A stretch of 64,000 nucleotides of DNA from Bacteroidota bacterium. GTDB taxonomy: Bacteria; Bacteroidota; Bacteroidia; Cytophagales; Cyclobacteriaceae. The stretch lies in NCBI GenBank assembly GCA_018267215.1, contig JAFDYX010000002.1:248001-312000 (forward strand), read 5' to 3'. Positions within the stretch are counted from its first letter, which is position 1, and the number at the start of each line of letters is the position of its first letter. The notes under the pieces were generated by a model that worked only from the letters and a program-made list of their open reading frames with translations, was not told where the DNA came from and did not search any database. Below, one piece after another: positions 1 to 64,000 of the stretch. A program made the translations under genes and the position numbers.

Positions 1-1128
1 GCCTTGGGTGTCATCAGCCTGCTGTGGTATGTGGTGGGCTTCAGCTTGGCTTTTGGCGATGACATAGGCGGGGTGATCGGCAACCCGGCCACCTTTTTTG
101 CATTTCATCGGGTGGGGCTGAGCCCACATCCGGCCTTGGCGCCAACTTTTCCATTTCTGTTGTTTGCATTGTTCCAACTCAAGTTTGCCATCATCACACC
201 GGCATTAATTACCGGCAGTTTTGCTGAGCGTGTTAAGTTCACTTCGTATCTCATTTTTATGTGTTTGTTTTCTTTGCTGATCTATTGTCCGCTGGCACAT
301 TGGACGTGGCACCCCGATGGCTTTCTGCGAAAGATGGGCGTGCTGGATTTTGCCGGTGGCACAGTGGTGCACATGAGTGCCGGCTTTGCCGCCATTGCCG
401 GTGCTTTTGTATTGGGGAAACGACAAAATAAATTACATCAACCCGCTAATATTCCTTTCATCATTTTAGGAACAGGCATGCTGTGGTTTGGCTGGTTTGG
501 ATTTAATGCCGGCTCTGCTTTAGCCGCCAACGGCTTGGCAGTACAAGCTTTTGCCACTACCAATATGGCCACGGCTTCGGCCATGATTACCTGGGTGATG
601 TTCGATGCCTTGGTGGGGCGAAAAATTTCTGCCATGGGAGCCTGCATCGGTGCTGTGGTCGGCTTAGTAGCCATCACCCCGGCAGCGGGTTATGTTAATA
701 TCGGGCAAAGTGTGTTCATCGGCTTTGCGGCTGCCATCGTCAGCAACTTAGCTGTGTACTACCGGCAGCGTACTTCGCTGGACGATACATTAGATGTTTT
801 TCCTTGTCATGGATTGGGTGGAATTACCGGCATGCTCCTCACCGGTGTATTTGCTAAAGAGGTGGGATTAGTCAACGGCAAATTTGAAACTTTCGGCTAT
901 CATCTGCTGGCTTTGGTGATTGTGGGTGTGTTTTCGTTTGGCGGATCGTATCTCATTTTTAAACTAACCGGGTTGGTAACAAAACTCCGTGTATCACCGG
1001 AAGACGAACACCTCGGTCTGGACATCAGCCAGCATGCCGAGACAATCCATACATCTGATTTAGAAATACCGGTTGCCATGGAGAGCATCAGCCTGCAAAC
1101 AGCTCCGTCTGCGAAGGCAATAGGTTAA
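1..1128 (+). CDS. amt: Ammonium transporter (Amt family), 5' end cut by window
   Basis: C-terminal 375 or so residues of an Amt/Mep/Rh-type ammonium channel in the inner membrane. The reading frame is open to base 1, so the true start lies outside the window. Visible family marks are the DFAGGTVVH segment, which carries the first pore histidine, and the later CHGLGGITG segment with the second pore histidine. About eight hydrophobic helices separated by short loops remain, followed by a roughly 45-residue hydrophilic C-terminal tail. No GlnK/PII gene follows. The 3' end overlaps the 3' end of the convergent rnhB by 41 bp. Family assignment is firm; substrate specificity (ammonium/methylammonium) is by family. 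Confidence 0.95.
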   Translation, partial: ALGVISLLWYVVGFSLAFGDDIGGVIGNPATFFAFHRVGLSPHPALAPTFPFLLFALFQLKFAIITPALITGSFAERVKFTSYLIFMCLFSLLIYCPLAHWTWHPDGFLRKMGVLDFAGGTVVHMSAGFAAIAGAFVLGKRQNKLHQPANIPFIILGTGMLWFGWFGFNAGSALAANGLAVQAFATTNMATASAMITWVMFDALVGRKISAMGACIGAVVGLVAITPAAGYVNIGQSVFIGFAAAIVSNLAVYYRQRTSLDDTLDVFPCHGLGGITGMLLTGVFAKEVGLVNGKFETFGYHLLALVIVGVFSFGGSYLIFKLTGLVTKLRVSPEDEHLGLDISQHAETIHTSDLEIPVAMESISLQTAPSAKAIG

Positions 1129-1690
1129 ACGACCTTCGGTGATAGGGTGTGATACCCAATTTTTTTATTCCCGCTCGATGCGCGATAGTGGGATAACCTA
1201 CATTCGTTTTCCATCCGTAACCGGGAAACTGTGCGTCTAATTTTTTCATCAGTTCATCGCGGTAGGTTTTTGCCAGCACCGATGCGGCCGCAATGCTCAG
1301 GTACAACGCATCGCCCTTCACGATACATTCAAATTTTATTTTTTCTTGAGTCTTAAAACGGTTGCCGTCAATTAAAAGTAATTCCGGTTTCAATCTAAGT
1401 TGGCTTACCGCCCGCTGCATAGCGAGAAACGATGCATTTAAAATATTGATCTCATCTATTTCGGTATGGCTCACTTCGGCCACAGCCCAGGCCAACGCTT
1501 CGCGCTTGATCTCATCCTGCAGTAGTTCGCGCTCATGGCCAGTCAGTTGCTTGGAGTCGTTCAGGCGTTCGTGTTGAAAATTTTTGGGCAGGATAACGGC
1601 AGCAGCTACCACCGGGCCGGCCAAACATCCGCGCCCTACCTCATCGCAGCCGGCCTCTATCAGATCAGGTGTAAATGAAGACCGGAGCAT
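1088..1690 (-). CDS. rnhB: Ribonuclease HII
   Basis: 200-residue RNase HII, which cuts the RNA strand of RNA-DNA hybrids and removes single ribonucleotides misincorporated into DNA. The N-terminal GCDEVGRGCLAGPVVAAAV block carries the Asp-Glu metal ligands. The third acidic residue is in LLIDGN, and the fourth metal-binding region (AKTYRDELM) follows an SIAAASVLAK segment. Length is normal for the family. The tail overlaps the convergent ammonium transporter gene. The Nudix gene is divergent, with about 90 bp between the two proposed starts, so that stretch probably holds both promoters. Confidence 0.97.
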   Translation of the reverse strand: MLRSSFTPDLIEAGCDEVGRGCLAGPVVAAAVILPKNFQHERLNDSKQLTGHERELLQDEIKREALAWAVAEVSHTEIDEINILNASFLAMQRAVSQLRLKPELLLIDGNRFKTQEKIKFECIVKGDALYLSIAAASVLAKTYRDELMKKLDAQFPGYGWKTNVGYPTIAHRAGIKKLGITPYHRRSFNLLPSQTELFAG

Positions 1691-1782
1691 GGCATCGAAA
1701 TAAAAAGATATTCATTCCTAAAATGATTGTAGAAATACAAATTCAATCCATCAAATTTACCAACAAGAATCAAACAACGCGT

Positions 1783-2319
1783 ATGAACTGGCAAACTCTC
1801 TCGACAGAAGACATTTACGAAAACCCGTGGATTAAGCTGGAAGAACACCGGGTGATCAATCCCTCGGGGAAAAATAGTATTTACGGAAAAGTACATTTTA
1901 AAAATATGGCCATCGGCATCATTGCCCTGGACGAAGAAAAAAATATATGGCTGGTGGGGCAGCATCGCTACGTGCTGAATGAATGGAGTTGGGAAATACC
2001 TGAAGGTGGCGGGCCGCATCATCAAACTCCGTTAGAATCGGCTCAGCGCGAGCTGCTGGAAGAAACAGGCATCCATGCCGTACAATGGAAAGAAATTTTA
2101 AAAAGCCACCTCTCTAATTCCGTGTCAGACGAGGTGGGCTATGTTTTTTTGGCACAAGGGTTATCCTATTCCGATCCACAACGCGAAAGCACCGAAGCCG
2201 ACATGAAGGTGCGCAAACTTCCATTAACAGAAGCTTTACAACAGGTAATGGATGGAGAAATTACCGACAGCCTCAGCATGATGGGCATCCTGAAAGTAGC
2301 CCGGATGCTGAACATCTAA
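1783..2319 (+). CDS. Nudix hydrolase, ADP-ribose pyrophosphatase type
   Basis: 178-residue Nudix protein, probably hydrolysing ADP-ribose or a similar nucleoside diphosphate derivative. The N-terminal part (WIKLEEHRV, then GKVHFKNMAIGIIALDEEKNIWLVGQHRY) has the beta-rich layout of ADPRase-type Nudix enzymes. The Nudix box is GGGPHHQTPLESAQRELLEETGI spread over about residues 82-104. The REUxEExGU half is intact, but the glutamate expected in Gx5E is read as Gln. The frame is open further upstream (ATG at 1723, other starts back to 1675), but that would run into rnhB; the ATG at 1783 starts where homologous proteins usually do. The stop is only 2 bp from the convergent giant secreted-protein gene. 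Confidence 0.9.
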   Translation: MNWQTLSTEDIYENPWIKLEEHRVINPSGKNSIYGKVHFKNMAIGIIALDEEKNIWLVGQHRYVLNEWSWEIPEGGGPHHQTPLESAQRELLEETGIHAVQWKEILKSHLSNSVSDEVGYVFLAQGLSYSDPQRESTEADMKVRKLPLTEALQQVMDGEITDSLSMMGILKVARMLNI

Positions 2320-2321
2320 CA

Positions 2322-5300
2322 TTATTTAATGATCAGCCGTTGTACGAAGCCTGTGTTTGTTCTGATGATGTACACACCCGAACTCAATGTTGATACGTTT
2401 ATCTGGCTGGCGTTGCTCACCGATAAAACCGGCTGACCTAATCCGTCATAGATAGTGGCCGATCCGGAAAAATTTGTACTCAATTTATCAGTCGAGGAAA
2501 CAGGATTAGGGTAGATCATAAAAGTAAATCCTATTCCTTTGTTTTCAACAGACGCAATGGCTACAACTGTTTCATGCTTATCAAAATCAGTTTGCTTGAG
2601 GCGGTAGTAGGAAATGCCGGGTAGCGGATTCTCATCTGCTAACGAGTAATCGGAAACGGCAGACGTTGTGCCTGCACCTTTCACCGTTGCTATCTTCTCA
2701 AAAGCGCTTCCATCAGGAGAGCGTTCGATTGTGAAGAAATCATTGTTTAACTCCGACTCGGTTTCCCACGTCAGTTTGGCAACGCCATTGTCGAGTGCTG
2801 CATTAAAATAATTAAGTGTAATAGGGAGCGGGTTTGCCAACGATGAGGAGGCCAACGCAAACGGGCTGAATGATGTAACCGCTGCCGATGATGTAACCGT
2901 GCCATTGGTAGCATTGCCTGTAGTGCTGCCATTTCCGTGGCTTACCCAGTTGGTTAAGTTCCAGCGGCCTACTAACAATTTCGTGATATCGGTGATGTAT
3001 GGCCCCGAACAATCGGGCGAGTTCCAGCTTAAGGTTACAAACACATTGGATGCACCCACGGTGCGGTTCAATATCCAATACTCACAACTGCTTACGGTTA
3101 ATATAGGAGACTGATAGGTAGAAGCCCCGCCATAGGCTTGTGCCCCTCTGAAAAACTGGGCGGTAAAGGCATCCGTACCTACTGACGGAGCGCTGATACC
3201 TATAGAACGATAAATGCCGGCAGTACCTACCGGGAAAATAAAGGCTTGATTTCCGGTTTTGCGTACCGGCCCATCTACGAAGCTGGCGTTAGAAGCCCCT
3301 GAGGTAGTAGCTCCGCTAATAAAATTCAAATAATTAACAGTTGATGACGTTAACACGCCTGTTGTAAAGGTGGCGCTGGCACCTACGTTTACAATCGTGT
3401 TTAAGTTGACTATGCCACCCGATGAGGTATTCATCACCATGCGGTTAATGGTTGGAACGGCCGATCCGGTAATAGAAATGTTTTGTGTTCCTCCGCTTCC
3501 GTTAAATGATACTACTCCGCTGTTCGCCCCAAATACCATGGCTACAGAAGAGTTAACCGTAACATTGCCGGCATACGTTGATGTATTAACATAAGCCGGT
3601 TGAATAGTGCCCGCGGTTTGATTGTAAGTAACGGCATTGGCAAACACATCGCCATTCGCACCTGCTTGCCTCAATATACCAATGTTGGTATTAGTGAAGG
3701 TAGCGGCAGCATTGAAAGTATTTCCGCCCACGCTACCATCGGTGGATGTACCTGTTTTGGTAAAAGAACTCGTGCCGTTAAACGTAGCTCCGTTCAATAA
3801 AATTCGTGGGGAGTTTACTGTCAGGTTTCCATTCCAAGTTGAGGAAGGGCCGGTTTGAAAGGTGGCAGACGTGCCGCCCAAAGTTAAGCTTTGTGGTGTA
3901 GCGCTGTTTTGTGTAAACCGTTGCAGCAATAATGTGCCTAATGTAAACCCACTGCCGCCCACCGAAATAGTTTTGCCTGCTGCCAGTGTGGCCGTACCAG
4001 ATGCGTTCTCGCAAAACCACACACCTGTGCCATTGGTAGAGTTAACAATGATATTGCCATTAAAAAAGTTGTTACCTATATATGCCACACGTACATAAGA
4101 TGAGCCTGTGTTGGTAAACGTTACATCGCCATTGTAAGTGCTGCCGGCAGATAATTCAAGTAACAGGTCTGCCGGTGAGTTATTGATAACAGAAGTTGTA
4201 CCGTTAAATGTATTATTTCCGTTCGTACGTAAATTACCAGAACTGGATAGTGCATTTGTAATAGTGGTAGTGGAAGCAAAAATATTGTTACCGGTACCTG
4301 TGTTACCACCGGCACCGTTTTTTGTTAATGATGCCGTTCCATTATAGGTGGCGCCATCCAAATACAACTGCGGTGATAAAAAGGATACATTTCCATTGAA
4401 GACTGAACTATTACCTATGCGCAAAGAAGCCGTGCCGGTAAGCGCCAGACTTTGTGCTGTTGAGCCTACTTGTGTAAACTGGTAAAATCTCAATTCGCCC
4501 GTTGAGAAGCCGGTTCCTCCAATGGAAACTGTTTTACCTGTTGCCATAGAAGAAGCACCACCGCTATTGCCAAAATAGATGCCTACACCATTATTGCAAT
4601 TAACAATGAGGTTGCCGTTAAACTGTGTGCCTGATGTGGTTTGCGACATGTAAATGGCAGAAGTTCCTGTATTGGTAAGTGTCAAGTCGCCATTAAAGGT
4701 ATCCAGCCCACTGCCCGCATTGATGAACTGGCCTGTGCCCGTGTTGGTAAACGAAGTGGCTAAATTAAAAATATTTCCTCCTTGGCTTGTGTCGTTGGTG
4801 CCGCCTGTCTTCGTTACACTCGCGGTGCCGTTGTAAGTGCAGCCATTCAGGTTGATGGTGGGTGTGGTAAAAACAATATTGCCATTGAAGGTAGAGCTGG
4901 GTCCTACTGTTAATGCCGCTACATTGGTCAATGTTAAAGTCTGTGCTGTACCCCCTACTTGTGTAAACCGCGGTAAACTAAGTGTGCCAAATGTAAACCC
5001 GCTGCCTCCAACCGAAATTGTTTTTGTGTTGGCTAATGTAACCGTGCCGGTTCCCTGATCGGAAAAATACACACCAATACCCGATGTACTATTGACTATT
5101 ATATTTCCATTAAATACGTTGGTGCCTGTGAAAGCTGCGCGTATGTATGACGAACCTGTATTGTTCATGGTTACATCGCCATTATAGGTGCTGCCTGTTG
5201 CCAATTCCAAAAGCAAGTCGGCACTACCGCTATTGGTCAGTGTGGTTGTACCGTTAAAGATATTGTTGCCATTAGTCCTGAGTTGAGCCGAGCCGCTGTT

Positions 5301-8300
5301 GACAATCGTGGTAGTTGAAGCGAATATATTGTTGCCTGCGCCATTGTTGTTCCCCGCTCCATTCTTTTCTAAATAAGCCGTACCGTTATAAGTACATCCA
5401 CTGAGAAGCAGTTGAGGTGCTATAAAGTTAACATTGCCATTGAATGTTGATGCCGGGCCAACTGTTAATGTCGCTACATTTGTTAAGGTTAGCGATTGCG
5501 GTGTTGACCCCAGTTGTGTAAACCTTGCAAGAATAAGGGCGCCAAACGAAAAACCAGAACTACCGACTGAGATAGTCTTGCCCGAGGCAAGGATAGATGT
5601 ACCTGATGTGTTAGTAGAGAAATAAACTCCGCTTCCAGAAGTGCTGTTGACGATGATATTGCCGTTGAACTGGTTGCCGGCTGAATTATAGCCTAAGTGA
5701 AGAATAGCACTGCCGGTATTGGTAAACGTAGCATCTCCATTAAAAATATCAGGAGAAGTATTTCCGGTCATTAAATAGCCACCACCTGAGCAAACTAACG
5801 TACAAGTGGAATTGAAGATATTTCCTCCATTGCCAACATTATTAGTCGCGCCATTTTTTTCGATGTAGGCCGTGCCATTATAAGTAGTGCCATTCAGGTT
5901 TACCTGCGGAGCTACAAAATTGACATTGCCATTAAAAGTAGAAGAAGAGCCAAGCGTTAAAAGTGCTGTGCCTGTCAGCGTCAGGTTTTGGGCGGTAGTG
6001 CCCATCTGAGTAAACTTCTGCAAAATCAACTGCCCGGTATTAAATCCTACACCCCCAGCCGAAATAGTTTTACTATTGGCAAGAATAGAAGTGCCGGATG
6101 CCGCTGACGAAAAATTAATGCCGTTTCCACCCGTGCAATTGACAATGATATTCCCATTGAACTGATTACCCGCTGAATTATATGCCGGGTAAATCCAGCT
6201 TGAGCCGGTATTGGTAAACGTTACATCGCCATTGAAAACATCTGGAAAAGAATTTCCCATCAGCAGATAATTGCTTCCGGAATTTACGATAGTCGTAGTT
6301 CCCTGAAATATGTTATTGCCGGTTCCGCCATCGTTGTTGGCTCCATTTTTTTCGATGTAGGCAGTGCCATTATAGGTGCATCCGTTGAGGAATACTCGCG
6401 GTGCCACAAAATTAACGTTACCGCCAAATGTAGTGTTAGACCCCACGGTTAAGCTGGCCGTACCCGTTAAAGTTAAGTTAACAGGTGCCGATCCGTTTTG
6501 TGTAAAATTCATGATGCTTAGTGCACCCGATGAATAACCTGCCATACCAATGGAAATTGTATAAGTAGCCGCCATGGTGGAGGTGCCCCCATTGTTACCA
6601 AAATAAATACCCGTTCCGGGGTTGGGCTGCGATACTATTACATTGCCATTAAACTGGGTGCCTGCCGCAGTGTACGCCAAATAGATATTGGAAGACCCTG
6701 TATTATTAACAGTGAGCGCCCCATTGAAAATATCCGGAGAGGAGTTGGATAGAAGAAAGTTGCCGGTGCCTGAGTTTACCAAAGTAACTGTTGAGTTGAA
6801 TGTGTTGCCGCCCGCACTGTTATTATTGCTGGCACCATTTTTTTCGATGTAGGCAGTGCCACTGTACACACAGCCATTCAGATATACCTGAGGCGCTATA
6901 AAATTAACGTTGCCACCAAGAGCAGAGCCGGGACCAACTGTAAGTGTTGAAGTTCCTGAGAATGTATTCAAGTTTATAGCCACTGAACCTTGCTGCGTGA
7001 ATCGTGGTAAAGTCAAACTCCCACCCGTATAACCAGCCCCTCCTATCGAAATGGTATTGCCTGCTGCCATTGTTGAACTGGCAGAAGCATTTATATTAAA
7101 ATTAATACCTGTTGCAGCTGCACTGTTGCTCACCACAATGTTGCCATTGTATGCAGAGGTGCCATTTACTCCCATCTGTATTTGTGTACCGGAGTTGCTG
7201 TTGGCTAGGTTAATAGTTACCGTTCCGGCAAAGGTGGCCGTTGTGCCTGTGCCATTCAATAAACGATAGTTACTTTGAATGCTGCCATTGCAATTGATCG
7301 TCAGGTTGCCACCAAAAGATATATTGGTATTAGTACCTTCAGCAATTAAATAAGACCAAGGATCAGCACCTCCTGATTTATTCGAATTAAGCGTTACATC
7401 TCCGGCAAACGTGGTGGTTTGCCCTGTATGGTTTTGGGCAATGTAAATGCGATAACTGCCTGTGTTATTAAAAGTAGTGGTAGCATTAAATTGATCGCGG
7501 TTGGTATTGCCAAAAAGTAAGTATCCACTACCACTGTTTTCAATGGTGGTTACTCCGTTAAAAATATTGCCACCGCTACCGTTATCATTGCTGGCTCCAT
7601 TCTTTTCTATATAAGCAGTGCCGCTATAAGTTGCCCCGTTTAACAATATACCCGGAGCTATAAAATTGACATTGCCCCCAAGGGCAGAGCCGGGGCCTAC
7701 CGTAAGCGTTGAAGTTCCGGTAAATGTATTCAAGTTTACAGCTACCGACCCCTGTTGCGTAAATCTTGACATCGCCAAGCTGCCACCGGTGAAGCCACCC
7801 CCACCTATTGAAATAGTATTGCCTGCAGTCATCGTTGAACTGGCCGAAGCATTTGTATTGAAAGCGATACCAGCAGCGGCTGCACTGTTGCTCACCACAA
7901 TGTTGCCATTGTATGTAGAGGTGCCATTTACTCCCATCTGTATTTGTGTACCGGAGTTGCTGTTGGCTAAGTTAATAGTTACTGTTCCGGCAAAGGTGGC
8001 TGTAGTACCAGTCCCTAGTAAAAAGCGATGATTGCTTTGCAATGCACCATTGCAGTTGATGGTGAGATTGCCACCAAAAGAAACATTGGTGTTTGTGTTT
8101 TCACAAATAAAATATGACCAGCCATCTACACCGCCCGATTTATTGGTATTGAGTGTTACATCACCGGCAAAGGTGGTCGTTTGCCCTGTATGGTTATGGG
8201 CAATGTAAATGCGATAACTGCCGGTATTATTAAAAGTAGCAGTAGCATTAAACTGATCGCTCATTGCATTTCCCAGATACAATGCTCCCGAACCGCTGTT

Positions 8301-9605
8301 GGTGATTGTTGTAGCTCCGTTAAAAATATTGCCACCGCTACCATAATCATTGCTGGCTCCATTCTTTTCTATGTAAGCAGTGCCGCTATAGGTTGCCCCG
8401 TTTAACAATATACCCGGAGCTATAAAATTGACATTGCCCCCAAACGCAGAACTGGGGCCTATCGCCAGGCCGGCCGTTCCAGAAAATGTATTTAGTGTTT
8501 GTGCTGTACTGCCAGATTGTGTAAACCTGGCAAGCGAAAGAGTACCACCCGTAAAGCCACCTACACCTATTGAAATAGTCCTCCCTGTGGCCAGTGTTGA
8601 ACTGGCAGAAGCATTTATATTAAAATTAATACCTGTTGCAGCTGCACTGTTGCTCACCACAACATTGCCATTGTATGCAGAGGTGCCATTTACTCCCATC
8701 TGTATTTGTGTACCGGAGTTGCTGTTGGCTAGGTTAATAGTTACCGTTCCGGCAAAGGTGGCCGTTGTGCCTGTGCCTTGCAAAAAGCGACAATTACTTA
8801 GAATACTGCCATTGCAATTAATAGTCAGGTTACCACCAAAAGAAACATTGGTGTTCCCTCCATCACAGATGAAATATGACCATCCATCAACACCGCCCGA
8901 CTTATTCGAATTAAACGTTACATCTCCGGCAAACGTGGTCGTTTGTCCTGTATGGTTTTGGGCAATAAAAATGCGGTAAGTGCCGGTATTATTAAAAGTA
9001 GTGGTAGCATTAAATTGATCGCGGTTGGTATTGCCAAAAAGTAAGTATCCACTACCATTGTTTTCAATGGTGGTTACTCCGTTAAAAATATTGCCACCGC
9101 TACCGTTATCATTCCCTGCTCCGGTCTTGGTTACATTTACAATTCCATTAAAAGTGCTGCCACTAAAATAGATGTCAGATGAAGATCCCGTAACATCCGC
9201 TCCCAACAAAGTACCATTAAATGTTACCGAGGTGGCATTCAAAGAAACCGAAGCACTCCCTCCTGTATTGGCCACAGTACCTTTAGTAAACATGGCCGTG
9301 CCTGTTACTGTCAGTATATTTCCACTCAGGTCAACTGTGCCGGTGTAGGCAGTAATCATACTGAAACCGCCCACAGTAGGTGCCATGTCGAGCGTACAAT
9401 TACCAGTTTTCCCTCCGGCTCCATCAAAAATAGCTACATCGCCCGCCCCCGGTACGGAAGCGCCACCGGCACCACCGGAGGCGGCTGACCAGTTTGCTGT
9501 ATTGTTCCAGTTGCTGGCTATGGCCGATACCCAATACCGGTTGGCTGCTAATCCCCCAAAAACTGTGAAAACAGTTAAAATGGATGTCAGTAGAATTCTT
9601 TTCAT
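2322..9605 (-). CDS. Giant repetitive secreted protein with T9SS C-terminal sorting domain
   Basis: 2427-residue predicted surface or secreted protein. Starting at the ATG at 9605 gives a clean signal peptide (MKRILLTSILTVFTVFGGLAA); an upstream in-frame start at 9629 would spoil it. The body is extremely rich in Gly, Asn, Thr and Ser, almost without Cys, and built from beta-strand-like repeats with recurring phrases such as GGNIFNG, TTTFNNTGS, YNGN and NGATYSGTAYIEKNGA, as expected of a parallel beta-helix or adhesin-like rod. Three 254-residue repeats dominate the N-terminal third, and shorter divergent units follow. The C-terminal 250 residues contain a NYF(N)A-LTWET-FFTIERSPDG module, then a type A T9SS sorting domain (IYPNP near the start, final SGVYIIRTNTGFVQRLIIK). 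Function is unknown: adhesion, gliding or matrix roles are possible inferences. Confidence 0.93.
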   Translation of the reverse strand: MKRILLTSILTVFTVFGGLAANRYWVSAIASNWNNTANWSAASGGAGGASVPGAGDVAIFDGAGGKTGNCTLDMAPTVGGFSMITAYTGTVDLSGNILTVTGTAMFTKGTVANTGGSASVSLNATSVTFNGTLLGADVTGSSSDIYFSGSTFNGIVNVTKTGAGNDNGSGGNIFNGVTTIENNGSGYLLFGNTNRDQFNATTTFNNTGTYRIFIAQNHTGQTTTFAGDVTFNSNKSGGVDGWSYFICDGGNTNVSFGGNLTINCNGSILSNCRFLQGTGTTATFAGTVTINLANSNSGTQIQMGVNGTSAYNGNVVVSNSAAATGINFNINASASSTLATGRTISIGVGGFTGGTLSLARFTQSGSTAQTLNTFSGTAGLAIGPSSAFGGNVNFIAPGILLNGATYSGTAYIEKNGASNDYGSGGNIFNGATTITNSGSGALYLGNAMSDQFNATATFNNTGSYRIYIAHNHTGQTTTFAGDVTLNTNKSGGVDGWSYFICENTNTNVSFGGNLTINCNGALQSNHRFLLGTGTTATFAGTVTINLANSNSGTQIQMGVNGTSTYNGNIVVSNSAAAAGIAFNTNASASSTMTAGNTISIGGGGFTGGSLAMSRFTQQGSVAVNLNTFTGTSTLTVGPGSALGGNVNFIAPGILLNGATYSGTAYIEKNGASNDNGSGGNIFNGVTTIENSGSGYLLFGNTNRDQFNATTTFNNTGSYRIYIAQNHTGQTTTFAGDVTLNSNKSGGADPWSYLIAEGTNTNISFGGNLTINCNGSIQSNYRLLNGTGTTATFAGTVTINLANSNSGTQIQMGVNGTSAYNGNIVVSNSAAATGINFNINASASSTMAAGNTISIGGAGYTGGSLTLPRFTQQGSVAINLNTFSGTSTLTVGPGSALGGNVNFIAPQVYLNGCVYSGTAYIEKNGASNNNSAGGNTFNSTVTLVNSGTGNFLLSNSSPDIFNGALTVNNTGSSNIYLAYTAAGTQFNGNVIVSQPNPGTGIYFGNNGGTSTMAATYTISIGMAGYSSGALSIMNFTQNGSAPVNLTLTGTASLTVGSNTTFGGNVNFVAPRVFLNGCTYNGTAYIEKNGANNDGGTGNNIFQGTTTIVNSGSNYLLMGNSFPDVFNGDVTFTNTGSSWIYPAYNSAGNQFNGNIIVNCTGGNGINFSSAASGTSILANSKTISAGGVGFNTGQLILQKFTQMGTTAQNLTLTGTALLTLGSSSTFNGNVNFVAPQVNLNGTTYNGTAYIEKNGATNNVGNGGNIFNSTCTLVCSGGGYLMTGNTSPDIFNGDATFTNTGSAILHLGYNSAGNQFNGNIIVNSTSGSGVYFSTNTSGTSILASGKTISVGSSGFSFGALILARFTQLGSTPQSLTLTNVATLTVGPASTFNGNVNFIAPQLLLSGCTYNGTAYLEKNGAGNNNGAGNNIFASTTTIVNSGSAQLRTNGNNIFNGTTTLTNSGSADLLLELATGSTYNGDVTMNNTGSSYIRAAFTGTNVFNGNIIVNSTSGIGVYFSDQGTGTVTLANTKTISVGGSGFTFGTLSLPRFTQVGGTAQTLTLTNVAALTVGPSSTFNGNIVFTTPTINLNGCTYNGTASVTKTGGTNDTSQGGNIFNLATSFTNTGTGQFINAGSGLDTFNGDLTLTNTGTSAIYMSQTTSGTQFNGNLIVNCNNGVGIYFGNSGGASSMATGKTVSIGGTGFSTGELRFYQFTQVGSTAQSLALTGTASLRIGNSSVFNGNVSFLSPQLYLDGATYNGTASLTKNGAGGNTGTGNNIFASTTTITNALSSSGNLRTNGNNTFNGTTSVINNSPADLLLELSAGSTYNGDVTFTNTGSSYVRVAYIGNNFFNGNIIVNSTNGTGVWFCENASGTATLAAGKTISVGGSGFTLGTLLLQRFTQNSATPQSLTLGGTSATFQTGPSSTWNGNLTVNSPRILLNGATFNGTSSFTKTGTSTDGSVGGNTFNAAATFTNTNIGILRQAGANGDVFANAVTYNQTAGTIQPAYVNTSTYAGNVTVNSSVAMVFGANSGVVSFNGSGGTQNISITGSAVPTINRMVMNTSSGGIVNLNTIVNVGASATFTTGVLTSSTVNYLNFISGATTSGASNASFVDGPVRKTGNQAFIFPVGTAGIYRSIGISAPSVGTDAFTAQFFRGAQAYGGASTYQSPILTVSSCEYWILNRTVGASNVFVTLSWNSPDCSGPYITDITKLLVGRWNLTNWVSHGNGSTTGNATNGTVTSSAAVTSFSPFALASSSLANPLPITLNYFNAALDNGVAKLTWETESELNNDFFTIERSPDGSAFEKIATVKGAGTTSAVSDYSLADENPLPGISYYRLKQTDFDKHETVVAIASVENKGIGFTFMIYPNPVSSTDKLSTNFSGSATIYDGLGQPVLSVSNASQINVSTLSSGVYIIRTNTGFVQRLIIK
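6830..9115. repeat. Three tandem 762-bp intragenic repeats
   Basis: Within the giant T9SS gene, the same block recurs with an exact period of 762 bp (254 codons). For example, the string gtgccatttactcccatctg starts at 7159, 7921 and 8683. Many stretches of more than 50 bp look identical or nearly so between copies, while others differ at synonymous sites. Outer limits are approximate. The period is a multiple of three, so loss or gain of a copy would keep the frame. Confidence 0.9.
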
Positions 9606-9626
9606 AGATACTATTTCCCTATGTTG

Positions 9627-9634
9627 CAAAAATA
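9627..9634 (-). promoter_or_regulatory. Putative -7 box TATTTTTG for the T9SS gene
   Basis: The minus strand reads TATTTTTG, a full match to the Bacteroidota -7 consensus TAnnTTTG, 22 bases before the chosen ATG at 9605. I see no good -33 TTTG at the usual 19-21 bp distance, so this rests on the -7 match alone. Confidence 0.4.
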
Positions 9635-9761
9635 CTTTTATCCATTCATATAAAGTTTCTCTTCATCTGAAAAATATGTTCCAAAATGCAGCTTATTGTA
9701 ACCAATTTCTGCCACTTACGTCTATTTACCATTGTTATTGAATATCCCTTATTAATAAACC

Positions 9762-10481
9762 ATGCCCAAAATCATCGAAACCCACCACATTGCCCGCTCT
9801 TATAAAATGGGCGACAACATTGTAAATGCCCTTCAGGATATCTCAATTTCTATTGACAAAGGAGAGTATGTGGCTTTTATGGGGCCTTCGGGTTCGGGCA
9901 AATCTACGCTGATGAACATCGTTGGCTGTTTAGATACTCCCTCCAGCGGCTCTTACATATTAAACAATCAGGTGGTGAGCGAAATGACCGAAAACGAATT
10001 GGCGGTAGTTCGCAACAAAGAAATCGGATTTGTGTTTCAAACTTTTAACCTGCTGCCGCGTGCCAGCGCGCTGGAAAACGTGGCCCTCCCCCTCATCTAT
10101 GCGGGCTACAACAAAGAAGACCGCGAAGAGATGGCCATGGCTGCGCTAACCAATGTTGATTTAGGCAACCGCTGGCACCACAAGCCCAACGAACTATCGG
10201 GTGGGCAGCGCCAGCGTGTAGCCATCGCCCGGGCGTTGGTAAACAATCCTTCCATTATATTGGCCGATGAGCCCACGGGAAATCTCGACTCTAAAACCTC
10301 CTACGACATCATGAACTTGTTTCAAAATTTGCACGACAAGGGAAATACCATCATCATGGTAACGCACGAAGACGACATTGCCCACTATGCGCACCGCATC
10401 ATCCGCCTGAAGGATGGCTTGATTGAGTGGGATCGCAAAAACGAAAACGTAAACCGGGGCGAGCCGGTGGCCGCTCACTAA
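9762..10481 (+). CDS. ABC transporter ATP-binding protein, LolD/MacB type
   Basis: 239-residue ATPase of the LolD/MacB/FtsE-like group. It has Walker [10 protein letters not shown] (residues 41-49), Q-loop Gln93, signature LSGGQ (145-149), Walker B IILADE with catalytic Glu170, and H-loop His202. It would power a FtsX/MacB-type permease in lipoprotein export or efflux of large or hydrophobic compounds. No permease gene is adjacent: the neighbours are the divergent T9SS gene and cobalamin adenosyltransferase. The nearest MacB-like permease in the window is at 51643-54339, over 40 kb away, so pairing is only a guess. Confidence 0.93.
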
Positions 10482-10546
10482 GGCAACTTGCTATTTACCA
10501 GTCTGATTTCTGTGTAATACGTACCCGATTACTTTGCGAATAGCAT

Positions 10547-10554
10547 TACCTTTG
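10547..10554 (+). promoter_or_regulatory. Putative -7 box TACCTTTG upstream of the adenosyltransferase gene
   Basis: TACCTTTG matches TAnnTTTG perfectly and ends 14 bases before the ATG at 10569. No convincing -33 element is seen at the expected spacing. It would make the adenosyltransferase gene independent of the ABC ATPase gene upstream. Confidence 0.4.
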
Positions 10555-10568
10555 GCTATTCGTACAAC

Positions 10569-11117
10569 ATGAAAATTTACACCAAAACGGGAGACCAGGG
10601 CACCACAGCATTGTTTGGCGGCAAGCGTTTGCCCAAATCTGATTTGCGCATTGATGCCTACGGAACGGTAGATGAATTAAATTCTTTTTTGGGTTTGGTG
10701 CGCGACCAGCCTATCAACACCGGGCGGAAAGAAATATTGACAGAAATACAAGACCGTCTTTTCACCATCGGCTCCATCTTGGCTACCGACCCGGCCAATA
10801 CTAAAGTAAAAATCCCTTCGCTGGCAGAAGACGACATCAAGTTTTTAGAAAATGAAATTGATAAAATGGACGCAGCCCTTCCTGCCATGAAACATTTTGT
10901 GCTGCCGGGCGGCCATGCTTCAGTTTCCATAACACATGTTACCCGAACAGTGTGCCGAAGAGCCGAGCGGCTGGTGGTTGCCTTAGCGCACTCCGTGCCT
11001 GTAGATCCGCTCGTCATCAAGTACCTGAACCGTTTATCAGATTTTCTCTTTGTGCTGAGCCGCCTGATGGCGCAAGAACTGAATATAACAGAATCGCCCT
11101 GGCTTCCGAAAATGTAG
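10569..11117 (+). CDS. Cob(I)alamin adenosyltransferase, PduO/MMAB type
   Basis: 182-residue ATP:cob(I)alamin adenosyltransferase, forming the Co-C bond of adenosylcobalamin for enzymes such as methylmalonyl-CoA mutase. The N-terminal KIYTKTGDQGTT motif, which binds ATP, and the YGTVDELNSFLG helix are typical, as is the RTVCRRAERLVV helix with its conserved arginines and glutamate. The length fits the PduO catalytic domain with no extra heme-binding module. It is followed 55 bp later by a cyclophilin gene, which has its own promoter-like sequence. No cobalamin riboswitch is apparent upstream. Confidence 0.94.
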   Translation: MKIYTKTGDQGTTALFGGKRLPKSDLRIDAYGTVDELNSFLGLVRDQPINTGRKEILTEIQDRLFTIGSILATDPANTKVKIPSLAEDDIKFLENEIDKMDAALPAMKHFVLPGGHASVSITHVTRTVCRRAERLVVALAHSVPVDPLVIKYLNRLSDFLFVLSRLMAQELNITESPWLPKM

Positions 11118-11118
11118 C

Positions 11119-11151
11119 CTTGCCTGAACCCCATGAAAGTCTGTACCTTCG
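11119..11151 (+). promoter_or_regulatory. Putative promoter of the cyclophilin gene
   Basis: CTTG at 11119-11122, 21 bases of spacer, then TACCTTCG at 11144-11151. This is one mismatch from the TTTG-N19/21-TAnnTTTG promoter of Bacteroidota, 22 bases before the ATG at 11173. It overlaps the very end of the preceding gene by position only. Confidence 0.4.
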
Positions 11152-11172
11152 TCCCTCAAAATAATTAACGAC

Positions 11173-11613
11173 ATGACAACCGCAGAAATCCACACCAAAA
11201 AAGGTGTAATGAAAATCCAGTTCTTCGAAGAAGATGCACCCAATACAGTAAAAAATTTTATTGCGTTAGCCGAAAAGGGATTTTATGATGGCCTCACGTT
11301 TCACCGCGTCATCCCCAATTTTATGATACAGGGCGGCTGCCCCAATGGCATAGGCAATGGCGGGCCGGGCTACACCATCAACTGCGAGTTAACAGGAAAA
11401 AATCAATACCACGACCGCGGTGTTATTTCTATGGCACATGCCGGCCGAAACACTGGCGGCTCTCAGTTTTTTATCTGCCACACCCGCCAAACTACTGCCC
11501 ACCTCGACCGCAACCATACCGTGTTTGGCAAAGTGTATGAAGGCTTGGAAGTGATTGATGCCATCCGCGCAGGCGATGTCATGGAGAAAGTAGTGATCAA
11601 AAAAGAAGGATAA
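11173..11613 (+). CDS. Peptidyl-prolyl cis-trans isomerase, cyclophilin type
   Basis: 146-residue single-domain cyclophilin catalysing proline cis-trans isomerisation. [13 protein letters not shown] holds the catalytic Arg, Phe, Met and Gln. GGSQFFI and [11 protein letters not shown] are the other active-site blocks; the Trp of cyclosporin-sensitive forms is absent, as in many small bacterial cyclophilins. There is no signal peptide, so it is probably cytoplasmic. Confidence 0.95.
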
Positions 11614-11700
11614 CTTACATGGCAGGATTATGAAATAAAAAAAATCCTAAGTTTAAGCCGTTTGTAGCTGGTGCCATGGTAAGACACAAACTGAAAAATA

Positions 11701-12348
11701 ATGAAATGGATTTATTTTATAGTAGTCGTTTTTCTGATTAGCATTGTTTGGCTGGTTTATGAAATCCATGCCGTTGACAGCAAATATAGCCGGCTGATTG
11801 AAGATGAAAGCCACCGGCTGCTCTTAGTGAGGAAGGCCACCGCTAACGCTAACCGCAGGCATATTTTATTATTTCATACTGCTCATACTTCGGATACTTC
11901 TAGACGTGCGAAATTGATTCATGAAATGAAGCAGATAGACCAAGCTAATTCTATTATTTACGACAGCTTGTTAAACGTTAGTTCGGGTGCACCTCAACTG
12001 ACACATGCAGTAAACAATGTTATCGAAGCGCGAAAGCGATACCACATCATAGAATCTCAATACACCCACGAAATACTTTCCTCGCCCAAGTCGCTTATCA
12101 ACGAACAGATTGAGCAGCAATTGGATTCAGTCTTTGTCAACTACCAAAACAGTATTTCTAATTTGTTTATGGCAAAAGACAAGTACATTCTTTCCTTAAG
12201 CGACCAGTTCACTTCAGAGACAAGAACAACCTCATCTGTCATCGGAGCTTTTTTGGCCTTGCCTGTCATAGTCGTGCTCTTGCTCACCGGAACATTGATG
12301 ATGCTGGTACACCGTTTGGTTTCGCCATTCCGTTCAGAGCCGAAGTAG
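11701..12348 (+). CDS. Membrane protein with an extracytoplasmic helical domain, function unknown
   Basis: 215 residues: one N-terminal transmembrane helix (about 4-21), about 155 residues of charged, heptad-like helix-forming sequence, and a second transmembrane helix (about 182-204) followed by only a short basic tail (LVSPFRSEPK). This is the topology of a four-helix-bundle chemoreceptor-type sensor domain (4HB_MCP-like), but there is no HAMP, kinase or signalling domain behind it. I recognise no specific family. It ends 1 bp from the convergent nuclease gene. Confidence 0.75.
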   Translation: MKWIYFIVVVFLISIVWLVYEIHAVDSKYSRLIEDESHRLLLVRKATANANRRHILLFHTAHTSDTSRRAKLIHEMKQIDQANSIIYDSLLNVSSGAPQLTHAVNNVIEARKRYHIIESQYTHEILSSPKSLINEQIEQQLDSVFVNYQNSISNLFMAKDKYILSLSDQFTSETRTTSSVIGAFLALPVIVVLLLTGTLMMLVHRLVSPFRSEPK

Positions 12349-12349
12349 C

Positions 12350-13114
12350 TTACTTGCCATAAATTTGATTTAACAAACCGGCCAGCCTGATGCCGGCCTT
12401 CGCCAGTTGATCTTTTACCGTGCCAAAATTTTTGTAGCTGTACTTATAGCTTAAGTTTCCATCGCCAATGGCATAGACCTGCGTGCGCAAAGACATGGAT
12501 TCATTGACCCAATCATTCACGGTAGCTTTTTGCAAGGCAACAATGTTGGCTGAAGAATAATCGGAAAATGCTGCGAGTTCAGTAAAGCTCAGTTTCGTGT
12601 CGTCTATCATCTCGCTGTCCCACACACGGTGCAGGTTCGAATCTTTTCTAAACCATTTTACCTTCACTTTGTTGCCGCCCTGATCATCGCAGCAGCCCAC
12701 ATGCAGTGGCTGATGGATGTCGCCCACCAGATGTACCAGCATCTTCAGGTATTCGGCTTCTTTTTTTGCATCCAGATTGTGTTGCTTCAGTGCCGCTACG
12801 ATGCGGTGGATGGTTTCGATTACATCGCCATGAGGATTTTTGGGCGACTGCTCGTAGGTCTTTCCGGTTTCAATAGTTACCCAGTGCCAATCGACCGTGT
12901 TGTCGTACGAAGAATCCGACCGGATTTCATCCATCCACGGGCCTGCTTCGGCCAGCGATTGCCTGCCTAATATTTTTTCAATATTTTTTTTGGCTTTGGC
13001 CGTCAGGTGTTTCTCTGCAATGAGCCCCACAGCACGGTGGCCGGTGGCGCCCCACCCCCAACACAAGGTAGTTGACAGTACTGCGAAAAAACAAAATATC
13101 ACCGTTGTTTTCAT
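12350..13114 (-). CDS. Secreted S1/P1-family nuclease
   Basis: 254-residue zinc-dependent single-strand nuclease/phosphatase. The ATG at 13114 (rather than 13135) gives a signal peptide ending ...CWG, with the mature protein beginning at the Trp of WGATGH. In this family the N-terminal Trp and nearby His bind zinc. Further zinc ligands are visible in TVDWHWV, HLVGDIHQPLH and HRVWD. The length is close to that of P1/S1-type enzymes. It is likely periplasmic or secreted, scavenging nucleic acids. The promoter region is shared with the divergent RMD1 gene. Confidence 0.93.
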   Translation of the reverse strand: MKTTVIFCFFAVLSTTLCWGWGATGHRAVGLIAEKHLTAKAKKNIEKILGRQSLAEAGPWMDEIRSDSSYDNTVDWHWVTIETGKTYEQSPKNPHGDVIETIHRIVAALKQHNLDAKKEAEYLKMLVHLVGDIHQPLHVGCCDDQGGNKVKVKWFRKDSNLHRVWDSEMIDDTKLSFTELAAFSDYSSANIVALQKATVNDWVNESMSLRTQVYAIGDGNLSYKYSYKNFGTVKDQLAKAGIRLAGLLNQIYGK

Positions 13115-13208
13115 AATATCTTTTTTTATGTACAAAGATGAACAGTTCTGCGAAACCTGCTATTTAAATACCATGATTTTAATTTTTAAATTTGAGATCA
13201 GTTCATTT

Positions 13209-13991
13209 ATGAAAACAATAAAAATTTCTGCGTTGCTGGTGGCCAATCAATTAGACATGAAAGGGATTAAAGCCTTTCTGGACTTAAAGCCGTTAGCCGA
13301 CACTTCGTCTGAGTTGCTCTACGGCTTTGGTGGCGATAAGTACCAATACTATTTTAATTACGGAGTGGTGGTGTTTGCCGGCCATTCGGATGACGAAATA
13401 AAAGTAGCTGTACGCACCATCATGCCATACCAGAAAAGCCCCAACCCACAATGGCTGCGCGATGACCACGAGATCAGCATACAGGACGGAGAAATGTTAT
13501 TTGAGTTTGACCATGTGGTAGTAAACCGACTGGACGACAAAGTACTGCGTATCGCTATGTTTAACTTAGCCCAGTCGGTGGCGCTGGATTATTACCACAG
13601 TGTTTCAGAAAACCTGTTGACGGAAATACGCGGCTTCTCGCGCGACCTGGAAACTTCCGGCACGCTGAACATCAACCGCACCAACATGCTCAAGTTTATC
13701 GGAAAAGCATTGAACACCCAAAACGACATTGCCGACAACATTTATATTTTCGATGCCCCCGACCAGGTGTGGGACGATGAGTATCTCGACAAACTGCACA
13801 AAGGGCTGATGAGGCATTTTGACCTGCGCCTGCGTTTCAGCGAAATTGAATATACCCTTCGCATCATAGAAGATAACCTGAGCATCTTCCGCGAGATTTC
13901 TAACCAACGCACCAGCACCATGTTAGAGTGGATCATCATCATCCTTATTTTAGTGGAGGTGCTCAACTTATTCATTTCTAAAATTCTGTAA
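13209..13991 (+). CDS. RMD1/YagE family (DUF155) protein
   Basis: 260-residue protein of the RMD1/Sif2 (DUF155) family, whose biochemical activity is unknown; eukaryotic members act in mitochondrial and microtubule-related processes. Matching features are the N-terminal KISALLVANQLDMKGI, the mid-protein VVVFAGHSDDE segment, an FDHVVV/ FNLAQSVALDYYHS region, a long helical part (about 130-235) and one C-terminal transmembrane helix (LEWIIIILILVEVLNLFIS). The frame is open back to 12897, but that extension overlaps the divergent nuclease gene, so the ATG at 13209 is preferred. The gene starts a co-directional run and ends 8 bp before the C39 peptidase gene. Confidence 0.88.
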   Translation: MKTIKISALLVANQLDMKGIKAFLDLKPLADTSSELLYGFGGDKYQYYFNYGVVVFAGHSDDEIKVAVRTIMPYQKSPNPQWLRDDHEISIQDGEMLFEFDHVVVNRLDDKVLRIAMFNLAQSVALDYYHSVSENLLTEIRGFSRDLETSGTLNINRTNMLKFIGKALNTQNDIADNIYIFDAPDQVWDDEYLDKLHKGLMRHFDLRLRFSEIEYTLRIIEDNLSIFREISNQRTSTMLEWIIIILILVEVLNLFISKIL

Positions 13992-13999
13992 AGCAGGAT

Positions 14000-14734
14000 A
14001 TGTCTAACCGACACAATTTTTTTCTGAACTTCGATATTGAGGCGCAACCCGATGACACCACCTGCGGCCCTACTTGTTTGCATGCCCTCTATCAATACTA
14101 CCGCGATAGCATTTCGCTCAAAGAAGTTATCAATGAAGTGAAGAGCTTAAAAACCGGAGGCACGCTGGCGGTGATGCTGGGCAACCATGCCTTAAAGCAC
14201 GGGTACAATGCACACATCTACACCTACAACTTAAATATTTTTGACCCCTCCTGGTTTTCGCAATCCTCGCAGCAGATGGTAACCAACTTAAAAAAGCAAA
14301 TGCGCTACAAGTTCAGGAGCAAACGCCTGCAGGTGGCTACCAAAGCCTACATCAAATTTTTAGAGGCCGGAGGAAAATTATTGTTGAGCGAACTCGATGA
14401 GGCGCTCATCAAAAAATACTTGCGCAAATCTACCCCCATATTGACCGGGCTGAGCGCCACCTATCTCTATGGCAACATGCGCGAAATTCCGCACAACAAT
14501 AAGTTCGACAGCATCCGGGGCGAGCCGGTCGGCCATTTTGTAATCATCAACGGATTTGATGAGGCCACCAATCTGGTGTACCTGGCAGACCCCATGAACC
14601 CCAACCCACTGAAAAGCCAATACTATAATGTAACTTTTGACAGACTCATCAATAGCATCATGCTGGGCATAGTAACCTACGATGCCAACCTGCTGGTGAT
14701 CGAACCCAAGAAAACTAATTTGAAAATCATCTGA
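14000..14734 (+). CDS. Papain-like C39-family cysteine peptidase
   Basis: 244-residue C39-like peptidase. Gln16 (oxyanion), catalytic Cys22 in TTCGPTC, His179 in PVGHFVIINGF and Asp197 in YLADPMNP form a complete papain-type active site. Unlike bacteriocin exporters there is no ABC transporter and no transmembrane segment, so it is probably a stand-alone cytoplasmic peptidase or amide-bond transferase. Known gene-neighbourhood analyses of RLAN-domain ATP-grasp ligases report papain-like peptidases next to them, usually fused to a GNAT acetyltransferase; no GNAT part is present here. The next gene begins 96 bp downstream. Confidence 0.87.
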   Translation: MSNRHNFFLNFDIEAQPDDTTCGPTCLHALYQYYRDSISLKEVINEVKSLKTGGTLAVMLGNHALKHGYNAHIYTYNLNIFDPSWFSQSSQQMVTNLKKQMRYKFRSKRLQVATKAYIKFLEAGGKLLLSELDEALIKKYLRKSTPILTGLSATYLYGNMREIPHNNKFDSIRGEPVGHFVIINGFDEATNLVYLADPMNPNPLKSQYYNVTFDRLINSIMLGIVTYDANLLVIEPKKTNLKII

Positions 14735-14830
14735 TTTGATAATTTGAAAATGAAAACTCCAACCATTAATTTCTTACGGTTAAATTCTGAAATTTTAAAT
14801 CTTCAAATTAAAGTAGTTCCAAATTAGCGT

Positions 14831-16279
14831 ATGCCTAAGCTCATTGTAGTTGAAAAACCTGAAACATGGAATTTCCGCATTGAAGATGTAGAAGTAGTGT
14901 CGGCCGACCGCTACATTGCCGATGAGCAATTTCAAACGGTAAAAAATCTGAAGCTGCTCAATCTCTGCAAATCGTATCAATACCAAAGCGAAGGATATTA
15001 TGTGTCGCTGCTGGCCGAAGCGCGCGGCCACAAAGTGCTACCCGAAGTTTCAACCATTCAGGATATGCGCTTTCCTTCCATCCTGCGCGAAGATTCGCTG
15101 GACTTTGATTTGCTGATTCAGAATACTTTCAAGACTGAAACTGTAGATCGGGTGGAGTTCAACGTATATTTTGGGAGCGCACCGGCCGAAAACCTCAGCC
15201 GCCTGGCACAGCAACTTTTCCAGATGGTGCAGGCTCCTTCGCTCCGGGCTGTCTTCTCGCATAAAAACAAGTGGCGTTTGCAAAGCATCAGGCCTATCAA
15301 CTTAAATGAGGTACCCGAAGCCGACAGGCCACTGCTCATTTCTTCGTTAGAAAAATATTTGTTGCGCAAGCGCGACTTCCGCCCCGACAAAAAAAAATAC
15401 GACCTGGCCATCCTCACCAATGCAGAAGATAAAAATCCGCCTTCTGACGACCGCGCCCTGAAGCGGTTCTATCGCGCCTCGCTAGAAGCAGGTTTCAACA
15501 CGGAGTTCATCACCAAAAACGATATAGACAAACTCATTCAATACGATGCGCTCTTCATCCGCGAAACTACCAACGTTAACCACCACACTTTTCGGTTTGC
15601 AAAAAAAGCACAGTCGCTGGGGCTGGCCGTCATAGACGACCCCGATTCAATTTTAAAATGCACCAATAAAGTTTACCTGCACGAGTTGCTGAACACCCAC
15701 AAAATTCTAACTCCTCAGTCCATTGTTATCTCTGAAGAAACCTGCGATGCCATTTCTCAGAAGATGTCTTTTCCTTTTATTTTAAAACAACCCGATGGCG
15801 CTTTTTCTAAGGGTGTTTATAAAATTGAATCGGAAAAAGAATTTAAAAATGTGCGGGCTACTATGTTTGCCAAATCAGATTTGTTGGTGGCTCAGGAATT
15901 TCTGCCGACAAAATTCGACTGGCGTGTGGGCGTGATTGACGGGCAAGTGATTTATGTTTGTAAATATTTTATGGCCACTAAGCATTGGCAGATTATCAAC
16001 TGGGGAGCCAACAAACAAAAATCGCGCGAAGGCGAAGTGGAGTGCATACCCGTTGATCAGGCTCCGAGCGGCTTGCTGAAGACAGCCCTGAAAGCCACGT
16101 CATTGATCGGAACCAGTTTGTATGGAGTAGATATGAAAGAAGTGGATGGAAAATTTTATGTCATTGAAATCAACGATAACCCTAACATAGATGCGGGCAT
16201 TGAAGACAAAATTTTGAAAGACCGTTTGTATGGCATCGTCATGGAAGTATTTTTAAATAAAATCAAACAAATAAAATGA
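14831..16279 (+). CDS. RimK-type ATP-grasp ligase with N-terminal RLAN domain
   Basis: 482-residue ATP-grasp enzyme. Residues 1 to about 190 (starting LIVVEKPETWNF, with YYVSLLAEARGHKVLP) correspond to the RLAN domain found fused to RimK-like ligases. About 200-480 is the ATP-grasp fold: FPFILKQPDGAFSKGV (ATP-binding lysine and loop), LLVAQEFLPTKFDWRVGV, and the metal-binding VIEINDNPNIDAG near the C terminus. Such enzymes join a carboxylate to an amine with ATP hydrolysis; RimK relatives add glutamate or other amino acids. The substrate here is unknown. The gene overlaps GCS2 by ATGA, implying coupled translation. Confidence 0.93.
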   Translation: MPKLIVVEKPETWNFRIEDVEVVSADRYIADEQFQTVKNLKLLNLCKSYQYQSEGYYVSLLAEARGHKVLPEVSTIQDMRFPSILREDSLDFDLLIQNTFKTETVDRVEFNVYFGSAPAENLSRLAQQLFQMVQAPSLRAVFSHKNKWRLQSIRPINLNEVPEADRPLLISSLEKYLLRKRDFRPDKKKYDLAILTNAEDKNPPSDDRALKRFYRASLEAGFNTEFITKNDIDKLIQYDALFIRETTNVNHHTFRFAKKAQSLGLAVIDDPDSILKCTNKVYLHELLNTHKILTPQSIVISEETCDAISQKMSFPFILKQPDGAFSKGVYKIESEKEFKNVRATMFAKSDLLVAQEFLPTKFDWRVGVIDGQVIYVCKYFMATKHWQIINWGANKQKSREGEVECIPVDQAPSGLLKTALKATSLIGTSLYGVDMKEVDGKFYVIEINDNPNIDAGIEDKILKDRLYGIVMEVFLNKIKQIK

Positions 16280-17511
16280 GCCAACGATTGCATTTATTTC
16301 AGGGATACGGTATTGAGTTGGAGTACATGGTGGTAGATCGTACCACGTTGGCCATAAAACCGGTAGTAGATGAATTGCTGAAACAAGAGCTCGGTGCCAT
16401 CGGAGGAGATTTTGAAAACGGCATGGTAACGTGGAGCAACGAACTGGTGCTGCACGTGGTGGAGTTGAAATCTACCAAGCCCGAACAAAATTTCAATGCA
16501 CTGGAAAACGAATTTGTTGACAACATCCAACGCATCAACAAACATTTGGAAAAATGGAATGCAGTGCTGATGCCTACAGCCGCACACCCACTGATGAACC
16601 CGTTGACAGAAACGAAACTGTGGCCGCACGACAATAATGAAGTCTATCACCTATACGATAAAATTTTTAGTTGCCAAGGGCATGGATGGAGCAACTTGCA
16701 AAGTACTCATTTGAATCTACCTTTTTACGATGACGAAGAGTTTGCCAAACTCCATGCTGCCATCAGGCTGGTGCTTCCGCTCCTTCCGGCATTGTGTGCC
16801 AGCTCACCGATTTTGGAAGGGAAAATAACCGGGTTAAGCGACACGCGGTTAACTTTTTATAAAACGAATCAGGCAAAAATTCCTTCCATCACCGGGCGTA
16901 TTATTCCCGAGGCTGTTTTCTCCAAGCGCAACTACATCAACACCATTTACGAAAAAATAAAAACAGATATTCAGCCGCACGACCCCACCGGTATTTTGGA
17001 TCCAATTTGGGTAAACTCGCGCGGAGCCATTCCCCGCTTCGATCGCGGCTCCATTGAAATACGCATCATGGACGTGCAGGAGTGTCCGGCCGCGGATCTG
17101 GCCATTCAGGCATTGGTGATTGAACTACTCAAAGCTTTGGTGTCGGAGCGGTTCATCTCAATGGACGAGCAGGTGAAAACCAAAACCGATACTTTAGTTA
17201 CTGTTTTTAACAACTGTGTAGAACACGGTATGAATGCTGAAATTACAACAGCAGAATACTTGTCTGTTTTTGGCGAAACCCATCCGCTATCAGCACAGCA
17301 GTTTTGGAAAAAAATAATTGAACGCCTCATTGCTGTTTCGCCCTCTTTGGCAGCATGGAAAAAACCGGAATTGGAAACTCTCATTACCAATGGTAACCTG
17401 AGCGACCGTATCTTGCTGTCGCTGGGCTCTGATACGTCAGAAGAAAAAATAAAAAATACCTACAGACGGTTGTGCGATTGCCTCGCTCAGAATAAAATGT
17501 TTCTGCCTTAG
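16276..17511 (+). CDS. GCS2-family carboxylate-amine ligase
   Basis: 411-residue glutamate-cysteine ligase-like protein (GCS2/YbdK group), expected to form a gamma-glutamyl or similar amide bond using ATP. Diagnostic blocks are GYGIELEYMVVD at the N terminus (metal-binding acidic residues), SCQGHGWSNLQSTHLNLPF, LPALCASSPILEGK, and SIEIRIMDVQECPAAD with the conserved arginine/acidic cluster. It starts inside the stop codon of the RLAN/ATP-grasp gene. Together with the C39 peptidase this makes a small amide-bond-forming cassette. It is not an ordinary glutathione pathway: no GshB follows. Confidence 0.9.
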   Translation: MSQRLHLFQGYGIELEYMVVDRTTLAIKPVVDELLKQELGAIGGDFENGMVTWSNELVLHVVELKSTKPEQNFNALENEFVDNIQRINKHLEKWNAVLMPTAAHPLMNPLTETKLWPHDNNEVYHLYDKIFSCQGHGWSNLQSTHLNLPFYDDEEFAKLHAAIRLVLPLLPALCASSPILEGKITGLSDTRLTFYKTNQAKIPSITGRIIPEAVFSKRNYINTIYEKIKTDIQPHDPTGILDPIWVNSRGAIPRFDRGSIEIRIMDVQECPAADLAIQALVIELLKALVSERFISMDEQVKTKTDTLVTVFNNCVEHGMNAEITTAEYLSVFGETHPLSAQQFWKKIIERLIAVSPSLAAWKKPELETLITNGNLSDRILLSLGSDTSEEKIKNTYRRLCDCLAQNKMFLP

Positions 17512-17519
17512 CTGATTGT

Positions 17520-18425
17520 ATGAACCGGCTGCGGGCATGGATTAGAAATTTTTTTGGGTTTTCGCAAACGGAAACCAACGCCTTTCTGATCTTGTTGCCG
17601 CTGTTGATTATCATCTTGCTGGCCGAACCCGTCTATCAATTTTGGCAAGCAAAGCAGCCGCCCGATTTTTCCAATGAGATAAAAGAGCTCGATAGCCTGA
17701 CTGCCACCTTTCGATGGGAACAAAAAGACAGCGTTCGGCATGAGCACCCGGAAATAAAATTTTTTAAGTTCAACCCCAATCAATCAACAAAAGATGAATT
17801 GCTGCAGCTTGGGTTTGCTGAAGCGATGGCTAACCGGATCGTTAACTACCGTGCGAAAGGCGGAAGGTTTTATCAAAAAAAAGACCTACAGAAAATCTAC
17901 GGCATGGATTCTTCCTTCTTTCAACAACTCTATCCGTTTATTGATCTGCCCAAAACAATTTCTGTACCCATCACGACACTGAAGCCTGCCATCAGCCGAA
18001 AGGCAGTAGAAAAATTTGATTTGAATATTGCCGATACTACTCAACTGATTTCATTGTTTGGCATCGGAACAAAACGGGCCGAGCGTATTGTCAGCTACCG
18101 CGACAGGTTAGGCGGGTTTATTTCCTTTGGCCAACTGCATGAAGTGTACAGCCTCGATTCGGCTGTCATCAACGAACTAAAAAATAAAACATTCATTCAG
18201 CCTCAGTTTATTCCTCATCAACTTAACATCAACCGGATTACCGAAAAAGAACTGGGTCGGCATCCGTACATCAAATTCAAATTAGCAAAGGCCATTTCGG
18301 CTTACCGGTTTCAGCACGGAGATTTTAAATCGGTTGATGACTTAAAGAAAATTTCCATTCTGGATGATCTCACTTTTCAGAAATTAAAACCCTACATTCA
18401 GGTAACGCAAAACAGTGGCAACTGA
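17520..18425 (+). CDS. Membrane-anchored helix-hairpin-helix (ComEA-like) protein
   Basis: 301 residues: a short cytoplasmic N terminus, one transmembrane helix (about 21-38, LILLPLLIIILLAEPVYQFW), then three helix-hairpin-helix modules: FNPNQSTKDELLQLGF.EAMANRIVNYR (about 83-145), LNIADTTQLISLFGIGTKRAERIVSYR (about 165-220) and a third around 235-295. HhH motifs bind DNA non-specifically, as in ComEA. Anchored outside the inner membrane it could take part in DNA uptake; that role is inference. Its last 11 bp overlap the start of the helicase gene. Confidence 0.87.
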   Translation: MNRLRAWIRNFFGFSQTETNAFLILLPLLIIILLAEPVYQFWQAKQPPDFSNEIKELDSLTATFRWEQKDSVRHEHPEIKFFKFNPNQSTKDELLQLGFAEAMANRIVNYRAKGGRFYQKKDLQKIYGMDSSFFQQLYPFIDLPKTISVPITTLKPAISRKAVEKFDLNIADTTQLISLFGIGTKRAERIVSYRDRLGGFISFGQLHEVYSLDSAVINELKNKTFIQPQFIPHQLNINRITEKELGRHPYIKFKLAKAISAYRFQHGDFKSVDDLKKISILDDLTFQKLKPYIQVTQNSGN

Positions 18426-21400
18426 CAAGACTAAAAAATTACTCACCACTTTTCTGCACAGGCTCACCAACCTGAGCGGCCACAACCGCTCGTTGTTTTT
18501 ACCTAAAAGTTCGGAGGCATTTGTTGACTTGCATGGTTTCAGTTGGCTCAACAACTCAAAGTCGTTCGGTGTCATCGAGGCCATGTTAAAGGAAGGGAGT
18601 TATACGCTATGTGCCTTGGCCGATGCACGAGTGGAAGCTGTCAACTTAGCCGGTATGCGTCTAAAAAAATTACAGCGGCTGGATCAGTTTTATTTTGATG
18701 AACGGGGCGTTCGCGATTTGCACATCGGCTGGCCGATGGTACATGGGCGGTTTTCGGATGGCACCGCAGTGCGCTGCCCGTTGCTTTTTTTTCCGGTTGA
18801 GCTATCAGTTAAAAATGAAAAATGGATCGTGTCATTCCGTCCGCAGGGTGAAATCATTTTCAACAAATCATTTTTGCTTGCCTATTCATTTTACAACCAG
18901 CGTGCCGCTGATGAAGCTTTGCTTCAACACACATTTGAAACGGAAGAGGGCGATGCCACCACATTTCTCACCAGCCTTTATCGGTTGCTGGGCAATAGTT
19001 CGATTGAGCTGAATTTCAATCCTGAATTGTATCAAAATGAATTAGTGCCGCTGGCATCTTTTGCTAAAAGAGAATTTGTTGAAACACACCATGCAGGCGA
19101 ATTAAAATTATTTTCTGAGGCGGTGCTTGGATTATTTCCACAGGCCGGTTCTACGCTGGTGCCTGATTACAATCACTTGCTTGAAGCCGATTCCTTCGCT
19201 GACCTGGAAGATTTTTTTGCCCGTCATCAGCCTGCGGCTGATATGAAAAAAAATTTTATTTCTAAAGTAGGCGAAGAGAAGAAATACGAAATTTTTCCGT
19301 CTGACATCTGGCAGGAGAATGCTTTAAAGGCTTCTAAACTTGGACACTCTTTGGTCGTGCAAGGGCCGCCCGGCACAGGAAAATCGCAACTCATTACAAA
19401 CCTGATCAGCGACAGCATAGCCAATGGCAAACGGATTTTGCTGGTTTGCCAAAAGCGGGTAGCTCTCGATGTGGTGTATAACAGATTAAAAGAAAAAAAT
19501 CTGGAAAATTTTTTAGCATTGGTTCATGACTTTAGAAACGATCGCCCGCTGCTTTTTCAAAAAATAGCAGGTCAGATTAACCGCACAGACGAGTACAGAA
19601 AAAAAAATATAACGTTGGATGCCCTCCAACTCGATCACAAATTTTATCAAATCAGCAAGCGTATCAATCAGGTTACGGAAGAACTGGAGCATTTTCGCAG
19701 TGCCTTGTTTGACGAAACCGAGTGCGGTAAGAGCATCAAAGAATTATATCTGATCTCCAATCCGGCTGAAGAAGGCATTGCCTTGCGGCAGCTTTATTAC
19801 CATTTTAAATTCAATGAACTAGATTCTTTCCGGCAAAACCTCAGGCAGTATATTTTTTATGCCAAGCTGTTTGATCACGACCAGTATGTTTTGCACAGTA
19901 GAAATTCATTTGCCTCGCTAACGGTTGGCGATTTGCCGGCTCTGCATCAGGCTATTGATCAGGTGCCGGCTGTGTACGATGAAATAAAAACAAACCTCTC
20001 CGGCACAATCGGCATAGCACTTGATTGGGAATTGCTGCATAAGCTAAGTCAGCAAACACAGACATTGAAAGAACTGGCAACCTTAACACAAGATGAATCC
20101 GTTTTCTTGTGCTTCAAAAAAATGTTGCCCCAGAAAAGTACCGAAACTAATTCGCTCTGGTTGCTGAACATCGAGCGGATGATGAATGATTGTTTTTCGT
20201 CCGAGGGAATTGAACAGTCTGTGCCCTCGGCCATGCTCGGCCATTTTCAAAAAGCGTTGCATCGGGCCATGAAAGCACGGAGAGGCATTTGGAGTTGGTT
20301 GCGCTGGCAATTATTTTCAAAAGATAAACTACTCATCACGCGAGCCTTGGTTTCCAACGGGTTGACTAACCACAAAGATGATTTCCGGTTGCTTGAAAAA
20401 AAATTAGATCAACGACTCAACTTAGAGCACAACCTGTCGAAGTTGCGAGCCAAAGAGTGGTTGCTTCATCTACCAGCCACATTTCAAAAACAAGATTTTA
20501 AAAATTGGTTTGCCGAACAACAAAAAGCTATTCGTGCTAAAACTGTTTTTAACTCCATTCGCAGTTTAAAAAATATTATCAGCCCACTTTATCTTTCCAG
20601 CGATGATTTTTCGAGGCGTTTGCAAAGTCTGATCAAAGCGCTCGATCAGTTAGAAATAAAATATAATTTCTGGTTATTACACTTGTCGGAAAAGCAGGTA
20701 ACCCAATTAGCAACCGATAAAAATATTGCTTCCCTATATCACCACGCGCTGCATACCGACTTTGATGCCTTGTGCGAGTTTGACAAAATCCAAAAAAAAA
20801 TGTCAGGTATAGAAAGGGCTGTCATTGAAAAATTGCGAGAGAAGACATTAAATTATGATGAATGGCCATCGCTTTTTCAAAATAGCCTGGCGCTGGGTTG
20901 GATTGATCATATCGAGGCAAAATACCCTGAGCTGCGCATGGCTTCCTCCGGGAAAATCCAGCAATTAGAAAATGAACTGCAAGAAGAGATCATTGCCAAG
21001 CAGGCGTTGAGTGCTGAGATTTTGTTGCTGCGGGCAAGAGAACGAATTACCAGCGACCTGGAGTTTAACCGCCTGAACAACCGGGTTACCTACCGCGACC
21101 TGCTGCACCAAACTACTAAAAAGAAAAAGTTGTGGCCGCTTCGAAAGATTGTCAGCGAATTTGAAGGCGAAGTATTTAAGTTGCTTCCCTGCTGGATGGC
21201 ATCGCCCGAGTCGGTGAGTGCCCTTTTTCCGATGAAAGAAATTTTCGACCTGGTTATTTTCGATGAAGCCTCTCAATGCTTTGCCGAGCGCGGCATCCCC
21301 GCATTGTATCGTGGCAAGCAAACTGTTATTGCGGGTGATAGCAAGCAACTTCGCCCCGGAGATTTTTATCAGGCACGGTGGCATGAAGATGACATGGAAG

Positions 21401-22404
21401 AACCCGATGCCGAGGTGGATTCTCTTTTGGAATTAGGCGAGCGATATCTTTTCTCAATCCGCCTCAACGGCCACTATCGAAGTCAGGTACCCGAGTTGAT
21501 TCATTTTTCAAACCAGTATTTCTATGACGGAAAATTGGAGATGCTGCCAGACCTGCACCGCTTAAACCAAGGCATATCGGCCATTGACTACCTGAAAGTA
21601 AAGGGTGTGTGGGAAGACCAGACTAATATCATGGAAGCAGCTGCCATTGCCGATCTGGTTTTTGATTTTTTAGAAAAACAACCTGCGAAAGAAATTGGCA
21701 TTGTAACGTTCAATGCGCCCCAGCAAACACTGATTCAGGATATGCTGGAAGAAAAATTCACCACACAAAAACAACTCACAGAAAAAAATATTTTCGTTAA
21801 GAACATAGAAAATGTGCAGGGAGATGAACGCGACCTGATTATTTTTTCGGTTGGCTACGCACCCGATCGCGAAGGGAAAATACGGGCACAATTTGGCAGC
21901 CTGAACCAGCAAGGTGGAGAAAACCGATTGAATGTAGCCATTAGCCGTGCCCGCGAAAAAATAATAGTAGTGGCCAGCCTTTGGCCGGAAGAACTGGATG
22001 TAGCAGACACTCGCCATGCCGGACCGAAACTGCTCAAAGAATATTTGCAATATGCCCGCGATGTATCAACTCATTCGTTTAAGCCTTTGGCAGCCGCTCC
22101 ACCCTCTTCTTTTTACAGTCAACTAAAAAAAGAAATACTTACTTCGGCAGCCGGCCGTATGCCCGAAAAAACTTTTATCGAAAATGTATTCCCCTTTCAA
22201 GATCTTACTCTATATCATAACAGGCAAATTTTGTTGGCTGTTTCCACAGACGACCAGCGTTACTATGAAAGCCTCTCCGCCAAAGCCGACCATGCGCTGA
22301 ACCCGTTGTTATTGCAGAAGAAAAACTGGCCTCATAAAAAAATGTACAGCCGAAATTATTGGGCAAACCCCAAACGTTTTTGGAATGACCTGACAGGTTA
22401 CTAA
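18415..22404 (+). CDS. Superfamily 1 DNA/RNA helicase (AAA_11/AAA_12), 1329 aa
   Basis: Large UPF1/Dna2-like SF1 helicase. An N-terminal segment (LLTTFLHRLTNLSGHNRSLFL) resembles the DUF4011 start motif. Walker A is GPPGTGKS (317-324), followed by LLVCQKRVALDVVYNRL. A long, mostly helical insert of about 500 residues precedes motif II VIFDEAS (Asp950-Glu951). Motif III is IAGDSKQLRPGDF, motif V NVQGDERDLIIFS and motif VI NVAISRAREK. The last 70 residues resemble the C-terminal restriction-endonuclease-like/Vsr-type domain of such helicases, but the acidic catalytic residues seem lost. The start is a GTG overlapping the HhH gene by 11 bp. DNA repair or defence are both possible roles. Confidence 0.92.
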   Translation: MATDKTKKLLTTFLHRLTNLSGHNRSLFLPKSSEAFVDLHGFSWLNNSKSFGVIEAMLKEGSYTLCALADARVEAVNLAGMRLKKLQRLDQFYFDERGVRDLHIGWPMVHGRFSDGTAVRCPLLFFPVELSVKNEKWIVSFRPQGEIIFNKSFLLAYSFYNQRAADEALLQHTFETEEGDATTFLTSLYRLLGNSSIELNFNPELYQNELVPLASFAKREFVETHHAGELKLFSEAVLGLFPQAGSTLVPDYNHLLEADSFADLEDFFARHQPAADMKKNFISKVGEEKKYEIFPSDIWQENALKASKLGHSLVVQGPPGTGKSQLITNLISDSIANGKRILLVCQKRVALDVVYNRLKEKNLENFLALVHDFRNDRPLLFQKIAGQINRTDEYRKKNITLDALQLDHKFYQISKRINQVTEELEHFRSALFDETECGKSIKELYLISNPAEEGIALRQLYYHFKFNELDSFRQNLRQYIFYAKLFDHDQYVLHSRNSFASLTVGDLPALHQAIDQVPAVYDEIKTNLSGTIGIALDWELLHKLSQQTQTLKELATLTQDESVFLCFKKMLPQKSTETNSLWLLNIERMMNDCFSSEGIEQSVPSAMLGHFQKALHRAMKARRGIWSWLRWQLFSKDKLLITRALVSNGLTNHKDDFRLLEKKLDQRLNLEHNLSKLRAKEWLLHLPATFQKQDFKNWFAEQQKAIRAKTVFNSIRSLKNIISPLYLSSDDFSRRLQSLIKALDQLEIKYNFWLLHLSEKQVTQLATDKNIASLYHHALHTDFDALCEFDKIQKKMSGIERAVIEKLREKTLNYDEWPSLFQNSLALGWIDHIEAKYPELRMASSGKIQQLENELQEEIIAKQALSAEILLLRARERITSDLEFNRLNNRVTYRDLLHQTTKKKKLWPLRKIVSEFEGEVFKLLPCWMASPESVSALFPMKEIFDLVIFDEASQCFAERGIPALYRGKQTVIAGDSKQLRPGDFYQARWHEDDMEEPDAEVDSLLELGERYLFSIRLNGHYRSQVPELIHFSNQYFYDGKLEMLPDLHRLNQGISAIDYLKVKGVWEDQTNIMEAAAIADLVFDFLEKQPAKEIGIVTFNAPQQTLIQDMLEEKFTTQKQLTEKNIFVKNIENVQGDERDLIIFSVGYAPDREGKIRAQFGSLNQQGGENRLNVAISRAREKIIVVASLWPEELDVADTRHAGPKLLKEYLQYARDVSTHSFKPLAAAPPSSFYSQLKKEILTSAAGRMPEKTFIENVFPFQDLTLYHNRQILLAVSTDDQRYYESLSAKADHALNPLLLQKKNWPHKKMYSRNYWANPKRFWNDLTGY

Positions 22405-22573
22405 TTTTTTTAATCCGGGTTATAGATTAAGAGTTTAATAAAGTAAGGTGTGATAAACACCCCACATTGAAAACACAGTATAATAACACATATTACTATG
22501 TGTCCTCTATGCCTATGTGGTGAATATTTTTTCAGACAGCTTACTTATCCTGAACTCATATCATAACATCAGG
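22405..22573. other. Intergenic region between convergent genes, with small inverted repeats
   Basis: 169 bp between the helicase stop and the Nramp-like stop. It contains ACACATA-ttac-TATGTGT (22486-22503) and GGTGT-gataa-ACACC (22447-22461). Neither is followed by a clear T-run, so a terminator role is possible but unproven. No gene is seen. Confidence 0.4.
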
Positions 22574-23746
22574 CTACACAGTCAATCCTCTTACGGCCAT
22601 GTAGCCCATCACGGCCACAACTACCCACCCTAACACAGTAAGCCAGCGTGGATGGTGATAATCGTTCAATAATTTTTTCTTTGATACTGAAGACAGCATG
22701 ATAGCCAGCGAAAAGGGCAAGATCAACCCATTTACAGCACCTGCTGCCAGAAGTAATTTTACCGGCTCGCCTACGATTAAAAAAACAACAGTTGAAAAAA
22801 TAATGAAAGCGATGATAATCCGGTGAATATTATTTTCTACCAACGGATGGATAGACCTGATGAATGACACCGAAGTGAAAGCCGAACCCACCACCGAAGT
22901 AATGGCCGCGCTCCACAGCACCAACCCGAATATTTTGTAGCCCACACTTCCGGCTGCACTTTCAAAAACTACGGCTGCCGGGTTTTGCGAGCCCAGCGAA
23001 ATACCTTGCCACACGATGCCCAGCGCGGCAACATACAGTATTGTGCGCATCACAGAAGCGATCAGGATTGCTGAGGCCGAACTGGTTGAAATTTTTTTGA
23101 TATTCTCTTTTCCCGACACGCCCGCTTCCAGCAGACGGTGTGCGCCTGCAAAACTAATATAGCCTCCCACAGTTCCGCCCACAATCGTCAGGATCACCAA
23201 CTCGTCTATCTTGTCGGGAATAAAAAATTTGGTTACTACCTCGCCCATGGGCGGGTGCGAGGCAAATGCTACATACAGTGTCAGCCCGATCATGACAAAG
23301 CCAAGTATTTTGGTAAATAAATCCATTGCTTTTCCTGCTTCTTTCACCGAAAAAATAATGGTTGCCAATACACAACTGATCACCGCTCCGGTCTGAACGC
23401 TGCACCCGGTTAGCACCTGCAGCCCCAACCCAGCACCGGCCATGTTGCCGATGTTAAATGCCAGACCTCCCAAAAAAATCATGGCCGACAAGAGGTAGCC
23501 CGCTCCGGGAAAAACACGGTTGGCTAAATCTTGTGCATACAGTTTGCTGACGCCAATCAACCGCCAGACGTTCAGTTGCGCACCCAGATCGAGCAGGATG
23601 GAAATTAAAATAACAAAGCCAAAACTTCCTTTCAGTCTTTCAGTGAAAGTGGTTGTCTGTGTGATGAACCCTGGGCCGATAGCAGACGTAGCCATTAAAA
23701 AGGCCGCGCCCGCCAAGGGGCCGGAAAGAAATGATTTTTTTATCAT
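22574..23746 (-). CDS. Nramp-related transporter of the 5-oxoprolinase operon
   Basis: 390-residue membrane protein with about 11 hydrophobic helices and Nramp-like order (helix 1 AIGPGFITQTTTFT, helix 6 region GGTVGGYISFAGAHRLLEAG). The metal-binding DPGN of helix 1 and the MPH of helix 6 found in true Mn/Fe transporters are not present; the corresponding segments read GPGFITQ and FAGAH. Its ATG overlaps the pxpA stop (ATGA), so it is the last gene of the pxpBCA operon. Bacillus subtilis has the same linkage (ycsG next to ycsF). It may carry 5-oxoproline or another substrate rather than a divalent metal; this is inference. Confidence 0.88.
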   Translation of the reverse strand: MIKKSFLSGPLAGAAFLMATSAIGPGFITQTTTFTERLKGSFGFVILISILLDLGAQLNVWRLIGVSKLYAQDLANRVFPGAGYLLSAMIFLGGLAFNIGNMAGAGLGLQVLTGCSVQTGAVISCVLATIIFSVKEAGKAMDLFTKILGFVMIGLTLYVAFASHPPMGEVVTKFFIPDKIDELVILTIVGGTVGGYISFAGAHRLLEAGVSGKENIKKISTSSASAILIASVMRTILYVAALGIVWQGISLGSQNPAAVVFESAAGSVGYKIFGLVLWSAAITSVVGSAFTSVSFIRSIHPLVENNIHRIIIAFIIFSTVVFLIVGEPVKLLLAAGAVNGLILPFSLAIMLSSVSKKKLLNDYHHPRWLTVLGWVVVAVMGYMAVRGLTV

Positions 23747-24510
23747 CGGTGAATATTTTTTTGTTTGCCTAACGGCCGGATAATAATTCCTTCATTCGTC
23801 AGCCCGCGATGAATCAGTTTCGCAAACGCCAGTGCGTGCTCACCATCTCCGTGCAAACAGATCGTGTCGGCACGGAGCGAAATGGTTTGGCCGTTTACAT
23901 CAGTTACTTCATTCTGGCGAGCCAGTATAACAGCCTGGTGTACGGCCTGTTGTTCATCGGCAATCAAGGCATTGGGCTGTGTTCGCGGTGTCAGCGATCC
24001 GTCAGGCTGATAGGTGCGATCGGCAAATACTTCGTGTGCGATTTTTAAATTCAGTTTCTGTGCTTCGTCTATCATCACGCTTTGCGAAAGTCCGTAGAAT
24101 ATCAGGTGTGGGTCAATCTGATAAACAGCTTGAGCTAAGGTGTGGGCAATGGCTGCATCTTTGGCCGCCATATTGTAAAGCGCGCCATGAGGCTTAACAT
24201 GGTGCAATACTGTGCCTTGTGCTTGTGCTATATTTTTGATGAGATGAAGTTGATCCGTTACAATCTGAAATAGTTCGTCTGAAGAAAGTCGCATATTGGT
24301 TCTTCCGAAATTTTTGCGATCAGGGTATGACGGATGTGCGCCCACTGCCACTCCGTGTTGCAGGCATAGTGCAAGTGTTTTTTTTATTTCTTCTTCATCG
24401 CCCGCATGGCAGCCGCAGGCAATGTTGGCCGAACTGATCCACGGCATGAGAGCCGAATCATTGCCCACACCTTCTCCCAAATCACAATTAATATCAATGC
24501 TTTGGATCAT
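23743..24510 (-). CDS. pxpA: 5-oxoprolinase subunit A (LamB/YcsF family)
   Basis: 255-residue subunit of the ATP-dependent 5-oxoprolinase PxpABC, which opens 5-oxoproline (pyroglutamate) to glutamate. It has the family start IDINCDLGEG, then NIACGCHAGD, GVAVGAHPSYPDR..FGR, VKPHGALYN and, near the end, ICLHGDGEHA. The ATG at 24510 is chosen over 24540 because it overlaps the pxpC stop as ATGA. The next gene downstream is the Nramp-related transporter, also with an ATGA overlap. Confidence 0.96.
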   Translation of the reverse strand: MIQSIDINCDLGEGVGNDSALMPWISSANIACGCHAGDEEEIKKTLALCLQHGVAVGAHPSYPDRKNFGRTNMRLSSDELFQIVTDQLHLIKNIAQAQGTVLHHVKPHGALYNMAAKDAAIAHTLAQAVYQIDPHLIFYGLSQSVMIDEAQKLNLKIAHEVFADRTYQPDGSLTPRTQPNALIADEQQAVHQAVILARQNEVTDVNGQTISLRADTICLHGDGEHALAFAKLIHRGLTNEGIIIRPLGKQKNIHR

Positions 24511-25481
24511 GAAAGAAAATTTTTGATTTGAAGGTGGCAACTGCGTTTCAATTCGGCAAGGCGTTTTTTATATTTTATCCACTCCCACTCGGCCTCCTGC
24601 AGCGAGACCATATTAAAAGAAATTTTTTCACCGGGCATCACTTGCGCCAGCTTAGGCAAATCAGCGGCTATCACCGAAGCAATGCGTGGATAGCCGCCTG
24701 TTGTCTGGCAGTCGGCCATCAGTACAATCAGGTTTCCATCGGGCAGCAACTGAATGGTGCCCACATCTACTGGAGAAGAAACCATATTGAAAGGCTGAGC
24801 CAACAGTGGGCGATCGCATTGCAGCCGATAGCCCATGCGGTTGCTTTGAGGAGTTACCATCATCTCCATCCGGCAAAAATCTTTTGCACACTCCGGCAAA
24901 AGCAATTCCGTTTCGGCAGACGGCATGCAACGCAGTGTATATGTCGGATTATACACTTCCGCCACCTGTTGCGATGAAATGCTCCAGTGAAAAATTTTAT
25001 CTTTTTGAAATTGCAACAGAGTATTCAATTCTATCCTATCGCTTTTTTGCAACAACCTTCCGCGAAATCCTCCGGCCTTTGCCGTCAGGTGTGTCGTAAA
25101 ACTGCCGAGCCATTCTTCTGCTTTCCATCCACCGTGCACAGCCAAGTACGACCATGCTCCACCGCGAGTCTTCACAAGTTTTAATATCGAACCGGCTTCT
25201 ACCCCAACCGGCCGCCACATCGGAAATGGTTTTTCGTTTGCGAAGAGCGTAAATCCTTTTCCGGTTGCGCTGATCAGTTGATGATCGTGAAAGTAAATTT
25301 CAGACGAGGAATAGCCCAACTCGATAACGGCAGCCTGTTCGTTCCCGACCAAAGCATTGGCCATTTCATAAGCAAACGTATCCATCGCTCCGCCCGATCC
25401 AATCCCCCAACTGCGGTAGCCTTCTCTCGGAGCGGCTACCAGAGAAGAGACGATGGCGGGTTTTACAATTTCAATACTCAT
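24507..25481 (-). CDS. pxpC: 5-oxoprolinase subunit C (KipA/biotin-dependent carboxyltransferase-like)
   Basis: 324-residue PxpC, the partner of PxpB in 5-oxoprolinase. Typical are the N-terminal IVKPAIVSSLVAAPREGYRSWGIGSGGAMD, NALVGNEQAAVIELGY and the C-terminal SSPVDVGTIQLLPDGNLIVLMADCQTTGGYPRIA block. It overlaps pxpB by 11 bp and pxpA by 4 bp, indicating one transcript with tightly coupled translation. The older annotation as urea amidolyase or allophanate hydrolase subunit 2 is superseded by the Pxp assignment because all three subunits are here. Confidence 0.95.
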   Translation of the reverse strand: MSIEIVKPAIVSSLVAAPREGYRSWGIGSGGAMDTFAYEMANALVGNEQAAVIELGYSSSEIYFHDHQLISATGKGFTLFANEKPFPMWRPVGVEAGSILKLVKTRGGAWSYLAVHGGWKAEEWLGSFTTHLTAKAGGFRGRLLQKSDRIELNTLLQFQKDKIFHWSISSQQVAEVYNPTYTLRCMPSAETELLLPECAKDFCRMEMMVTPQSNRMGYRLQCDRPLLAQPFNMVSSPVDVGTIQLLPDGNLIVLMADCQTTGGYPRIASVIAADLPKLAQVMPGEKISFNMVSLQEAEWEWIKYKKRLAELKRSCHLQIKNFLS

Positions 25482-26133
25482 TCAAGCGGTTGTATTCTTG
25501 TAAGGTAATGGCATAAAATGCAACGGAGTCGCCTGCACACAAAAGGCAAGGTGTCTTTTTGGAAGCATCAAAAATTTTCAAAGGCGTTCGCCCGATTAAC
25601 TGCCATCCACCAGGGGACTGTTGCGGATAAATTCCGGTTTGCTTTCCGGCAATGCCTACGCTTCCAGCGGCCACGGCTGTGCGTGGGGCGCTCTTGCGTG
25701 GAGTGGCAATGCGCTCATCCACCTCTCCTAAGTATGGAAAGCCCGGTAAAAATCCGATCATAAAAACCCGGTACGTTCGCGATGTATGGATACGGATAAC
25801 TTCATCGGCACTTAACTGATGCTGGCGCGCAACAGTGTCAAGGTCTTCGCCATCATAAAGCACGGGCAGGCGAATAATGTTAGTTGTCTGTTCTGTACCT
25901 GCACTGAGTTTTTCTAAAAGAGTTTCTATAATAATTTTTACATCCTCAAACTTCTTGCGGTGAAACACAGCCAGCGAAGAATAAGCCGGCACCGACTCTA
26001 CCAGTCCCTCAAACGGATTTTTTATTAGCTGCCGGTGAAGTGAAATAATTTTTTCATGCACAGCTACACCCATCAGGTTACCGAAAGAAATCAATGCGGC
26101 TCGTTCATGAAGTGGCGTGATGGTGTATTTCAC
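25471..26133 (-). CDS. pxpB: 5-oxoprolinase subunit B (KipI family)
   Basis: 220-residue PxpB. The GTG start at 26133 gives the expected N terminus (KYTITPLHERAALISFGN). Core blocks are ESVPAYSSLAVF, LPVLYDGEDLDTVARQHQL, IHTSRTYRVFMIGFLPGFPYLGEVDERIATPRK, TAVAAGSVGIAGKQTGIYPQQSPGGWQLIGRTPLKIFD. It is the first gene of the pxpB-pxpC-pxpA-transporter operon. The B. subtilis orthologue KipI also inhibits the sporulation kinase KinA, but no such kinase is expected here. Confidence 0.95.
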   Translation of the reverse strand: MKYTITPLHERAALISFGNLMGVAVHEKIISLHRQLIKNPFEGLVESVPAYSSLAVFHRKKFEDVKIIIETLLEKLSAGTEQTTNIIRLPVLYDGEDLDTVARQHQLSADEVIRIHTSRTYRVFMIGFLPGFPYLGEVDERIATPRKSAPRTAVAAGSVGIAGKQTGIYPQQSPGGWQLIGRTPLKIFDASKKTPCLLCAGDSVAFYAITLQEYNRLNEY

Positions 26134-26277
26134 AGTGGCAGTTTGCGTATTGAATTTAAGGTAAAATAATTCAATTCCTCACTATGCCAGTTGATTTTTA
26201 AAATAGTAAAAAAGCATTGTAACCTTTTGCTTTTTCATTTACTCTAATCATACATAACACCTTAAAATCTTAAAACA

Positions 26278-26937
26278 ATGAAAAAATTAACATCAATTCT
26301 CGCTTTCATCGTGATGATCGTTACGGTAAACGCACAACAAATGAATCATTCTCAAATGAAAAATCCTTCATCTGCATCCAAGTTGGTGAAAGATGCCAAG
26401 TATCATGAGTTGAATAAAGCTATGCGTGAGTTATGGTCGGCTCACATGTATTGGACCTTGATTACCGTAGATGCATACTACAATGACCCCAAAGGGTTGA
26501 GTGCCAAGTTAGACCGTCTATTACAAAATCAAAAAGATATTGGGGCAGCCATCGTACCGTTTTACGGGCAAGCTGCTGGTGATCAGTTGGCCAAGTTGCT
26601 TACCGAACACATTCAGGGTGCAGTTCCTGTTTTAAAAGCAGCAAAGGAGAATAACAAAGAAGCGCTTGATAAAGCTGTTAAAGATTGGTATGCCAATGCC
26701 AAAGAAATAGGCAGTTTCCTTGCATCAGCCAACCCTAAAAACTGGGCTGAAAAAGACACGGAAGGCGCATTAGAGATGCACATCACCCATACAATAGCTT
26801 ATTCAGTTAGCATTTTAAAAGGAGATTATTCTCAATCGTTTGGAGGGTTTGAAGAAGCGCTACATCACATGCTCCAATTAGCCGATATTCTGACTGACGG
26901 TTTAGTCAAACAATTTCCTGAGAAATTTAAGAACTAA
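26278..26937 (+). CDS. Secreted helical protein of unknown function
   Basis: 219 residues with a signal peptide (about 1-19, MKKLTSILAFIVMIVTVNA), a short Met/His/Gln-rich stretch (QQMNHSQMKN) and then an all-helical domain: ELNKAMRELWSAHMYWTLITVDAYYNDPKG, LLQNQKDIGAAIVPFYGQAAGDQLAKLLTEHI, ending ADILTDGLVKQFPEKF. Related exported proteins occur widely in Firmicutes and Bacteroidota, often with misleading names such as glycosyltransferase or acetylglutamate kinase; I do not accept those functions. The conserved His/Glu/Trp pattern suggests a four-helix bundle that might bind a metal. A strong bidirectional terminator follows. Confidence 0.85.
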   Translation: MKKLTSILAFIVMIVTVNAQQMNHSQMKNPSSASKLVKDAKYHELNKAMRELWSAHMYWTLITVDAYYNDPKGLSAKLDRLLQNQKDIGAAIVPFYGQAAGDQLAKLLTEHIQGAVPVLKAAKENNKEALDKAVKDWYANAKEIGSFLASANPKNWAEKDTEGALEMHITHTIAYSVSILKGDYSQSFGGFEEALHHMLQLADILTDGLVKQFPEKFKN

Positions 26938-26969
26938 AGAAAATAGCAATGACCGTTAAGATATAAAAA

Positions 26970-27005
26970 GAAAAACCGTCTTATGGGATAACCGTAAGAC
27001 GGTTT
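26970..27005. terminator. Bidirectional rho-independent terminator
   Basis: A 14-bp stem (outer arms AAACCGTCTTA at 26973-26983 and TAAGACGGTTT at 26995-27005, extended inward by a wobble and two G-C pairs) closes a 5-base loop. A-runs lie on the left and T-runs on the right, so it can stop both the secreted-protein gene and the convergent aldose epimerase gene. Confidence 0.85.
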
Positions 27006-27020
27006 CATATTTTATACGAT

Positions 27021-28115
27021 CTATACACGAAACCGGTAAATCGTTTTCTGGCGGTAGGTTTCTCCGGGCTTTAATACGGTAGAAGGAAAATGAGGGCGAT
27101 GGGGAGAGTCGGGGAAATGTTGTGCCTCCAAACAAAATGCCGAACGATAACCATATTTTTTATTGCCTTTTCCAATATCAGACCCATCCAAAAAATTGCC
27201 TGAATAAAATTGCAACCCCGGCTCGGTAGTCCATACTTCCATCACCCGCCCGCTGGCCGGATCGGTTACACGTGCCGCCAGCGACAGCTCGTTTCCTTTT
27301 TTGTTCAACACCCAATTATGATCGTAGCCTTTAGCAAATTTCAGTTGGTCGTCAGGCTCGTTGATGCGCTCGCCAATGGTATGAGGAGTCAGAAAATCGA
27401 ATGGCGTTCCGTTTACGTTCTTCAGTTCTCCGGTAGGGATCAGCGTAGTGTCAACCGGGCAAAATGAAGAGGCATTGATGAGTAGTTCATGGTTTAAAAT
27501 TGAATTATTTCCGGCACCCGCCAGATTAAAAAACGAATGATGGGTGAGGTTAACAATCGTTTCGCGGTCGGTGGTGGCTTCATAATCTATCATCAGCTCA
27601 TTCTCATCCGTCAGCGTGTAGGTTACTTTCACCGACAAATTTCCGGGGTAGCCTTCTTCTCCATCTTTACTGAGGTAGTGCAATTCGATTTTATTTTTCC
27701 CGATCGGCTCGGCTTGCCAAAGCACCTGGTGAAATCCGTGCGGGCCGCCATGCAGGGCGTTGGCTCCGTTGTTTAAGGCCAGTTGATAGGGTTTATTATC
27801 CAACACAAAATTTCCTTTAGCTATGCGGTTGCCATAACGGCCGATGAGCGCACCAAAATAAGGATTGCCTGATGGATATTGGCTCAGCGAATCGTAGCCC
27901 AACACAATGTCATCGAGTTTGCCCTCTTTATCGGGCACCATCAGCGACATAATCTTGCCACCGTAGTTGGTAACAGTCAACCGCAATCCACTTGGATTGA
28001 TCAAATCGAATGCTTGAATAGTTGTGTTCAATGAAGAACCATCCATTGAATTATTTCTTTTGGAAGAGCAAGAAATAAAAAAAAGAAAGCAAAATGAAAG
28101 AGTTGCTATTTTCAT
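27021..28115 (-). CDS. Aldose 1-epimerase (mutarotase), lipoprotein
   Basis: 364-residue GalM-type enzyme interconverting alpha and beta anomers of aldoses. The N terminus is a lipoprotein signal with lipobox FISC (Cys16), so the enzyme is probably anchored in the envelope rather than cytoplasmic. Family residues are NYGGKIMSLMVPDKEGK, FGALIGRYGNRIAKG, NNGANALHGGPHGFHQVLW, VNLTHHSFFNLAG (catalytic His) and CLEAQHFPDSPHRPHFPST (catalytic Glu). Length is normal. No sugar operon is attached; the next gene upstream on the same strand is a small unknown protein. Confidence 0.94.
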   Translation of the reverse strand: MKIATLSFCFLFFISCSSKRNNSMDGSSLNTTIQAFDLINPSGLRLTVTNYGGKIMSLMVPDKEGKLDDIVLGYDSLSQYPSGNPYFGALIGRYGNRIAKGNFVLDNKPYQLALNNGANALHGGPHGFHQVLWQAEPIGKNKIELHYLSKDGEEGYPGNLSVKVTYTLTDENELMIDYEATTDRETIVNLTHHSFFNLAGAGNNSILNHELLINASSFCPVDTTLIPTGELKNVNGTPFDFLTPHTIGERINEPDDQLKFAKGYDHNWVLNKKGNELSLAARVTDPASGRVMEVWTTEPGLQFYSGNFLDGSDIGKGNKKYGYRSAFCLEAQHFPDSPHRPHFPSTVLKPGETYRQKTIYRFRV

Positions 28116-28160
28116 TTTGCTAAAATAATTAAACTGTAGGAAGAAATTTGTCTTTAAAGG

Positions 28161-28667
28161 CTAATGTTTTACTTCTACTCGCCAAACATTGGTGGTTTTG
28201 GGCATTTGACTGATTACGTCAATTACACCAATTGAAAAAAGGGCAAGACCCGTAATGGTTGTCCCTGTATCTGTGGTGGTCTGGCCTGTGTCAGCATCTT
28301 TATGACTGCCAGCAGCCACTATGGTCATGCCGCCTATCATCAGCACCGTGGGGCCTATCCATGCTGCCGGCTTCCTCGCTCTAATTAACATCAAGTCTTT
28401 GATATTAATTAATTCGTCATTGACTTTAATGGTGCTGTCATTCAATATAAGCATAGTGCCTTTTCCCATAGTGCCGCGATTAACTGTACCGTATCTTGTG
28501 TACGTTGCTATTAACGGATGGGTGCGGTTGGTGTATTCATAGATTACCCTTGTTCCTTCCGGAATAAATTTATGTCTGCCTGAAATACGGCTGGATAACA
28601 TCAGTCCTCGCTGTGCATAAGTATTAACCGCAGAGAGAATGATAAAAGAAAACAAAACTGTTCTCAT
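28161..28667 (-). CDS. Hypothetical exported protein
   Basis: 168 residues from the ATG at 28667, which gives a signal peptide (MRTVLFSFIILSAVNTYAQ); the frame also opens at 28706, with a worse N terminus. The mature part begins with beta-rich sequence (FIPEGTRVIYEYTNRTH, STIKVNDELINIKDLMLIRAR) and then two hydrophobic stretches (about 99-113 and 138-150) flanking an Asp/Thr-rich loop. I recognise no family, though the arrangement recalls small Bacteroidota proteins with an SH3-like region followed by membrane segments. Moderate confidence that it is a real gene. Confidence 0.7.
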   Translation of the reverse strand: MRTVLFSFIILSAVNTYAQRGLMLSSRISGRHKFIPEGTRVIYEYTNRTHPLIATYTRYGTVNRGTMGKGTMLILNDSTIKVNDELINIKDLMLIRARKPAAWIGPTVLMIGGMTIVAAGSHKDADTGQTTTDTGTTITGLALFSIGVIDVISQMPKTTNVWRVEVKH

Positions 28668-28737
28668 TGCTTTACATTTTTGGATTACACAGATGAACCG
28701 AAACAATCATTTGCTTATAGCAGAACATTCATGCCAT

Positions 28738-28762
28738 TTCATACATTTCATGTTTGTATGAA
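28738..28762. repeat. Inverted repeat upstream of the hypothetical gene
   Basis: TTCATACA (28738-28745) and TGTATGAA (28755-28762) form perfect 8-bp arms around 9 bases, about 70 bp upstream of the minus-strand gene starting at 28667. It could be an operator; there is no further support. Confidence 0.35.
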
Positions 28763-28836
28763 TTACAACGAGAGCAACCTAACCCAAGTTGCCCTTATCC
28801 ATTAATTCTGATGACGAGGATTAAAGAGAAATAAAT

Positions 28837-29979
28837 TTATGAAACTAAATCAGCGAAAGCTTTTACAAAGCCCTTCATCTCCTCTTCGGTGCCAATACTG
28901 ACGCGACACCATTCTTTGTTTTGATAATCCCATATACGCATCATATAACCTCTCTCTTCCATTTTGCTGAGGATAGTTTTTCCGTCTTTGGCTGCGGGGA
29001 AGAAAACAAAATTGGTCAGCGATTGGCCATGAAATATTTTATGTTCATTTAAAAAGTCGGTCAGCACTTTTCTGGCTGTTGCGTTTTTGCTGCGCACCAT
29101 AGCCATAAATTCTTCATCGCCCAGGCTTGCTTGGGCCGCTGCGATGGCAGTTTGGCTGTACGGAAAATCGCCACTGTATTTAGCTATTTTTTTGATTAGC
29201 TCCGGTTTGGCTACGATGTAGCCCATGCGCAAGCCGGCCAAACCATAAATTTTTGAAAACGTGCGCGACACGATGACGTTCATGTCTTTCTTCACCAGTT
29301 CTACCATCGAACGTTGCAGGGAAGGATCTAAAAATTCCAGATAGGCTTCGTCCGAATATACCGGCACTTTTTTAGATACGTCTTCGCAAAACGATTTTAC
29401 TTTGTTCCAATCAACCAGCGTGCCGGTAGGGTTGTTAGGGTTACAGATAAAAACCAATTTGGTGTTGCTCTTTACTGCGGAGGCCAGCGCATCGTAATTG
29501 TATTCTAACTTGTCGTTCATGTCCACTTTATCCCACGTGGCATTGAACACCTGGGCGTACGACATCAGCAGCGGGAAGGTAGGAAACCCCGAGGCGATCC
29601 TGCCTCCTTCTATACCAAAGGCCGTTGCCGTCTGGCAAAGTAAATCGCCTGAGCCTGCACCTATATGGATATGGTCGGCAGTTACGCCTTCTTTGGCAGC
29701 CAAAATATTTTTTAATTCTTGTGCTACCGTAAACGGATAGCGGTTTCCTTCCGACAGTATTTGCACTACTGCTTCGCGGGCTTTGGCGGAAGGTCCATAC
29801 GGGTTTTCGTTCGACCCGAGGCGGATTTTCCCTCCATTGGCCGTAGCCAAGTAATTTAATTCTGCTTGGCTCATGGGTGCGGCCAGCAGCCGGTCAACCA
29901 ATGAAGTAGCAGCAACTAAGCCAACTGATAAAGCTGCGGTAGATTTAAACCAGTTTCTGCGAGTGAATTTTGTTTCCAT
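28837..29979 (-). CDS. HisC-like PLP aminotransferase with a Tat signal
   Basis: 380-residue fold-type I aminotransferase similar to histidinol-phosphate aminotransferases. Visible are GSNENPYGPS (substrate binding), GAGSGDLL (PLP phosphate), NPNNPTGT, SDEAYLEF and SRTFSKIYGLAGLRMGY with Lys243 as the PLP lysine. Unusually, the N terminus reads METKFTRRNWFKSTAALSVG and continues with a hydrophobic stretch and LLAAP, a textbook twin-arginine signal, so the folded PLP enzyme is probably exported. The start at 29979 is preferred over 30006 because it puts the RR motif near the N terminus. No his operon surrounds it; the substrate is unknown. Confidence 0.9.
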   Translation of the reverse strand: METKFTRRNWFKSTAALSVGLVAATSLVDRLLAAPMSQAELNYLATANGGKIRLGSNENPYGPSAKAREAVVQILSEGNRYPFTVAQELKNILAAKEGVTADHIHIGAGSGDLLCQTATAFGIEGGRIASGFPTFPLLMSYAQVFNATWDKVDMNDKLEYNYDALASAVKSNTKLVFICNPNNPTGTLVDWNKVKSFCEDVSKKVPVYSDEAYLEFLDPSLQRSMVELVKKDMNVIVSRTFSKIYGLAGLRMGYIVAKPELIKKIAKYSGDFPYSQTAIAAAQASLGDEEFMAMVRSKNATARKVLTDFLNEHKIFHGQSLTNFVFFPAAKDGKTILSKMEERGYMMRIWDYQNKEWCRVSIGTEEEMKGFVKAFADLVS

Positions 29980-30026
29980 GGTAATAATTGGTAGAACTAT
30001 TCCCAAGTTAACAAAAAATGTAGCAA

Positions 30027-30308
30027 CTAATTACTGTTGTGTTTTTGGTACTGATTCAGATAGACCAGCCCTGTGATGCTTGAAATAAAAATAAACCCAA
30101 CAGTCCACATCAACTTCACCAAGAGTTCTTGTTTTTTGTTCTGATAAACGTCTGTGATACCCAAATAAATAAAAGGTAGTCCGCAAATTAATCCGGCAGA
30201 TAGTAATGAGCTAGATCCTTCCCAGTGTACAATTTTAAACATAGCCCCGATGACGGTAAGCGCAAAAGAAACTATTAAGCTGATAGTGTATTGAGTTGAC
30301 TGCTTCAT
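30027..30308 (-). CDS. Small membrane protein, GldL-like N-terminal type
   Basis: 93 residues with three transmembrane helices (about 8-24, 32-50, 65-84). The segment VIGAMFKIVHWEGSS resembles the GAxFKIxHWPGA motif seen in GldL and in many small Bacteroidota membrane proteins. It lacks the long cytoplasmic part of real GldL, so it is unlikely to be the gliding/T9SS motor protein itself. It sits just downstream of the ECF sigma factor gene (10 bp gap) and is probably co-transcribed. Confidence 0.75.
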   Translation of the reverse strand: MKQSTQYTISLIVSFALTVIGAMFKIVHWEGSSSLLSAGLICGLPFIYLGITDVYQNKKQELLVKLMWTVGFIFISSITGLVYLNQYQKHNSN

Positions 30309-30318
30309 ACATGCAACA

Positions 30319-30933
30319 TTACAAATGCTCTTTCTTATTTTTCACCAGATCATACAGCAATTCTCTTGCTCTGTGCAATTGCGCTTTGACGGTACCCAAC
30401 GGAGCCTCCAGTTCTTGTGCAATTTCTTCGTAGCTCAGCTCGCTAAAATACCTCAACCGCACCAACTTTTGGTATTTGCCCGGCAGCATATTGACAAAAT
30501 CCTGAATCAATTCTTTTTTTTGCGCCCGGATTGCTTCCTCCTGCGGGTTAAGGTTTTCATTGTCTTGCACATCCATACTCACCGATTGGCCATCGTCATC
30601 GGTATAGGTATTTTCAATGCTCAACGTATTCAGTTTCTTCTTGCGGATGTGGTCAATGGTATTGTTGGTGGCTATGCGAAACAGCCACGTGCTGAACGTA
30701 AAATCTTTTTTAAACCGGCTCAGGCTTCGAAAGGCTTTGCTGAACGCCTCCATGGTCAGGTCTTCGGCATCGTCCACGTTGCGTACCATCTTTAAAATAG
30801 TGTGATAAACAGGGCGTTTGTAGCGCTGCAATAATTTGGCGTAAGCCTTGTCATCCCCACCCACGGCACGGTCTATCAGATTAAAATCTTCTATCGCTTT
30901 GGACGAAAACCGGCCTTCTTCTAAATCTTCCAT
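30319..30933 (-). CDS. ECF-type RNA polymerase sigma factor
   Basis: 204-residue sigma-70 family ECF factor. Region 2 runs from about residue 28 to 98 (YKRPVYHTILKMVRNVDDAEDLTMEAFSKAFRSL..FSTWLFRIATNNTIDHIRKKK). Region 4 is about 138-195 (LVRLRYFSELSYEEIAQELEAPLGTVKAQLHRARELL). A roughly 25-residue N-terminal extension and an acidic linker (NTYTDDDGQSVSMDVQDNEN) are present. No anti-sigma gene with a zinc motif is adjacent, so regulation may be by expression. It overlaps the upstream glycosyltransferase gene by 13 bp, suggesting one operon. Confidence 0.93.
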   Translation of the reverse strand: MEDLEEGRFSSKAIEDFNLIDRAVGGDDKAYAKLLQRYKRPVYHTILKMVRNVDDAEDLTMEAFSKAFRSLSRFKKDFTFSTWLFRIATNNTIDHIRKKKLNTLSIENTYTDDDGQSVSMDVQDNENLNPQEEAIRAQKKELIQDFVNMLPGKYQKLVRLRYFSELSYEEIAQELEAPLGTVKAQLHRARELLYDLVKNKKEHL

Positions 30934-32048
30934 TTTACTTTCTTAACGAATAGTGCCTTCGCACCGGTTACAAGGTAATAAATGCTGTAAATAAAATCTA
31001 AAAGCGGAGTTTTCCACGCCTCAAACCTACTCCCTAATTTTTTTGAGCCCACCTGCAACAACACCGTCAGCAAAATAATCCTGACTAAAAAAAAGATCAT
31101 GATGGTTTCCCTCCACGCTGAAAAAGCCATCGTGGGCGCAACTAAAAACCAAGTAAGTATCCAGGAAAGAGATAAAACGCTCTGCCAGATTTTATCGCGC
31201 AGGCGATAATGTTTGCCTACCGACAGGTGCCTGAATTTCTGGTGCAGAAACTCCGGCCATGTTTTTTTGGGTTCTGAAAAAACTAACGAATCATGCCCCC
31301 TGTTTACAACTGTGTTTTCCTGCCGGGCGTGCTGGTTCACAAAGAGGTCGTCATCTCCGCCTGTAATTTCCTGATGCGCATGGAATCCCTTGTGGGCTAA
31401 AAATAATTCCTTGCGGTAGGCCAGGTTGCGGCCTACGCCCATGTAGGGTTTGCCCAGCAAGGCCATGCCCATAAACTGTATGCCTGTATAAAATGATTCG
31501 AAGCGGATAAACGAATTGAGCAAGCCTTTCTCTTTGCGGTAAGGGGAAAACGCGAGCACGATCTGTGTCTGCGGATGAAAATGGCGGCTCATGCTGCTGA
31601 TCCAATGTTCGGTGGCCGGGCGACAGTCGGCATCGGTGAGCAGCACCCACTCATACTGTGCAGCCTTGATGCCGAGCGTCAGCGCAAATTTTTTTCCGTT
31701 GATATGCTCTGGTTTATGTGTTACCCGCACCAACTTCACCCGCGGATCTTCGTGGGTAAGTTGAAGTAACATATCATACGTGCCATCATTGCATCGGTCT
31801 TCCACCACAATCACTTCATATACCGGATACTGCTGCGACAATAACGCAGGCAGCAACGCGCGCAGGTTTTCTTCTTCATCATGGGCGCAGACGATAACCG
31901 ACACAGGAGGCTCGCCTGCCGGGGTCGGCTCATCGGCTTTTCTGAATGCAAAAAGCAACAAGCCGAAGAAGATGATTTGAGTACCGAGAACGAATAAACT
32001 GATGATGGTAATGGCCAAGCTAAAACGGGTTTGCAATAAAAACGACAA
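30921..32048 (-). CDS. Family 2 glycosyltransferase, membrane-bound
   Basis: Up to 375 residues: an N-terminal transmembrane helix (about 12-34), a GT-A domain with VSVIVCAHDEEENL, VVEDRCNDGTYD, LLTDADCRP (DxD-like) and GGDDDLF, then QKFRHLSVG in the place of QxxRW, and two or three C-terminal transmembrane helices. It probably adds a sugar to a lipid or polysaccharide at the inner membrane. The start is uncertain: 32048 is TTG, and in-frame TTG codons also lie at 32036 and 32018. A -7-like TATCTTTG overlaps 32046-32053, which would favour one of the inner starts. It is followed by the overlapping sigma factor gene. Confidence 0.88.
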   Translation of the reverse strand: MSFLLQTRFSLAITIISLFVLGTQIIFFGLLLFAFRKADEPTPAGEPPVSVIVCAHDEEENLRALLPALLSQQYPVYEVIVVEDRCNDGTYDMLLQLTHEDPRVKLVRVTHKPEHINGKKFALTLGIKAAQYEWVLLTDADCRPATEHWISSMSRHFHPQTQIVLAFSPYRKEKGLLNSFIRFESFYTGIQFMGMALLGKPYMGVGRNLAYRKELFLAHKGFHAHQEITGGDDDLFVNQHARQENTVVNRGHDSLVFSEPKKTWPEFLHQKFRHLSVGKHYRLRDKIWQSVLSLSWILTWFLVAPTMAFSAWRETIMIFFLVRIILLTVLLQVGSKKLGSRFEAWKTPLLDFIYSIYYLVTGAKALFVKKVKWKI

Positions 32049-32094
32049 AGATAAACCCTTATCGAAAACGGAAAAGGCGAAATCAATAACTTTG
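32046..32094. promoter_or_regulatory. Divergent promoter region between glycosyltransferase and tgt
   Basis: Two full matches to TAnnTTTG point away from each other: TATCTTTG on the minus strand (32053 to 32046) and TAACTTTG on the plus strand (32087-32094), the latter 7 bases before the tgt ATG. -33 elements are not obvious. If both are used, transcripts would have very short leaders. Confidence 0.4.
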
Positions 32095-32101
32095 CCCGTT
32101 C

Positions 32102-33232
32102 ATGAAATTTCAGTTACAGCACCAAGACCCTCACTCAAAAGCCCGCACCGGCCTGATTACAACCGATCACGGAGAGATACCTACACCCATCTTCATGCCC
32201 GTAGGCACAGCCGGCTCGGTGAAAGCCGTGCATCAGCGCGAGTTAGAAACAGATATTGATGCAAAAATTATTCTCGGCAATACCTACCACCTGTACCTGC
32301 GGCCGGGCTTAGAAGTGCTTACAAATGCCGGGGGACTTCACGGGTTCAACGGATGGAAAAGGCCCATCCTGACCGACAGTGGCGGCTATCAGGTGTACTC
32401 GCTGGGCGAAAACCGGAAGATCACCGAAGAGGGCGTAATTTTTAAATCGCATATTGACGGCTCTAAACACACATTTACCCCCGAAAGCGTAATGGATATT
32501 GAGCGCACTATTGGTGCCGACATCATTATGGCATTTGATGAGTGTACGCCTTACCCTTGCGAATATCGTTATGCCAAAAACTCGATGGATATGACACATC
32601 GCTGGCTGAAGCGGTGCATCGAGCGGGTGCAAACCACCCAGCCCTTGTATGGGCACAGCCAAGCGCTTTTCCCCATTGTGCAGGGAAGCACCTACAAAGA
32701 TCTGCGCACGGAGTCGGCAGCATTTATTGCTTCTCAAAATCAGCCGGGCAATGCCATCGGTGGGTTATCGGTGGGCGAGCCCCACGAGGCCATGTATGAA
32801 ATGACTGACCTGGTGTGCAGCATTTTGCCTGCCGACAAACCTCGTTACCTGATGGGCGTGGGCACACCTGAAAATATTTTGGAGTGCATTGCATTAGGAG
32901 TTGATATGTTCGATTGTGTAATGCCCACCCGCAATGCGCGCAACGGCATGCTTTTTACTACGCAGGGTATCATCAACATCCGAAATGAAAAATGGAAAAA
33001 CGACCTCTCGCCCCTTGATACCGAACTGGGCGGCTATGCCAGCACATTTTATACAAAGGCTTACCTGCGCCACCTGATTATCTCCAAAGAAATTTTAGGC
33101 GCGCAAATTGCTTCCATCCACAACCTGACCTTCTATCTTTGGCTGGTAAAACAAGCTCGCCAAAAAATTGAAGAAGGCATCTTTACCGAATGGAAAACAA
33201 AGATGGTGAAGCAAGTAGCGAATAGGTTGTAA
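32102..33232 (+). CDS. tgt: tRNA-guanine(34) transglycosylase (queuine tRNA-ribosyltransferase)
   Basis: 376-residue TGT, exchanging guanine 34 for a queuosine precursor in Asp/Asn/His/Tyr tRNAs. It shows TPIFMPVGTAGSVKAV, LGNTYHLYLRPG, LTDSGGYQVYSL (with an active-site aspartate), MAFDECTPYP, GGLSVGEP and DCVMPTRNARNGMLF (second catalytic Asp). The expected zinc motif CxCxxC before the final helix is missing: the segment reads LDTELGGYASTFYTKAYLRHL, keeping only the downstream His region. The stop codon (33230-33232) lies inside the first unit of a 14-bp tandem repeat array. Confidence 0.96.
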   Translation: MKFQLQHQDPHSKARTGLITTDHGEIPTPIFMPVGTAGSVKAVHQRELETDIDAKIILGNTYHLYLRPGLEVLTNAGGLHGFNGWKRPILTDSGGYQVYSLGENRKITEEGVIFKSHIDGSKHTFTPESVMDIERTIGADIIMAFDECTPYPCEYRYAKNSMDMTHRWLKRCIERVQTTQPLYGHSQALFPIVQGSTYKDLRTESAAFIASQNQPGNAIGGLSVGEPHEAMYEMTDLVCSILPADKPRYLMGVGTPENILECIALGVDMFDCVMPTRNARNGMLFTTQGIINIRNEKWKNDLSPLDTELGGYASTFYTKAYLRHLIISKEILGAQIASIHNLTFYLWLVKQARQKIEEGIFTEWKTKMVKQVANRL

Positions 33233-33408
33233 GTGATAAGTTGTGAGTGATAAGTTGTAAGTGATAGGTTGTAAGTGATAGGTTGTAAGTGATAGGTTGT
33301 AAGTGATAGGTTGTAAGTGATAGGTTGTGAGTGATAGGTTGTAAGTGATAAGTTGTGAGTGATAAGTTGTAAGTGATAAGTTGTGAGTAATAAGTTGTGA
33401 GTAATAAG
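33227..33408. repeat. 13-unit 14-bp tandem repeat array
   Basis: Thirteen consecutive 14-mers of the form TTGTRAGTRATARG with no indels, beginning 33227, 33241, 33255 and so on to 33395-33408. A degraded fourteenth copy (taatgagtataaag) follows. Only three positions vary, all A/G. The array begins inside the last codons of tgt and ends 36 bp before the LptF/G-type gene. Units too short and without spacers rule out CRISPR. It is likely a slippage-prone VNTR. Confidence 0.95.
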
Positions 33409-33444
33409 TAATGAGTATAAAGTATCGACTATGAACCAGCATAA

Positions 33445-34536
33445 ATGAAACTACTCGACCGTTATATCATCCAAAAAGTACTGGCCACATTTTTCTTTGT
33501 GATGATGATTTTGGTAGCCGTGATTACGGTGATAGACATTACCGAAAAGGTAGATAAATTTAACGACCACCACCTGAGCATGTCGGTCATCTTAGGGTAC
33601 TATCTTGATTTTATCCCCTGGATATCCGGTTTGCTGACACCTATTATTTGTTTCATCGCCATTGTGTATGTTACCTCGCGGTTAGCCGCCCATACCGAAA
33701 TCATTGCCATGCTCAGCAGCGGCATCAGCTTCCGAAGGTTTCTGGTTCCTTACTTCATTGCCTCGTCTGTCATTGCCATCCTCAGTTTTATTTTCAACGG
33801 GTGGATCATCCCCCACTCCAACCGCGACCGGCTGAATTTTGAAATGACTTATTTTCAAAACCGATTTTATTTTGAAAGGCGAAACGTGCACATGCAAACC
33901 GCCCCCAATGTTTTTTTATTCATCCAGAATTACAACAACCAATCCAACATCGGCTACCAATTCAGTTTAGAAAAATTTAAAGACAACAAACTGATAGAGA
34001 AACTGACTGCCGACAATATTACCTGGGACAGCGTAAAGCGCAAGTGGATACTCAACCAATGGGTACGAAAAAATATTGACAACATCTTCGAAGCCCACCC
34101 GACCGAGAATGTGGCTGAGCGCGGGTATAAGCTCGACACAACGTTGATCATCACCCCCAAAGATTTTGAAAACGATGCGCACCAATACGATGGCATGACT
34201 ATACCCGAACTGAGCAAGCACATCGAGCAGGTTCGCTTTCGGGGAGCTACAGGAGTAGAGGCGTATGAAACGGAGCGCCACATCCGGTTTGCCGCTCCGT
34301 GCACAACGTTTGTATTAGTATTTATGGGAGTCCTTGTGTCTGCCAGAAAAAGTCGCGGGGGTACGGGGTTTCAAGTGGCGCTGGGGTTTTCGCTGGCCTT
34401 TATTTTCATTTTGTTTTTTACAATGACACGAACATTTGCCGAAACCGGCTCGCTCAGCCCATTCCTAGCCGCCTGGCTCCCTAACATTGTGTTTGGTGTT
34501 ATCTCGCTGACGATGTACAAATACGTGCCCCGGTGA
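33445..34536 (+). CDS. LptF/LptG-family permease (YjgP/YjgQ)
   Basis: 363-residue LPS export permease subunit. An N-terminal pair of helices (ATFFFVMMILVAVITVIDITEKV, ILGYYLDFIPWISGLLTPIICFIAIVYVTSRLA) is followed by HTEIIAMLSSGISFRRFLVPYF, a third helix, a periplasmic beta-jellyroll-like domain (about 130-265) and three C-terminal helices from about 280. With LptB it would pull lipopolysaccharide from the inner membrane to the periplasmic bridge. Only one such gene is here, so its partner lies elsewhere. The stop overlaps the next start (GTGA). Confidence 0.93.
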   Translation: MKLLDRYIIQKVLATFFFVMMILVAVITVIDITEKVDKFNDHHLSMSVILGYYLDFIPWISGLLTPIICFIAIVYVTSRLAAHTEIIAMLSSGISFRRFLVPYFIASSVIAILSFIFNGWIIPHSNRDRLNFEMTYFQNRFYFERRNVHMQTAPNVFLFIQNYNNQSNIGYQFSLEKFKDNKLIEKLTADNITWDSVKRKWILNQWVRKNIDNIFEAHPTENVAERGYKLDTTLIITPKDFENDAHQYDGMTIPELSKHIEQVRFRGATGVEAYETERHIRFAAPCTTFVLVFMGVLVSARKSRGGTGFQVALGFSLAFIFILFFTMTRTFAETGSLSPFLAAWLPNIVFGVISLTMYKYVPR

Positions 34537-35441
34537 ACACTACGCCTGCCGATTATATTAAACTTCACTTCATCGTTTTTCTGTTTGGCTTTACGGCCAT
34601 TCTCGGGAAACTGATCTCACTGCCCAGTGTGGAGATGGTATTTTACCGCACCCTGTTTGCTGCCGTTGGTATGGCTGCGCTGATCTATTTTAAAAAAGGA
34701 TCTTTCGCTGTCAGTTCTGCAAAAGACTTTTGGACTTTGGCCGGCACGGGTTTGATTGTGGCTTTGCACTGGATTACTTTTTTTGCGTCTGGAAAAATTT
34801 CAAATCCATCGGTCAGCTTGGTGGGGTTTGCCACCTGTTCTTTTTGGGCTGCCATTATCGAGCCGCTGGCCAAAGGAAAAAAAATCAGACCGCTGGAGGT
34901 AGGTTTGGGTGTGGCTGTGCTAATCGGGCTGGCGCTAATTTTTTCTTTTGATTTTAATTATCCACTCGGGCTGGCACTCGGCATTGCCTCGGGGCTTACG
35001 GCTGCTGTCTTCAGCGTCATCAACTCCAAGTTAGTAACACGTTTGTCGTCTTACACCATTACCCTTTACGAGATGGTAGCCGCTTGTCTGGGTATCATTC
35101 TGTTCCTTCCTTTTTATCAGTTTTATTTCTCTGCCGGGTCGCTTCAATTATCTCCTACCTGGCAAGATTGGATTTATATTGCTTTGCTGGGTTGGGTATG
35201 TTCGGTTTATGCCTACTCACAAATGGTTAACCTGATGCTGAAGTTGTCTGTATTTTTCATACAACTCGCGCTGAACCTCGAGCCTGTCTATGGTATTGTT
35301 TTCGCCATCCTCATTTTCGGAAAGAAGGAAGTGATGGGCTGGAACTTTTATGCCGGCACTACCATTATCCTGGCAGCTGTGGCATTGTATCCGGTTTTAA
35401 AAAACAGATACGGTCATCAGTTCAACACGCCACTCCAGTAG
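34533..35441 (+). CDS. DMT/EamA-family transporter
   Basis: 302-residue drug/metabolite transporter superfamily protein with ten transmembrane helices in two EamA halves (about 8-135 and 147-290). Typical segments are GFTAILGKLISLPSVEMVFYRTLFAAVGM and LALNLEPVYGIVFAILIFGKKEVMGWNFYAGTTIILAAV. The GTG start at 34533 overlaps the stop of the LptF/G gene, so the two are translationally coupled. Its substrate cannot be told from sequence. The 3' end overlaps the convergent ispE by 25 bp. Confidence 0.9.
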   Translation: MNTTPADYIKLHFIVFLFGFTAILGKLISLPSVEMVFYRTLFAAVGMAALIYFKKGSFAVSSAKDFWTLAGTGLIVALHWITFFASGKISNPSVSLVGFATCSFWAAIIEPLAKGKKIRPLEVGLGVAVLIGLALIFSFDFNYPLGLALGIASGLTAAVFSVINSKLVTRLSSYTITLYEMVAACLGIILFLPFYQFYFSAGSLQLSPTWQDWIYIALLGWVCSVYAYSQMVNLMLKLSVFFIQLALNLEPVYGIVFAILIFGKKEVMGWNFYAGTTIILAAVALYPVLKNRYGHQFNTPLQ

Positions 35442-36226
35442 AACTCACCGCGAAATTCTTTTTTCAGATCTACAGGCTTTTCAAAGAGCCCATACACGCA
35501 GGCTCCGGATCCACTCATGCTGGCATACACGGCACCGTGCAAATACAGTTTTTCTTTTATCAAACCAATGATCGGGTGCTTTTTAAAAATACCTTTTTCA
35601 AAATCGTTGGTCAGATTATTTTTCCATTGGCTAACAGGCAAACTCAATATTTCCTTTATGTTTTTTTCTGAATTGGATAATTCAACAAAAGAATAAGCCT
35701 TTGCCGTAGCCATGTGCACATCGGGTTTTACCAACACCAAAAAATAATTTTTCAGCGATAGCGGAGACGTTGATAGCTCATCGCCCCTGCCCTTCCCTAT
35801 CATAACTGAATCTTGAATGAAGAAAGCACAATCGCTACCGAGGTGTGCAGCATACCGCATCATTGCGGCATCAGAAATGTTCAAGGCAAAAAGCTGGTTC
35901 AGCAGCCGAATTGTAAAGGCGCCATCCGCAGAGCCACCTCCCAGCCCTGCACCCATGGGGATCACTTTATGTAAATGGATTTTTATGTTTCCTATCGGGA
36001 AATCTTTTTGCAGCAAGTGATAAGCTTTGATGCACAGGTTCTCGTCCGTATCTCCCGAAACAGTCAACCCCGATTGCGTAAATGAAAAATGTGGCGAAGG
36101 GATTATCTCTAACACATCCGCTATCCCGGCAGGATAAAAGCAAGTTTCTATATTGTGATACCCGTCCGTGCGTTTGGATACCACCCTTAAACCAAGATTG
36201 ATTTTGCAATGTGGAAAAACAACCAT
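35417..36226 (-). CDS. ispE: 4-diphosphocytidyl-2-C-methyl-D-erythritol kinase
   Basis: 269-residue GHMP kinase of the MEP isoprenoid pathway, phosphorylating CDP-methylerythritol at its 2-hydroxyl. It begins CKINLGLRVVSKRTDGYHNIETCF, has the ATP-binding glycine loop IPMGAGLGGGSADGA (about 90-104), GSDCAFF, and the C-terminal MSGSGACVYGLF. Length is normal. It lies 65 bp downstream of fabI on the same strand, so the two lipid-precursor genes may share a transcript. Confidence 0.96.
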   Translation of the reverse strand: MVVFPHCKINLGLRVVSKRTDGYHNIETCFYPAGIADVLEIIPSPHFSFTQSGLTVSGDTDENLCIKAYHLLQKDFPIGNIKIHLHKVIPMGAGLGGGSADGAFTIRLLNQLFALNISDAAMMRYAAHLGSDCAFFIQDSVMIGKGRGDELSTSPLSLKNYFLVLVKPDVHMATAKAYSFVELSNSEKNIKEILSLPVSQWKNNLTNDFEKGIFKKHPIIGLIKEKLYLHGAVYASMSGSGACVYGLFEKPVDLKKEFRGEFYWSGVLN

Positions 36227-36291
36227 AGGTATTTTCGCTAATCACAGTATATCTGCCCGGCAAGCTATACCCGCAGTCAATCTGCAATTTT

Positions 36292-37104
36292 TTATTTGGA
36301 AAGCCGTGCCACCAGTTCTTCTGTAATACCAGACGAAGAGAAGCCCCCATCGTGCATCAGGTTTTGCATAGTAACCATACGGGTAAAATCTGAGAACATG
36401 GCCACAATGTAGCTGGCGCAGTCTTCGGCCGAAGCATTTCCTAAAGGCGACATCAGTTCGGCATAATCAAAAAATACATCAAAGCCGGAAATGCCCGCTC
36501 CGGCCGTTGTTTTGGTAGGCGACTGCGAAATGGTATTGACACGTACTTTTTTGCTACGGCCATAACGCTGCCCATAACTGCGGGCGATGGATTCGAGCAT
36601 GGCCTTTGCCTGCGCCATGTCGGTGTAGTCTGGGTAAGCGCGCTGGGCTGCTATGTAACTGAGGGCAATCACCGAAGCATATTCATTGAGGGCATCCAAT
36701 TTTTCGCATGTTTGCAGAACCTTATGAAACGATAGCGCGGATATATCTAAGGTTTTCAGATACCACTCGTAGTTCATATCGCCATAGGGGCGCCCTTTGC
36801 GTATGTTAGGGCTCATGCCGATAGAGTGGAGCACGAAATCGAGTTTGCCCCCCAGTATCTCTTGTGATTTGGTAATCAGGTTGGCCAGGTCGGCTTCAGA
36901 GGTGGCATCGGCCGGGATGACTTGCGCCCCGGTAGTTTGAGCCAGTTCATTAATTTTGCCCATGCGCATAGCTATGGGTGCATTGGTGAGCGTAAATTTT
37001 CCTCCTTCTTCATGTGCTTTTAATGCGGTCTTCCATGCTATGGAGTTTTCATCCAGTGCACCAAATATGATTCCTCTTTTACCTTTTAATAAGTTGTTAG
37101 CCAT
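36292..37104 (-). CDS. fabI: Enoyl-[acyl-carrier-protein] reductase (NADH)
   Basis: 270-residue FabI, the last reduction step of fatty acid elongation and the triclosan target. The N terminus (LKGKRGIIFGALDENSIAW) is the NADH-binding region in FabI form, followed by PADATSEADL, VLHSIGMSP and the catalytic Tyr-x6-Lys in PDYTDMAQAKAMLES. The substrate-loop and C-terminal blocks NTISQSPTKTTAGAGISGFD and MHDGGFSSSGI are present. The 231-bp gap to the divergent gene at 37336 probably contains its promoter, but no clean TAnnTTTG is seen on this strand. Confidence 0.97.
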   Translation of the reverse strand: MANNLLKGKRGIIFGALDENSIAWKTALKAHEEGGKFTLTNAPIAMRMGKINELAQTTGAQVIPADATSEADLANLITKSQEILGGKLDFVLHSIGMSPNIRKGRPYGDMNYEWYLKTLDISALSFHKVLQTCEKLDALNEYASVIALSYIAAQRAYPDYTDMAQAKAMLESIARSYGQRYGRSKKVRVNTISQSPTKTTAGAGISGFDVFFDYAELMSPLGNASAEDCASYIVAMFSDFTRMVTMQNLMHDGGFSSSGITEELVARLSK

Positions 37105-37335
37105 AACTGATTTGTGTTATTTATGGCTGCAATAATACAAAATCCACGGGTAGGTAATCATGAACGCGAAGATGAAATTTAGCTTAAAATGTAGTTTTTG
37201 TTCCTGAATAGCCCCTATTAATAGAATGGAAAACGAGGTATGGATAATCAATATTTATAGAATTAAGTATGATTTTTTCTTCGATTTGAAAGTTTATGTT
37301 AATTTTAAACACCAAAAAAACCAAACCGATTTGAT

Positions 37336-38079
37336 ATGGAACTAGAGAAAGATTTTGTCCTGACCTGGGATCACTACATGGAATTAGGCGGAGCCATCTG
37401 CATCGTTATCTCCATCCTGATCTTGCTGTATCACGAATACAAGGTGATGCAAATCAAGGATTTCAAAGAAAAATATGATTATGTCAACCTAAATGAAGTT
37501 CGTTACTTCTGGTATGCCGTTATTGCCATCATCGTAGCCATTGGCTTTTTTGCCAATTCATTTGGCACCGAAAAAATCATTACCCACGGAAAACTCTGGT
37601 TTTATGTCAGGCTGTTTATTACTGCCAGTTTTATTGTCATCGGCTACGTGGCCTTTTACAGCATGGTACGCATTTACTACCCGCACTTTGTAGAAAAACG
37701 TCTGGTAAAACTGCGCAACATGCCGCGCATTTCACCTGCCGGCAATGAAATGCGCAAGCTCAGCGAAGAGGAAGAAGATGCCCACCTGAATGCCCAGCAG
37801 ATTGCCGAAGAAGCCAGCGGTGTACACGCCATAGACTATGATGTGTGGCTGGACGAAAAAACCGGCTTCAAAAAAATTGAAAAATACGAAAGCTACCTGC
37901 ATGCCGAGCAATGCCCTAATTGTGGTTTCTACACTTTTAAAATCACCAGCGAAGTATTGGCCGAAAAGCCTACAGAAACTGCAGGAGGTATCCTGATCAA
38001 GCACTACCGCTGCGATTATTGCAACCACCGGGAGGCACGCGAAACCAAACTTGCTGCGCTTTCGAAAAATGTAGCTTAA
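37336..38079 (+). CDS. Membrane protein with C-terminal zinc ribbon, function unknown
   Basis: 247 residues. Three transmembrane helices (about 16-34, 56-74, 87-112) are followed by an acidic cytoplasmic stretch (LSEEEEDAHLNAQQIAEEAS) and a C-terminal zinc-ribbon: CPNCGFYTFK, then YRCDYCNH about 35 residues later. The layout suggests a membrane-bound scaffold or regulator, but I recognise no named family. A strong rho-independent terminator follows, ending the transcript before murI. Confidence 0.8.
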   Translation: MELEKDFVLTWDHYMELGGAICIVISILILLYHEYKVMQIKDFKEKYDYVNLNEVRYFWYAVIAIIVAIGFFANSFGTEKIITHGKLWFYVRLFITASFIVIGYVAFYSMVRIYYPHFVEKRLVKLRNMPRISPAGNEMRKLSEEEEDAHLNAQQIAEEASGVHAIDYDVWLDEKTGFKKIEKYESYLHAEQCPNCGFYTFKITSEVLAEKPTETAGGILIKHYRCDYCNHREARETKLAALSKNVA

Positions 38080-38092
38080 AAATAATTGTTAC

Positions 38093-38127
38093 AAAAAAGC
38101 CTCCCCACCCGGGCGAGGCTTTTTTTA
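38093..38127 (+). terminator. Rho-independent terminator after the zinc-ribbon gene
   Basis: AAAAAAGCCTC (38093-38103) pairs with GAGGCTTTTTT (38115-38125) over 11 bp around an 11-base C/G-rich loop, followed by more T. The murI start codon at 38142 comes only 16 bases after the stem, so the terminator also limits how far upstream murI can start. Confidence 0.85.
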
Positions 38128-38141
38128 TTAACTCGACTTCA

Positions 38142-38954
38142 TTGAACAAACTTGCTGAAAACCCCATTGGCATATTCGACAGCGGCATTGGGGGCTTAAC
38201 CGTTGCCCATGCCATTAAAAATATGCTGCCACACGAGGAGTTGATCTATTTTGGGGATACCGCCCACCTGCCCTACGGAGACAAATCGGAGGCAGCTATC
38301 CAGGCTTATTCCGTAAAAATTGCCAATGTGTTGCTGCTCAAAAAATGTAAGGTGATCGTCATCGCCTGCCACTCGGCCAGCTCAGCCTCGTACGAGTTGC
38401 TGAAGGAATATGTGGGCAACGAAGCCCATGTTATCAACGTGATAGACCCGATGATAGATGAACTGGCCGCGCATTATTGCCAAGCTACTGTTGGTGTTAT
38501 CGGCACCAAACGAACGATACAATCGGGGATATATCTGAAAAAAATAAAAGAAAGAGACCTGCCCATCCAACTCCGCACACTCTCCACCCCGCTGTTAGCA
38601 CCCATGATTGAAGAGGGGTTCTTCAACAACCAAATCAGTAAGGAAATCATCAGCCAATACCTATCTGACAGCCAACTGGGAAAGCCGGATGCCTTGGTAT
38701 TGGGCTGTACCCACTATCCGTTGATCAAAACAGAAATAGAAGAGTTCTATCAGGGAAAAACAGTTGTACTCGACTCGTCAGTTGCCGCGGCCCGGTCGCT
38801 TAGCCTATATTTAACTTCTAGCAACCTGCTTAATCCTTCAAAAAAAGAGGTTCATCATTTTTATGTTTCAGATTATACCGAGTCGTTTGAGGCGGCCACC
38901 CGTATGTTCTTCGGTGAAACCGTGAAACTGGAGAGTTATCCACTTTGGAATTAG
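38142..38954 (+). CDS. murI: Glutamate racemase
   Basis: 270-residue MurI, making D-glutamate for peptidoglycan. GIFDSGIGGLTV, YFGDTAHLPYGDKS and the two catalytic cysteines (Cys76 in IACHSAS, Cys189 in LGCTHYPLI) are present. The usual ACNTAS is ACHSAS here. The frame is open back to 38019, but that would cross the preceding gene and a terminator; a TTG at 38142 gives the expected N terminus (NKLAENPIGIFDSG). No ATG is available before the conserved core. Confidence 0.94.
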   Translation: MNKLAENPIGIFDSGIGGLTVAHAIKNMLPHEELIYFGDTAHLPYGDKSEAAIQAYSVKIANVLLLKKCKVIVIACHSASSASYELLKEYVGNEAHVINVIDPMIDELAAHYCQATVGVIGTKRTIQSGIYLKKIKERDLPIQLRTLSTPLLAPMIEEGFFNNQISKEIISQYLSDSQLGKPDALVLGCTHYPLIKTEIEEFYQGKTVVLDSSVAAARSLSLYLTSSNLLNPSKKEVHHFYVSDYTESFEAATRMFFGETVKLESYPLWN

Positions 38955-39021
38955 CCATCAGGAAACAATTTGTATGTATGGTATTTGTTATTTGCGACAA
39001 TAAAATGATTTCCCTGATTAA

Positions 39022-39029
39022 TACTTTTG
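39022..39029 (+). promoter_or_regulatory. Putative -7 box TACTTTTG for the TPR kinase gene
   Basis: Full match to TAnnTTTG, 67 bases before the proposed ATG at 39097. A TTTG at 38991-38994 is 27 bases upstream, longer than the usual 19-21 spacer, so only the -7 element is supported. Confidence 0.35.
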
Positions 39030-39096
39030 CTAAATTGTTAGGCGTTTATTGGGCGATAACAAGATATCTATGCACGCTCGGTTCTCATTTTGTTTT

Positions 39097-41118
39097 ATGA
39101 AGCACACGCTCACGGTATTATTATTGATCGGGGCATTCGCATTTGTTCAGGGGCAGGAGACATTGGAAAGCCTCAAAAGGAAACTGAACGAGGCCACCAC
39201 CGACTCTACAAAAATTGTTGCCCTCACCCGTTTAGCCCGTGAGTATCAATATACCGATCTTAAAAAATCATTTGAGCATATCCAAAAGGCCATTGATATG
39301 GCCGAGAGCAAAAATCTGACATGGGCTAAAAACTTGACATACGCCACAATTGGTAATTTTCATGGCATCAGTGGCGATTATTACTCAGCCTTAAAGTTCC
39401 ACGACTTGGCTTTGAATATGAGTATCCAGATCAAGGACACTCTTGCCATGTCCAAAAACTATAACAATGTTGGAGAAACCTCGGTGATCTTGGGCAAACT
39501 GGATGAAGCCTATTATGATTTTTCGCAATCCTACATGCTGGGAAGTAAAATGAAAGATAAACTCGCCATGGCCATAGCGCTCCATAACCTTTCTACCGTT
39601 TTTAAAGAAATGGGGCAATATAACCGGGCGCTCGATCACCTGATGATGAGCCAGAAATTAAGCGATCAGGTAAACGATTACGAAGGTGAGGCCTACAACC
39701 TTGATGAAGTGGGTGAAATCATGCGGAGGATGGGAAATTATGATTCAGCTCACAGGGCTTTGAGCAAAGCCCTAAAAGTAGCCCGCTCATTGCGGCTTAA
39801 CATCAATGATCTGGTACCCGACATCCTGATTAAAATTGCTAAAACATACTCTACTCAAAATGATCATGTTCGCGCCTTGGCTTACTATGATTCAGCGTAT
39901 GATCTTTATATCAAAACTGAAAATGAATTTGGTGCTGCTTCGGTAGAACTCGGCCGCGGCATCATCTTCATGAATACAAGAAAATTTGACCAAGCCAAAA
40001 AATTCATGGAAGGCAGCATGAAAATTGCCAATAACACCAACGCCAAGAAACTGGAAATTGAGTGTTTGCAGAGCCTCTCCAAGTTGTATGAAGATTTGGG
40101 CGACTACAAAAAATCGTTAGACTATTTTAAACAATATAAAGGGCTTGAAGACAGCCTTTACAGCCAATCTATGCAGGCCAAGCTGCTGCAAAACCAGTTG
40201 TTGTTTGAGACCTCCGCCAAGGAAGCCCAGATCAAACAGCTTACCCGCATGGAAGAACTGAGCAAAGCAGAATTAAAGCGCGAAAATTTAATCAGAAATA
40301 TCTTGGTGGTAGTGGTGGCCCTAACGGCTGTGCTGTTGTTCAGCGTCTATCGCAGTGGCCAGCGCAGAATTCAAATCAACAAGCTTTTGCTGCAACATCA
40401 GGAGGAAATCAAAAAACGGAGTTATGAACTGGAGCAACTCAATCAGGTAAAAGATAAATTTTTTTCCATCATCTCTCACGATTTAAGGTCGCCCATTAAT
40501 GCGCTCTCTGCCATTCTGGATTTATTGGACAAAGGCAACATCACCCCTGAAGAATTTTCCAAACTCAACAAAGAGTTGCGTAATCAGTTTAATCATACTA
40601 AAGGACTGATCAATAACTTACTCGATTGGGCCTTGTTGCAAATGGATAAGCTGAAAATCCAACCCGAAAAAATTGACCTCCATAAATTGGTGACAGAGAA
40701 TTTCAAACTATTAAGTTCACTGCATCTAAAGGATATCAAAATGATCAACTCCATTGACACCGACACCATCTGTTGGGGCGACTTGAACATCGTTAACCTC
40801 GTGCTGCGCAATCTTATATTAAACAGTATGAAGTTCACTCAAAACGGAGGGCTGATCGAAGCGGCATCCCAACAGCAGGGCGATGACATTGTAGTTTCTA
40901 TCAGAGATACCGGCATCGGCATCAGCCCCGAAATACAAAATGTAATTTTCGAAAAAACTGCCGGCTACACTACCCGCGGCACGGCCAACGAAAAAGGGAC
41001 GGGGCTGGGGCTGATTCTCTGCAAAGAATTTATAGAAAAGAATGGCGGGAAAATCTGGCTGGAGAGCGAAGTAGGCAAAGGCAGCACATTTTATTTCACC
41101 GTTAAAAAAGCCCGCTAA
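39097..41118 (+). CDS. TPR-containing sensor histidine kinase
   Basis: 673-residue kinase from the ATG at 39097, which gives a signal peptide (MKHTLTVLLLIGAFAFVQGQ). The periplasmic part (about 25-370) consists of tetratricopeptide-like repeats (for example YYSALKFHDLALNM, DEAYYDFSQSYMLG, YNRALDHLMMSQKL). A coiled-coil and a transmembrane helix follow (about 400-421). HisKA has phospho-acceptor His461 in ISHDLRSPINALS. HATPase has N box NLILNSMKFTQ, DTGIGISPE and GTGLGLILCKEF. It has the layout of Bacteroidota TPR kinases that sense stress at the envelope. No response regulator is adjacent. Its end overlaps the convergent ferredoxin gene by 4 bp. Confidence 0.93.
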   Translation: MKHTLTVLLLIGAFAFVQGQETLESLKRKLNEATTDSTKIVALTRLAREYQYTDLKKSFEHIQKAIDMAESKNLTWAKNLTYATIGNFHGISGDYYSALKFHDLALNMSIQIKDTLAMSKNYNNVGETSVILGKLDEAYYDFSQSYMLGSKMKDKLAMAIALHNLSTVFKEMGQYNRALDHLMMSQKLSDQVNDYEGEAYNLDEVGEIMRRMGNYDSAHRALSKALKVARSLRLNINDLVPDILIKIAKTYSTQNDHVRALAYYDSAYDLYIKTENEFGAASVELGRGIIFMNTRKFDQAKKFMEGSMKIANNTNAKKLEIECLQSLSKLYEDLGDYKKSLDYFKQYKGLEDSLYSQSMQAKLLQNQLLFETSAKEAQIKQLTRMEELSKAELKRENLIRNILVVVVALTAVLLFSVYRSGQRRIQINKLLLQHQEEIKKRSYELEQLNQVKDKFFSIISHDLRSPINALSAILDLLDKGNITPEEFSKLNKELRNQFNHTKGLINNLLDWALLQMDKLKIQPEKIDLHKLVTENFKLLSSLHLKDIKMINSIDTDTICWGDLNIVNLVLRNLILNSMKFTQNGGLIEAASQQQGDDIVVSIRDTGIGISPEIQNVIFEKTAGYTTRGTANEKGTGLGLILCKEFIEKNGGKIWLESEVGKGSTFYFTVKKAR

Positions 41119-41435
41119 CGCGGAGCTAACCGCAACACAATCCCTTCGATAGATTCTGTGATCCTTATCTGGCATCCCAGCCGGCTGTTATCTTTTACAT
41201 GAAAGGCCTGATCTAACATAGTTAGCTCGGCATCGCTTTGTTCGGGCAGCGTGGTGTCTGATTCCAGATAAACCTGACAAGAGGCACAAAGTGCCATGCC
41301 CCCACACGTACCTTCTACCGGCAACTCGTACGACTTGCACAGTTCCATGATGTTCATGTTCATATCGGTGGGCGCATCTAACTCGTGGGGCAGACCCTCG
41401 CGGTCTATGATCGTTACTTTAACGGTGTCTTTCAT
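41115..41435 (-). CDS. 2Fe-2S ferredoxin, adrenodoxin type
   Basis: 106-residue ferredoxin. The cluster ligands are in GTCGGMALCASC (Cx5Cx2C) and RLGCQI, about 40 residues later. This spacing and the beta-grasp start (VKVTIIDREGLPHELDAP) place it with adrenodoxin/ISC-type ferredoxins rather than plant type. It lies 9 bp after the ferredoxin reductase-like gene on the same strand, so the two probably form an electron-transfer pair. Confidence 0.93.
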   Translation of the reverse strand: MKDTVKVTIIDREGLPHELDAPTDMNMNIMELCKSYELPVEGTCGGMALCASCQVYLESDTTLPEQSDAELTMLDQAFHVKDNSRLGCQIRITESIEGIVLRLAPR

Positions 41436-41444
41436 GCAGGTGAA

Positions 41445-42458
41445 TTAGAAACCACTCACGCCATTAACGGTAGTATATTTCAGCACGTTCTTTTTGTTGG
41501 GGTACAGGCGCGCAAAAGCCGACTGCACGGCCAACGTACCTTCATGGAAACCACAAAGTATGAGTTTTAATTTTCCGGGATACGTGTTGATATCGCCTAT
41601 GGCATAAATGCCGGGGCGGTTAGTGGAATAATCGAATGTATTTACTTTCACCGAGCCTTTCTCCAGATCCAGCCCCCAATCGGCAATAGGGCCGAGGTTG
41701 GGTGTAAGGCCAAACAAAGGAATGAAATGATCGGTTTCTCTTACCAAGTCGCCCTGGGTGGCGTGTTTGATAACTACCGATGCTACATGGCCGTTGTTGC
41801 CGGTATGGATAGCCGTTACTTCCGATTCGGTAATCAATTCTATCTCACCGGCATGAGCCATGTCCATTACTTTTTGTACAGAATCGAGGTGGCCTCTAAA
41901 AGAAGTTCTGCGGTGTACGAGCACCAAATTTTTTACAATTTTATTTTCTTTCAGGTAGATCGTCCAGTCGAGCGCGGAGTCGCCTCCTCCTGAGATAACA
42001 ACACGCTTGTTGCGATAAAATTCAGGATCGCGGATAATGTACTCTACGCCTTTATCTTCTACCTGTTCTAAGTTGGCAATCGGGGGCTTTCGGGGCTCGA
42101 ACACACCCAGCCCACCTGCAATCATGATGACCGGTGCCCGGTGCTGCGTACCTTTATTGGTGGTAACGATAAATTTTCCTTCTGCTTCTTCAATGGTCTG
42201 CGCTGTTTCACCCAATGTAAAACCCGGCTTAAACACTTCTATTTGTTTCATCAGGTTGGCAACCAAGTCGCCTGCCTGAACGATGGGGTAGCCGGGTATG
42301 TCGTAGATTGGTTTTTTGGGATATATCTCGGTGAGCTGTCCGCCCGGAACGGGCAGGGAGTCAATCAAATGGCAATGCAACTTCAAAAGGCCTGCCTCAA
42401 ATACCGTAAAAAGCCCACAAGGGCCTGCTCCGATAATTAGTATGTCTGTATCAACCAT
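41445..42458 (-). CDS. Ferredoxin-NAD(P) reductase, thioredoxin-reductase-like
   Basis: 337-residue FAD/NAD(P)-dependent oxidoreductase of the YumC/TrxR-like ferredoxin-NADP reductase type. FAD binding is at DILIIGAGPCGLFTV, the NAD(P) site at VVISGGGDSALDWTI, and the second FAD motif at PGIYAIGDINTYPGK. The CxxC redox pair of true thioredoxin reductases is absent from the NADPH domain. The ATG at 42458 is chosen (over 42485) because it starts just before the FAD strand. The adjacent ferredoxin gene supports the assignment. Confidence 0.92.
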   Translation of the reverse strand: MVDTDILIIGAGPCGLFTVFEAGLLKLHCHLIDSLPVPGGQLTEIYPKKPIYDIPGYPIVQAGDLVANLMKQIEVFKPGFTLGETAQTIEEAEGKFIVTTNKGTQHRAPVIMIAGGLGVFEPRKPPIANLEQVEDKGVEYIIRDPEFYRNKRVVISGGGDSALDWTIYLKENKIVKNLVLVHRRTSFRGHLDSVQKVMDMAHAGEIELITESEVTAIHTGNNGHVASVVIKHATQGDLVRETDHFIPLFGLTPNLGPIADWGLDLEKGSVKVNTFDYSTNRPGIYAIGDINTYPGKLKLILCGFHEGTLAVQSAFARLYPNKKNVLKYTTVNGVSGF

Positions 42459-42555
42459 ATAAAAAAATGAAAACAAAAGTAGCAAAAGTCATCAGACGAA
42501 GCCCATGATGTTTATCATCGTGTTGAAGCTGGTTTTTACCGTGAACAATTTCATC

Positions 42556-42563
42556 TACCTTTG
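42556..42563 (+). promoter_or_regulatory. Putative -7 box TACCTTTG for the PurF-like gene
   Basis: Perfect TAnnTTTG match ending 16 bases before the ATG at 42580. It argues for that ATG, since upstream in-frame starts from 42505 would lie before the transcription start. Confidence 0.45.
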
Positions 42564-42579
42564 TGTTTTGCATCCAACT

Positions 42580-44457
42580 ATGAGCGACACCATCCTTCAC
42601 GAATGCGGCATCGCCCTCATTCGATTGCGGAAGCCCCTTTCCTATTACATCGAAAAATATGGCTCTACGTATGCCATGAACAAGATGTACATATTGATGG
42701 AAAAACAACGCAACCGCGGGCAGGATGGAGCCGGTATTGCCAATATTAAAATTGACCAGCAGCCGGGCTATCGTTTCTTCAGCCGTTATCGCTCTATTAA
42801 ATCAGATCCGGTAGCCCATCTGTTCAAAAAAATATCTAAAAAATACAAGAAGGCTCAAAAAGAAGGCAAGGCCAAATTTCGCGATGAACAATGGCTGAAA
42901 ACACATGTTGCCTTTTCGGGCGAACTGTGGCTGGGGCATTTGCGCTACGGCACGCACGGCATCAACAACATCGAAAGCGTACATCCGTTCTTGCGCCAAA
43001 ATAACTGGCGCAGCCGAAACTTGGTCATGGCCGGCAACTTCAACATGACGAATGTGGAAGAACTTTTTAATGTGCTGGTAGAGTTAGGCCAACACCCCAA
43101 AGAAAAAGTGGACACGGTTACGGTCATGGAAAAAATCGGGCACTTTCTGGATGAAGAAGTTCAATCGCTTTTTGAAAAATACAAAGACCAATTTTCTAAT
43201 AAGGAAATATCGGAGATCATTGAAAACGAACTCGACCTGCAACGTGTGCTGAAGCGCGCTTGCAAGGATTTTGATGGCGGCTATACCATGGCCGGCATGA
43301 CGGGCTCGGGCTCGGCTTTTGTGGTGCGCGATCCTTCCGGCATCCGCCCGGCCTATTATTATGCCAATGAAGAAATTGTGGTGGTAGCATCGGAGAAACC
43401 AGCTATCAAAACAGCATTCAATATTGAATACGATCAGATTTTAGAAATACAACCGGGGCATGCGCTGATCATAGATAAAAATGCTGAGTTTTACCAAAAG
43501 CCCATCCTTCCTCAGTTAGAAAAAAAATCGTGCAGCTTTGAGCGTATTTATTTTTCGCGCGGAACAGATCCGGAAATCTACAAAGAGCGCAAATACCTCG
43601 GCAAGTTGCTGGTGCCACAAGTGCTAAAGGCCATCAACTTCGATTTAAAGAACACCGTTTTTTCATACGTTCCCAATACAGCCGAAACAGCCTTCCTCGG
43701 CATGATGGAAGGCATACAAAATTATCTTATCAGCAAGCAGAAAGAAATAATTATTGATGGCAAGCCATCAGTTGATTCGCTGGAAGAAGTATTGTCGTTC
43801 CGTCCGCGCTTGGAAAAGATCGTCATTAAAGATGCCAAGTTGCGCACCTTCATAACCGATGACGGCCACCGCAACGAGTTGGTATCGCACGTTTATGATA
43901 CCACGTATGAAGTAGTGAACAAAGGAAAAGATACGCTGGTGATATTAGACGACTCCATTGTGCGGGGTACTACACTGGAAAAAAGTATTCTGACTATGCT
44001 GGGGCGGCTGCAACCGAAGAAAATTGTGGTAGTTTCGTCTGCTCCGCAAATCCGTTTCCCCGACTGCTACGGCATAGACATGAGCAAGCTGGGCGAGTTT
44101 GTCGCTTTTCGCGCCATGATACAGTTAGTAAAAGAACAAGGCAAAGATTATCTGCTGGGCGAAGTTTACGAAGAATGCCGCTCGATGAACGATGGCACGG
44201 AAAATTTTGTGAAAAAACTGTACAAGTTGTTTACCCCCGAAGAAATTTCTGAAAAAATTACTGAGATTGTGCGCCCCGAAGGGATGCAAGCCGAACTGGA
44301 GGTAATCTTTCAATCTATCGAAAACCTGCATAAAGCCATTCCCCATCACTCGGGCGATTGGTATTTTACCGGCAACTTCCCCACGCCTGGCGGCATGAAA
44401 GTAGCCAACCAAGCCTACGTAAATTTTATGGATGGCAAATTGGTGAGGGCTTATTAG
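42580..44457 (+). CDS. Amidophosphoribosyltransferase-like protein, long form
   Basis: 625-residue class II glutamine amidotransferase joined to a type I phosphoribosyltransferase domain, as in PurF (PRPP plus glutamine to phosphoribosylamine). The nucleophile is Cys9 in LHECGIAL, implying removal of an 8-residue propeptide. RNRGQDGAGIA, GHLRYGTHG and MAGNFNMTN line the glutaminase site. The PRPP loop is VILDDSIVRGTT (about 455-467). It is 120-150 residues longer than ordinary PurF, with charged inserts around 65-110 and 170-225 and a C-terminal tail. The cysteines of iron-sulfur PurF are absent. It could be the purine enzyme of this lineage or a paralogue. Confidence 0.88.
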   Translation: MSDTILHECGIALIRLRKPLSYYIEKYGSTYAMNKMYILMEKQRNRGQDGAGIANIKIDQQPGYRFFSRYRSIKSDPVAHLFKKISKKYKKAQKEGKAKFRDEQWLKTHVAFSGELWLGHLRYGTHGINNIESVHPFLRQNNWRSRNLVMAGNFNMTNVEELFNVLVELGQHPKEKVDTVTVMEKIGHFLDEEVQSLFEKYKDQFSNKEISEIIENELDLQRVLKRACKDFDGGYTMAGMTGSGSAFVVRDPSGIRPAYYYANEEIVVVASEKPAIKTAFNIEYDQILEIQPGHALIIDKNAEFYQKPILPQLEKKSCSFERIYFSRGTDPEIYKERKYLGKLLVPQVLKAINFDLKNTVFSYVPNTAETAFLGMMEGIQNYLISKQKEIIIDGKPSVDSLEEVLSFRPRLEKIVIKDAKLRTFITDDGHRNELVSHVYDTTYEVVNKGKDTLVILDDSIVRGTTLEKSILTMLGRLQPKKIVVVSSAPQIRFPDCYGIDMSKLGEFVAFRAMIQLVKEQGKDYLLGEVYEECRSMNDGTENFVKKLYKLFTPEEISEKITEIVRPEGMQAELEVIFQSIENLHKAIPHHSGDWYFTGNFPTPGGMKVANQAYVNFMDGKLVRAY

Positions 44458-44464
44458 AGATAGG

Positions 44465-45418
44465 TCACGACATCTCAATGTTCAAATCTAAATCATTCAT
44501 GCACTTGAAATGTCCTTTGGGGCATTTGTCGAATCCGATTTTCGAGCAGGGACGACAATCTAATTGCGTATTTTCCAAGGAGATGAATGCCGTGCGATAA
44601 GGGTACATACCAAAAGCCGGAATGGTGTTGCCCCAAATCGCCACAACATCTTTTTTAAATGCTGCCGCTATGTGCATCAGCCCCGTGTCGTGAGTAAAAA
44701 CACGTTGTGCCTGCTTGACCAAGCTTGCCGACTGGTTGAGATTAAATTTGCCGCAAGCGTTAAAAATATAATTACCCAATGCCTGCACCACCACCTCCGC
44801 ATTGGCGGCATCTTCCTTGCCACCCAGCAGAATAACGGGGCGATTGATTTTTTTACATAACTCTACCATACGGCTGACAGGTAATTTTTTTGTTTCGTGT
44901 TGCGCTCCGATGGCATACACTATAAAACCTTTGCGATGTGTTTCCGGCAGCCACTCGGTAGGCACTTCATCGGATGGAGGAATAAAATAATCTAACCCCA
45001 AAGCATCATTTTTTACACCCAGTGGCAGCACCGTTTGCAGGTAGCGATCTACAATATGTAAATCGGGCAGGCGGTTGATCTTCCAATTTACCATCAGCCA
45101 TTTTTCGATATTGAGTTTATTGAAAGAATAAGAGCGGCATCCGAGCCGCCATTTTAGTATCCTCGTTCGCAGGTTGTGGTGCAAGTCAATGACGTAATCG
45201 TATTTCTCTGCCTTCAGGTGCGCCACGAGTTCACTCAATTTTTCTTCCAATAAAAAAAGCTTGTCGATATACGGATTGTTTTCAAGAATAGTTTGGTATT
45301 GTTTTTTGGTAACATAGTGAAGCGTAACCTCGTCCATTTGTGTTTTTAAACACCGCACCACGGGTGTGGTGAGCACAATATCGCCAATGGAAGAAAAGCG
45401 GATGATCAGGATTTTCAT
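44465..45418 (-). CDS. Glycosyltransferase family 9 (heptosyltransferase-like)
   Basis: 317-residue GT9 enzyme of the ADP-heptose:LPS heptosyltransferase type. N-terminal KILIIRFSSIGDIVLTTPVVRCLK is the family signature, with later IDLHHNLRTRILKW, VYAIGAQHETKKLP (nucleotide-sugar region), RPVILLGGKEDA and FTHDTGLMHIAAAF..VAIWGNT. A C-terminal RPCSKIGFDKCPKGHFKCM segment is cysteine-rich. It probably adds a sugar to LPS core or a related lipid. The stop lies 7 bp from the convergent PurF-like gene. Confidence 0.93.
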   Translation of the reverse strand: MKILIIRFSSIGDIVLTTPVVRCLKTQMDEVTLHYVTKKQYQTILENNPYIDKLFLLEEKLSELVAHLKAEKYDYVIDLHHNLRTRILKWRLGCRSYSFNKLNIEKWLMVNWKINRLPDLHIVDRYLQTVLPLGVKNDALGLDYFIPPSDEVPTEWLPETHRKGFIVYAIGAQHETKKLPVSRMVELCKKINRPVILLGGKEDAANAEVVVQALGNYIFNACGKFNLNQSASLVKQAQRVFTHDTGLMHIAAAFKKDVVAIWGNTIPAFGMYPYRTAFISLENTQLDCRPCSKIGFDKCPKGHFKCMNDLDLNIEMS

Positions 45419-45431
45419 GTCGTTGAAAAAT

Positions 45432-45439
45432 CAAAAATA
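45432..45439 (-). promoter_or_regulatory. Putative -7 box TATTTTTG for the GT9 gene
   Basis: Minus-strand TATTTTTG matches TAnnTTTG and ends 13 bases before the ATG at 45418. The surrounding 70 bp separate the divergent GT9 and EVE genes. No -33 TTTG is seen at the right distance. Confidence 0.35.
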
Positions 45440-45488
45440 CAATTTAGTTTTTTGTGTAACTTTTAGCTTAATTCAAAAAAAAATCATT

Positions 45489-45890
45489 ATGAACTATTGG
45501 CTGACCAAAACCGAGCCTGGCACCTACTCGTGGGATGACTTGGTGCGCGACAAAAAGACCACGTGGGATGGGGTACGCAACTATCAGGCAAGGAACAACC
45601 TGAAAAGCATGAAGAAGGGCGACCTCGTCTTCATCTACCATAGCGGTGAAGAAAAAGCCATTGTCGGTATAGCTACTGTATCGAAAGAATTTTTTCCTGA
45701 TCCTCAAGACTCTGAATGGGTAGCCGTAGAATTAAGTCATCACAAAAAATTAGAAAAGAACATCACGCTGGCACAGGTAAAATCCGATAAGCGGTTAGCA
45801 GGCATGGCTTTGGTAAAGGCCTCGCGCCTGTCGGTGCAGCCGGTAAAAAAAGAAGAGTATGATAGCGTGCTTTTGTTAAGCGAGGGGTAA
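45489..45890 (+). CDS. EVE domain protein (PUA-like fold)
   Basis: 133-residue stand-alone EVE domain: NYWLTKTEPGTYSWDDL, TTWDGVRNYQARNNLKSMKKGDLVFIYHSG, AIVGIATVSKEFFPDP, WVAVELSHHKK and ALVKASRLSVQPV. EVE domains bind modified bases such as 5-methylcytosine derivatives in DNA or modified RNA and occur both in house-keeping (thymocyte nuclear protein-like) and in restriction systems. There is no nuclease partner nearby. The ATG at 45489 is used; the frame opens further up but into the GT9 gene. Confidence 0.94.
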   Translation: MNYWLTKTEPGTYSWDDLVRDKKTTWDGVRNYQARNNLKSMKKGDLVFIYHSGEEKAIVGIATVSKEFFPDPQDSEWVAVELSHHKKLEKNITLAQVKSDKRLAGMALVKASRLSVQPVKKEEYDSVLLLSEG

Positions 45891-45894
45891 ATTC

Positions 45895-47514
45895 ATGATC
45901 ATTTTTAACCATCAGGCAACAACACTTCGGCTTCCCTTCCGGTTGGTGATGATTATTCTATTTTCATTTACCTCGTGGCATCTATCTGCCCAAGCTAAAC
46001 TGATGGCGCGCTACGAGTTGCCTTACAGGGGCAGCGATCATGAATTTATTATACAACCTATGGGCGCACGTGGGCTGGCTTTAATCCGCGATGAGGACAA
46101 ATACGAAAAAGGCAAAAAAAAATGGGAGGTAACTTTTGTTGACTCTGTCCTGAACCAATCGGGGAAACTTGAGCTGTATGTTGACAGCCGCGAAAACATT
46201 ATCGGCCACGATTTCTATGAGGGTAAGGTGTACCTGATCTATCAGGAGGCAGAATCTACACGCGAGGTAATATTGATAGAAATTAATCCGGCCACACTGT
46301 CTTTCGTGGCACACAGTTTTAAGCCGGAGACAAACATCCGGTTTGTTCATTTCACCATTGTCAAATCGAAGGCCGTATTTGGAGGTTACATCCAAAGCGA
46401 AGCAGCCTTGCTGATGTACGACCTGAACAAAGAAGTAGCTCGCATCATTCCCGGCACATTTAAACCCAAAGTAGAGATGCTGGATATCCGTACAAACGTA
46501 AACGAAACCTTCAACGTAATCCTGAAAGAAAAACCTAACAACCTGGTGATCCGCACGTTTGATGAAGGCGGTGTACTGCTGTTTGAAAAAACTATTCTCA
46601 TTGAAGAAGACAAGTCTATCCTGGAAGCACAAGCCACCACCCTCGAAAGCGATGAGATGGCGATTATGGGCACCTGGACATACGGAAATAATAAAAATGC
46701 ATCCGGCATTTTTTCCATTGCCGTCAACTTGGGCAAAGACCAGCCTGTTAACTACTACTGGCTGACAGATTTGGAGCACTTTCTGGATTACCTAAGCCCA
46801 CAAAAAGCGGAGAAGATAAAAGCAAAAAACGAATGGCGGAAAAAGAGAGGCAAACAATCCGGCTTCCGCGTGGATTTATCAGTAGAGCGAGTCAAAGAAA
46901 GCAAGTATGGGTTTTTCCTTTTAACAGAAGCCTACGAAGCGCCTCCCTCCTATTACAACTACCGGGGATACTCACCCTATGGATATTATCCCTATAATGC
47001 CTACTCTCCGTATGGAAGCATGTACTATCCTTATGCCTTCAACCCAATGCCCAGCCGCTATTATTATCCCAGCGGGTCTCCGTACTCTCCATATGGCAAT
47101 ACAGGCTACAACACATCTACCCAGATGCGAATTTTTCAAACTTCATTGGCATACTTTGATCTGAAAGGAAATTTATTGCACGACCGCTCGCTCAAATTCA
47201 AAGAGATAAAAATAAACAGCAAAGATCAGGTATCGGATTTTGTTGAGTACAACGGTGTGTTGACACTGGCTTGCAAAAACGAACAAGAAATCAATCTGGA
47301 ATATGCCAAAGATGATGGCTCGGAGCCGGTAGAACAAAAGCTGACTACCGTGATGAACGAAAATGAAACAGTCAGATCCGAATCGCAGGAGAACAGCGGC
47401 ATACGTGCCTGGTACGATGGCTATTTTTATGTGTTCGGCTACCAGACTGTTAAAGACAACATCAGGCGCGATTCGCGCGATGTTTTCTACATCAATAAAG
47501 TAAAGGGCGGTTAA
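45895..47514 (+). CDS. Exported protein with Tyr/Pro/Gly-rich insert, function unknown
   Basis: 539 residues with a signal peptide (about 1-33, ending SWHLSAQ) and a long beta-rich body (WEVTFVDSVLNQSGKLELYVDSR, GHDFYEGKVYLIYQEA) that could be a beta-propeller. Residues about 345-405 are a low-complexity insert of repeated SPYGYYPY/ SPYGSMYYPY-like phrases, very rich in Tyr, Pro, Gly and Ser, followed by more ordinary sequence (LAYFDLKGNLLHDRSLKFKEI). I recognise no family. The insert may be a flexible or adhesive surface loop. It is followed 11 bp later by rimB. Confidence 0.82.
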   Translation: MIIFNHQATTLRLPFRLVMIILFSFTSWHLSAQAKLMARYELPYRGSDHEFIIQPMGARGLALIRDEDKYEKGKKKWEVTFVDSVLNQSGKLELYVDSRENIIGHDFYEGKVYLIYQEAESTREVILIEINPATLSFVAHSFKPETNIRFVHFTIVKSKAVFGGYIQSEAALLMYDLNKEVARIIPGTFKPKVEMLDIRTNVNETFNVILKEKPNNLVIRTFDEGGVLLFEKTILIEEDKSILEAQATTLESDEMAIMGTWTYGNNKNASGIFSIAVNLGKDQPVNYYWLTDLEHFLDYLSPQKAEKIKAKNEWRKKRGKQSGFRVDLSVERVKESKYGFFLLTEAYEAPPSYYNYRGYSPYGYYPYNAYSPYGSMYYPYAFNPMPSRYYYPSGSPYSPYGNTGYNTSTQMRIFQTSLAYFDLKGNLLHDRSLKFKEIKINSKDQVSDFVEYNGVLTLACKNEQEINLEYAKDDGSEPVEQKLTTVMNENETVRSESQENSGIRAWYDGYFYVFGYQTVKDNIRRDSRDVFYINKVKGG

Positions 47515-47525
47515 CATTTTTGCTG

Positions 47526-47966
47526 ATGGATGCACCTGACTTAAAAATATTGGGGCGATCAGACCGGGTTGACCTGCCGGGTTTAGGCATTGAAAACATC
47601 CAAGCCAAGATAGATACGGGGGCTTATACCTGCAGTTTGCACTGCTCGGACACAGTTGTAAAAAATGGTGTGTTGGAGTTTGTACTGTTAGATGCCGAGC
47701 ATCCTGAGTTTACCGGCAAAGTTTATTCCTTCAAAAAATTTGAACAACGGGAAGTAAAAAATTCGTTTGGCGAAGCCGAGCTACGCTATATCATCAAAAC
47801 AAAAATCAGGTTGCACGGCCGGCTCATCCGAGCAGAATTTTCTCTCAGCAATCGTGGCAACTTAAAATTTCCTGTTCTGCTGGGGCGGAAAATATTACGG
47901 AAGCGTTTTTTGATAGACGTGACCAAAAAAGATTTATCTTTCTTAGAGAAAACAAAAAATCCGTAG
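47526..47966 (+). CDS. RimB-type retropepsin-like protease (ATP-dependent zinc protease family)
   Basis: 146-residue member of the family named putative ATP-dependent zinc protease (RimB). The conserved [16 protein letters not shown] carries a retropepsin-like Asp-Thr-Gly (Asp30), and [18 protein letters not shown] is the typical C-terminal block. In Pseudomonas, RimB works with RimK in controlling glutamate-tail modification of ribosomal protein S6. Here rimK starts 3 bp after the stop. An upstream TTG (47520) is possible; the ATG at 47526 is preferred. Confidence 0.92.
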
Positions 47967-47968
47967 TC

Positions 47969-48877
47969 ATGAATATCGCCATCCTCTCACGCGATGCCAA
48001 GTTGTACTCTACACGCAGGCTCAAAGAAGCCGGTGAAGAGCGCGGCCACAACGTAGAGATTATAGACCACATGAAGTGCGTGCTGTTGATCGAAAAGAAA
48101 AACCCGATGGTTTGGTACAAAGGCCGCAAGCTGGATTATTTTGATGCTATCATCCCGCGCATTGGCGCTTCGGTTACCTTCTATGGGGCAGCCGTGGTAC
48201 GGCAATTTGAGATGATGAAAGTTTTCTCTGCGATAGAATCACAGGCATTAATCCGCTCGCGCGATAAGTTGAGGAGCTTACAAATATTGTCGCGTGCGGG
48301 CTTAGACTTGCCCAAAACCATCTTCATGGACTACACCAAAAACACCGAAGGGATTATTGAAGCCGTAGGTGGGGCACCGGTGGTCATTAAATTGCTGGAG
48401 GGCACACAGGGCTTGGGTGTAGTGCTGGCCGAAAATAAAAAAGCAGCCCAGTCAGTCATCGAAGCTTTTCATGGTGTGAGGGCGCGGATCATTGTGCAAG
48501 AATTTATTAAAGAAGCCAAAGGGGCAGACATACGTGCTTTTGTGGTAAACGGAGAAGTAGTAGGCGCCATGCGCAGACAAGCACGCGATGGCGAGTTTCG
48601 CAGCAACCTGCACCGTGGGGGCTATGCTTCGGTAGTAAAGTTAGACCGCCACCAAAAGCACGCGGCCATTACGGCAGCCAAAAAAATGGGGCTCGGCATA
48701 GCCGGTGTAGATATGCTGCCCAGCAAGCGCGGGCCACTGATTATTGAAGTCAATTCATCGCCCGGCCTGGAAGGAATAGAAGGCGCCACGAAGGTAGATA
48801 TAGCCGGAAAAATTTATCAATACATTGAACAGCACGCAGGCACAAAAAAAATCCAAAAGGATAAAGTCAATGCGTGA
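47969..48877 (+). CDS. rimK: RimK-family ATP-grasp ligase (ribosomal protein S6-glutamate ligase)
   Basis: 302 residues, close to E. coli RimK. The N-terminal domain ([41 protein letters not shown]) is followed by ATP-grasp elements [38 protein letters not shown] and metal-binding [17 protein letters not shown]. It adds glutamates to the C terminus of ribosomal protein S6 and can make poly-glutamate. It is coupled to rimB upstream (2 bp gap) and its TGA overlaps a GTG of the DUF1801 frame. This is the second RimK-like ligase of the window and lacks the RLAN domain of the one at 14831. Confidence 0.94.
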
Positions 48878-48915
48878 GTCAACCCGTGCAAAAGTTTCAA
48901 TCAGACAAAAAAATT

Positions 48916-49281
48916 ATGCGACAAATTTTTAAAACAGTTGACGAATACATAAAATCTTTCCCTGAAAGCACACAGAAGTTGTTGAAAAAAATCCGAAAGG
49001 CAATTAAAGAAAATTCTTCTGAGGCTGTAGAGAGCATTTCGTATGGAATGCCAGCCTACAAGACCAACGGGAAACCATTGGTTTATTTTGCAGGCTACGC
49101 AAAACATATCGGGTTTTATGCCACCCCAACAGGGCATAGCGAATTTGCACACGAACTTTCTAACTACAAGCAGGGAAAGGGCTCAGTACAATTTCCGCTC
49201 GATAAACCCCTACCTCTCGATTTGATTGCGCGCATAGTAAAATTCAGAGTGCGAGAAAATACATCCAAGACTAAAAAATAA
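48916..49281 (+). CDS. DUF1801 (YdhG-like) small protein
   Basis: 121 residues: FKTVDEYIKSFPESTQKLLKKIRKAIKE, EAVESISYGMPAYKTNGKPLVYFAGYAKHIGFYATP and FPLDKPLPLDLIARIVKFRV are the DUF1801/YdhG core, a small alpha-beta domain of unknown biochemical role. Two starts are possible: the ATG at 48916 used here, or a GTG at 48874 that overlaps the rimK stop (GTGA) and would couple translation. It is probably transcribed with rimB-rimK. Confidence 0.88.
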   Translation: MRQIFKTVDEYIKSFPESTQKLLKKIRKAIKENSSEAVESISYGMPAYKTNGKPLVYFAGYAKHIGFYATPTGHSEFAHELSNYKQGKGSVQFPLDKPLPLDLIARIVKFRVRENTSKTKK

Positions 49282-49324
49282 TTGAACAGCCCTAAATGCA
49301 ATACTTCTTTTTTAGTTTTGAATA

Positions 49325-51121
49325 ATGAAAAAACTAATCGTCTTATTCCTGATCGGCTCGCAAGTCGGCTTAGCACAAAACCGGAGTGTTGACAGCCTTG
49401 AGCAACTACTGAAATACGAAAAAGACAATTCAAAAAAATGCGTGTTGCTAAATGAATTGAGTTTTTCACTTCGTACCAAGGATACCCAAAAATCAGTTGA
49501 GTATGCGGATTCAGCCTTAGTATTAGCCAAAAAAACAAACAACTCGTTGCAAATAGGTCATGCACAACTTAATCTTGGGGTGGCTAATTACTATCTTGGC
49601 AAATACGACCAAGCACTGTCGGGCTACCTTGCTGCGTTAAAGTTATTTGAAAACTTAAAAAGCAAGGCGGACATGGCAAAGGTGCTCAATGAACTTGGCA
49701 CTTTTAAGAAACGACAAGGTAATTTATCTGAATCTAAATCAAATTTTAAAGAAGCCCTGCAGTTAAGCAAAGAGGTGAACGACTCATCTCAGATAGCCAA
49801 TAGTTTGAATAATTTGGGTATTGCTTATGAATTAAGTGGTGAGTTGACAAAGGCAATGGATGCTTACAAAGCATCGGCTGTAATTAAAGAAGCACTTGGC
49901 GACCTAAATGGCCTTAGCTATAATTATGACAATATGGGCATGTTGTCCGCCAAACTTGGCCACTATGCGGAAGCTGAAAGCCTTCTTCAACTTGTAATAG
50001 ATATTCGTAAAAAACTTAATGACAAAATAGGTTACTCTATTGCCGTCAACAACTTGGGTGAAGTATTTTTTCAAAAAAAAGAATATGCTAAAGCGCGCAG
50101 TTATTTATTGGATGCACTTTCTCATACCTATGTAACTGATTACAAAGATTTGCGAAGGTATATCCTTTATACATTATCTGAAATTTACTCAGCCGAAGAA
50201 AACTTTAAAGAAGCTAATCGATATCTTCTAATGAGTTTTCAAGTAAAAGATTCAATTTACAGCGAGCAAAAAGCCAAACAGATATCAGAACTCGAAACCA
50301 AATACGAAACCGAAAAAAAAGAAGACCAGATCAACCTGCTAACTCAGCAAAATGAAATTAAAGACATCCGGATCAAACAACACATCTTATTGATTGCCGG
50401 CATGACATTTTTTATTCTTGTATTGATTGTGCTGGGGTGGCTTTGGCAAAACCGCACCAAACTAAAACAGCAGGCAGCCTTAGAGGCTGCGCGTGCCGAA
50501 CTGCGGCAGCAGCAACTGCAAGCCGTTATCACCTCGCAGGAAGAAGAACGCAAGCGGTTTGCTGCCGACTTGCACGATGGCCTCGGCCAGATTATCTCTG
50601 CCCTTCGTTTGGGGCTTTCTAAAGAAACGATCGAGCCCGCGGCCATCCCCTACTCGCTCGGCTTGCTTAACGACATGAACGTGGAGATCCGCAACATCGC
50701 CTTCAACCTGATGCCCCAAGTACTAATGAAAGAAGGGCTGCACGAAGCGCTGAAAGAATTGGCGCAGCGTATCAGCCTGTCGGGTGGAGTGCAAATTGAT
50801 GTGCAAACGTACAACATAAACCCTTCTATGAGTTCAACTGAACGCATTGCCCTTTACCGTATTTGTCAGGAGTGGGTCAACAACACTATCAAATACAGCG
50901 GCTGTAAAAAAATATCCATTCAGGCCGTACAACACCCGGACGAGTTGGTAATTACCTTAGAAGACGATGGCGATGGTTTTGACCCTAACCAGTTAACACT
51001 AGGTAAAGGCAACGGCTGGAAAAACATTAACTCGCGTTTGAGCCTCATCAACGGAACCATCGAAATAGATTCAGTACCCGGCCGAAAAGGAACGGTGGCC
51101 ATTCTTTCCGTTCCCTGCTGA
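49325..51121 (+). CDS. TPR-containing NarL-type sensor histidine kinase
   Basis: 598 residues: signal peptide (about 1-18), TPR repeats in the periplasmic half (about 25-330; for example GKYDQALSGYLAALKLFENL, GELTKAMDAYKASAVIKEAL), coiled-coil, a transmembrane helix (about 354-375), HisKA_3 with His417 in DLHDGLGQIISALRLGLS, and a GHKL ATPase (NNTIKYSGCKKISI, LEDDGDGFD, KGNGWKNINSRLSLING). HisKA_3 kinases pair with LuxR/NarL response regulators. None is adjacent; the only one in the window is at 60948, after the permease, padR and CHAT genes, and is the natural candidate partner. Confidence 0.93.
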   Translation: MKKLIVLFLIGSQVGLAQNRSVDSLEQLLKYEKDNSKKCVLLNELSFSLRTKDTQKSVEYADSALVLAKKTNNSLQIGHAQLNLGVANYYLGKYDQALSGYLAALKLFENLKSKADMAKVLNELGTFKKRQGNLSESKSNFKEALQLSKEVNDSSQIANSLNNLGIAYELSGELTKAMDAYKASAVIKEALGDLNGLSYNYDNMGMLSAKLGHYAEAESLLQLVIDIRKKLNDKIGYSIAVNNLGEVFFQKKEYAKARSYLLDALSHTYVTDYKDLRRYILYTLSEIYSAEENFKEANRYLLMSFQVKDSIYSEQKAKQISELETKYETEKKEDQINLLTQQNEIKDIRIKQHILLIAGMTFFILVLIVLGWLWQNRTKLKQQAALEAARAELRQQQLQAVITSQEEERKRFAADLHDGLGQIISALRLGLSKETIEPAAIPYSLGLLNDMNVEIRNIAFNLMPQVLMKEGLHEALKELAQRISLSGGVQIDVQTYNINPSMSSTERIALYRICQEWVNNTIKYSGCKKISIQAVQHPDELVITLEDDGDGFDPNQLTLGKGNGWKNINSRLSLINGTIEIDSVPGRKGTVAILSVPC

Positions 51122-51192
51122 TCCGTAACAGCACGGATGTAAAATACCCATTTAGGTGTATTTTATATCGTCAGGCTTGTCGTCATTTTTGT

Positions 51193-51603
51193 ATGAGTTG
51201 TATGAATATGATGGACGAATATATTTGCAAAAATACGGTTTGGAAAAAACCACTAACCGTCAGGTTATATGATTCGCATTTTGAAATAGAGACAACAGAA
51301 ACATGTTACGTGCCATACGATGCTATTCGCTCTATAACCCTAACCCGAAACGGAAAAACTTTTAAAACCAATATTGACACACCCATTGGAGACATTATAT
51401 TATCTAACCGATATTATTTAGCTGGTAGAGAATTTGAAGATCGTTCCAGAAAGTACAATCTATTTATTCAACTACTGCACTTACGCCTATTTAAAAAACC
51501 AAATGTTATTTTTTTTACCAGCCGTGGCTGGCTCCATTCGCTATTCGGGTCAAAAAAACAATACCAGCCAGATCGTATTCCGGCTGATTTTTTACCTCTT
51601 TAG
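51193..51603 (+). CDS. Hypothetical protein
   Basis: 136 residues, no signal peptide or membrane segment. It starts MMDEYICKNTVWKKPLTVRLYDSHFEIETTE, continues with beta-rich sequence (VPYDAIRSITLTRNGKTF, GDIILSNRYYLAGREFE) and ends with a basic, aromatic stretch. The pattern is reminiscent of small PH-like domains, but I recognise no family. Alternative ATGs lie 12-18 bp downstream. Slightly A+T-rich compared with its neighbours. It ends 39 bp before the convergent permease gene. Confidence 0.65.
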   Translation: MSCMNMMDEYICKNTVWKKPLTVRLYDSHFEIETTETCYVPYDAIRSITLTRNGKTFKTNIDTPIGDIILSNRYYLAGREFEDRSRKYNLFIQLLHLRLFKKPNVIFFTSRGWLHSLFGSKKQYQPDRIPADFLPL

Positions 51604-51642
51604 CTGCCGGCAATTATTGCGATCTCCGTCCTTCAGAAAAAA

Positions 51643-54339
51643 TTATTCAGACCTCAGCGATTTTACCGGATTGGTCATGGCTGCTTTAATAGATTGAAAG
51701 CCCATGGTAAGCCAGGCAATCATAAAAGCAAAAATGCCGGCCAGCAGGTAAACCAATATGCCGATGTGCGTTTTATACACATAGCCCTTCAGCCACCAGT
51801 CCACACCCCACCAGGCTAAGGGGGCAGCCACGGCAAAGGAGATAAAAATCAGTTTGCCAAATTCTTTTGAAAGCAGCACCACAATGCTGGCTACCGAGGC
51901 GCCCAATACTTTCCGTATCCCAATTTCTTTGGTGCGCTGCTCAGCCGTAAATGAGGTGAGTGCAAACAAACCCAGGCAGGCAATGACAATGGCGAGCCCG
52001 GCAAATACAGCAAAAATTTTACCGAGGCGTTGTTCGGAAGAATACATTCTGCCAAAATCCTGATCGAGAAATGAATAACTGAAGGGCATGTTAACCGCAA
52101 CAGACTTCCATATTTTTTCAATGGCTGTTATAACTTCTTTCGTGTTTTTTGCTTCAACCCGGAACGAGATGAGGCCATTGCTCTTGCTCAGAAATAAGGC
52201 CACCGGTGTGATATTTTGTTTTAAAGACTCAAAATGAAAATCTTCTACCACGCCTACAATCTGAAAATCTTTGGTAGTACTGGCCTTAACTCCATTTGTC
52301 ATCTCTCCATCGAATGTACTCACTCTCTTTCCGAGTGGGTCGGTGTTGTAACCAAATAGGTGCATGGCTGCCTCGTTAATGATGATGGCATTTGAATCGG
52401 ACGGAAAAGATTTAGAAAAATCGCGACCTAATTTAATTTTCATGCCGAGTGTTTTTACATAATCATAATCTACACGCCAGCATTGCAAACTCACCATGTT
52501 ATCTTGTGTAGGCTGCGACCCAAACGGCCAGTAAGTATTATCACTTCTGTTCGTGCCGGTTACCGGCAAAAAACCGGAAACCGTGCCGCTGGCAATCCGG
52601 CTGTCTTTCAATACTTCATCTTTAAATGATTGTACCTGGTTACCCAGCGCATACGCATCTTTAATGACAATCACTTGATCTTTATTAAAACCTATTTTTT
52701 TATTTTGAATAAAACTAAGCTGATCGTTGACGGCTATCGTTGCAATAACGAGTACAATAGAAATGGTAAATTGAAAAACCACCAGCGCACTGCGCACCAC
52801 ACCGCTTTTCACTTCTTGCGAGGCATTTCCTTTCAGCACCTGAACAGGCTTAAATGCAGACAGAAACAACGAAGGATAAACCCCGGCCAAAATTCCGATA
52901 ACAGCAGCCGAGGCTATGGCTGTTAGCCAAAAGAAACTATTGGCAAATGGAAAATGTAATTCCTTTCCGGCTAATTCATTGAACAAAGGCAAACTCATCC
53001 AGGCAATAAGTAGTCCGATAAACAGCGAGAGCAAACTCAACAATACAGACTCTGTTAAGAATTGCCTGACTAAATGCGAGCGCAGCGAGCCCATCACTTT
53101 TCTGACGCCCACTTCTTTGGCGCGGTTGGCTGAGCGTGCCGTGCTCAGGTTCATAAAGTTAATACATGCAATACTTAAAATAAATAAAGCCACTGCCCCA
53201 AAAAGGTAAACGTAGGTGCTATCACTGTTCACGCCCAACTCAGCAGTCAAATCAGAGTGCAGGTGAATGTCTGTCAGCGGCACCAAAGTCCACTCCAGTT
53301 TATTTCCTGCCGCCCGAAATTGATCCATGGTAAAATCTTTTCCCAACGCCAGCCTGGCTTGCGGCCCGGCATACCTGTCAACCATTTTAGGAAATTTCGT
53401 CTCCAGGTTTTTGTAGTTCGTTCCCTTCTTCAATTTAATGTAGGTAGCAAAATTATTGCTTAGCCAATTTTGGTCTTTGTTATACTCAGTGCTTACCAGC
53501 GCCAGCATAAAATCAAAATGAAAATGACTATTGGCAGGGATATTTTGATACACCCCCGTTACCTTATAACTATCTTTATTTTCAATGATCAATGTTTGGC
53601 CTACCGGGTTCTCGCCCGGAAAATATTTTTGAGCCGCACGCTGGCTCATCACCAAAGTATGGGGCTCGCGTAAAGCCAATGCCGCATTGCCTTGCACAAA
53701 CGGAATGGTGAATACCTTAAAAATAGAACTGTCGGCATAGACTACCTCCGTTTCTTTTATGTTTTGATCTACGCGCTTCACCAAGATAGAGCCATCGCCC
53801 CAAAAGCGTGCAGCATGCTCCACTTCGGGGTAATCTCTGCGCAGCGCATCGGCCATGGGGGCAGGCGTAACGGCCATATTCAAATGGTTGGCACCGAACT
53901 TGATTTCGCAGTTTACGCGGTATATGCGGTCGGCATCCTGATGGTAGCGGTCGTAACTCAATTCGTTCGTCACATACAAGACGATGATCAGACATGAAGC
54001 CAGCCCGATAGCCAGCCCAAGGATATTGATGAGACTGTAAAAGCTTTGCTTCTTAAAATTGCGAAAAGCAATGGTAAAATAATTTCGTAACATAATGTGT
54101 GATTTAGTTTTTGTGTCTGTTTCAATCATTTGCTTTTGAGTTTGCCGGAGGCCGGCATTGTGCCCAAAGCGGTGCAGTGTTTTGTGGTAGGCATCAATAA
54201 ACCGGAGGCCAGATTTCATTTCTTCTTCTACCGAACTGCAGATATGATCTATCAATTCATCCTGCACATCATCTGCCACAATACCACGATAATTCAGGTC
54301 TTTGATGATGTAATCAATATGGTCGCTGTTCAGCTTCAT
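51643..54339 (-). CDS. FtsX/MacB-type ABC transporter permease with N-terminal prefix domain
   Basis: 898 residues. Residues 1-75 form a soluble helical prefix domain (DYIIKDLNYRGIVADDVQDELIDHICSSVEEEM) that in this family goes with a PadR regulator. The first transmembrane helix is in FYSLINILGLAIGLASCLIIVLYV, followed by a MacB-like periplasmic domain (about 125-375), three helices with FMNLSTARSANRAKEVGVRKVMGS (FtsX domain 1), a second periplasmic domain and a second FtsX domain (FTAEQRTKEIGIRKVLGASV). No ATPase is encoded beside it. Its start overlaps the padR stop (ATGA), so PadR controls it directly. Confidence 0.92.
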   Translation of the reverse strand: MKLNSDHIDYIIKDLNYRGIVADDVQDELIDHICSSVEEEMKSGLRFIDAYHKTLHRFGHNAGLRQTQKQMIETDTKTKSHIMLRNYFTIAFRNFKKQSFYSLINILGLAIGLASCLIIVLYVTNELSYDRYHQDADRIYRVNCEIKFGANHLNMAVTPAPMADALRRDYPEVEHAARFWGDGSILVKRVDQNIKETEVVYADSSIFKVFTIPFVQGNAALALREPHTLVMSQRAAQKYFPGENPVGQTLIIENKDSYKVTGVYQNIPANSHFHFDFMLALVSTEYNKDQNWLSNNFATYIKLKKGTNYKNLETKFPKMVDRYAGPQARLALGKDFTMDQFRAAGNKLEWTLVPLTDIHLHSDLTAELGVNSDSTYVYLFGAVALFILSIACINFMNLSTARSANRAKEVGVRKVMGSLRSHLVRQFLTESVLLSLLSLFIGLLIAWMSLPLFNELAGKELHFPFANSFFWLTAIASAAVIGILAGVYPSLFLSAFKPVQVLKGNASQEVKSGVVRSALVVFQFTISIVLVIATIAVNDQLSFIQNKKIGFNKDQVIVIKDAYALGNQVQSFKDEVLKDSRIASGTVSGFLPVTGTNRSDNTYWPFGSQPTQDNMVSLQCWRVDYDYVKTLGMKIKLGRDFSKSFPSDSNAIIINEAAMHLFGYNTDPLGKRVSTFDGEMTNGVKASTTKDFQIVGVVEDFHFESLKQNITPVALFLSKSNGLISFRVEAKNTKEVITAIEKIWKSVAVNMPFSYSFLDQDFGRMYSSEQRLGKIFAVFAGLAIVIACLGLFALTSFTAEQRTKEIGIRKVLGASVASIVVLLSKEFGKLIFISFAVAAPLAWWGVDWWLKGYVYKTHIGILVYLLAGIFAFMIAWLTMGFQSIKAAMTNPVKSLRSE

Positions 54340-54671
54340 GCCAATTCTATCTGCAATACATGGCCCATTGTTTTGATGAAGCCCACAAACTCGGCTACAC
54401 GGTCTTTGGCTTCGGCTTTCCCCTCGGTGGTAAGCATGTAATATTTACGAACACGCTTGCCCATCATTATTTTTTCTGTTTTTAATAATCCTTCAGCTTC
54501 CAGCCGGTGAAGTGTAGGGTAAAGCGCGCCTTCCGTAAGTAAAATGCTTCCATCGGAAAGCTCTTTTACACGCTGGGTTATTTCATAGCCGTAGGTGCGG
54601 CCATGGTCTTTTAAAATTTTTAATACGATGGTTTGCAGCGTTCCTTTGAGCAGTTCGGGTGAGTGGGGCAT
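54336..54671 (-). CDS. PadR-family transcriptional regulator
   Basis: 111-residue winged-helix regulator. LLKGTLQTIVLKILKDHGRTYGYEITQRVKELSDGSILLTEGALYPTLHRLEAEGLLKTEK is the PadR DNA-binding domain (about 6-67); a short C-terminal helix provides the dimer contact. It is coupled by ATGA to the permease gene, the usual arrangement of these pairs. An inverted repeat starts 6 bp upstream of its start codon and is a likely autoregulatory site. Confidence 0.95.
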   Translation of the reverse strand: MPHSPELLKGTLQTIVLKILKDHGRTYGYEITQRVKELSDGSILLTEGALYPTLHRLEAEGLLKTEKIMMGKRVRKYYMLTTEGKAEAKDRVAEFVGFIKTMGHVLQIELA

Positions 54672-54676
54672 AAATA

Positions 54677-54691
54677 CCTAATTCAGTTAGG
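54677..54691. promoter_or_regulatory. Inverted repeat next to the padR start, candidate PadR operator
   Basis: CCTAA-ttcag-TTAGG, perfect 5-bp arms, beginning 6 bp before the padR ATG on the minus strand. The position fits repression of the padR-permease transcript by PadR itself. The arms are short, so chance is not excluded. Confidence 0.4.
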
Positions 54692-54783
54692 CATAAGACG
54701 CTAATGGATAGGGACAAGTTGCATTCATTGAGAGCTATTTTGTAAAAAATAATTGTGAGGGCAGATTTTTAAGTCAATCGTAT

Positions 54784-54833
54784 AAAACATATCCGCTGCT
54801 TCTCCCTACCCACTTGTACGCAAAACATATCCG
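54784..54833. repeat. Direct repeat pair upstream of the CHAT gene
   Basis: The 12-mer AAAACATATCCG occurs at 54784-54795 and again at 54822-54833, 38 bp apart. The second copy runs into the 18-bp palindrome at 54829. Confidence 0.6.
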
Positions 54834-54846
54834 TACCGGTACGGAT
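54829..54846. promoter_or_regulatory. Perfect 18-bp palindrome, candidate operator of the CHAT gene
   Basis: ATCCGTACCGGTACGGAT is identical on both strands with no loop. It ends within the candidate -33 element of the following promoter, so a protein bound here would be well placed to control the CHAT gene. Neither PadR nor the downstream response regulator is proven to bind it. Confidence 0.55.
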
Positions 54847-54876
54847 TGTCTAGGTGGCTGCATTCTTTCATCTTTG
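54845..54876 (+). promoter_or_regulatory. Putative promoter of the MORN-TPR-CHAT gene
   Basis: ATTG (54845-54848), a 20-base spacer, then CATCTTTG (54869-54876): one mismatch in each element from TTTG-N19/21-TAnnTTTG. The start codon follows 27 bases later at 54904. Confidence 0.45.
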
Positions 54877-54903
54877 TTACTTACTGACCATTGAGAAAAT
54901 ACC

Positions 54904-57900
54904 TTGAAAAAAAATATTTTCGTCATTCTGCTATTTTGCAGTTGCCCGTATTTGTTAGCACAACAGTTTCCCATCGCACCCAATGCGTATGATGCAGCAG
55001 GCAAACGGATAGGCAACTGGATTATCTGGTATGATAGCCATTGGCAAGAGACGGCCATTAAAGATTCAGTAGCATTTTACCGGCTCATGCGTTTTGAAGA
55101 AGGCATCCCTGCCGGCAAAGTGCGTGACTTCTACCGCACAGGCGTGAAGCAGTGGGACGGCTTCCTGCTATCCATGAACCCCGATGTTCAAGACGGTGAA
55201 GTCAGTTATTATCATGAAAATGGAAAAGTAAAAAACAGCTATCAAGTAAAAGCCAACAAGAAAAATGGTTTTTACAAATCGTTTACGGTCAACGGGGAAT
55301 TAGAACAGCAAGGCACCATGAAGAACGACAGCGCCACAGGCAAGTGGGTATCGTTTTATGCTGACGGCAGTAAATACATAGAGGTAGAATACCGCAACGA
55401 TCAGGTAAATGGATCGGTGTTGGCCTATTTTCCATCAGGGAAAATTCAAAGCAAAGGATACAAAATGGCTGATCTGACGCAAGGCAAGTGGGAAGAGTTC
55501 TATGAAAACGGTCAGACAAAAAGCAGGAGAAATTTTAAAGATGGGCTGGAAGACGGAGCCAGCGAAACATTTTTTGAAAATGGGCAAACAGAAAGCAAAG
55601 GTGTTTACCATCATGAGAAAAAAACAGGGCGATGGATTTACTATTACGACAACGGAAAGATCAGTAGCGAAGGAGTTTATGATGCACAAGGCCTGCGCAC
55701 CGGCCAATGGAAATTCTATCATCAAAACGGAAACATCAAAATGATAGCTGAGCAACAAGATAGCAAGCTCAACGGGGCATACAAAGACTACTACGAAAGC
55801 GGCAAACTAAAAACACAGGGCGTATGCCAAAACGACCTGTGGCAAGGCCCGCTAACAGGCTACTTTGAAAACGGGAACATACAGAAAAAAGGAAATTATG
55901 CTGCCGACAGTCTGGATGGCGACTGGCTTTACTATTTTGAAAACGGGCAGCTCAATTCGCAGGGCAAATACTCCGACAATAAAAAGGAAGGGGCTTGGAA
56001 ATACTATGATACACTGGGGCGGCTGGAGACTGAAGAGAATTTTGTTTTGGGCAAACTGAATGGGCAGGTTATCAATTATTTCAGCAACGGAAACATTAGC
56101 GAAAAAAAGAATTATACTTCAGGGAAAGAAAACGGCCTTTACGAAAGTTATTATGAAAACGGGCAACTGAAAATTACCGGTAAAATAAATCATGGCGAAC
56201 GCGAGGGCGAACGGATATCGTATTACAGCAACGGGCAGATAGACTCAAAAAATAATTACCGCAATGGCCAATGGCAAGATTACTACGTTAGCTACTACGC
56301 AAATGGAAAAAAGAAAAATGAAGGCCTGGCCGCCCATGGCAAAATGGAAGGCTTCCGTAAATTTTATTTTGCCCATGGCCAGCTAAAAGGCGAAGGAAAC
56401 ATGCACGAAGACCAACGGCATGGCCACTGGGTTTTTTATGATTCTGCCAGCGGCAAAAAAGAATCGGAAGGCGAGTATGTAGATGGAAAGACCAACGGCA
56501 AGTGGAATTTTTACTTAGAGCCTATACCGTATGCCTACTACATTTATGGTTTCGAAGAAACATTTTACAACATCAGGGACAGTTTACATTTTCTGCTGAG
56601 GCGTGGGGCAGTAGAGCCCGCTGCTAAAACGCTGGCATGGATGGAGCGCGTGCGCCAGCGCGACCAGAAAAATAATAAACTGGAGAAAATCCTGATGTTG
56701 TATTGGAAGGGCTACCTAGCCGATGTAGAACAGAAATACAATCAATCACTCAATTACTATGATCAATATCTAAAAAAAATAAAAGCGCTGAAAGGCGACA
56801 CATGCGTTGAATATCAAAACGGTATCAACAATAAAGCCTTGGTGCTGGATGAAGTAGGGCGAACAGATGAAGCCCTGCAAATGCTGCAAAGCCTGGCTTC
56901 TCTATCAGAAAAAAAAGTACGGGAGTTCCCTGCGGATATTAATGCGTACGAAAACGCAGCCTCTCTGTTAAACAATCATGGGCGATATACTGAAGAGGAG
57001 ACTTATCTGCAACGTGTGCTTGCCCACCGAAAAAATAACGGCAAAACATTTTACCGTAACACAGCCCGGTTGCTTACTCTTCTGGGTAGTTTGTACCTGA
57101 ATGATTTGAGCGATTATACCAAAAGTAAAAAAATTTTCAACCAAATTATCCGGCAAGGTGATTCGCTCCACTTCCAAGACGATGCATACTATGGCAATGC
57201 TTATTATCAACTCGGCAACATACACTGGCTCGAGCACCAACCCGGGCTGGCGCTCACCTATCTGCGCAAAGCAAAAGCCCTTCAGCAAAATCAGTTACAA
57301 GAAGCACCAGTTTATTTTCTAAGTACTCTCAACCGGCTGGGCAAACTCTATCAAAACCAGAACCATATAGACAGCGCCTATCAGGTTTTCAATCAAATGC
57401 AAGATGCTATTACCCGCTTGGGCTGGCAGCAAACCGTATGGCAGCCTGTGTGCTACCACGGGCTAGCACAAGTATTTTTCGCACGTTACGAAAAACAAAA
57501 GGGTATTGATTACTGGCTCAAAGCTAAAGAGGCGTATGAGCAGCAAGGTTTAACCAACCGCGTAGAATATGCAGAAGTGTTGCAAGGGCTGAGTGTTTCG
57601 CTGCCATCGGCAGATGTTACCCAAACTGCCCGTGCCGAAAAGTATTTATTGCAAGCCATTGATATCGTGCACAAGGCAGGAGGGCAGCAACAGAAATACC
57701 GTGCCTACCTGATGTCGTTGGCGCGGTTTTACAACGACAACGACCAGTTTGCCAAGGCTGCCAACACGTTAAACATTGTCCGCGATTTAATCTTACAAGC
57801 AGAAGGAGAAGGTGCTGAGTACGGCAAGTGTTTAAACCTGATGGGCGAAAATGAAGCAGACCAGGGTCGCTATGCCTCGGCCATTGATTTATACCGAAAG

Positions 57901-60879
57901 GCTTTGAAATTATTTACCCCGATAAAAAAAGATTTCCCAACGGAATATGTGGAAACATACAATTATCTAGGCAGCGCCTACAACAGCCTCAACCAAATGC
58001 AGGAAGCTGAGGCAGCCATTCGCGAAGCACTGGCTGCCGCACGCGACTTATTTGGCGAGCAGTCTATGGTGGCCATCGAACAACTGCAAGATTTGGCCAT
58101 TATACTGAAAGACCGAAACCTGTTTTCCGATTCAGAAAAATACTACAAAGAATCCGGTGCGCTGATTAAAAAAATGCTGGGCGACAAAAATATTAAATAC
58201 GCTTACTCCATCAACAGCCTGGCTAACATGTACAGGCAAAGCAATAATTATAAAAAGGCGCTGGAAGAATACACCCAGTATAAAAATCTGTTGTTGTCAT
58301 TTGTTACCGAGCAATCTTTGGAGTATGCTTTGCTGCTCACCAACTTGGGCTTCACCTACGAGGGTCTCGGCAACCCGACCGAGGCAGAGAAACTGCATCT
58401 GCAATCGGCAAAAATCATTGCCAAAATAATCGGTACACAAAATGTGGAGTATGGATGGAAATTAAAAAACCTGGGCGACCTCTACCAAGCTACCGGCAAC
58501 GCAGTGGAAGCCGAAAAAAAATATGAGGAAGTAAAAAATATTTTCCGGCTGGTTTATGGTGAGTCTGACTCGCGGTATGCCAACAGTCTGAAAAATTTAG
58601 CTCAAATAAAAATTGCTCTCGACAAGCCCAAAGAAGCCGAGCAACTTTTGGTAAAGGCTGTGGAGATAAACCAAAAAAACAAAGACGATCACTTCGGCAG
58701 CTACTTCCGGTCGGTAGAAAACCTGCAAGAATTTTATATGTCGTTTGGGCGGTATGCGGATGCCATCACTCAACTCAACACTATCATTCCGCTGATGGCA
58801 ACCAAGTGGGGCAAAGGGCTGGACTACGCCAATAACCTAATCCGCAAAGGCATTGCATTCGGTGCTCAAAATAATTACGACTCAGCAAGTTATTACCTCC
58901 TCGCGGGGCTGCCCATACTGGAAGAGCACCTGCCCCCCAACCATGCCAACGTGTTAGCTGCCCGCAATCAGCTGGGCACCATCGCCTTGCGGCAATTCAA
59001 ATATGCCGAAGCAGAAAAACAATACCGCTATTGCGCAGAGCAGTATAAAATTGCCGGAAACGAAAACACTTCTGTTTACGCCTCCTCGCTCAACAACCTG
59101 GCGCTGGCACTGGCCGAGCAACATGACTATGGGCAAGCAGAAAAATTACTCAGCCAAAGTTTAGCTATCGACAGCCGGCTGAAAGACCATATTGGAATTG
59201 ATTTCAGCCGATTAAATCTGGCAAAAATTTATTTGGCCAACCGGCAATGGGCAGCGGCCGAAACTAATTTCAGACAAGCTCTGGAGAGCAGGCTTAACTA
59301 TCTGTTGTCAAATTTTTATTTTCTAAGCGATCATGAAAAAGCTCAGTATTGGCGCGCTAACCGTTTCTTCGTTGACTACTTTCAGTCATTTGCCGTTCAG
59401 CGCGCTTCTACCAACCCGGCCATCTTACAGGAGTTTTACAATCTGCAGCTCAACACCAAAGGCATTCTGTTGAGTACATCCAACAAAATCAAAAAAAGGA
59501 TTTTAAGCAGTGGCGACTCGGCTATGGTTAACATGTACTTCCGGTGGCATGCCCTGCGCGAGCAACTTGCCCAACTCTATTCGCTCAGCCCAACAGAACT
59601 GAAAAATAAAAAAGCACGGCAAGATTCGCTCGAAAACCAGGCACAGGTTACCGAAAAAGAACTCAACATCTCTGCCGATGATTTGGAAAAAGACAAAGGC
59701 AAAAAGGCAACTTGGCGCGATGTGCAAAAAATACTGTCGGCCGATGAGGCTGCCATCGAAATCGTGCGGGTAAAGCACCACACTACCCACCCGACCGACA
59801 GCGTTCTTTATGCAGCTCTGATCCTGACAGCCGAAACAAAAACAGACCCGCTTCTGGCCATTATACCCAACGGAAATCTGTTAGAAGGGCGAGCGCTGAA
59901 ATATTATAAAAATGCCATCACCAATCAATTAGACGACCGGCTATCCTACAAAAATTACTGGGCTCCTATTCAGTCTTTCATCGAAAATAAAAAAAGAATT
60001 TATCTTTCATTAGATGGCGTTTATCATTCCATCAACCTGAACACACTCCACCATGCCGATGGCAAATTTTTAGTAGATGAAAAAAATATTACTCTGCTGG
60101 CCAACACCCGCGATTTACTTTTCCTTAAAAACAAAAAGAAGACTGCCTTTACCAAGGCTAACGCTGTATTATTGGGTTATCCCAAATATTTTTTAGGGAA
60201 AGACAAAGTGATCAAAAAAATAGATAGCCAGCGCGATGTGGATGTAGCCCGTTTGTCTGATGAAGACCGCAGCGGCATTGCAGAGCTGCCCGGAACGAAA
60301 GACGAAATCCAAAAAATAAATTCCATCCTACAAACACAGCAATGGAAAATAGACGAACTGATAGATGAGCAAGCTACTGAAACTTCGGTAAAAGAAGCGG
60401 CTCAGCCCCGCCTCATGCACATTGCCACTCACGGATTTTTTAGCGATGCCACAGCAACAGGCACAGACCCGATGCTGCGGGCAGGCTTGTTGTTTACGGG
60501 AGCAGCCAATTACTTTCAAGACAAAATCAATGTAGGAACCGATGATGGTGTGCTGACTGCCTACGAAGCCTCGAACCTGAATTTAGACAACACGGAGATG
60601 GTGGTGCTCAGCGCCTGCGAAACCGGCCAGGGCGAAGTGCAAAATGGCGAAGGTGTATATGGACTGCAACGTGCTTTTCAAACGGCCGGTGCCAAATCAA
60701 TTTTAATGAGCTTGTGGAAGGTGGACGACACCGCCACCCAAGACCTGATGACGACCTTCTATCAAAATTGGATGGCGGGCAAAAGTAAAGCCGAAGCATT
60801 TCGGCAAGCACAACTGACGATAAAAAATAAGTACGGCAACCCGTATTATTGGGGTGCCTTTGTATTGATGGGCGAATAA
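54904..60879 (+). CDS. Exported MORN-TPR-CHAT protein (caspase-like protease)
   Basis: 1991 residues. The TTG start gives a signal peptide (KKNIFVILLFCSCPYLLAQ). About 95-545 hold roughly 20 MORN/YwqK-type repeats of 21-24 residues (pattern G.W..YY.NG....E..Y). About 580-1580 hold many tetratricopeptide repeats (for example YASAIDLYRKALKLF, YKKALEEYTQYKNLL, PTEAEKLHLQSAKII). The C-terminal CHAT domain (about 1640-1991) has the intact dyad: His1843 in MHIATHGFF and Cys1905 in LSACETG, plus VYGLQRAFQTAGAKSILMSLWKVDD and NPYYWGAFVLMGE. It is predicted to act outside the inner membrane. Substrate unknown; TPR-CHAT proteases elsewhere cleave effector proteins. A response regulator gene follows after 68 bp. 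Confidence 0.93.
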   Translation: MKKNIFVILLFCSCPYLLAQQFPIAPNAYDAAGKRIGNWIIWYDSHWQETAIKDSVAFYRLMRFEEGIPAGKVRDFYRTGVKQWDGFLLSMNPDVQDGEVSYYHENGKVKNSYQVKANKKNGFYKSFTVNGELEQQGTMKNDSATGKWVSFYADGSKYIEVEYRNDQVNGSVLAYFPSGKIQSKGYKMADLTQGKWEEFYENGQTKSRRNFKDGLEDGASETFFENGQTESKGVYHHEKKTGRWIYYYDNGKISSEGVYDAQGLRTGQWKFYHQNGNIKMIAEQQDSKLNGAYKDYYESGKLKTQGVCQNDLWQGPLTGYFENGNIQKKGNYAADSLDGDWLYYFENGQLNSQGKYSDNKKEGAWKYYDTLGRLETEENFVLGKLNGQVINYFSNGNISEKKNYTSGKENGLYESYYENGQLKITGKINHGEREGERISYYSNGQIDSKNNYRNGQWQDYYVSYYANGKKKNEGLAAHGKMEGFRKFYFAHGQLKGEGNMHEDQRHGHWVFYDSASGKKESEGEYVDGKTNGKWNFYLEPIPYAYYIYGFEETFYNIRDSLHFLLRRGAVEPAAKTLAWMERVRQRDQKNNKLEKILMLYWKGYLADVEQKYNQSLNYYDQYLKKIKALKGDTCVEYQNGINNKALVLDEVGRTDEALQMLQSLASLSEKKVREFPADINAYENAASLLNNHGRYTEEETYLQRVLAHRKNNGKTFYRNTARLLTLLGSLYLNDLSDYTKSKKIFNQIIRQGDSLHFQDDAYYGNAYYQLGNIHWLEHQPGLALTYLRKAKALQQNQLQEAPVYFLSTLNRLGKLYQNQNHIDSAYQVFNQMQDAITRLGWQQTVWQPVCYHGLAQVFFARYEKQKGIDYWLKAKEAYEQQGLTNRVEYAEVLQGLSVSLPSADVTQTARAEKYLLQAIDIVHKAGGQQQKYRAYLMSLARFYNDNDQFAKAANTLNIVRDLILQAEGEGAEYGKCLNLMGENEADQGRYASAIDLYRKALKLFTPIKKDFPTEYVETYNYLGSAYNSLNQMQEAEAAIREALAAARDLFGEQSMVAIEQLQDLAIILKDRNLFSDSEKYYKESGALIKKMLGDKNIKYAYSINSLANMYRQSNNYKKALEEYTQYKNLLLSFVTEQSLEYALLLTNLGFTYEGLGNPTEAEKLHLQSAKIIAKIIGTQNVEYGWKLKNLGDLYQATGNAVEAEKKYEEVKNIFRLVYGESDSRYANSLKNLAQIKIALDKPKEAEQLLVKAVEINQKNKDDHFGSYFRSVENLQEFYMSFGRYADAITQLNTIIPLMATKWGKGLDYANNLIRKGIAFGAQNNYDSASYYLLAGLPILEEHLPPNHANVLAARNQLGTIALRQFKYAEAEKQYRYCAEQYKIAGNENTSVYASSLNNLALALAEQHDYGQAEKLLSQSLAIDSRLKDHIGIDFSRLNLAKIYLANRQWAAAETNFRQALESRLNYLLSNFYFLSDHEKAQYWRANRFFVDYFQSFAVQRASTNPAILQEFYNLQLNTKGILLSTSNKIKKRILSSGDSAMVNMYFRWHALREQLAQLYSLSPTELKNKKARQDSLENQAQVTEKELNISADDLEKDKGKKATWRDVQKILSADEAAIEIVRVKHHTTHPTDSVLYAALILTAETKTDPLLAIIPNGNLLEGRALKYYKNAITNQLDDRLSYKNYWAPIQSFIENKKRIYLSLDGVYHSINLNTLHHADGKFLVDEKNITLLANTRDLLFLKNKKKTAFTKANAVLLGYPKYFLGKDKVIKKIDSQRDVDVARLSDEDRSGIAELPGTKDEIQKINSILQTQQWKIDELIDEQATETSVKEAAQPRLMHIATHGFFSDATATGTDPMLRAGLLFTGAANYFQDKINVGTDDGVLTAYEASNLNLDNTEMVVLSACETGQGEVQNGEGVYGLQRAFQTAGAKSILMSLWKVDDTATQDLMTTFYQNWMAGKSKAEAFRQAQLTIKNKYGNPYYWGAFVLMGE

Positions 60880-60947
60880 GATCGCATCTATACAAAATCT
60901 AAATTTTCAAAAATGAAAAAAAATGAATAACTCGACACGCTGACGAC

Positions 60948-61577
60948 ATGCCCCAACCTATTAAAATAATTTTGGTAGATGACCACCGCATCGTATTAGA
61001 CGGTCTCAAATCGTTGTTTGATAATGACGAAGAATTTCTTGTGTTGGCCGCAGTCAGCTCGCCCGGTGAAGCACTCGAAAAAATTAAATATCAACAACCC
61101 GACATATTATTGACAGACTATACCCTACCCGGTATGACGGGTTTGGAGTTGTGCAACCAGGTGAAGGAAAAATACCCCGCCATAAAACGGGTCATTCTCA
61201 GTATGCATGACGAAGGCCATCTGGTAAAACAAATAATCAAAGAAGGGGTGGACGGCTACCTGCTAAAAAGCATTCAGCAAAATGAGTTGAAGAATGCACT
61301 CTGCCAGATTATGAACGGGTTGCCCTACATCAGCCCCGAAATTACCAAACAGTTGATGAGCGGCCTTGCCCACGAAGACAAATACGAACTGCTGACCGAA
61401 CGTGAGCAGGAAATTTTAAAACTGATCGTGAAAGAACTTTCCAATAAACAAATTGCCGACAGGCTCTCTATCAGCGAACGCACGGTGGAAACCCACCGCA
61501 AAAATATTTTTCGAAAAACCAACACCACATCGCTGGTGGGGCTGGTAAAATTTGCATTCGCCCATAACATCGTGTAA
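60948..61577 (+). CDS. NarL/LuxR-type response regulator
   Basis: 209 residues. Receiver domain about 5-120 with DDH acidic pocket (Asp11-Asp12), phospho-acceptor Asp57 in LLTDYTLPG and Lys107 in GYLLKS; LuxR-type HTH about 145-205 (LTEREQEILKLIVKELSNKQIADRLSISERTVETHRKNIFRK). The orphan HisKA_3 kinase at 49325 is the obvious candidate partner. It is 68 bp downstream of the CHAT gene on the same strand and may be co-transcribed with it. Confidence 0.95.
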   Translation: MPQPIKIILVDDHRIVLDGLKSLFDNDEEFLVLAAVSSPGEALEKIKYQQPDILLTDYTLPGMTGLELCNQVKEKYPAIKRVILSMHDEGHLVKQIIKEGVDGYLLKSIQQNELKNALCQIMNGLPYISPEITKQLMSGLAHEDKYELLTEREQEILKLIVKELSNKQIADRLSISERTVETHRKNIFRKTNTTSLVGLVKFAFAHNIV

Positions 61578-61868
61578 ACTTAATCAGGTGCAAGTCTTAA
61601 TCAGGCGCAAGGTCCCGCTTGTGCCCTTTAGAAGAACGAAAAGGATTGAGTATTTTAGCACATCATGAAGGATGAGCAGGCTTCAAAATATGTATTCTTG
61701 TTGGTGGAGTCATCACACATGCCTGCATGCAACACCAAGGGCGGGGAATATTTAAGTTAGGCAGGTTGCAAACCTGCATTATCTGTCGTTCGACATGCCC
61801 TTCGGAACATGTCGAACAGCGAAATTGCAAAATACAGAACAGCTATGTTGAAAGGATTTTTTGCCTTG
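61578..61868. other. Intergenic region with direct and inverted repeats, no gene seen
   Basis: 291 bp without a credible ORF. It has a direct repeat CTTAATCAGGYGCAAG (61579-61594 and 61596-61611), a hairpin GGCGCAAG/CTTGTGCC (61604-61625), a hairpin GCAGGTT-gca-AACCTGC (61761-61777) and a 10-bp hairpin at 61788-61817. These look like debris of dispersed intergenic repeats. Confidence 0.6.
61788..61817. repeat. 10-bp perfect hairpin, REP-like
   Basis: GTTCGACATG (61788-61797) and CATGTCGAAC (61808-61817) form a perfect stem around CCCTTCGGAA. No T-run follows, so a terminator is unlikely; it resembles short palindromic intergenic repeats. Confidence 0.6.
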
Positions 61869-61940
61869 TAGTCCCGGTAGGAATCGAACCTACATCTTGA
61901 GAATCGGAATCTCAAATTCTATCCATTGAAATACGGGACC
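61869..61940 (-). tRNA. tRNA-Arg (anticodon CCG)
   Basis: Read on the minus strand: acceptor GGTCCCG pairs with CGGGACT (final G-T), a short D arm, anticodon stem TGAGA/TCTCA with loop TTCCGAT giving anticodon CCG (reads CGG, Arg), and T arm GTAGG-TTCGATT-CCTAC. No CCA is encoded: the sequence continues C-A-A after the discriminator A. Confidence 0.93.
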
Positions 61941-62065
61941 CTACTATAAATTTTCGCACAAAAATAAGATAAACCGCCAACATTCATTAAAATTTTTATA
62001 CCCGGCAATAATGGCATCCGTATTCACCTCAGAAAAATGGTTCGAACTCTCTTTTACAAATTTGA

Positions 62066-62073
62066 TAACTTTG
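62066..62073 (+). promoter_or_regulatory. Putative -7 box TAACTTTG for the DUF2007 gene
   Basis: Full TAnnTTTG match with TTCG 21 bases upstream (62041-62044), 32 bases before the ATG at 62106. It argues against the longer frame starting at 62037. Confidence 0.4.
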
Positions 62074-62105
62074 ATAACCCTGATACCTTCAACTACCATC
62101 AATCA

Positions 62106-62333
62106 ATGAGCGATACAGGCGAAAAAATTATCATTTACCAATCGTACGATACGGCCGTTGAGGCTAACTTGGCCAAAACAAAACTGGATGCCTACGGCAT
62201 TCCCTGCTTTCTGACAGATGAAAACTTTGTTGGTATCTACCCGATCCGGAACAATGTATTTCCGGGTGTGCGGCTTCATATATTTGAAAATGATTTACAC
62301 CAAGCTGCCGATATTTTGCGGCCTGAAAACTGA
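62106..62333 (+). CDS. DUF2007 putative signal-transducing protein
   Basis: 75 residues: EKIIIYQSYDTAVEANLAKTKLDAYGIPCFLTDENFVGIYPIRNNVFPGVRLHIFENDLHQAADILRP is, over its length, the small alpha-beta DUF2007 fold, related to PII-like signalling domains by structure only. No ligand is known. The start at 62106 is supported by the family N terminus and by the promoter-like box just upstream. Confidence 0.87.
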   Translation: MSDTGEKIIIYQSYDTAVEANLAKTKLDAYGIPCFLTDENFVGIYPIRNNVFPGVRLHIFENDLHQAADILRPEN

Positions 62334-62348
62334 AAGACGCCTCACCGG

Positions 62349-64000
62349 CTATTGTATCTTCAACACCGTAAACTCCACCCGCCTGTTGTTGGCGCGGCCC
62401 TCATCGGTGTCGTTGGTGTCTATGGGTTTGCTCTTGCCATAGCCGTGTGCCTGCAGGCGTGCACCCTCTATCCCCTGCCCGGCCAGGTAATCTACCACCG
62501 ACTGCGACCTGCCCTGCGATAAGTTGATGTTGTAAGACTCCGAACCTTTGCCATCGGTATGGCCGGCTATTTCAATCGACACGCGGGGGTTTTGTTTTAA
62601 AAATTCTACCACTTTGTTTAGCTCAACAAACGATTCGGGTTTTAGCGTAGTCTTATCAAAATCAAAATAAATATTCTTTAACCTGACAGTGATACCTACT
62701 TCTACTGGCGTCATAAAAATATCTTTTTTCAGAGGGATGATATTTTCGTTTACCACTTGCACGCTGTCCACTGCATTGAGGTATCCCTCGGCCGACACGT
62801 TGTACACATACCAGCCCAAGCCGGGTATGTCTTGCGAGTAGCTGCCTGCAGCCGCTTCGGGAGTAAAGGATGTGCCGATTTCTTTCGATACGATTTTAAT
62901 TTTTGAGGTCGCAATTTTGTTATTTGTTTTTCTGTCCAGCACATCTCCGGCCAGCACCAGTTGCTTAACCACAGGCGTAAGATAAATTTCTACATGCAGG
63001 GTAGTGTCGCGCACCAAGCGGGGTACTTTAAAATCTTGGGTTGCCGGAATGAACCCCACCGCGCTGGCGCTCACCGTAAAGCCATCTACCTCGGGTAACT
63101 TGGCATCAAACCGGCCGCTGGCGGTAGCCTTCATAGACAGCGGTTGTTTTTGGTCTTTGTATTGAATGCCCACCGCAGCACCGCCAACAGGTTGTTTGTT
63201 TTTTTGGTTGAGCACCGTGCCGGCTATCAACACACTTACATTTCTGGGTTTCAAAATCAGCAGGTCAAAATTTCCGCCATCTACGGCTGCTCCGGCCCGT
63301 GCTGTAAAAATATTTCCTTTAGCGTCAATCGAAAAGTAAGCATCGTCAGCCGAGGTATTGATGGCCCGCCCCAGATTAGAGGGCTCGCTCCAGTTTTCCC
63401 ATGTTTCGTCTAACCGTGTGCATCGGTAAACATCTACACCTCCTACGCGGTCTTTGTTGTACCGGTTGGTGGCAAAGAAAAGTGTCTTTTGGTCGGGGCC
63501 GATAAACGGAGAAAAATCATCTGCGGCCGAACTGATTTTTAATTTAACGGGTCTTGAAAAATGGCCACCGTCTTGTAAGTTGCTCAGGTAAATATCACTG
63601 GAGCGGTCGTTGGGTTTTTCTGAAAAATAAATAACCATGTGCTTGCCATCGGCCGAGAGCGAAGCTCCATAAAACATGCCTTTGTTCATCTTATCAAAAT
63701 CGGTTACGTGCAGCTCGCTCCAACTGCCCGAAGGGCTGACTACCGAAAATCCGGCCACATTCTTCGATCTGCCTCCGCGAATGAACAGCGAGCCATCGGG
63801 CATAAAATTAAAAACCTGATTGAACCGGTTTTGGTTGAACGGTGCGCCCATTCGCTTGCCCTTGCTCCACACTCCGTGGTCGTCTAAGGTCGAAACCCAA
63901 ATGTCCTGACTGTTTTCTTTGCCATACGTATTTTCCGGATGGTTGCTCACAAAATAGTATAGGCTCTTACCATCGGGCGATATCACGGGCGATACCTGAT
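62349..64000 (-). CDS. PD40 beta-propeller / OmpA-family protein (PorE-like), 5' end cut by window
   Basis: C-terminal 550 residues of an envelope protein; the frame is open to the window edge. Order of domains: PD40/WD40-like propeller blades (ISPDGKSLYYFVS, LSADGKHMVIYFSEK, IGPDQKTLFFATNRY), a carboxypeptidase-regulatory-like domain (VLIAGTVLNQKNKQPVGGAAVGIQ), a second related stretch (LAGDVLDRKTNNKIATSKIKI), and an OmpA C-terminal peptidoglycan-binding domain (IYFDFDKTTLKPES, IEIAGHTDGKGS, NINLSQGRSQSVVDYL, NNRRVEF). This order is that of the T9SS component PorE, but many Bacteroidota paralogues share it, so the T9SS role is only possible. Confidence 0.93.
   Translation of the reverse strand, partial: QVSPVISPDGKSLYYFVSNHPENTYGKENSQDIWVSTLDDHGVWSKGKRMGAPFNQNRFNQVFNFMPDGSLFIRGGRSKNVAGFSVVSPSGSWSELHVTDFDKMNKGMFYGASLSADGKHMVIYFSEKPNDRSSDIYLSNLQDGGHFSRPVKLKISSAADDFSPFIGPDQKTLFFATNRYNKDRVGGVDVYRCTRLDETWENWSEPSNLGRAINTSADDAYFSIDAKGNIFTARAGAAVDGGNFDLLILKPRNVSVLIAGTVLNQKNKQPVGGAAVGIQYKDQKQPLSMKATASGRFDAKLPEVDGFTVSASAVGFIPATQDFKVPRLVRDTTLHVEIYLTPVVKQLVLAGDVLDRKTNNKIATSKIKIVSKEIGTSFTPEAAAGSYSQDIPGLGWYVYNVSAEGYLNAVDSVQVVNENIIPLKKDIFMTPVEVGITVRLKNIYFDFDKTTLKPESFVELNKVVEFLKQNPRVSIEIAGHTDGKGSESYNINLSQGRSQSVVDYLAGQGIEGARLQAHGYGKSKPIDTNDTDEGRANNRRVEFTVLKIQ

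Follow-up and report, generated by a model that had tools for sequence, protein, structure and literature searches.

What do the four co-directional genes at positions 13209 to 17511 of this 64,000-nucleotide stretch (the window, i.e., the whole of the DNA that was analysed) make, and which of them belong together? A sequence-only reading had taken them for one cassette of an amide-bond or peptide-making pathway, and the layout it described is confirmed by the open reading frames, the coordinates and the Pfam matches, which exceed the curated cut-offs for all four families. The genes are spaced by 8 bp (RMD1-C39), 96 bp (C39-RLAN) and an ATGA overlap of -4 (RLAN-GCS2):

13209..13991, + strand: DUF155/RMD1 gene, 260 aa from ATG (Pfam DUF155, 8.9e-30)
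14000..14734, + strand: C39-like papain-fold enzyme, first core gene of the triad, 244 aa (Peptidase_C39_2, 9.4e-12)
14831..16279, + strand: RLAN-ATP-grasp ligase, second core gene of the triad, 482 aa (RLAN, 4.3e-43; RimK, 8.1e-12)
16276..17511, + strand: GCS2-family carboxylate-amine ligase, third core gene of the triad, 411 aa (GCS2, 1.7e-27)
17512..17519, no strand: 8-bp gap between GCS2 and the downstream HhH gene, with the FGase-like gene absent

In the mechanical list of open reading frames, the RMD1 gene appears as a longer GTG reading starting at 12897. The window's genome holds a single RLAN match and one GCS2 gene of the triad type, together with a second, more typical GCS2 gene elsewhere, and a canonical-looking RimK gene with the motif SNLHRGG lies outside the operon, at 47969-48877 of the same window. 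A promoter and terminator scan returned fewer sites than shuffled sequences did.

The C39, RLAN and GCS2 genes are a conserved gene set across many bacterial groups. They stand in this order on one strand at 32 of the 33 sampled RLAN loci of the window's family, at 23 of the 39 sampled from its phylum and at 66 of 80 loci of a named set (the best 80 matches to the window protein by similarity, with 14 named phyla); the three sets share a few genomes, many records are metagenome bins, and RLAN was the bait of the sampling, so its own constancy carries no information. Median gaps inside the sampled triads are -4 to +3 bp, and since the three genes recur in order in so many genomes, the arrangement is far beyond chance. 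The sequence-only reading had named the lack of RMD1 and C39 beside RLAN-GCS2 pairs in other genomes as grounds against itself; as these counts show, C39 is regularly found there. Hosts in the named set include rumen and horse-faeces Fibrobacter, groundwater bins and marine strains. Matches also occur in 12 plasmid records, 7 of them from Azospirillum, and in 6 phage records, the latter over the ATP-grasp part only. Departures from the pattern include the following: three loci of another family (f7) carry RLAN-GCS2-FGase without C39, and no triad-type C39 was found anywhere in their genomes; in the named set, four loci (L196, L197, L198 and L200) have C39-RLAN with no GCS2 nearby, three (L171, L179 and L204) have neither C39 nor GCS2 nearby, and one (L195) stops at a contig edge.

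RMD1, which ends in a hydrophobic stretch (read by eye), was originally counted as part of the pathway; a four-part pathway tethered by it to the membrane is one that we consider very improbable. It lies directly upstream of only 7 of 32 family triads, 1 of 23 phylum triads and 9 of 66 named triads, and thus the conservation expected of it beside RLAN-GCS2 fails. Moreover, 3 of 98 family genomes have RMD1 but no RLAN; in three genomes (G033, G044 and G074) it still sits beside an S1/P1-nuclease-like gene with the triad missing, and in four (G007, G027, G061 and G088) it lies apart from the cassette. These observations have to be set against several related genera in which RMD1 immediately precedes the triad at short distances, and against the presence of RLAN in 15 of the 18 DUF155-bearing genomes (n=98, p 4e-6, phylogeny ignored). 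A Vicinamibacteraceae locus (L212) with a distant RMD1-like gene upstream may be a distant second case, but its protein has no Pfam match at E 0.001, and only its last ~85 residues can be aligned with the window RMD1. Despite the co-occurrence of DUF155 and RLAN, we reject RMD1 as part of the pathway on account of its distribution; it is probably no member but only a neighbour by synteny. Hence, the proposed amide-bond or peptide pathway is supported for C39-RLAN-GCS2 and not supported for RMD1.

The usual fourth partner, which the sequence-only reading had overlooked, is instead a hydrolase of the N-formylglutamate amidohydrolase type (FGase-like), whose gene directly follows GCS2 in 27 of 32 family, 15 of 23 phylum and 42 of 66 named triads. 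RLAN is present in 27 of the 35 family genomes that have an FGase not of the HutG type, a label given in this analysis (n=98, p 5e-11, phylogeny ignored), and in 27 of 30 when five genomes having weaker FGase matches only are left out (p 1.6e-14, phylogeny again ignored). At a sister locus (L136), the FGase-like gene (9686-10372) separates GCS2 from the downstream HhH gene; the window has this HhH gene too, but no FGase-like gene in front of it, and the one FGase match of the window's genome is located on a different contig, with a score similar to that of HutG-type genes (E 5.0e-66). Given its absence here, and since in 24 of 66 named triads GCS2 is not immediately followed by it, the FGase-like step appears to be dispensable, while its place as the usual next gene predicts that the product contains an N-acyl-glutamate bond.

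A second regularity concerns the enzyme that accompanies the RLAN ligase. Among 152 RLAN loci, 14 have an RLAN-type GNAT (one GNAT query, phmmer, E 1e-8), 129 have GCS2, none has both and 9 have neither; a Pseudomonas plasmid locus (L224) likewise lacks both. As a control, a profile built from these GNAT domains was run at E 0.01. It detected GNAT-family genes at two GCS2 loci: at L175 the gene is encoded on the opposite strand, no more than three genes upstream of RLAN, and at L184 it lies farther away. The lack of a GNAT fusion, earlier taken for a loss in the peptidase here, turned out not to be special to the window: 122 of 128 C39 matches are 200-300 aa long and thus too short for an added GNAT, visual inspection of the two longer ones (L159 and L196) revealed nothing GNAT-like, and the other four outliers are fragments. 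We therefore discard a GNAT loss in this window; the RLAN loci that do carry GNAT form a class of their own, which lacks GCS2. Papain enzymes with both GNAT and DUF3335 do occur (L131 and L223), and the window C39 protein has no match to GNAT or to PF11814 (DUF3335) at E 0.001. A first quick tree (62 rows) needed at least two GNAT/GCS2 exchanges. In a second one (44 rows, 7 GNAT; without L226, which the selection motif missed, L093, L225, L128, L130, partnerless rows and others) a single GNAT clade was not rejected (AU p 0.365), and we dropped the idea of two independent exchanges, one being compatible with the test.

This near-exclusion of GNAT and GCS2 predicts what sits on the amine, and it also brings to mind a compatible solute, i.e., an N-capped amide-linked dipeptide that accumulates under osmotic stress and resembles NAGGN. 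Its cap would be a gamma-glutamyl group at loci with GCS2 and an acetyl group at loci with GNAT, and C39 would be a recycling peptidase. Such a product seems unlikely to us. The NAGGN operon (Ngg, AsnO and a peptidase), as described in PMC8070244, pairs a GNAT/ligase protein with a peptidase and, like the triad, brings capping, amide ligation and peptidase functions together in a short operon; unlike it, the triad has GCS2 in place of GNAT, an RLAN-bearing ligase and no AsnO that we could see. The GNAT part of the GNAT-C39 protein of L131 matches N-acetylglutaminylglutamine synthetase weakly (38 bits vs a cut-off of 569), and stress control is possible, given that 12 loci, which all belong to the window's lineage, have a sigma-factor gene immediately before C39. 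However, no asparagine-synthetase-like gene was noticed by eye among the 25 commonest neighbour clusters, no AsnO-type Pfam match among the seven window proteins scanned and no match of the window ligase to the NAGGN synthetase model TIGR03103 at E 0.001, and the hosts are not only marine.

The active-site residues of C39, the RLAN ligase and GCS2 are invariant or nearly so across homologues. The C39 protein has the complete Gln-Cys-His-Asp site first reported for it (Gln16, Cys22, His179 and Asp197), identical in all 122 aligned homologues (6 of 128 matches, outside 200-300 aa, were excluded), and this site, together with a papain-like fold, places it in the papain-like C39 family (PF13529). 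Foldseek matches of its AlphaFold model (pLDDT 92.9) are an entry titled P210 CD lyase (top), the endoisopeptidase PeiR (E 3.4e-5), PCAT1, ComA and the phytochelatin synthase Alr0975 (E 2.6e-4), with TM-scores of only about 0.4-0.5; since PCAT1, a plain transporter peptidase, scores as well as the transferase, the fold is compatible with either transfer or hydrolysis. The likeness to phytochelatin synthase is one of fold only, with no Pfam match to PF05023 at E 0.001. An NCBIfam scan of the C39 and FGase proteins of L140 gave no match.

The GCS2 protein (PF04107, 97 bits vs a cut-off of 21) carries GIELE at residues 12-16, which fits the GhExE signature tied to gamma-carboxylate-amine ligases in PMC2588565. 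G12, E14 and E16 are invariant; 14 of 15 catalytic positions are kept in 127/127 sequences and R263 in 124/127 (4 of 131 matches excluded by length). Its scores against the NCBIfam glutamate-cysteine-ligase models (19-46 bits) are far below the cut-offs (249-437), and hence the acceptor, and even glutamate as the donor, are putative only. The operon might nevertheless be thought to be the cell's own low-molecular-weight thiol pathway, since GCS2 plus ATP-grasp recalls GshA plus GshB and C39 recalls phytochelatin synthase; like glutathione synthesis with phytochelatin synthase, it joins a papain-fold enzyme to a pair of ATP-dependent ligases, of which one is a GCS2 protein. We regard this as most improbable and have set it aside: no GshB was found in the window's genome, its only GSH-S_ATP match being the RimK-like gene at 47969-48877, the ATP-grasp enzyme is RLAN/RimK-like, and BshC, the last bacillithiol enzyme, is present in this genome and in 10 of 11 relatives.

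In the ligase, the RLAN domain (PF14401, 147 bits vs a cut-off of 25) spans about residues 26-169 and the ATP-grasp about 278-454 (RimK domain, 45.6 vs 21 bits), which makes it a member of the RLAN-ATP-grasp family. K280, K319, R365, D434, E446 and N448, which we take to be the ATP and metal residues of the ATP-grasp core, are kept in 139-140 of 140 ligases (15 of 155 matches excluded by length) and are among the invariant columns of a separate 28-row alignment. The nearest solved folds to its model (pLDDT 82.8) are Ddl, ArgX/LysX and RimK; for the ATP-grasp domain, sequence alignment points to RimK/LysX and fold comparison to Ddl/ArgX. Core and catalytic residues are thus common to the window ligase and RimK/LysX/ArgX, but the window protein adds the N-terminal RLAN domain, stays below the cut-off of NCBIfam rimK_fam (77.6 vs 143.4 bits) and differs on the acceptor side. 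Those ligases have the motif Thr/Ser-Asn...Arg-Gly-Gly there; in the RLAN family the Thr-Asn...Arg-Gly-Gly stretch of LysX is replaced by His-Trp-Gln-Ile (H385 and W386 in 140/140, Q387 in 139/140). Hence, the acceptor probably differs from theirs.

The same kinship raises the question of protein modification, in which the ligases would attach glutamate or a small peptide to a protein, as RimK does with ribosomal protein S6 or PafA with Pup, and C39 and FGase would remove it. RimK, LysX and ArgX act on protein or carrier-protein ends, and they are, with Ddl, the nearest relatives of the ATP-grasp domain; the C39 fold resembles an endoisopeptidase, and the Pup ligase derives from GCS2 according to PMC2588565. 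We judge this alternative rather unlikely, as the window operon leaves no room for a tag gene of more than ~30 codons (gaps of 8, 96, -4 and 8 bp), no extra gene recurs among the clustered neighbour ORFs of at least 80 aa, a result that bears equally on a RiPP reading, the LysX-type stretch is replaced, and a canonical-looking RimK is encoded elsewhere in the window.

The conserved triad and its invariant active sites make an amide-bond or peptide-making pathway the sensible reading. Starting from what is directly observed, namely which genes are present, how they are ordered and conserved, and that their catalytic residues are intact, we tentatively propose, as a reading that may well prove wrong, that the triad, often with FGase, serves both to make and to turn over a small amide-linked glutamate conjugate in the cytosol, following a two-ligase logic like that of glutathione. 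Judging from family chemistry, GCS2 would phosphorylate the gamma-carboxylate of glutamate and couple an amine, giving a gamma-glutamyl-capped compound. The RLAN-ATP-grasp ligase would then activate a carboxylate and add a second amide bond. C39 may cleave or transfer an amide or isopeptide bond of the product through a cysteine acyl-enzyme, much as phytochelatin synthase acts on gamma-Glu-Cys-Gly, and an optional FGase-like hydrolase could cleave the N-acyl-glutamate bond for recycling. A wider and more doubtful possibility is that RLAN ligases are the hub of modular pathways for N-capped amide-linked metabolites with an exchangeable capping enzyme: GNAT would supply an acetyl cap in one branch and GCS2 a gamma-glutamyl cap in the other, the papain-fold protein would be the shared trimming or transfer enzyme, and the FGase-like protein the hydrolase of the glutamyl version.

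Iyer et al. 2009 (Mol BioSyst) reportedly grouped RLAN-ATP-grasp ligases with papain-like peptidases and GCS2 and proposed a role in peptide synthesis; an FGase-like partner is not known to be part of that network. The window shares with the network the ligase, the papain-like enzyme and GCS2; it differs in having GCS2 without GNAT, in an RMD1 gene that is only local, and in belonging to a triad whose usual next partner is the FGase-like hydrolase. PMC10318531 mentions GNAT-DUF3335 within the 2009 network. By title and abstract, nothing on this gene combination was found among the literature matches listed. New here, then, are the FGase partner and the exclusion between GNAT and GCS2, the combination of RLAN, GCS2 and a papain-like enzyme being reportedly already in print.

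Given its occurrence in 14 named phyla, its compact form of three to four genes and its conserved active sites, the triad probably makes a metabolite that is used by many bacteria and is as yet nameless. The FGase partner and the GNAT/GCS2 exclusion make the proposed pathway testable, and, if the modular reading were true, bacteria would widely share a gamma-glutamyl metabolite that has no relation to glutathione.

ORF calls and Pfam matches bore out the sequence-only reading of the cassette (13209..17511) as to its four ORFs, their families (RMD1, C39, RLAN-ATP-grasp and GCS2) and their spacing, namely gaps of 8 and 96 bp followed by an ATGA overlap. The host genome (3.38 Mb, 35 contigs) holds one RLAN match. 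Among the matches listed, the nearest RLAN proteins show 79-80% identity, in records labelled Cytophagales, Cyclobacteriaceae, Flammeovirgaceae or Bacteroidetes, and hence the window belongs to that part of Bacteroidota; the Chryseolinea proteins listed share 66-70% identity. Elsewhere in the window, a 2435-aa protein (2322-9629, minus strand) shows, by eye, many similar blocks, e.g., GGNIFNG stretches.

We surveyed RLAN (PF14401) loci in a family sample (present in 34/98 genomes), a phylum sample (44/395) and a named set, the best 80 of at least 582 relatives from a species-level genome collection, which leans towards the window's type. The sets overlap in some genomes (e.g., loci L070 and L143). 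For 33 family loci and another 40 phylum loci, excluding that of the window and three phylum hits that were already covered, the surrounding DNA was examined; ORFs from mechanical calling were assigned by profiles made with the window proteins. C39, RLAN and GCS2 lay in this order on one strand (hereafter, the triad) in 32/33 family loci, in 23/39 phylum loci bearing an RLAN gene (L132, a broken match, was the one locus not counted) and in 66 of the best 80 named loci. Among the loci surveyed, the triad spreads over 14 named phyla and two loci without a phylum name; the non-Bacteroidota records are mostly metagenome bins, and one labelled Rickettsiales (L153), arranged like the Marinoscillum pacificum operon (L154), probably stems from misbinning.

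The family-set exception (L067) has RLAN alone. Those of the phylum set comprise 12 GNAT-fused RLAN genes, L131 with a GNAT-C39 protein, and three C39-less loci from family f7, whose genomes yielded no such C39 anywhere else (two positive controls). The 14 named-set exceptions end at a contig edge, are missing C39 or GCS2, or (L208) carry a GNAT gene. An RLAN-type GNAT domain occurs in 14 of the 152 RLAN loci (12 fused, plus L131 and L208) and GCS2 in 129; nine loci have neither, and none has both (Fisher 4e-14, not corrected for phylogeny). A wider GNAT profile added one case: at L175, which has GCS2, a GNAT-family gene lies on the opposite strand. The fused GNAT-RLAN-ATP-grasp proteins (642-718 aa; L113, L119-L122, L124-L130) have no adjoining C39 or GCS2. 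Triad-type GCS2 was found in none of 14 genomes (thirteen with GNAT-type loci, plus G023; positive controls run), and the C39 profile matched, weakly, only the GNAT-C39 gene of G249 in the GNAT-type genomes. On plasmids, one Azospirillum locus examined and the Tistrella locus pair GNAT-DUF3335 with RLAN and show no GCS2 nearby. The GNAT gene of the Aeromonas locus is encoded on the other strand. The Pseudomonas locus (L224, from a Pseudomonas aeruginosa plasmid), with neither GNAT nor GCS2, has an RLAN ligase (4902-6491) that stands alone, close to pagP and an SDR gene. The trees are compatible with GNAT/GCS2 exchange once or twice.

The expectation that both C39 and RMD1 accompany RLAN-GCS2 pairs thus held for C39 and failed for RMD1, which lies directly upstream of 7/32 family, 1/23 phylum and 9/66 named triads, and within a few genes of the triad at 10, 1 and 11 loci, respectively. 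These loci belong to the window's wider lineage, except L212, whose upstream protein gave no hit in a Pfam scan and resembles the window RMD1 only at the C-terminus. DUF155 (RMD1) occurs in 18 of the 98 family genomes, 15 of which have RLAN (p 4e-6, uncorrected). RMD1 was moreover kept without the triad in three genomes in which neither RLAN nor cassette-type GCS2 was found: it adjoins an S1/P1-nuclease-like gene in G044 and G074, and stands between such a gene and an N-formylglutamate amidohydrolase-type (FGase) gene in G033. In four more family genomes it is located elsewhere. Since most triads lack RMD1, its proposed part in the pathway is not upheld; RMD1 is most simply taken as an inherited neighbour, possibly co-transcribed with the triad. 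The role of RMND1 in human mitochondrial translation, as described in PMC7564844, offers no link to a ligase pathway. S1/P1-nuclease-like genes (20 loci) and a sigma-factor gene cluster (25 loci; Pfam Sigma70 on one member, L070) look like lineage synteny. The sigma-factor gene lies directly upstream of C39 at 12 loci, all of the window's wider lineage:
L069, L075, L081, L084, L086, L089, L091, L092, L145, L146, L149, L150

The usual fourth gene encodes an FGase-like (PF05013) protein, directly after GCS2 in 27/32 family, 15/23 phylum and 42/66 named triads; among solved proteins, it is closest to Atu2144 (2odf, E 6e-39). At the sister locus L136, the gene order is exactly that of the window (RMD1-C39-RLAN-GCS2-HhH-helicase), apart from an FGase gene located between GCS2 and HhH. 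In the window, the HhH gene starts 8 bp past GCS2, and the genome's single FGase match, on another contig, has a score similar to those of HutG-type genes in relatives; hence the cassette as first read lacks its usual next gene, which is also missing in two congeners (G017 and G094). Beyond C39-RLAN-GCS2-FGase, L092 (9381-12395) carries a second ligase set with a glutathione-synthetase-like ATP-grasp (PF02955, PF02951) and an FGase-MATCAP (PF08014) protein across two overlapping ORFs, so that FGase-like domains there accompany two different ATP-grasp ligases. At L176 (9705-10964), the FGase-like protein has an extra C-terminal part weakly matching HD_4, under its cut-off.

Across aligned homologues, the catalytic residues of the enzymes proved invariant or nearly so. 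Structural hits of the predicted C39 model (pLDDT 92.9) have TM-scores of about 0.4-0.5 and comprise a P210 CD lyase entry (by its title), PeiR (an endoisopeptidase), transporter peptidases of the C39 type and phytochelatin synthase; against solved sequences, the C39 profile found C39-type peptidases only. In the RLAN-ligase model (pLDDT 82.8), the ATP-grasp part matches Ddl, ArgX/LysX and RimK, and no solved-sequence match covers the RLAN domain, all 14 beginning at profile position 235 or later. Where LysX has hWiTNtarGG, the RLAN ligase has HWQI; unlike it, the window's RimK-like ligase (47969-48877, plus strand), which is the genome's GSH-S_ATP profile match, keeps SNLHRGG. The GIELE of GCS2 corresponds to the GhExE signature given in PMC2588565, and solved GCS2 proteins are distant only (E 0.046 and 0.059).

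Iyer et al. reportedly linked RLAN with GCS2 and papain-like peptidases in 2009, and that association is already published. The GNAT-DUF3335 part of their network is echoed in PMC10318531; no description of an operon with the FGase-like gene was found among the open-licence papers listed. Since BshC is present and no GshB was found in the host genome, the cassette probably does not serve as the cell's glutathione pathway. Tentatively, we favor a glutathione-like two-ligase synthesis and turnover of a small glutamate conjugate, all four steps of which would follow from the enzyme families, GshA/GshB and phytochelatin synthase serving as the analogues.
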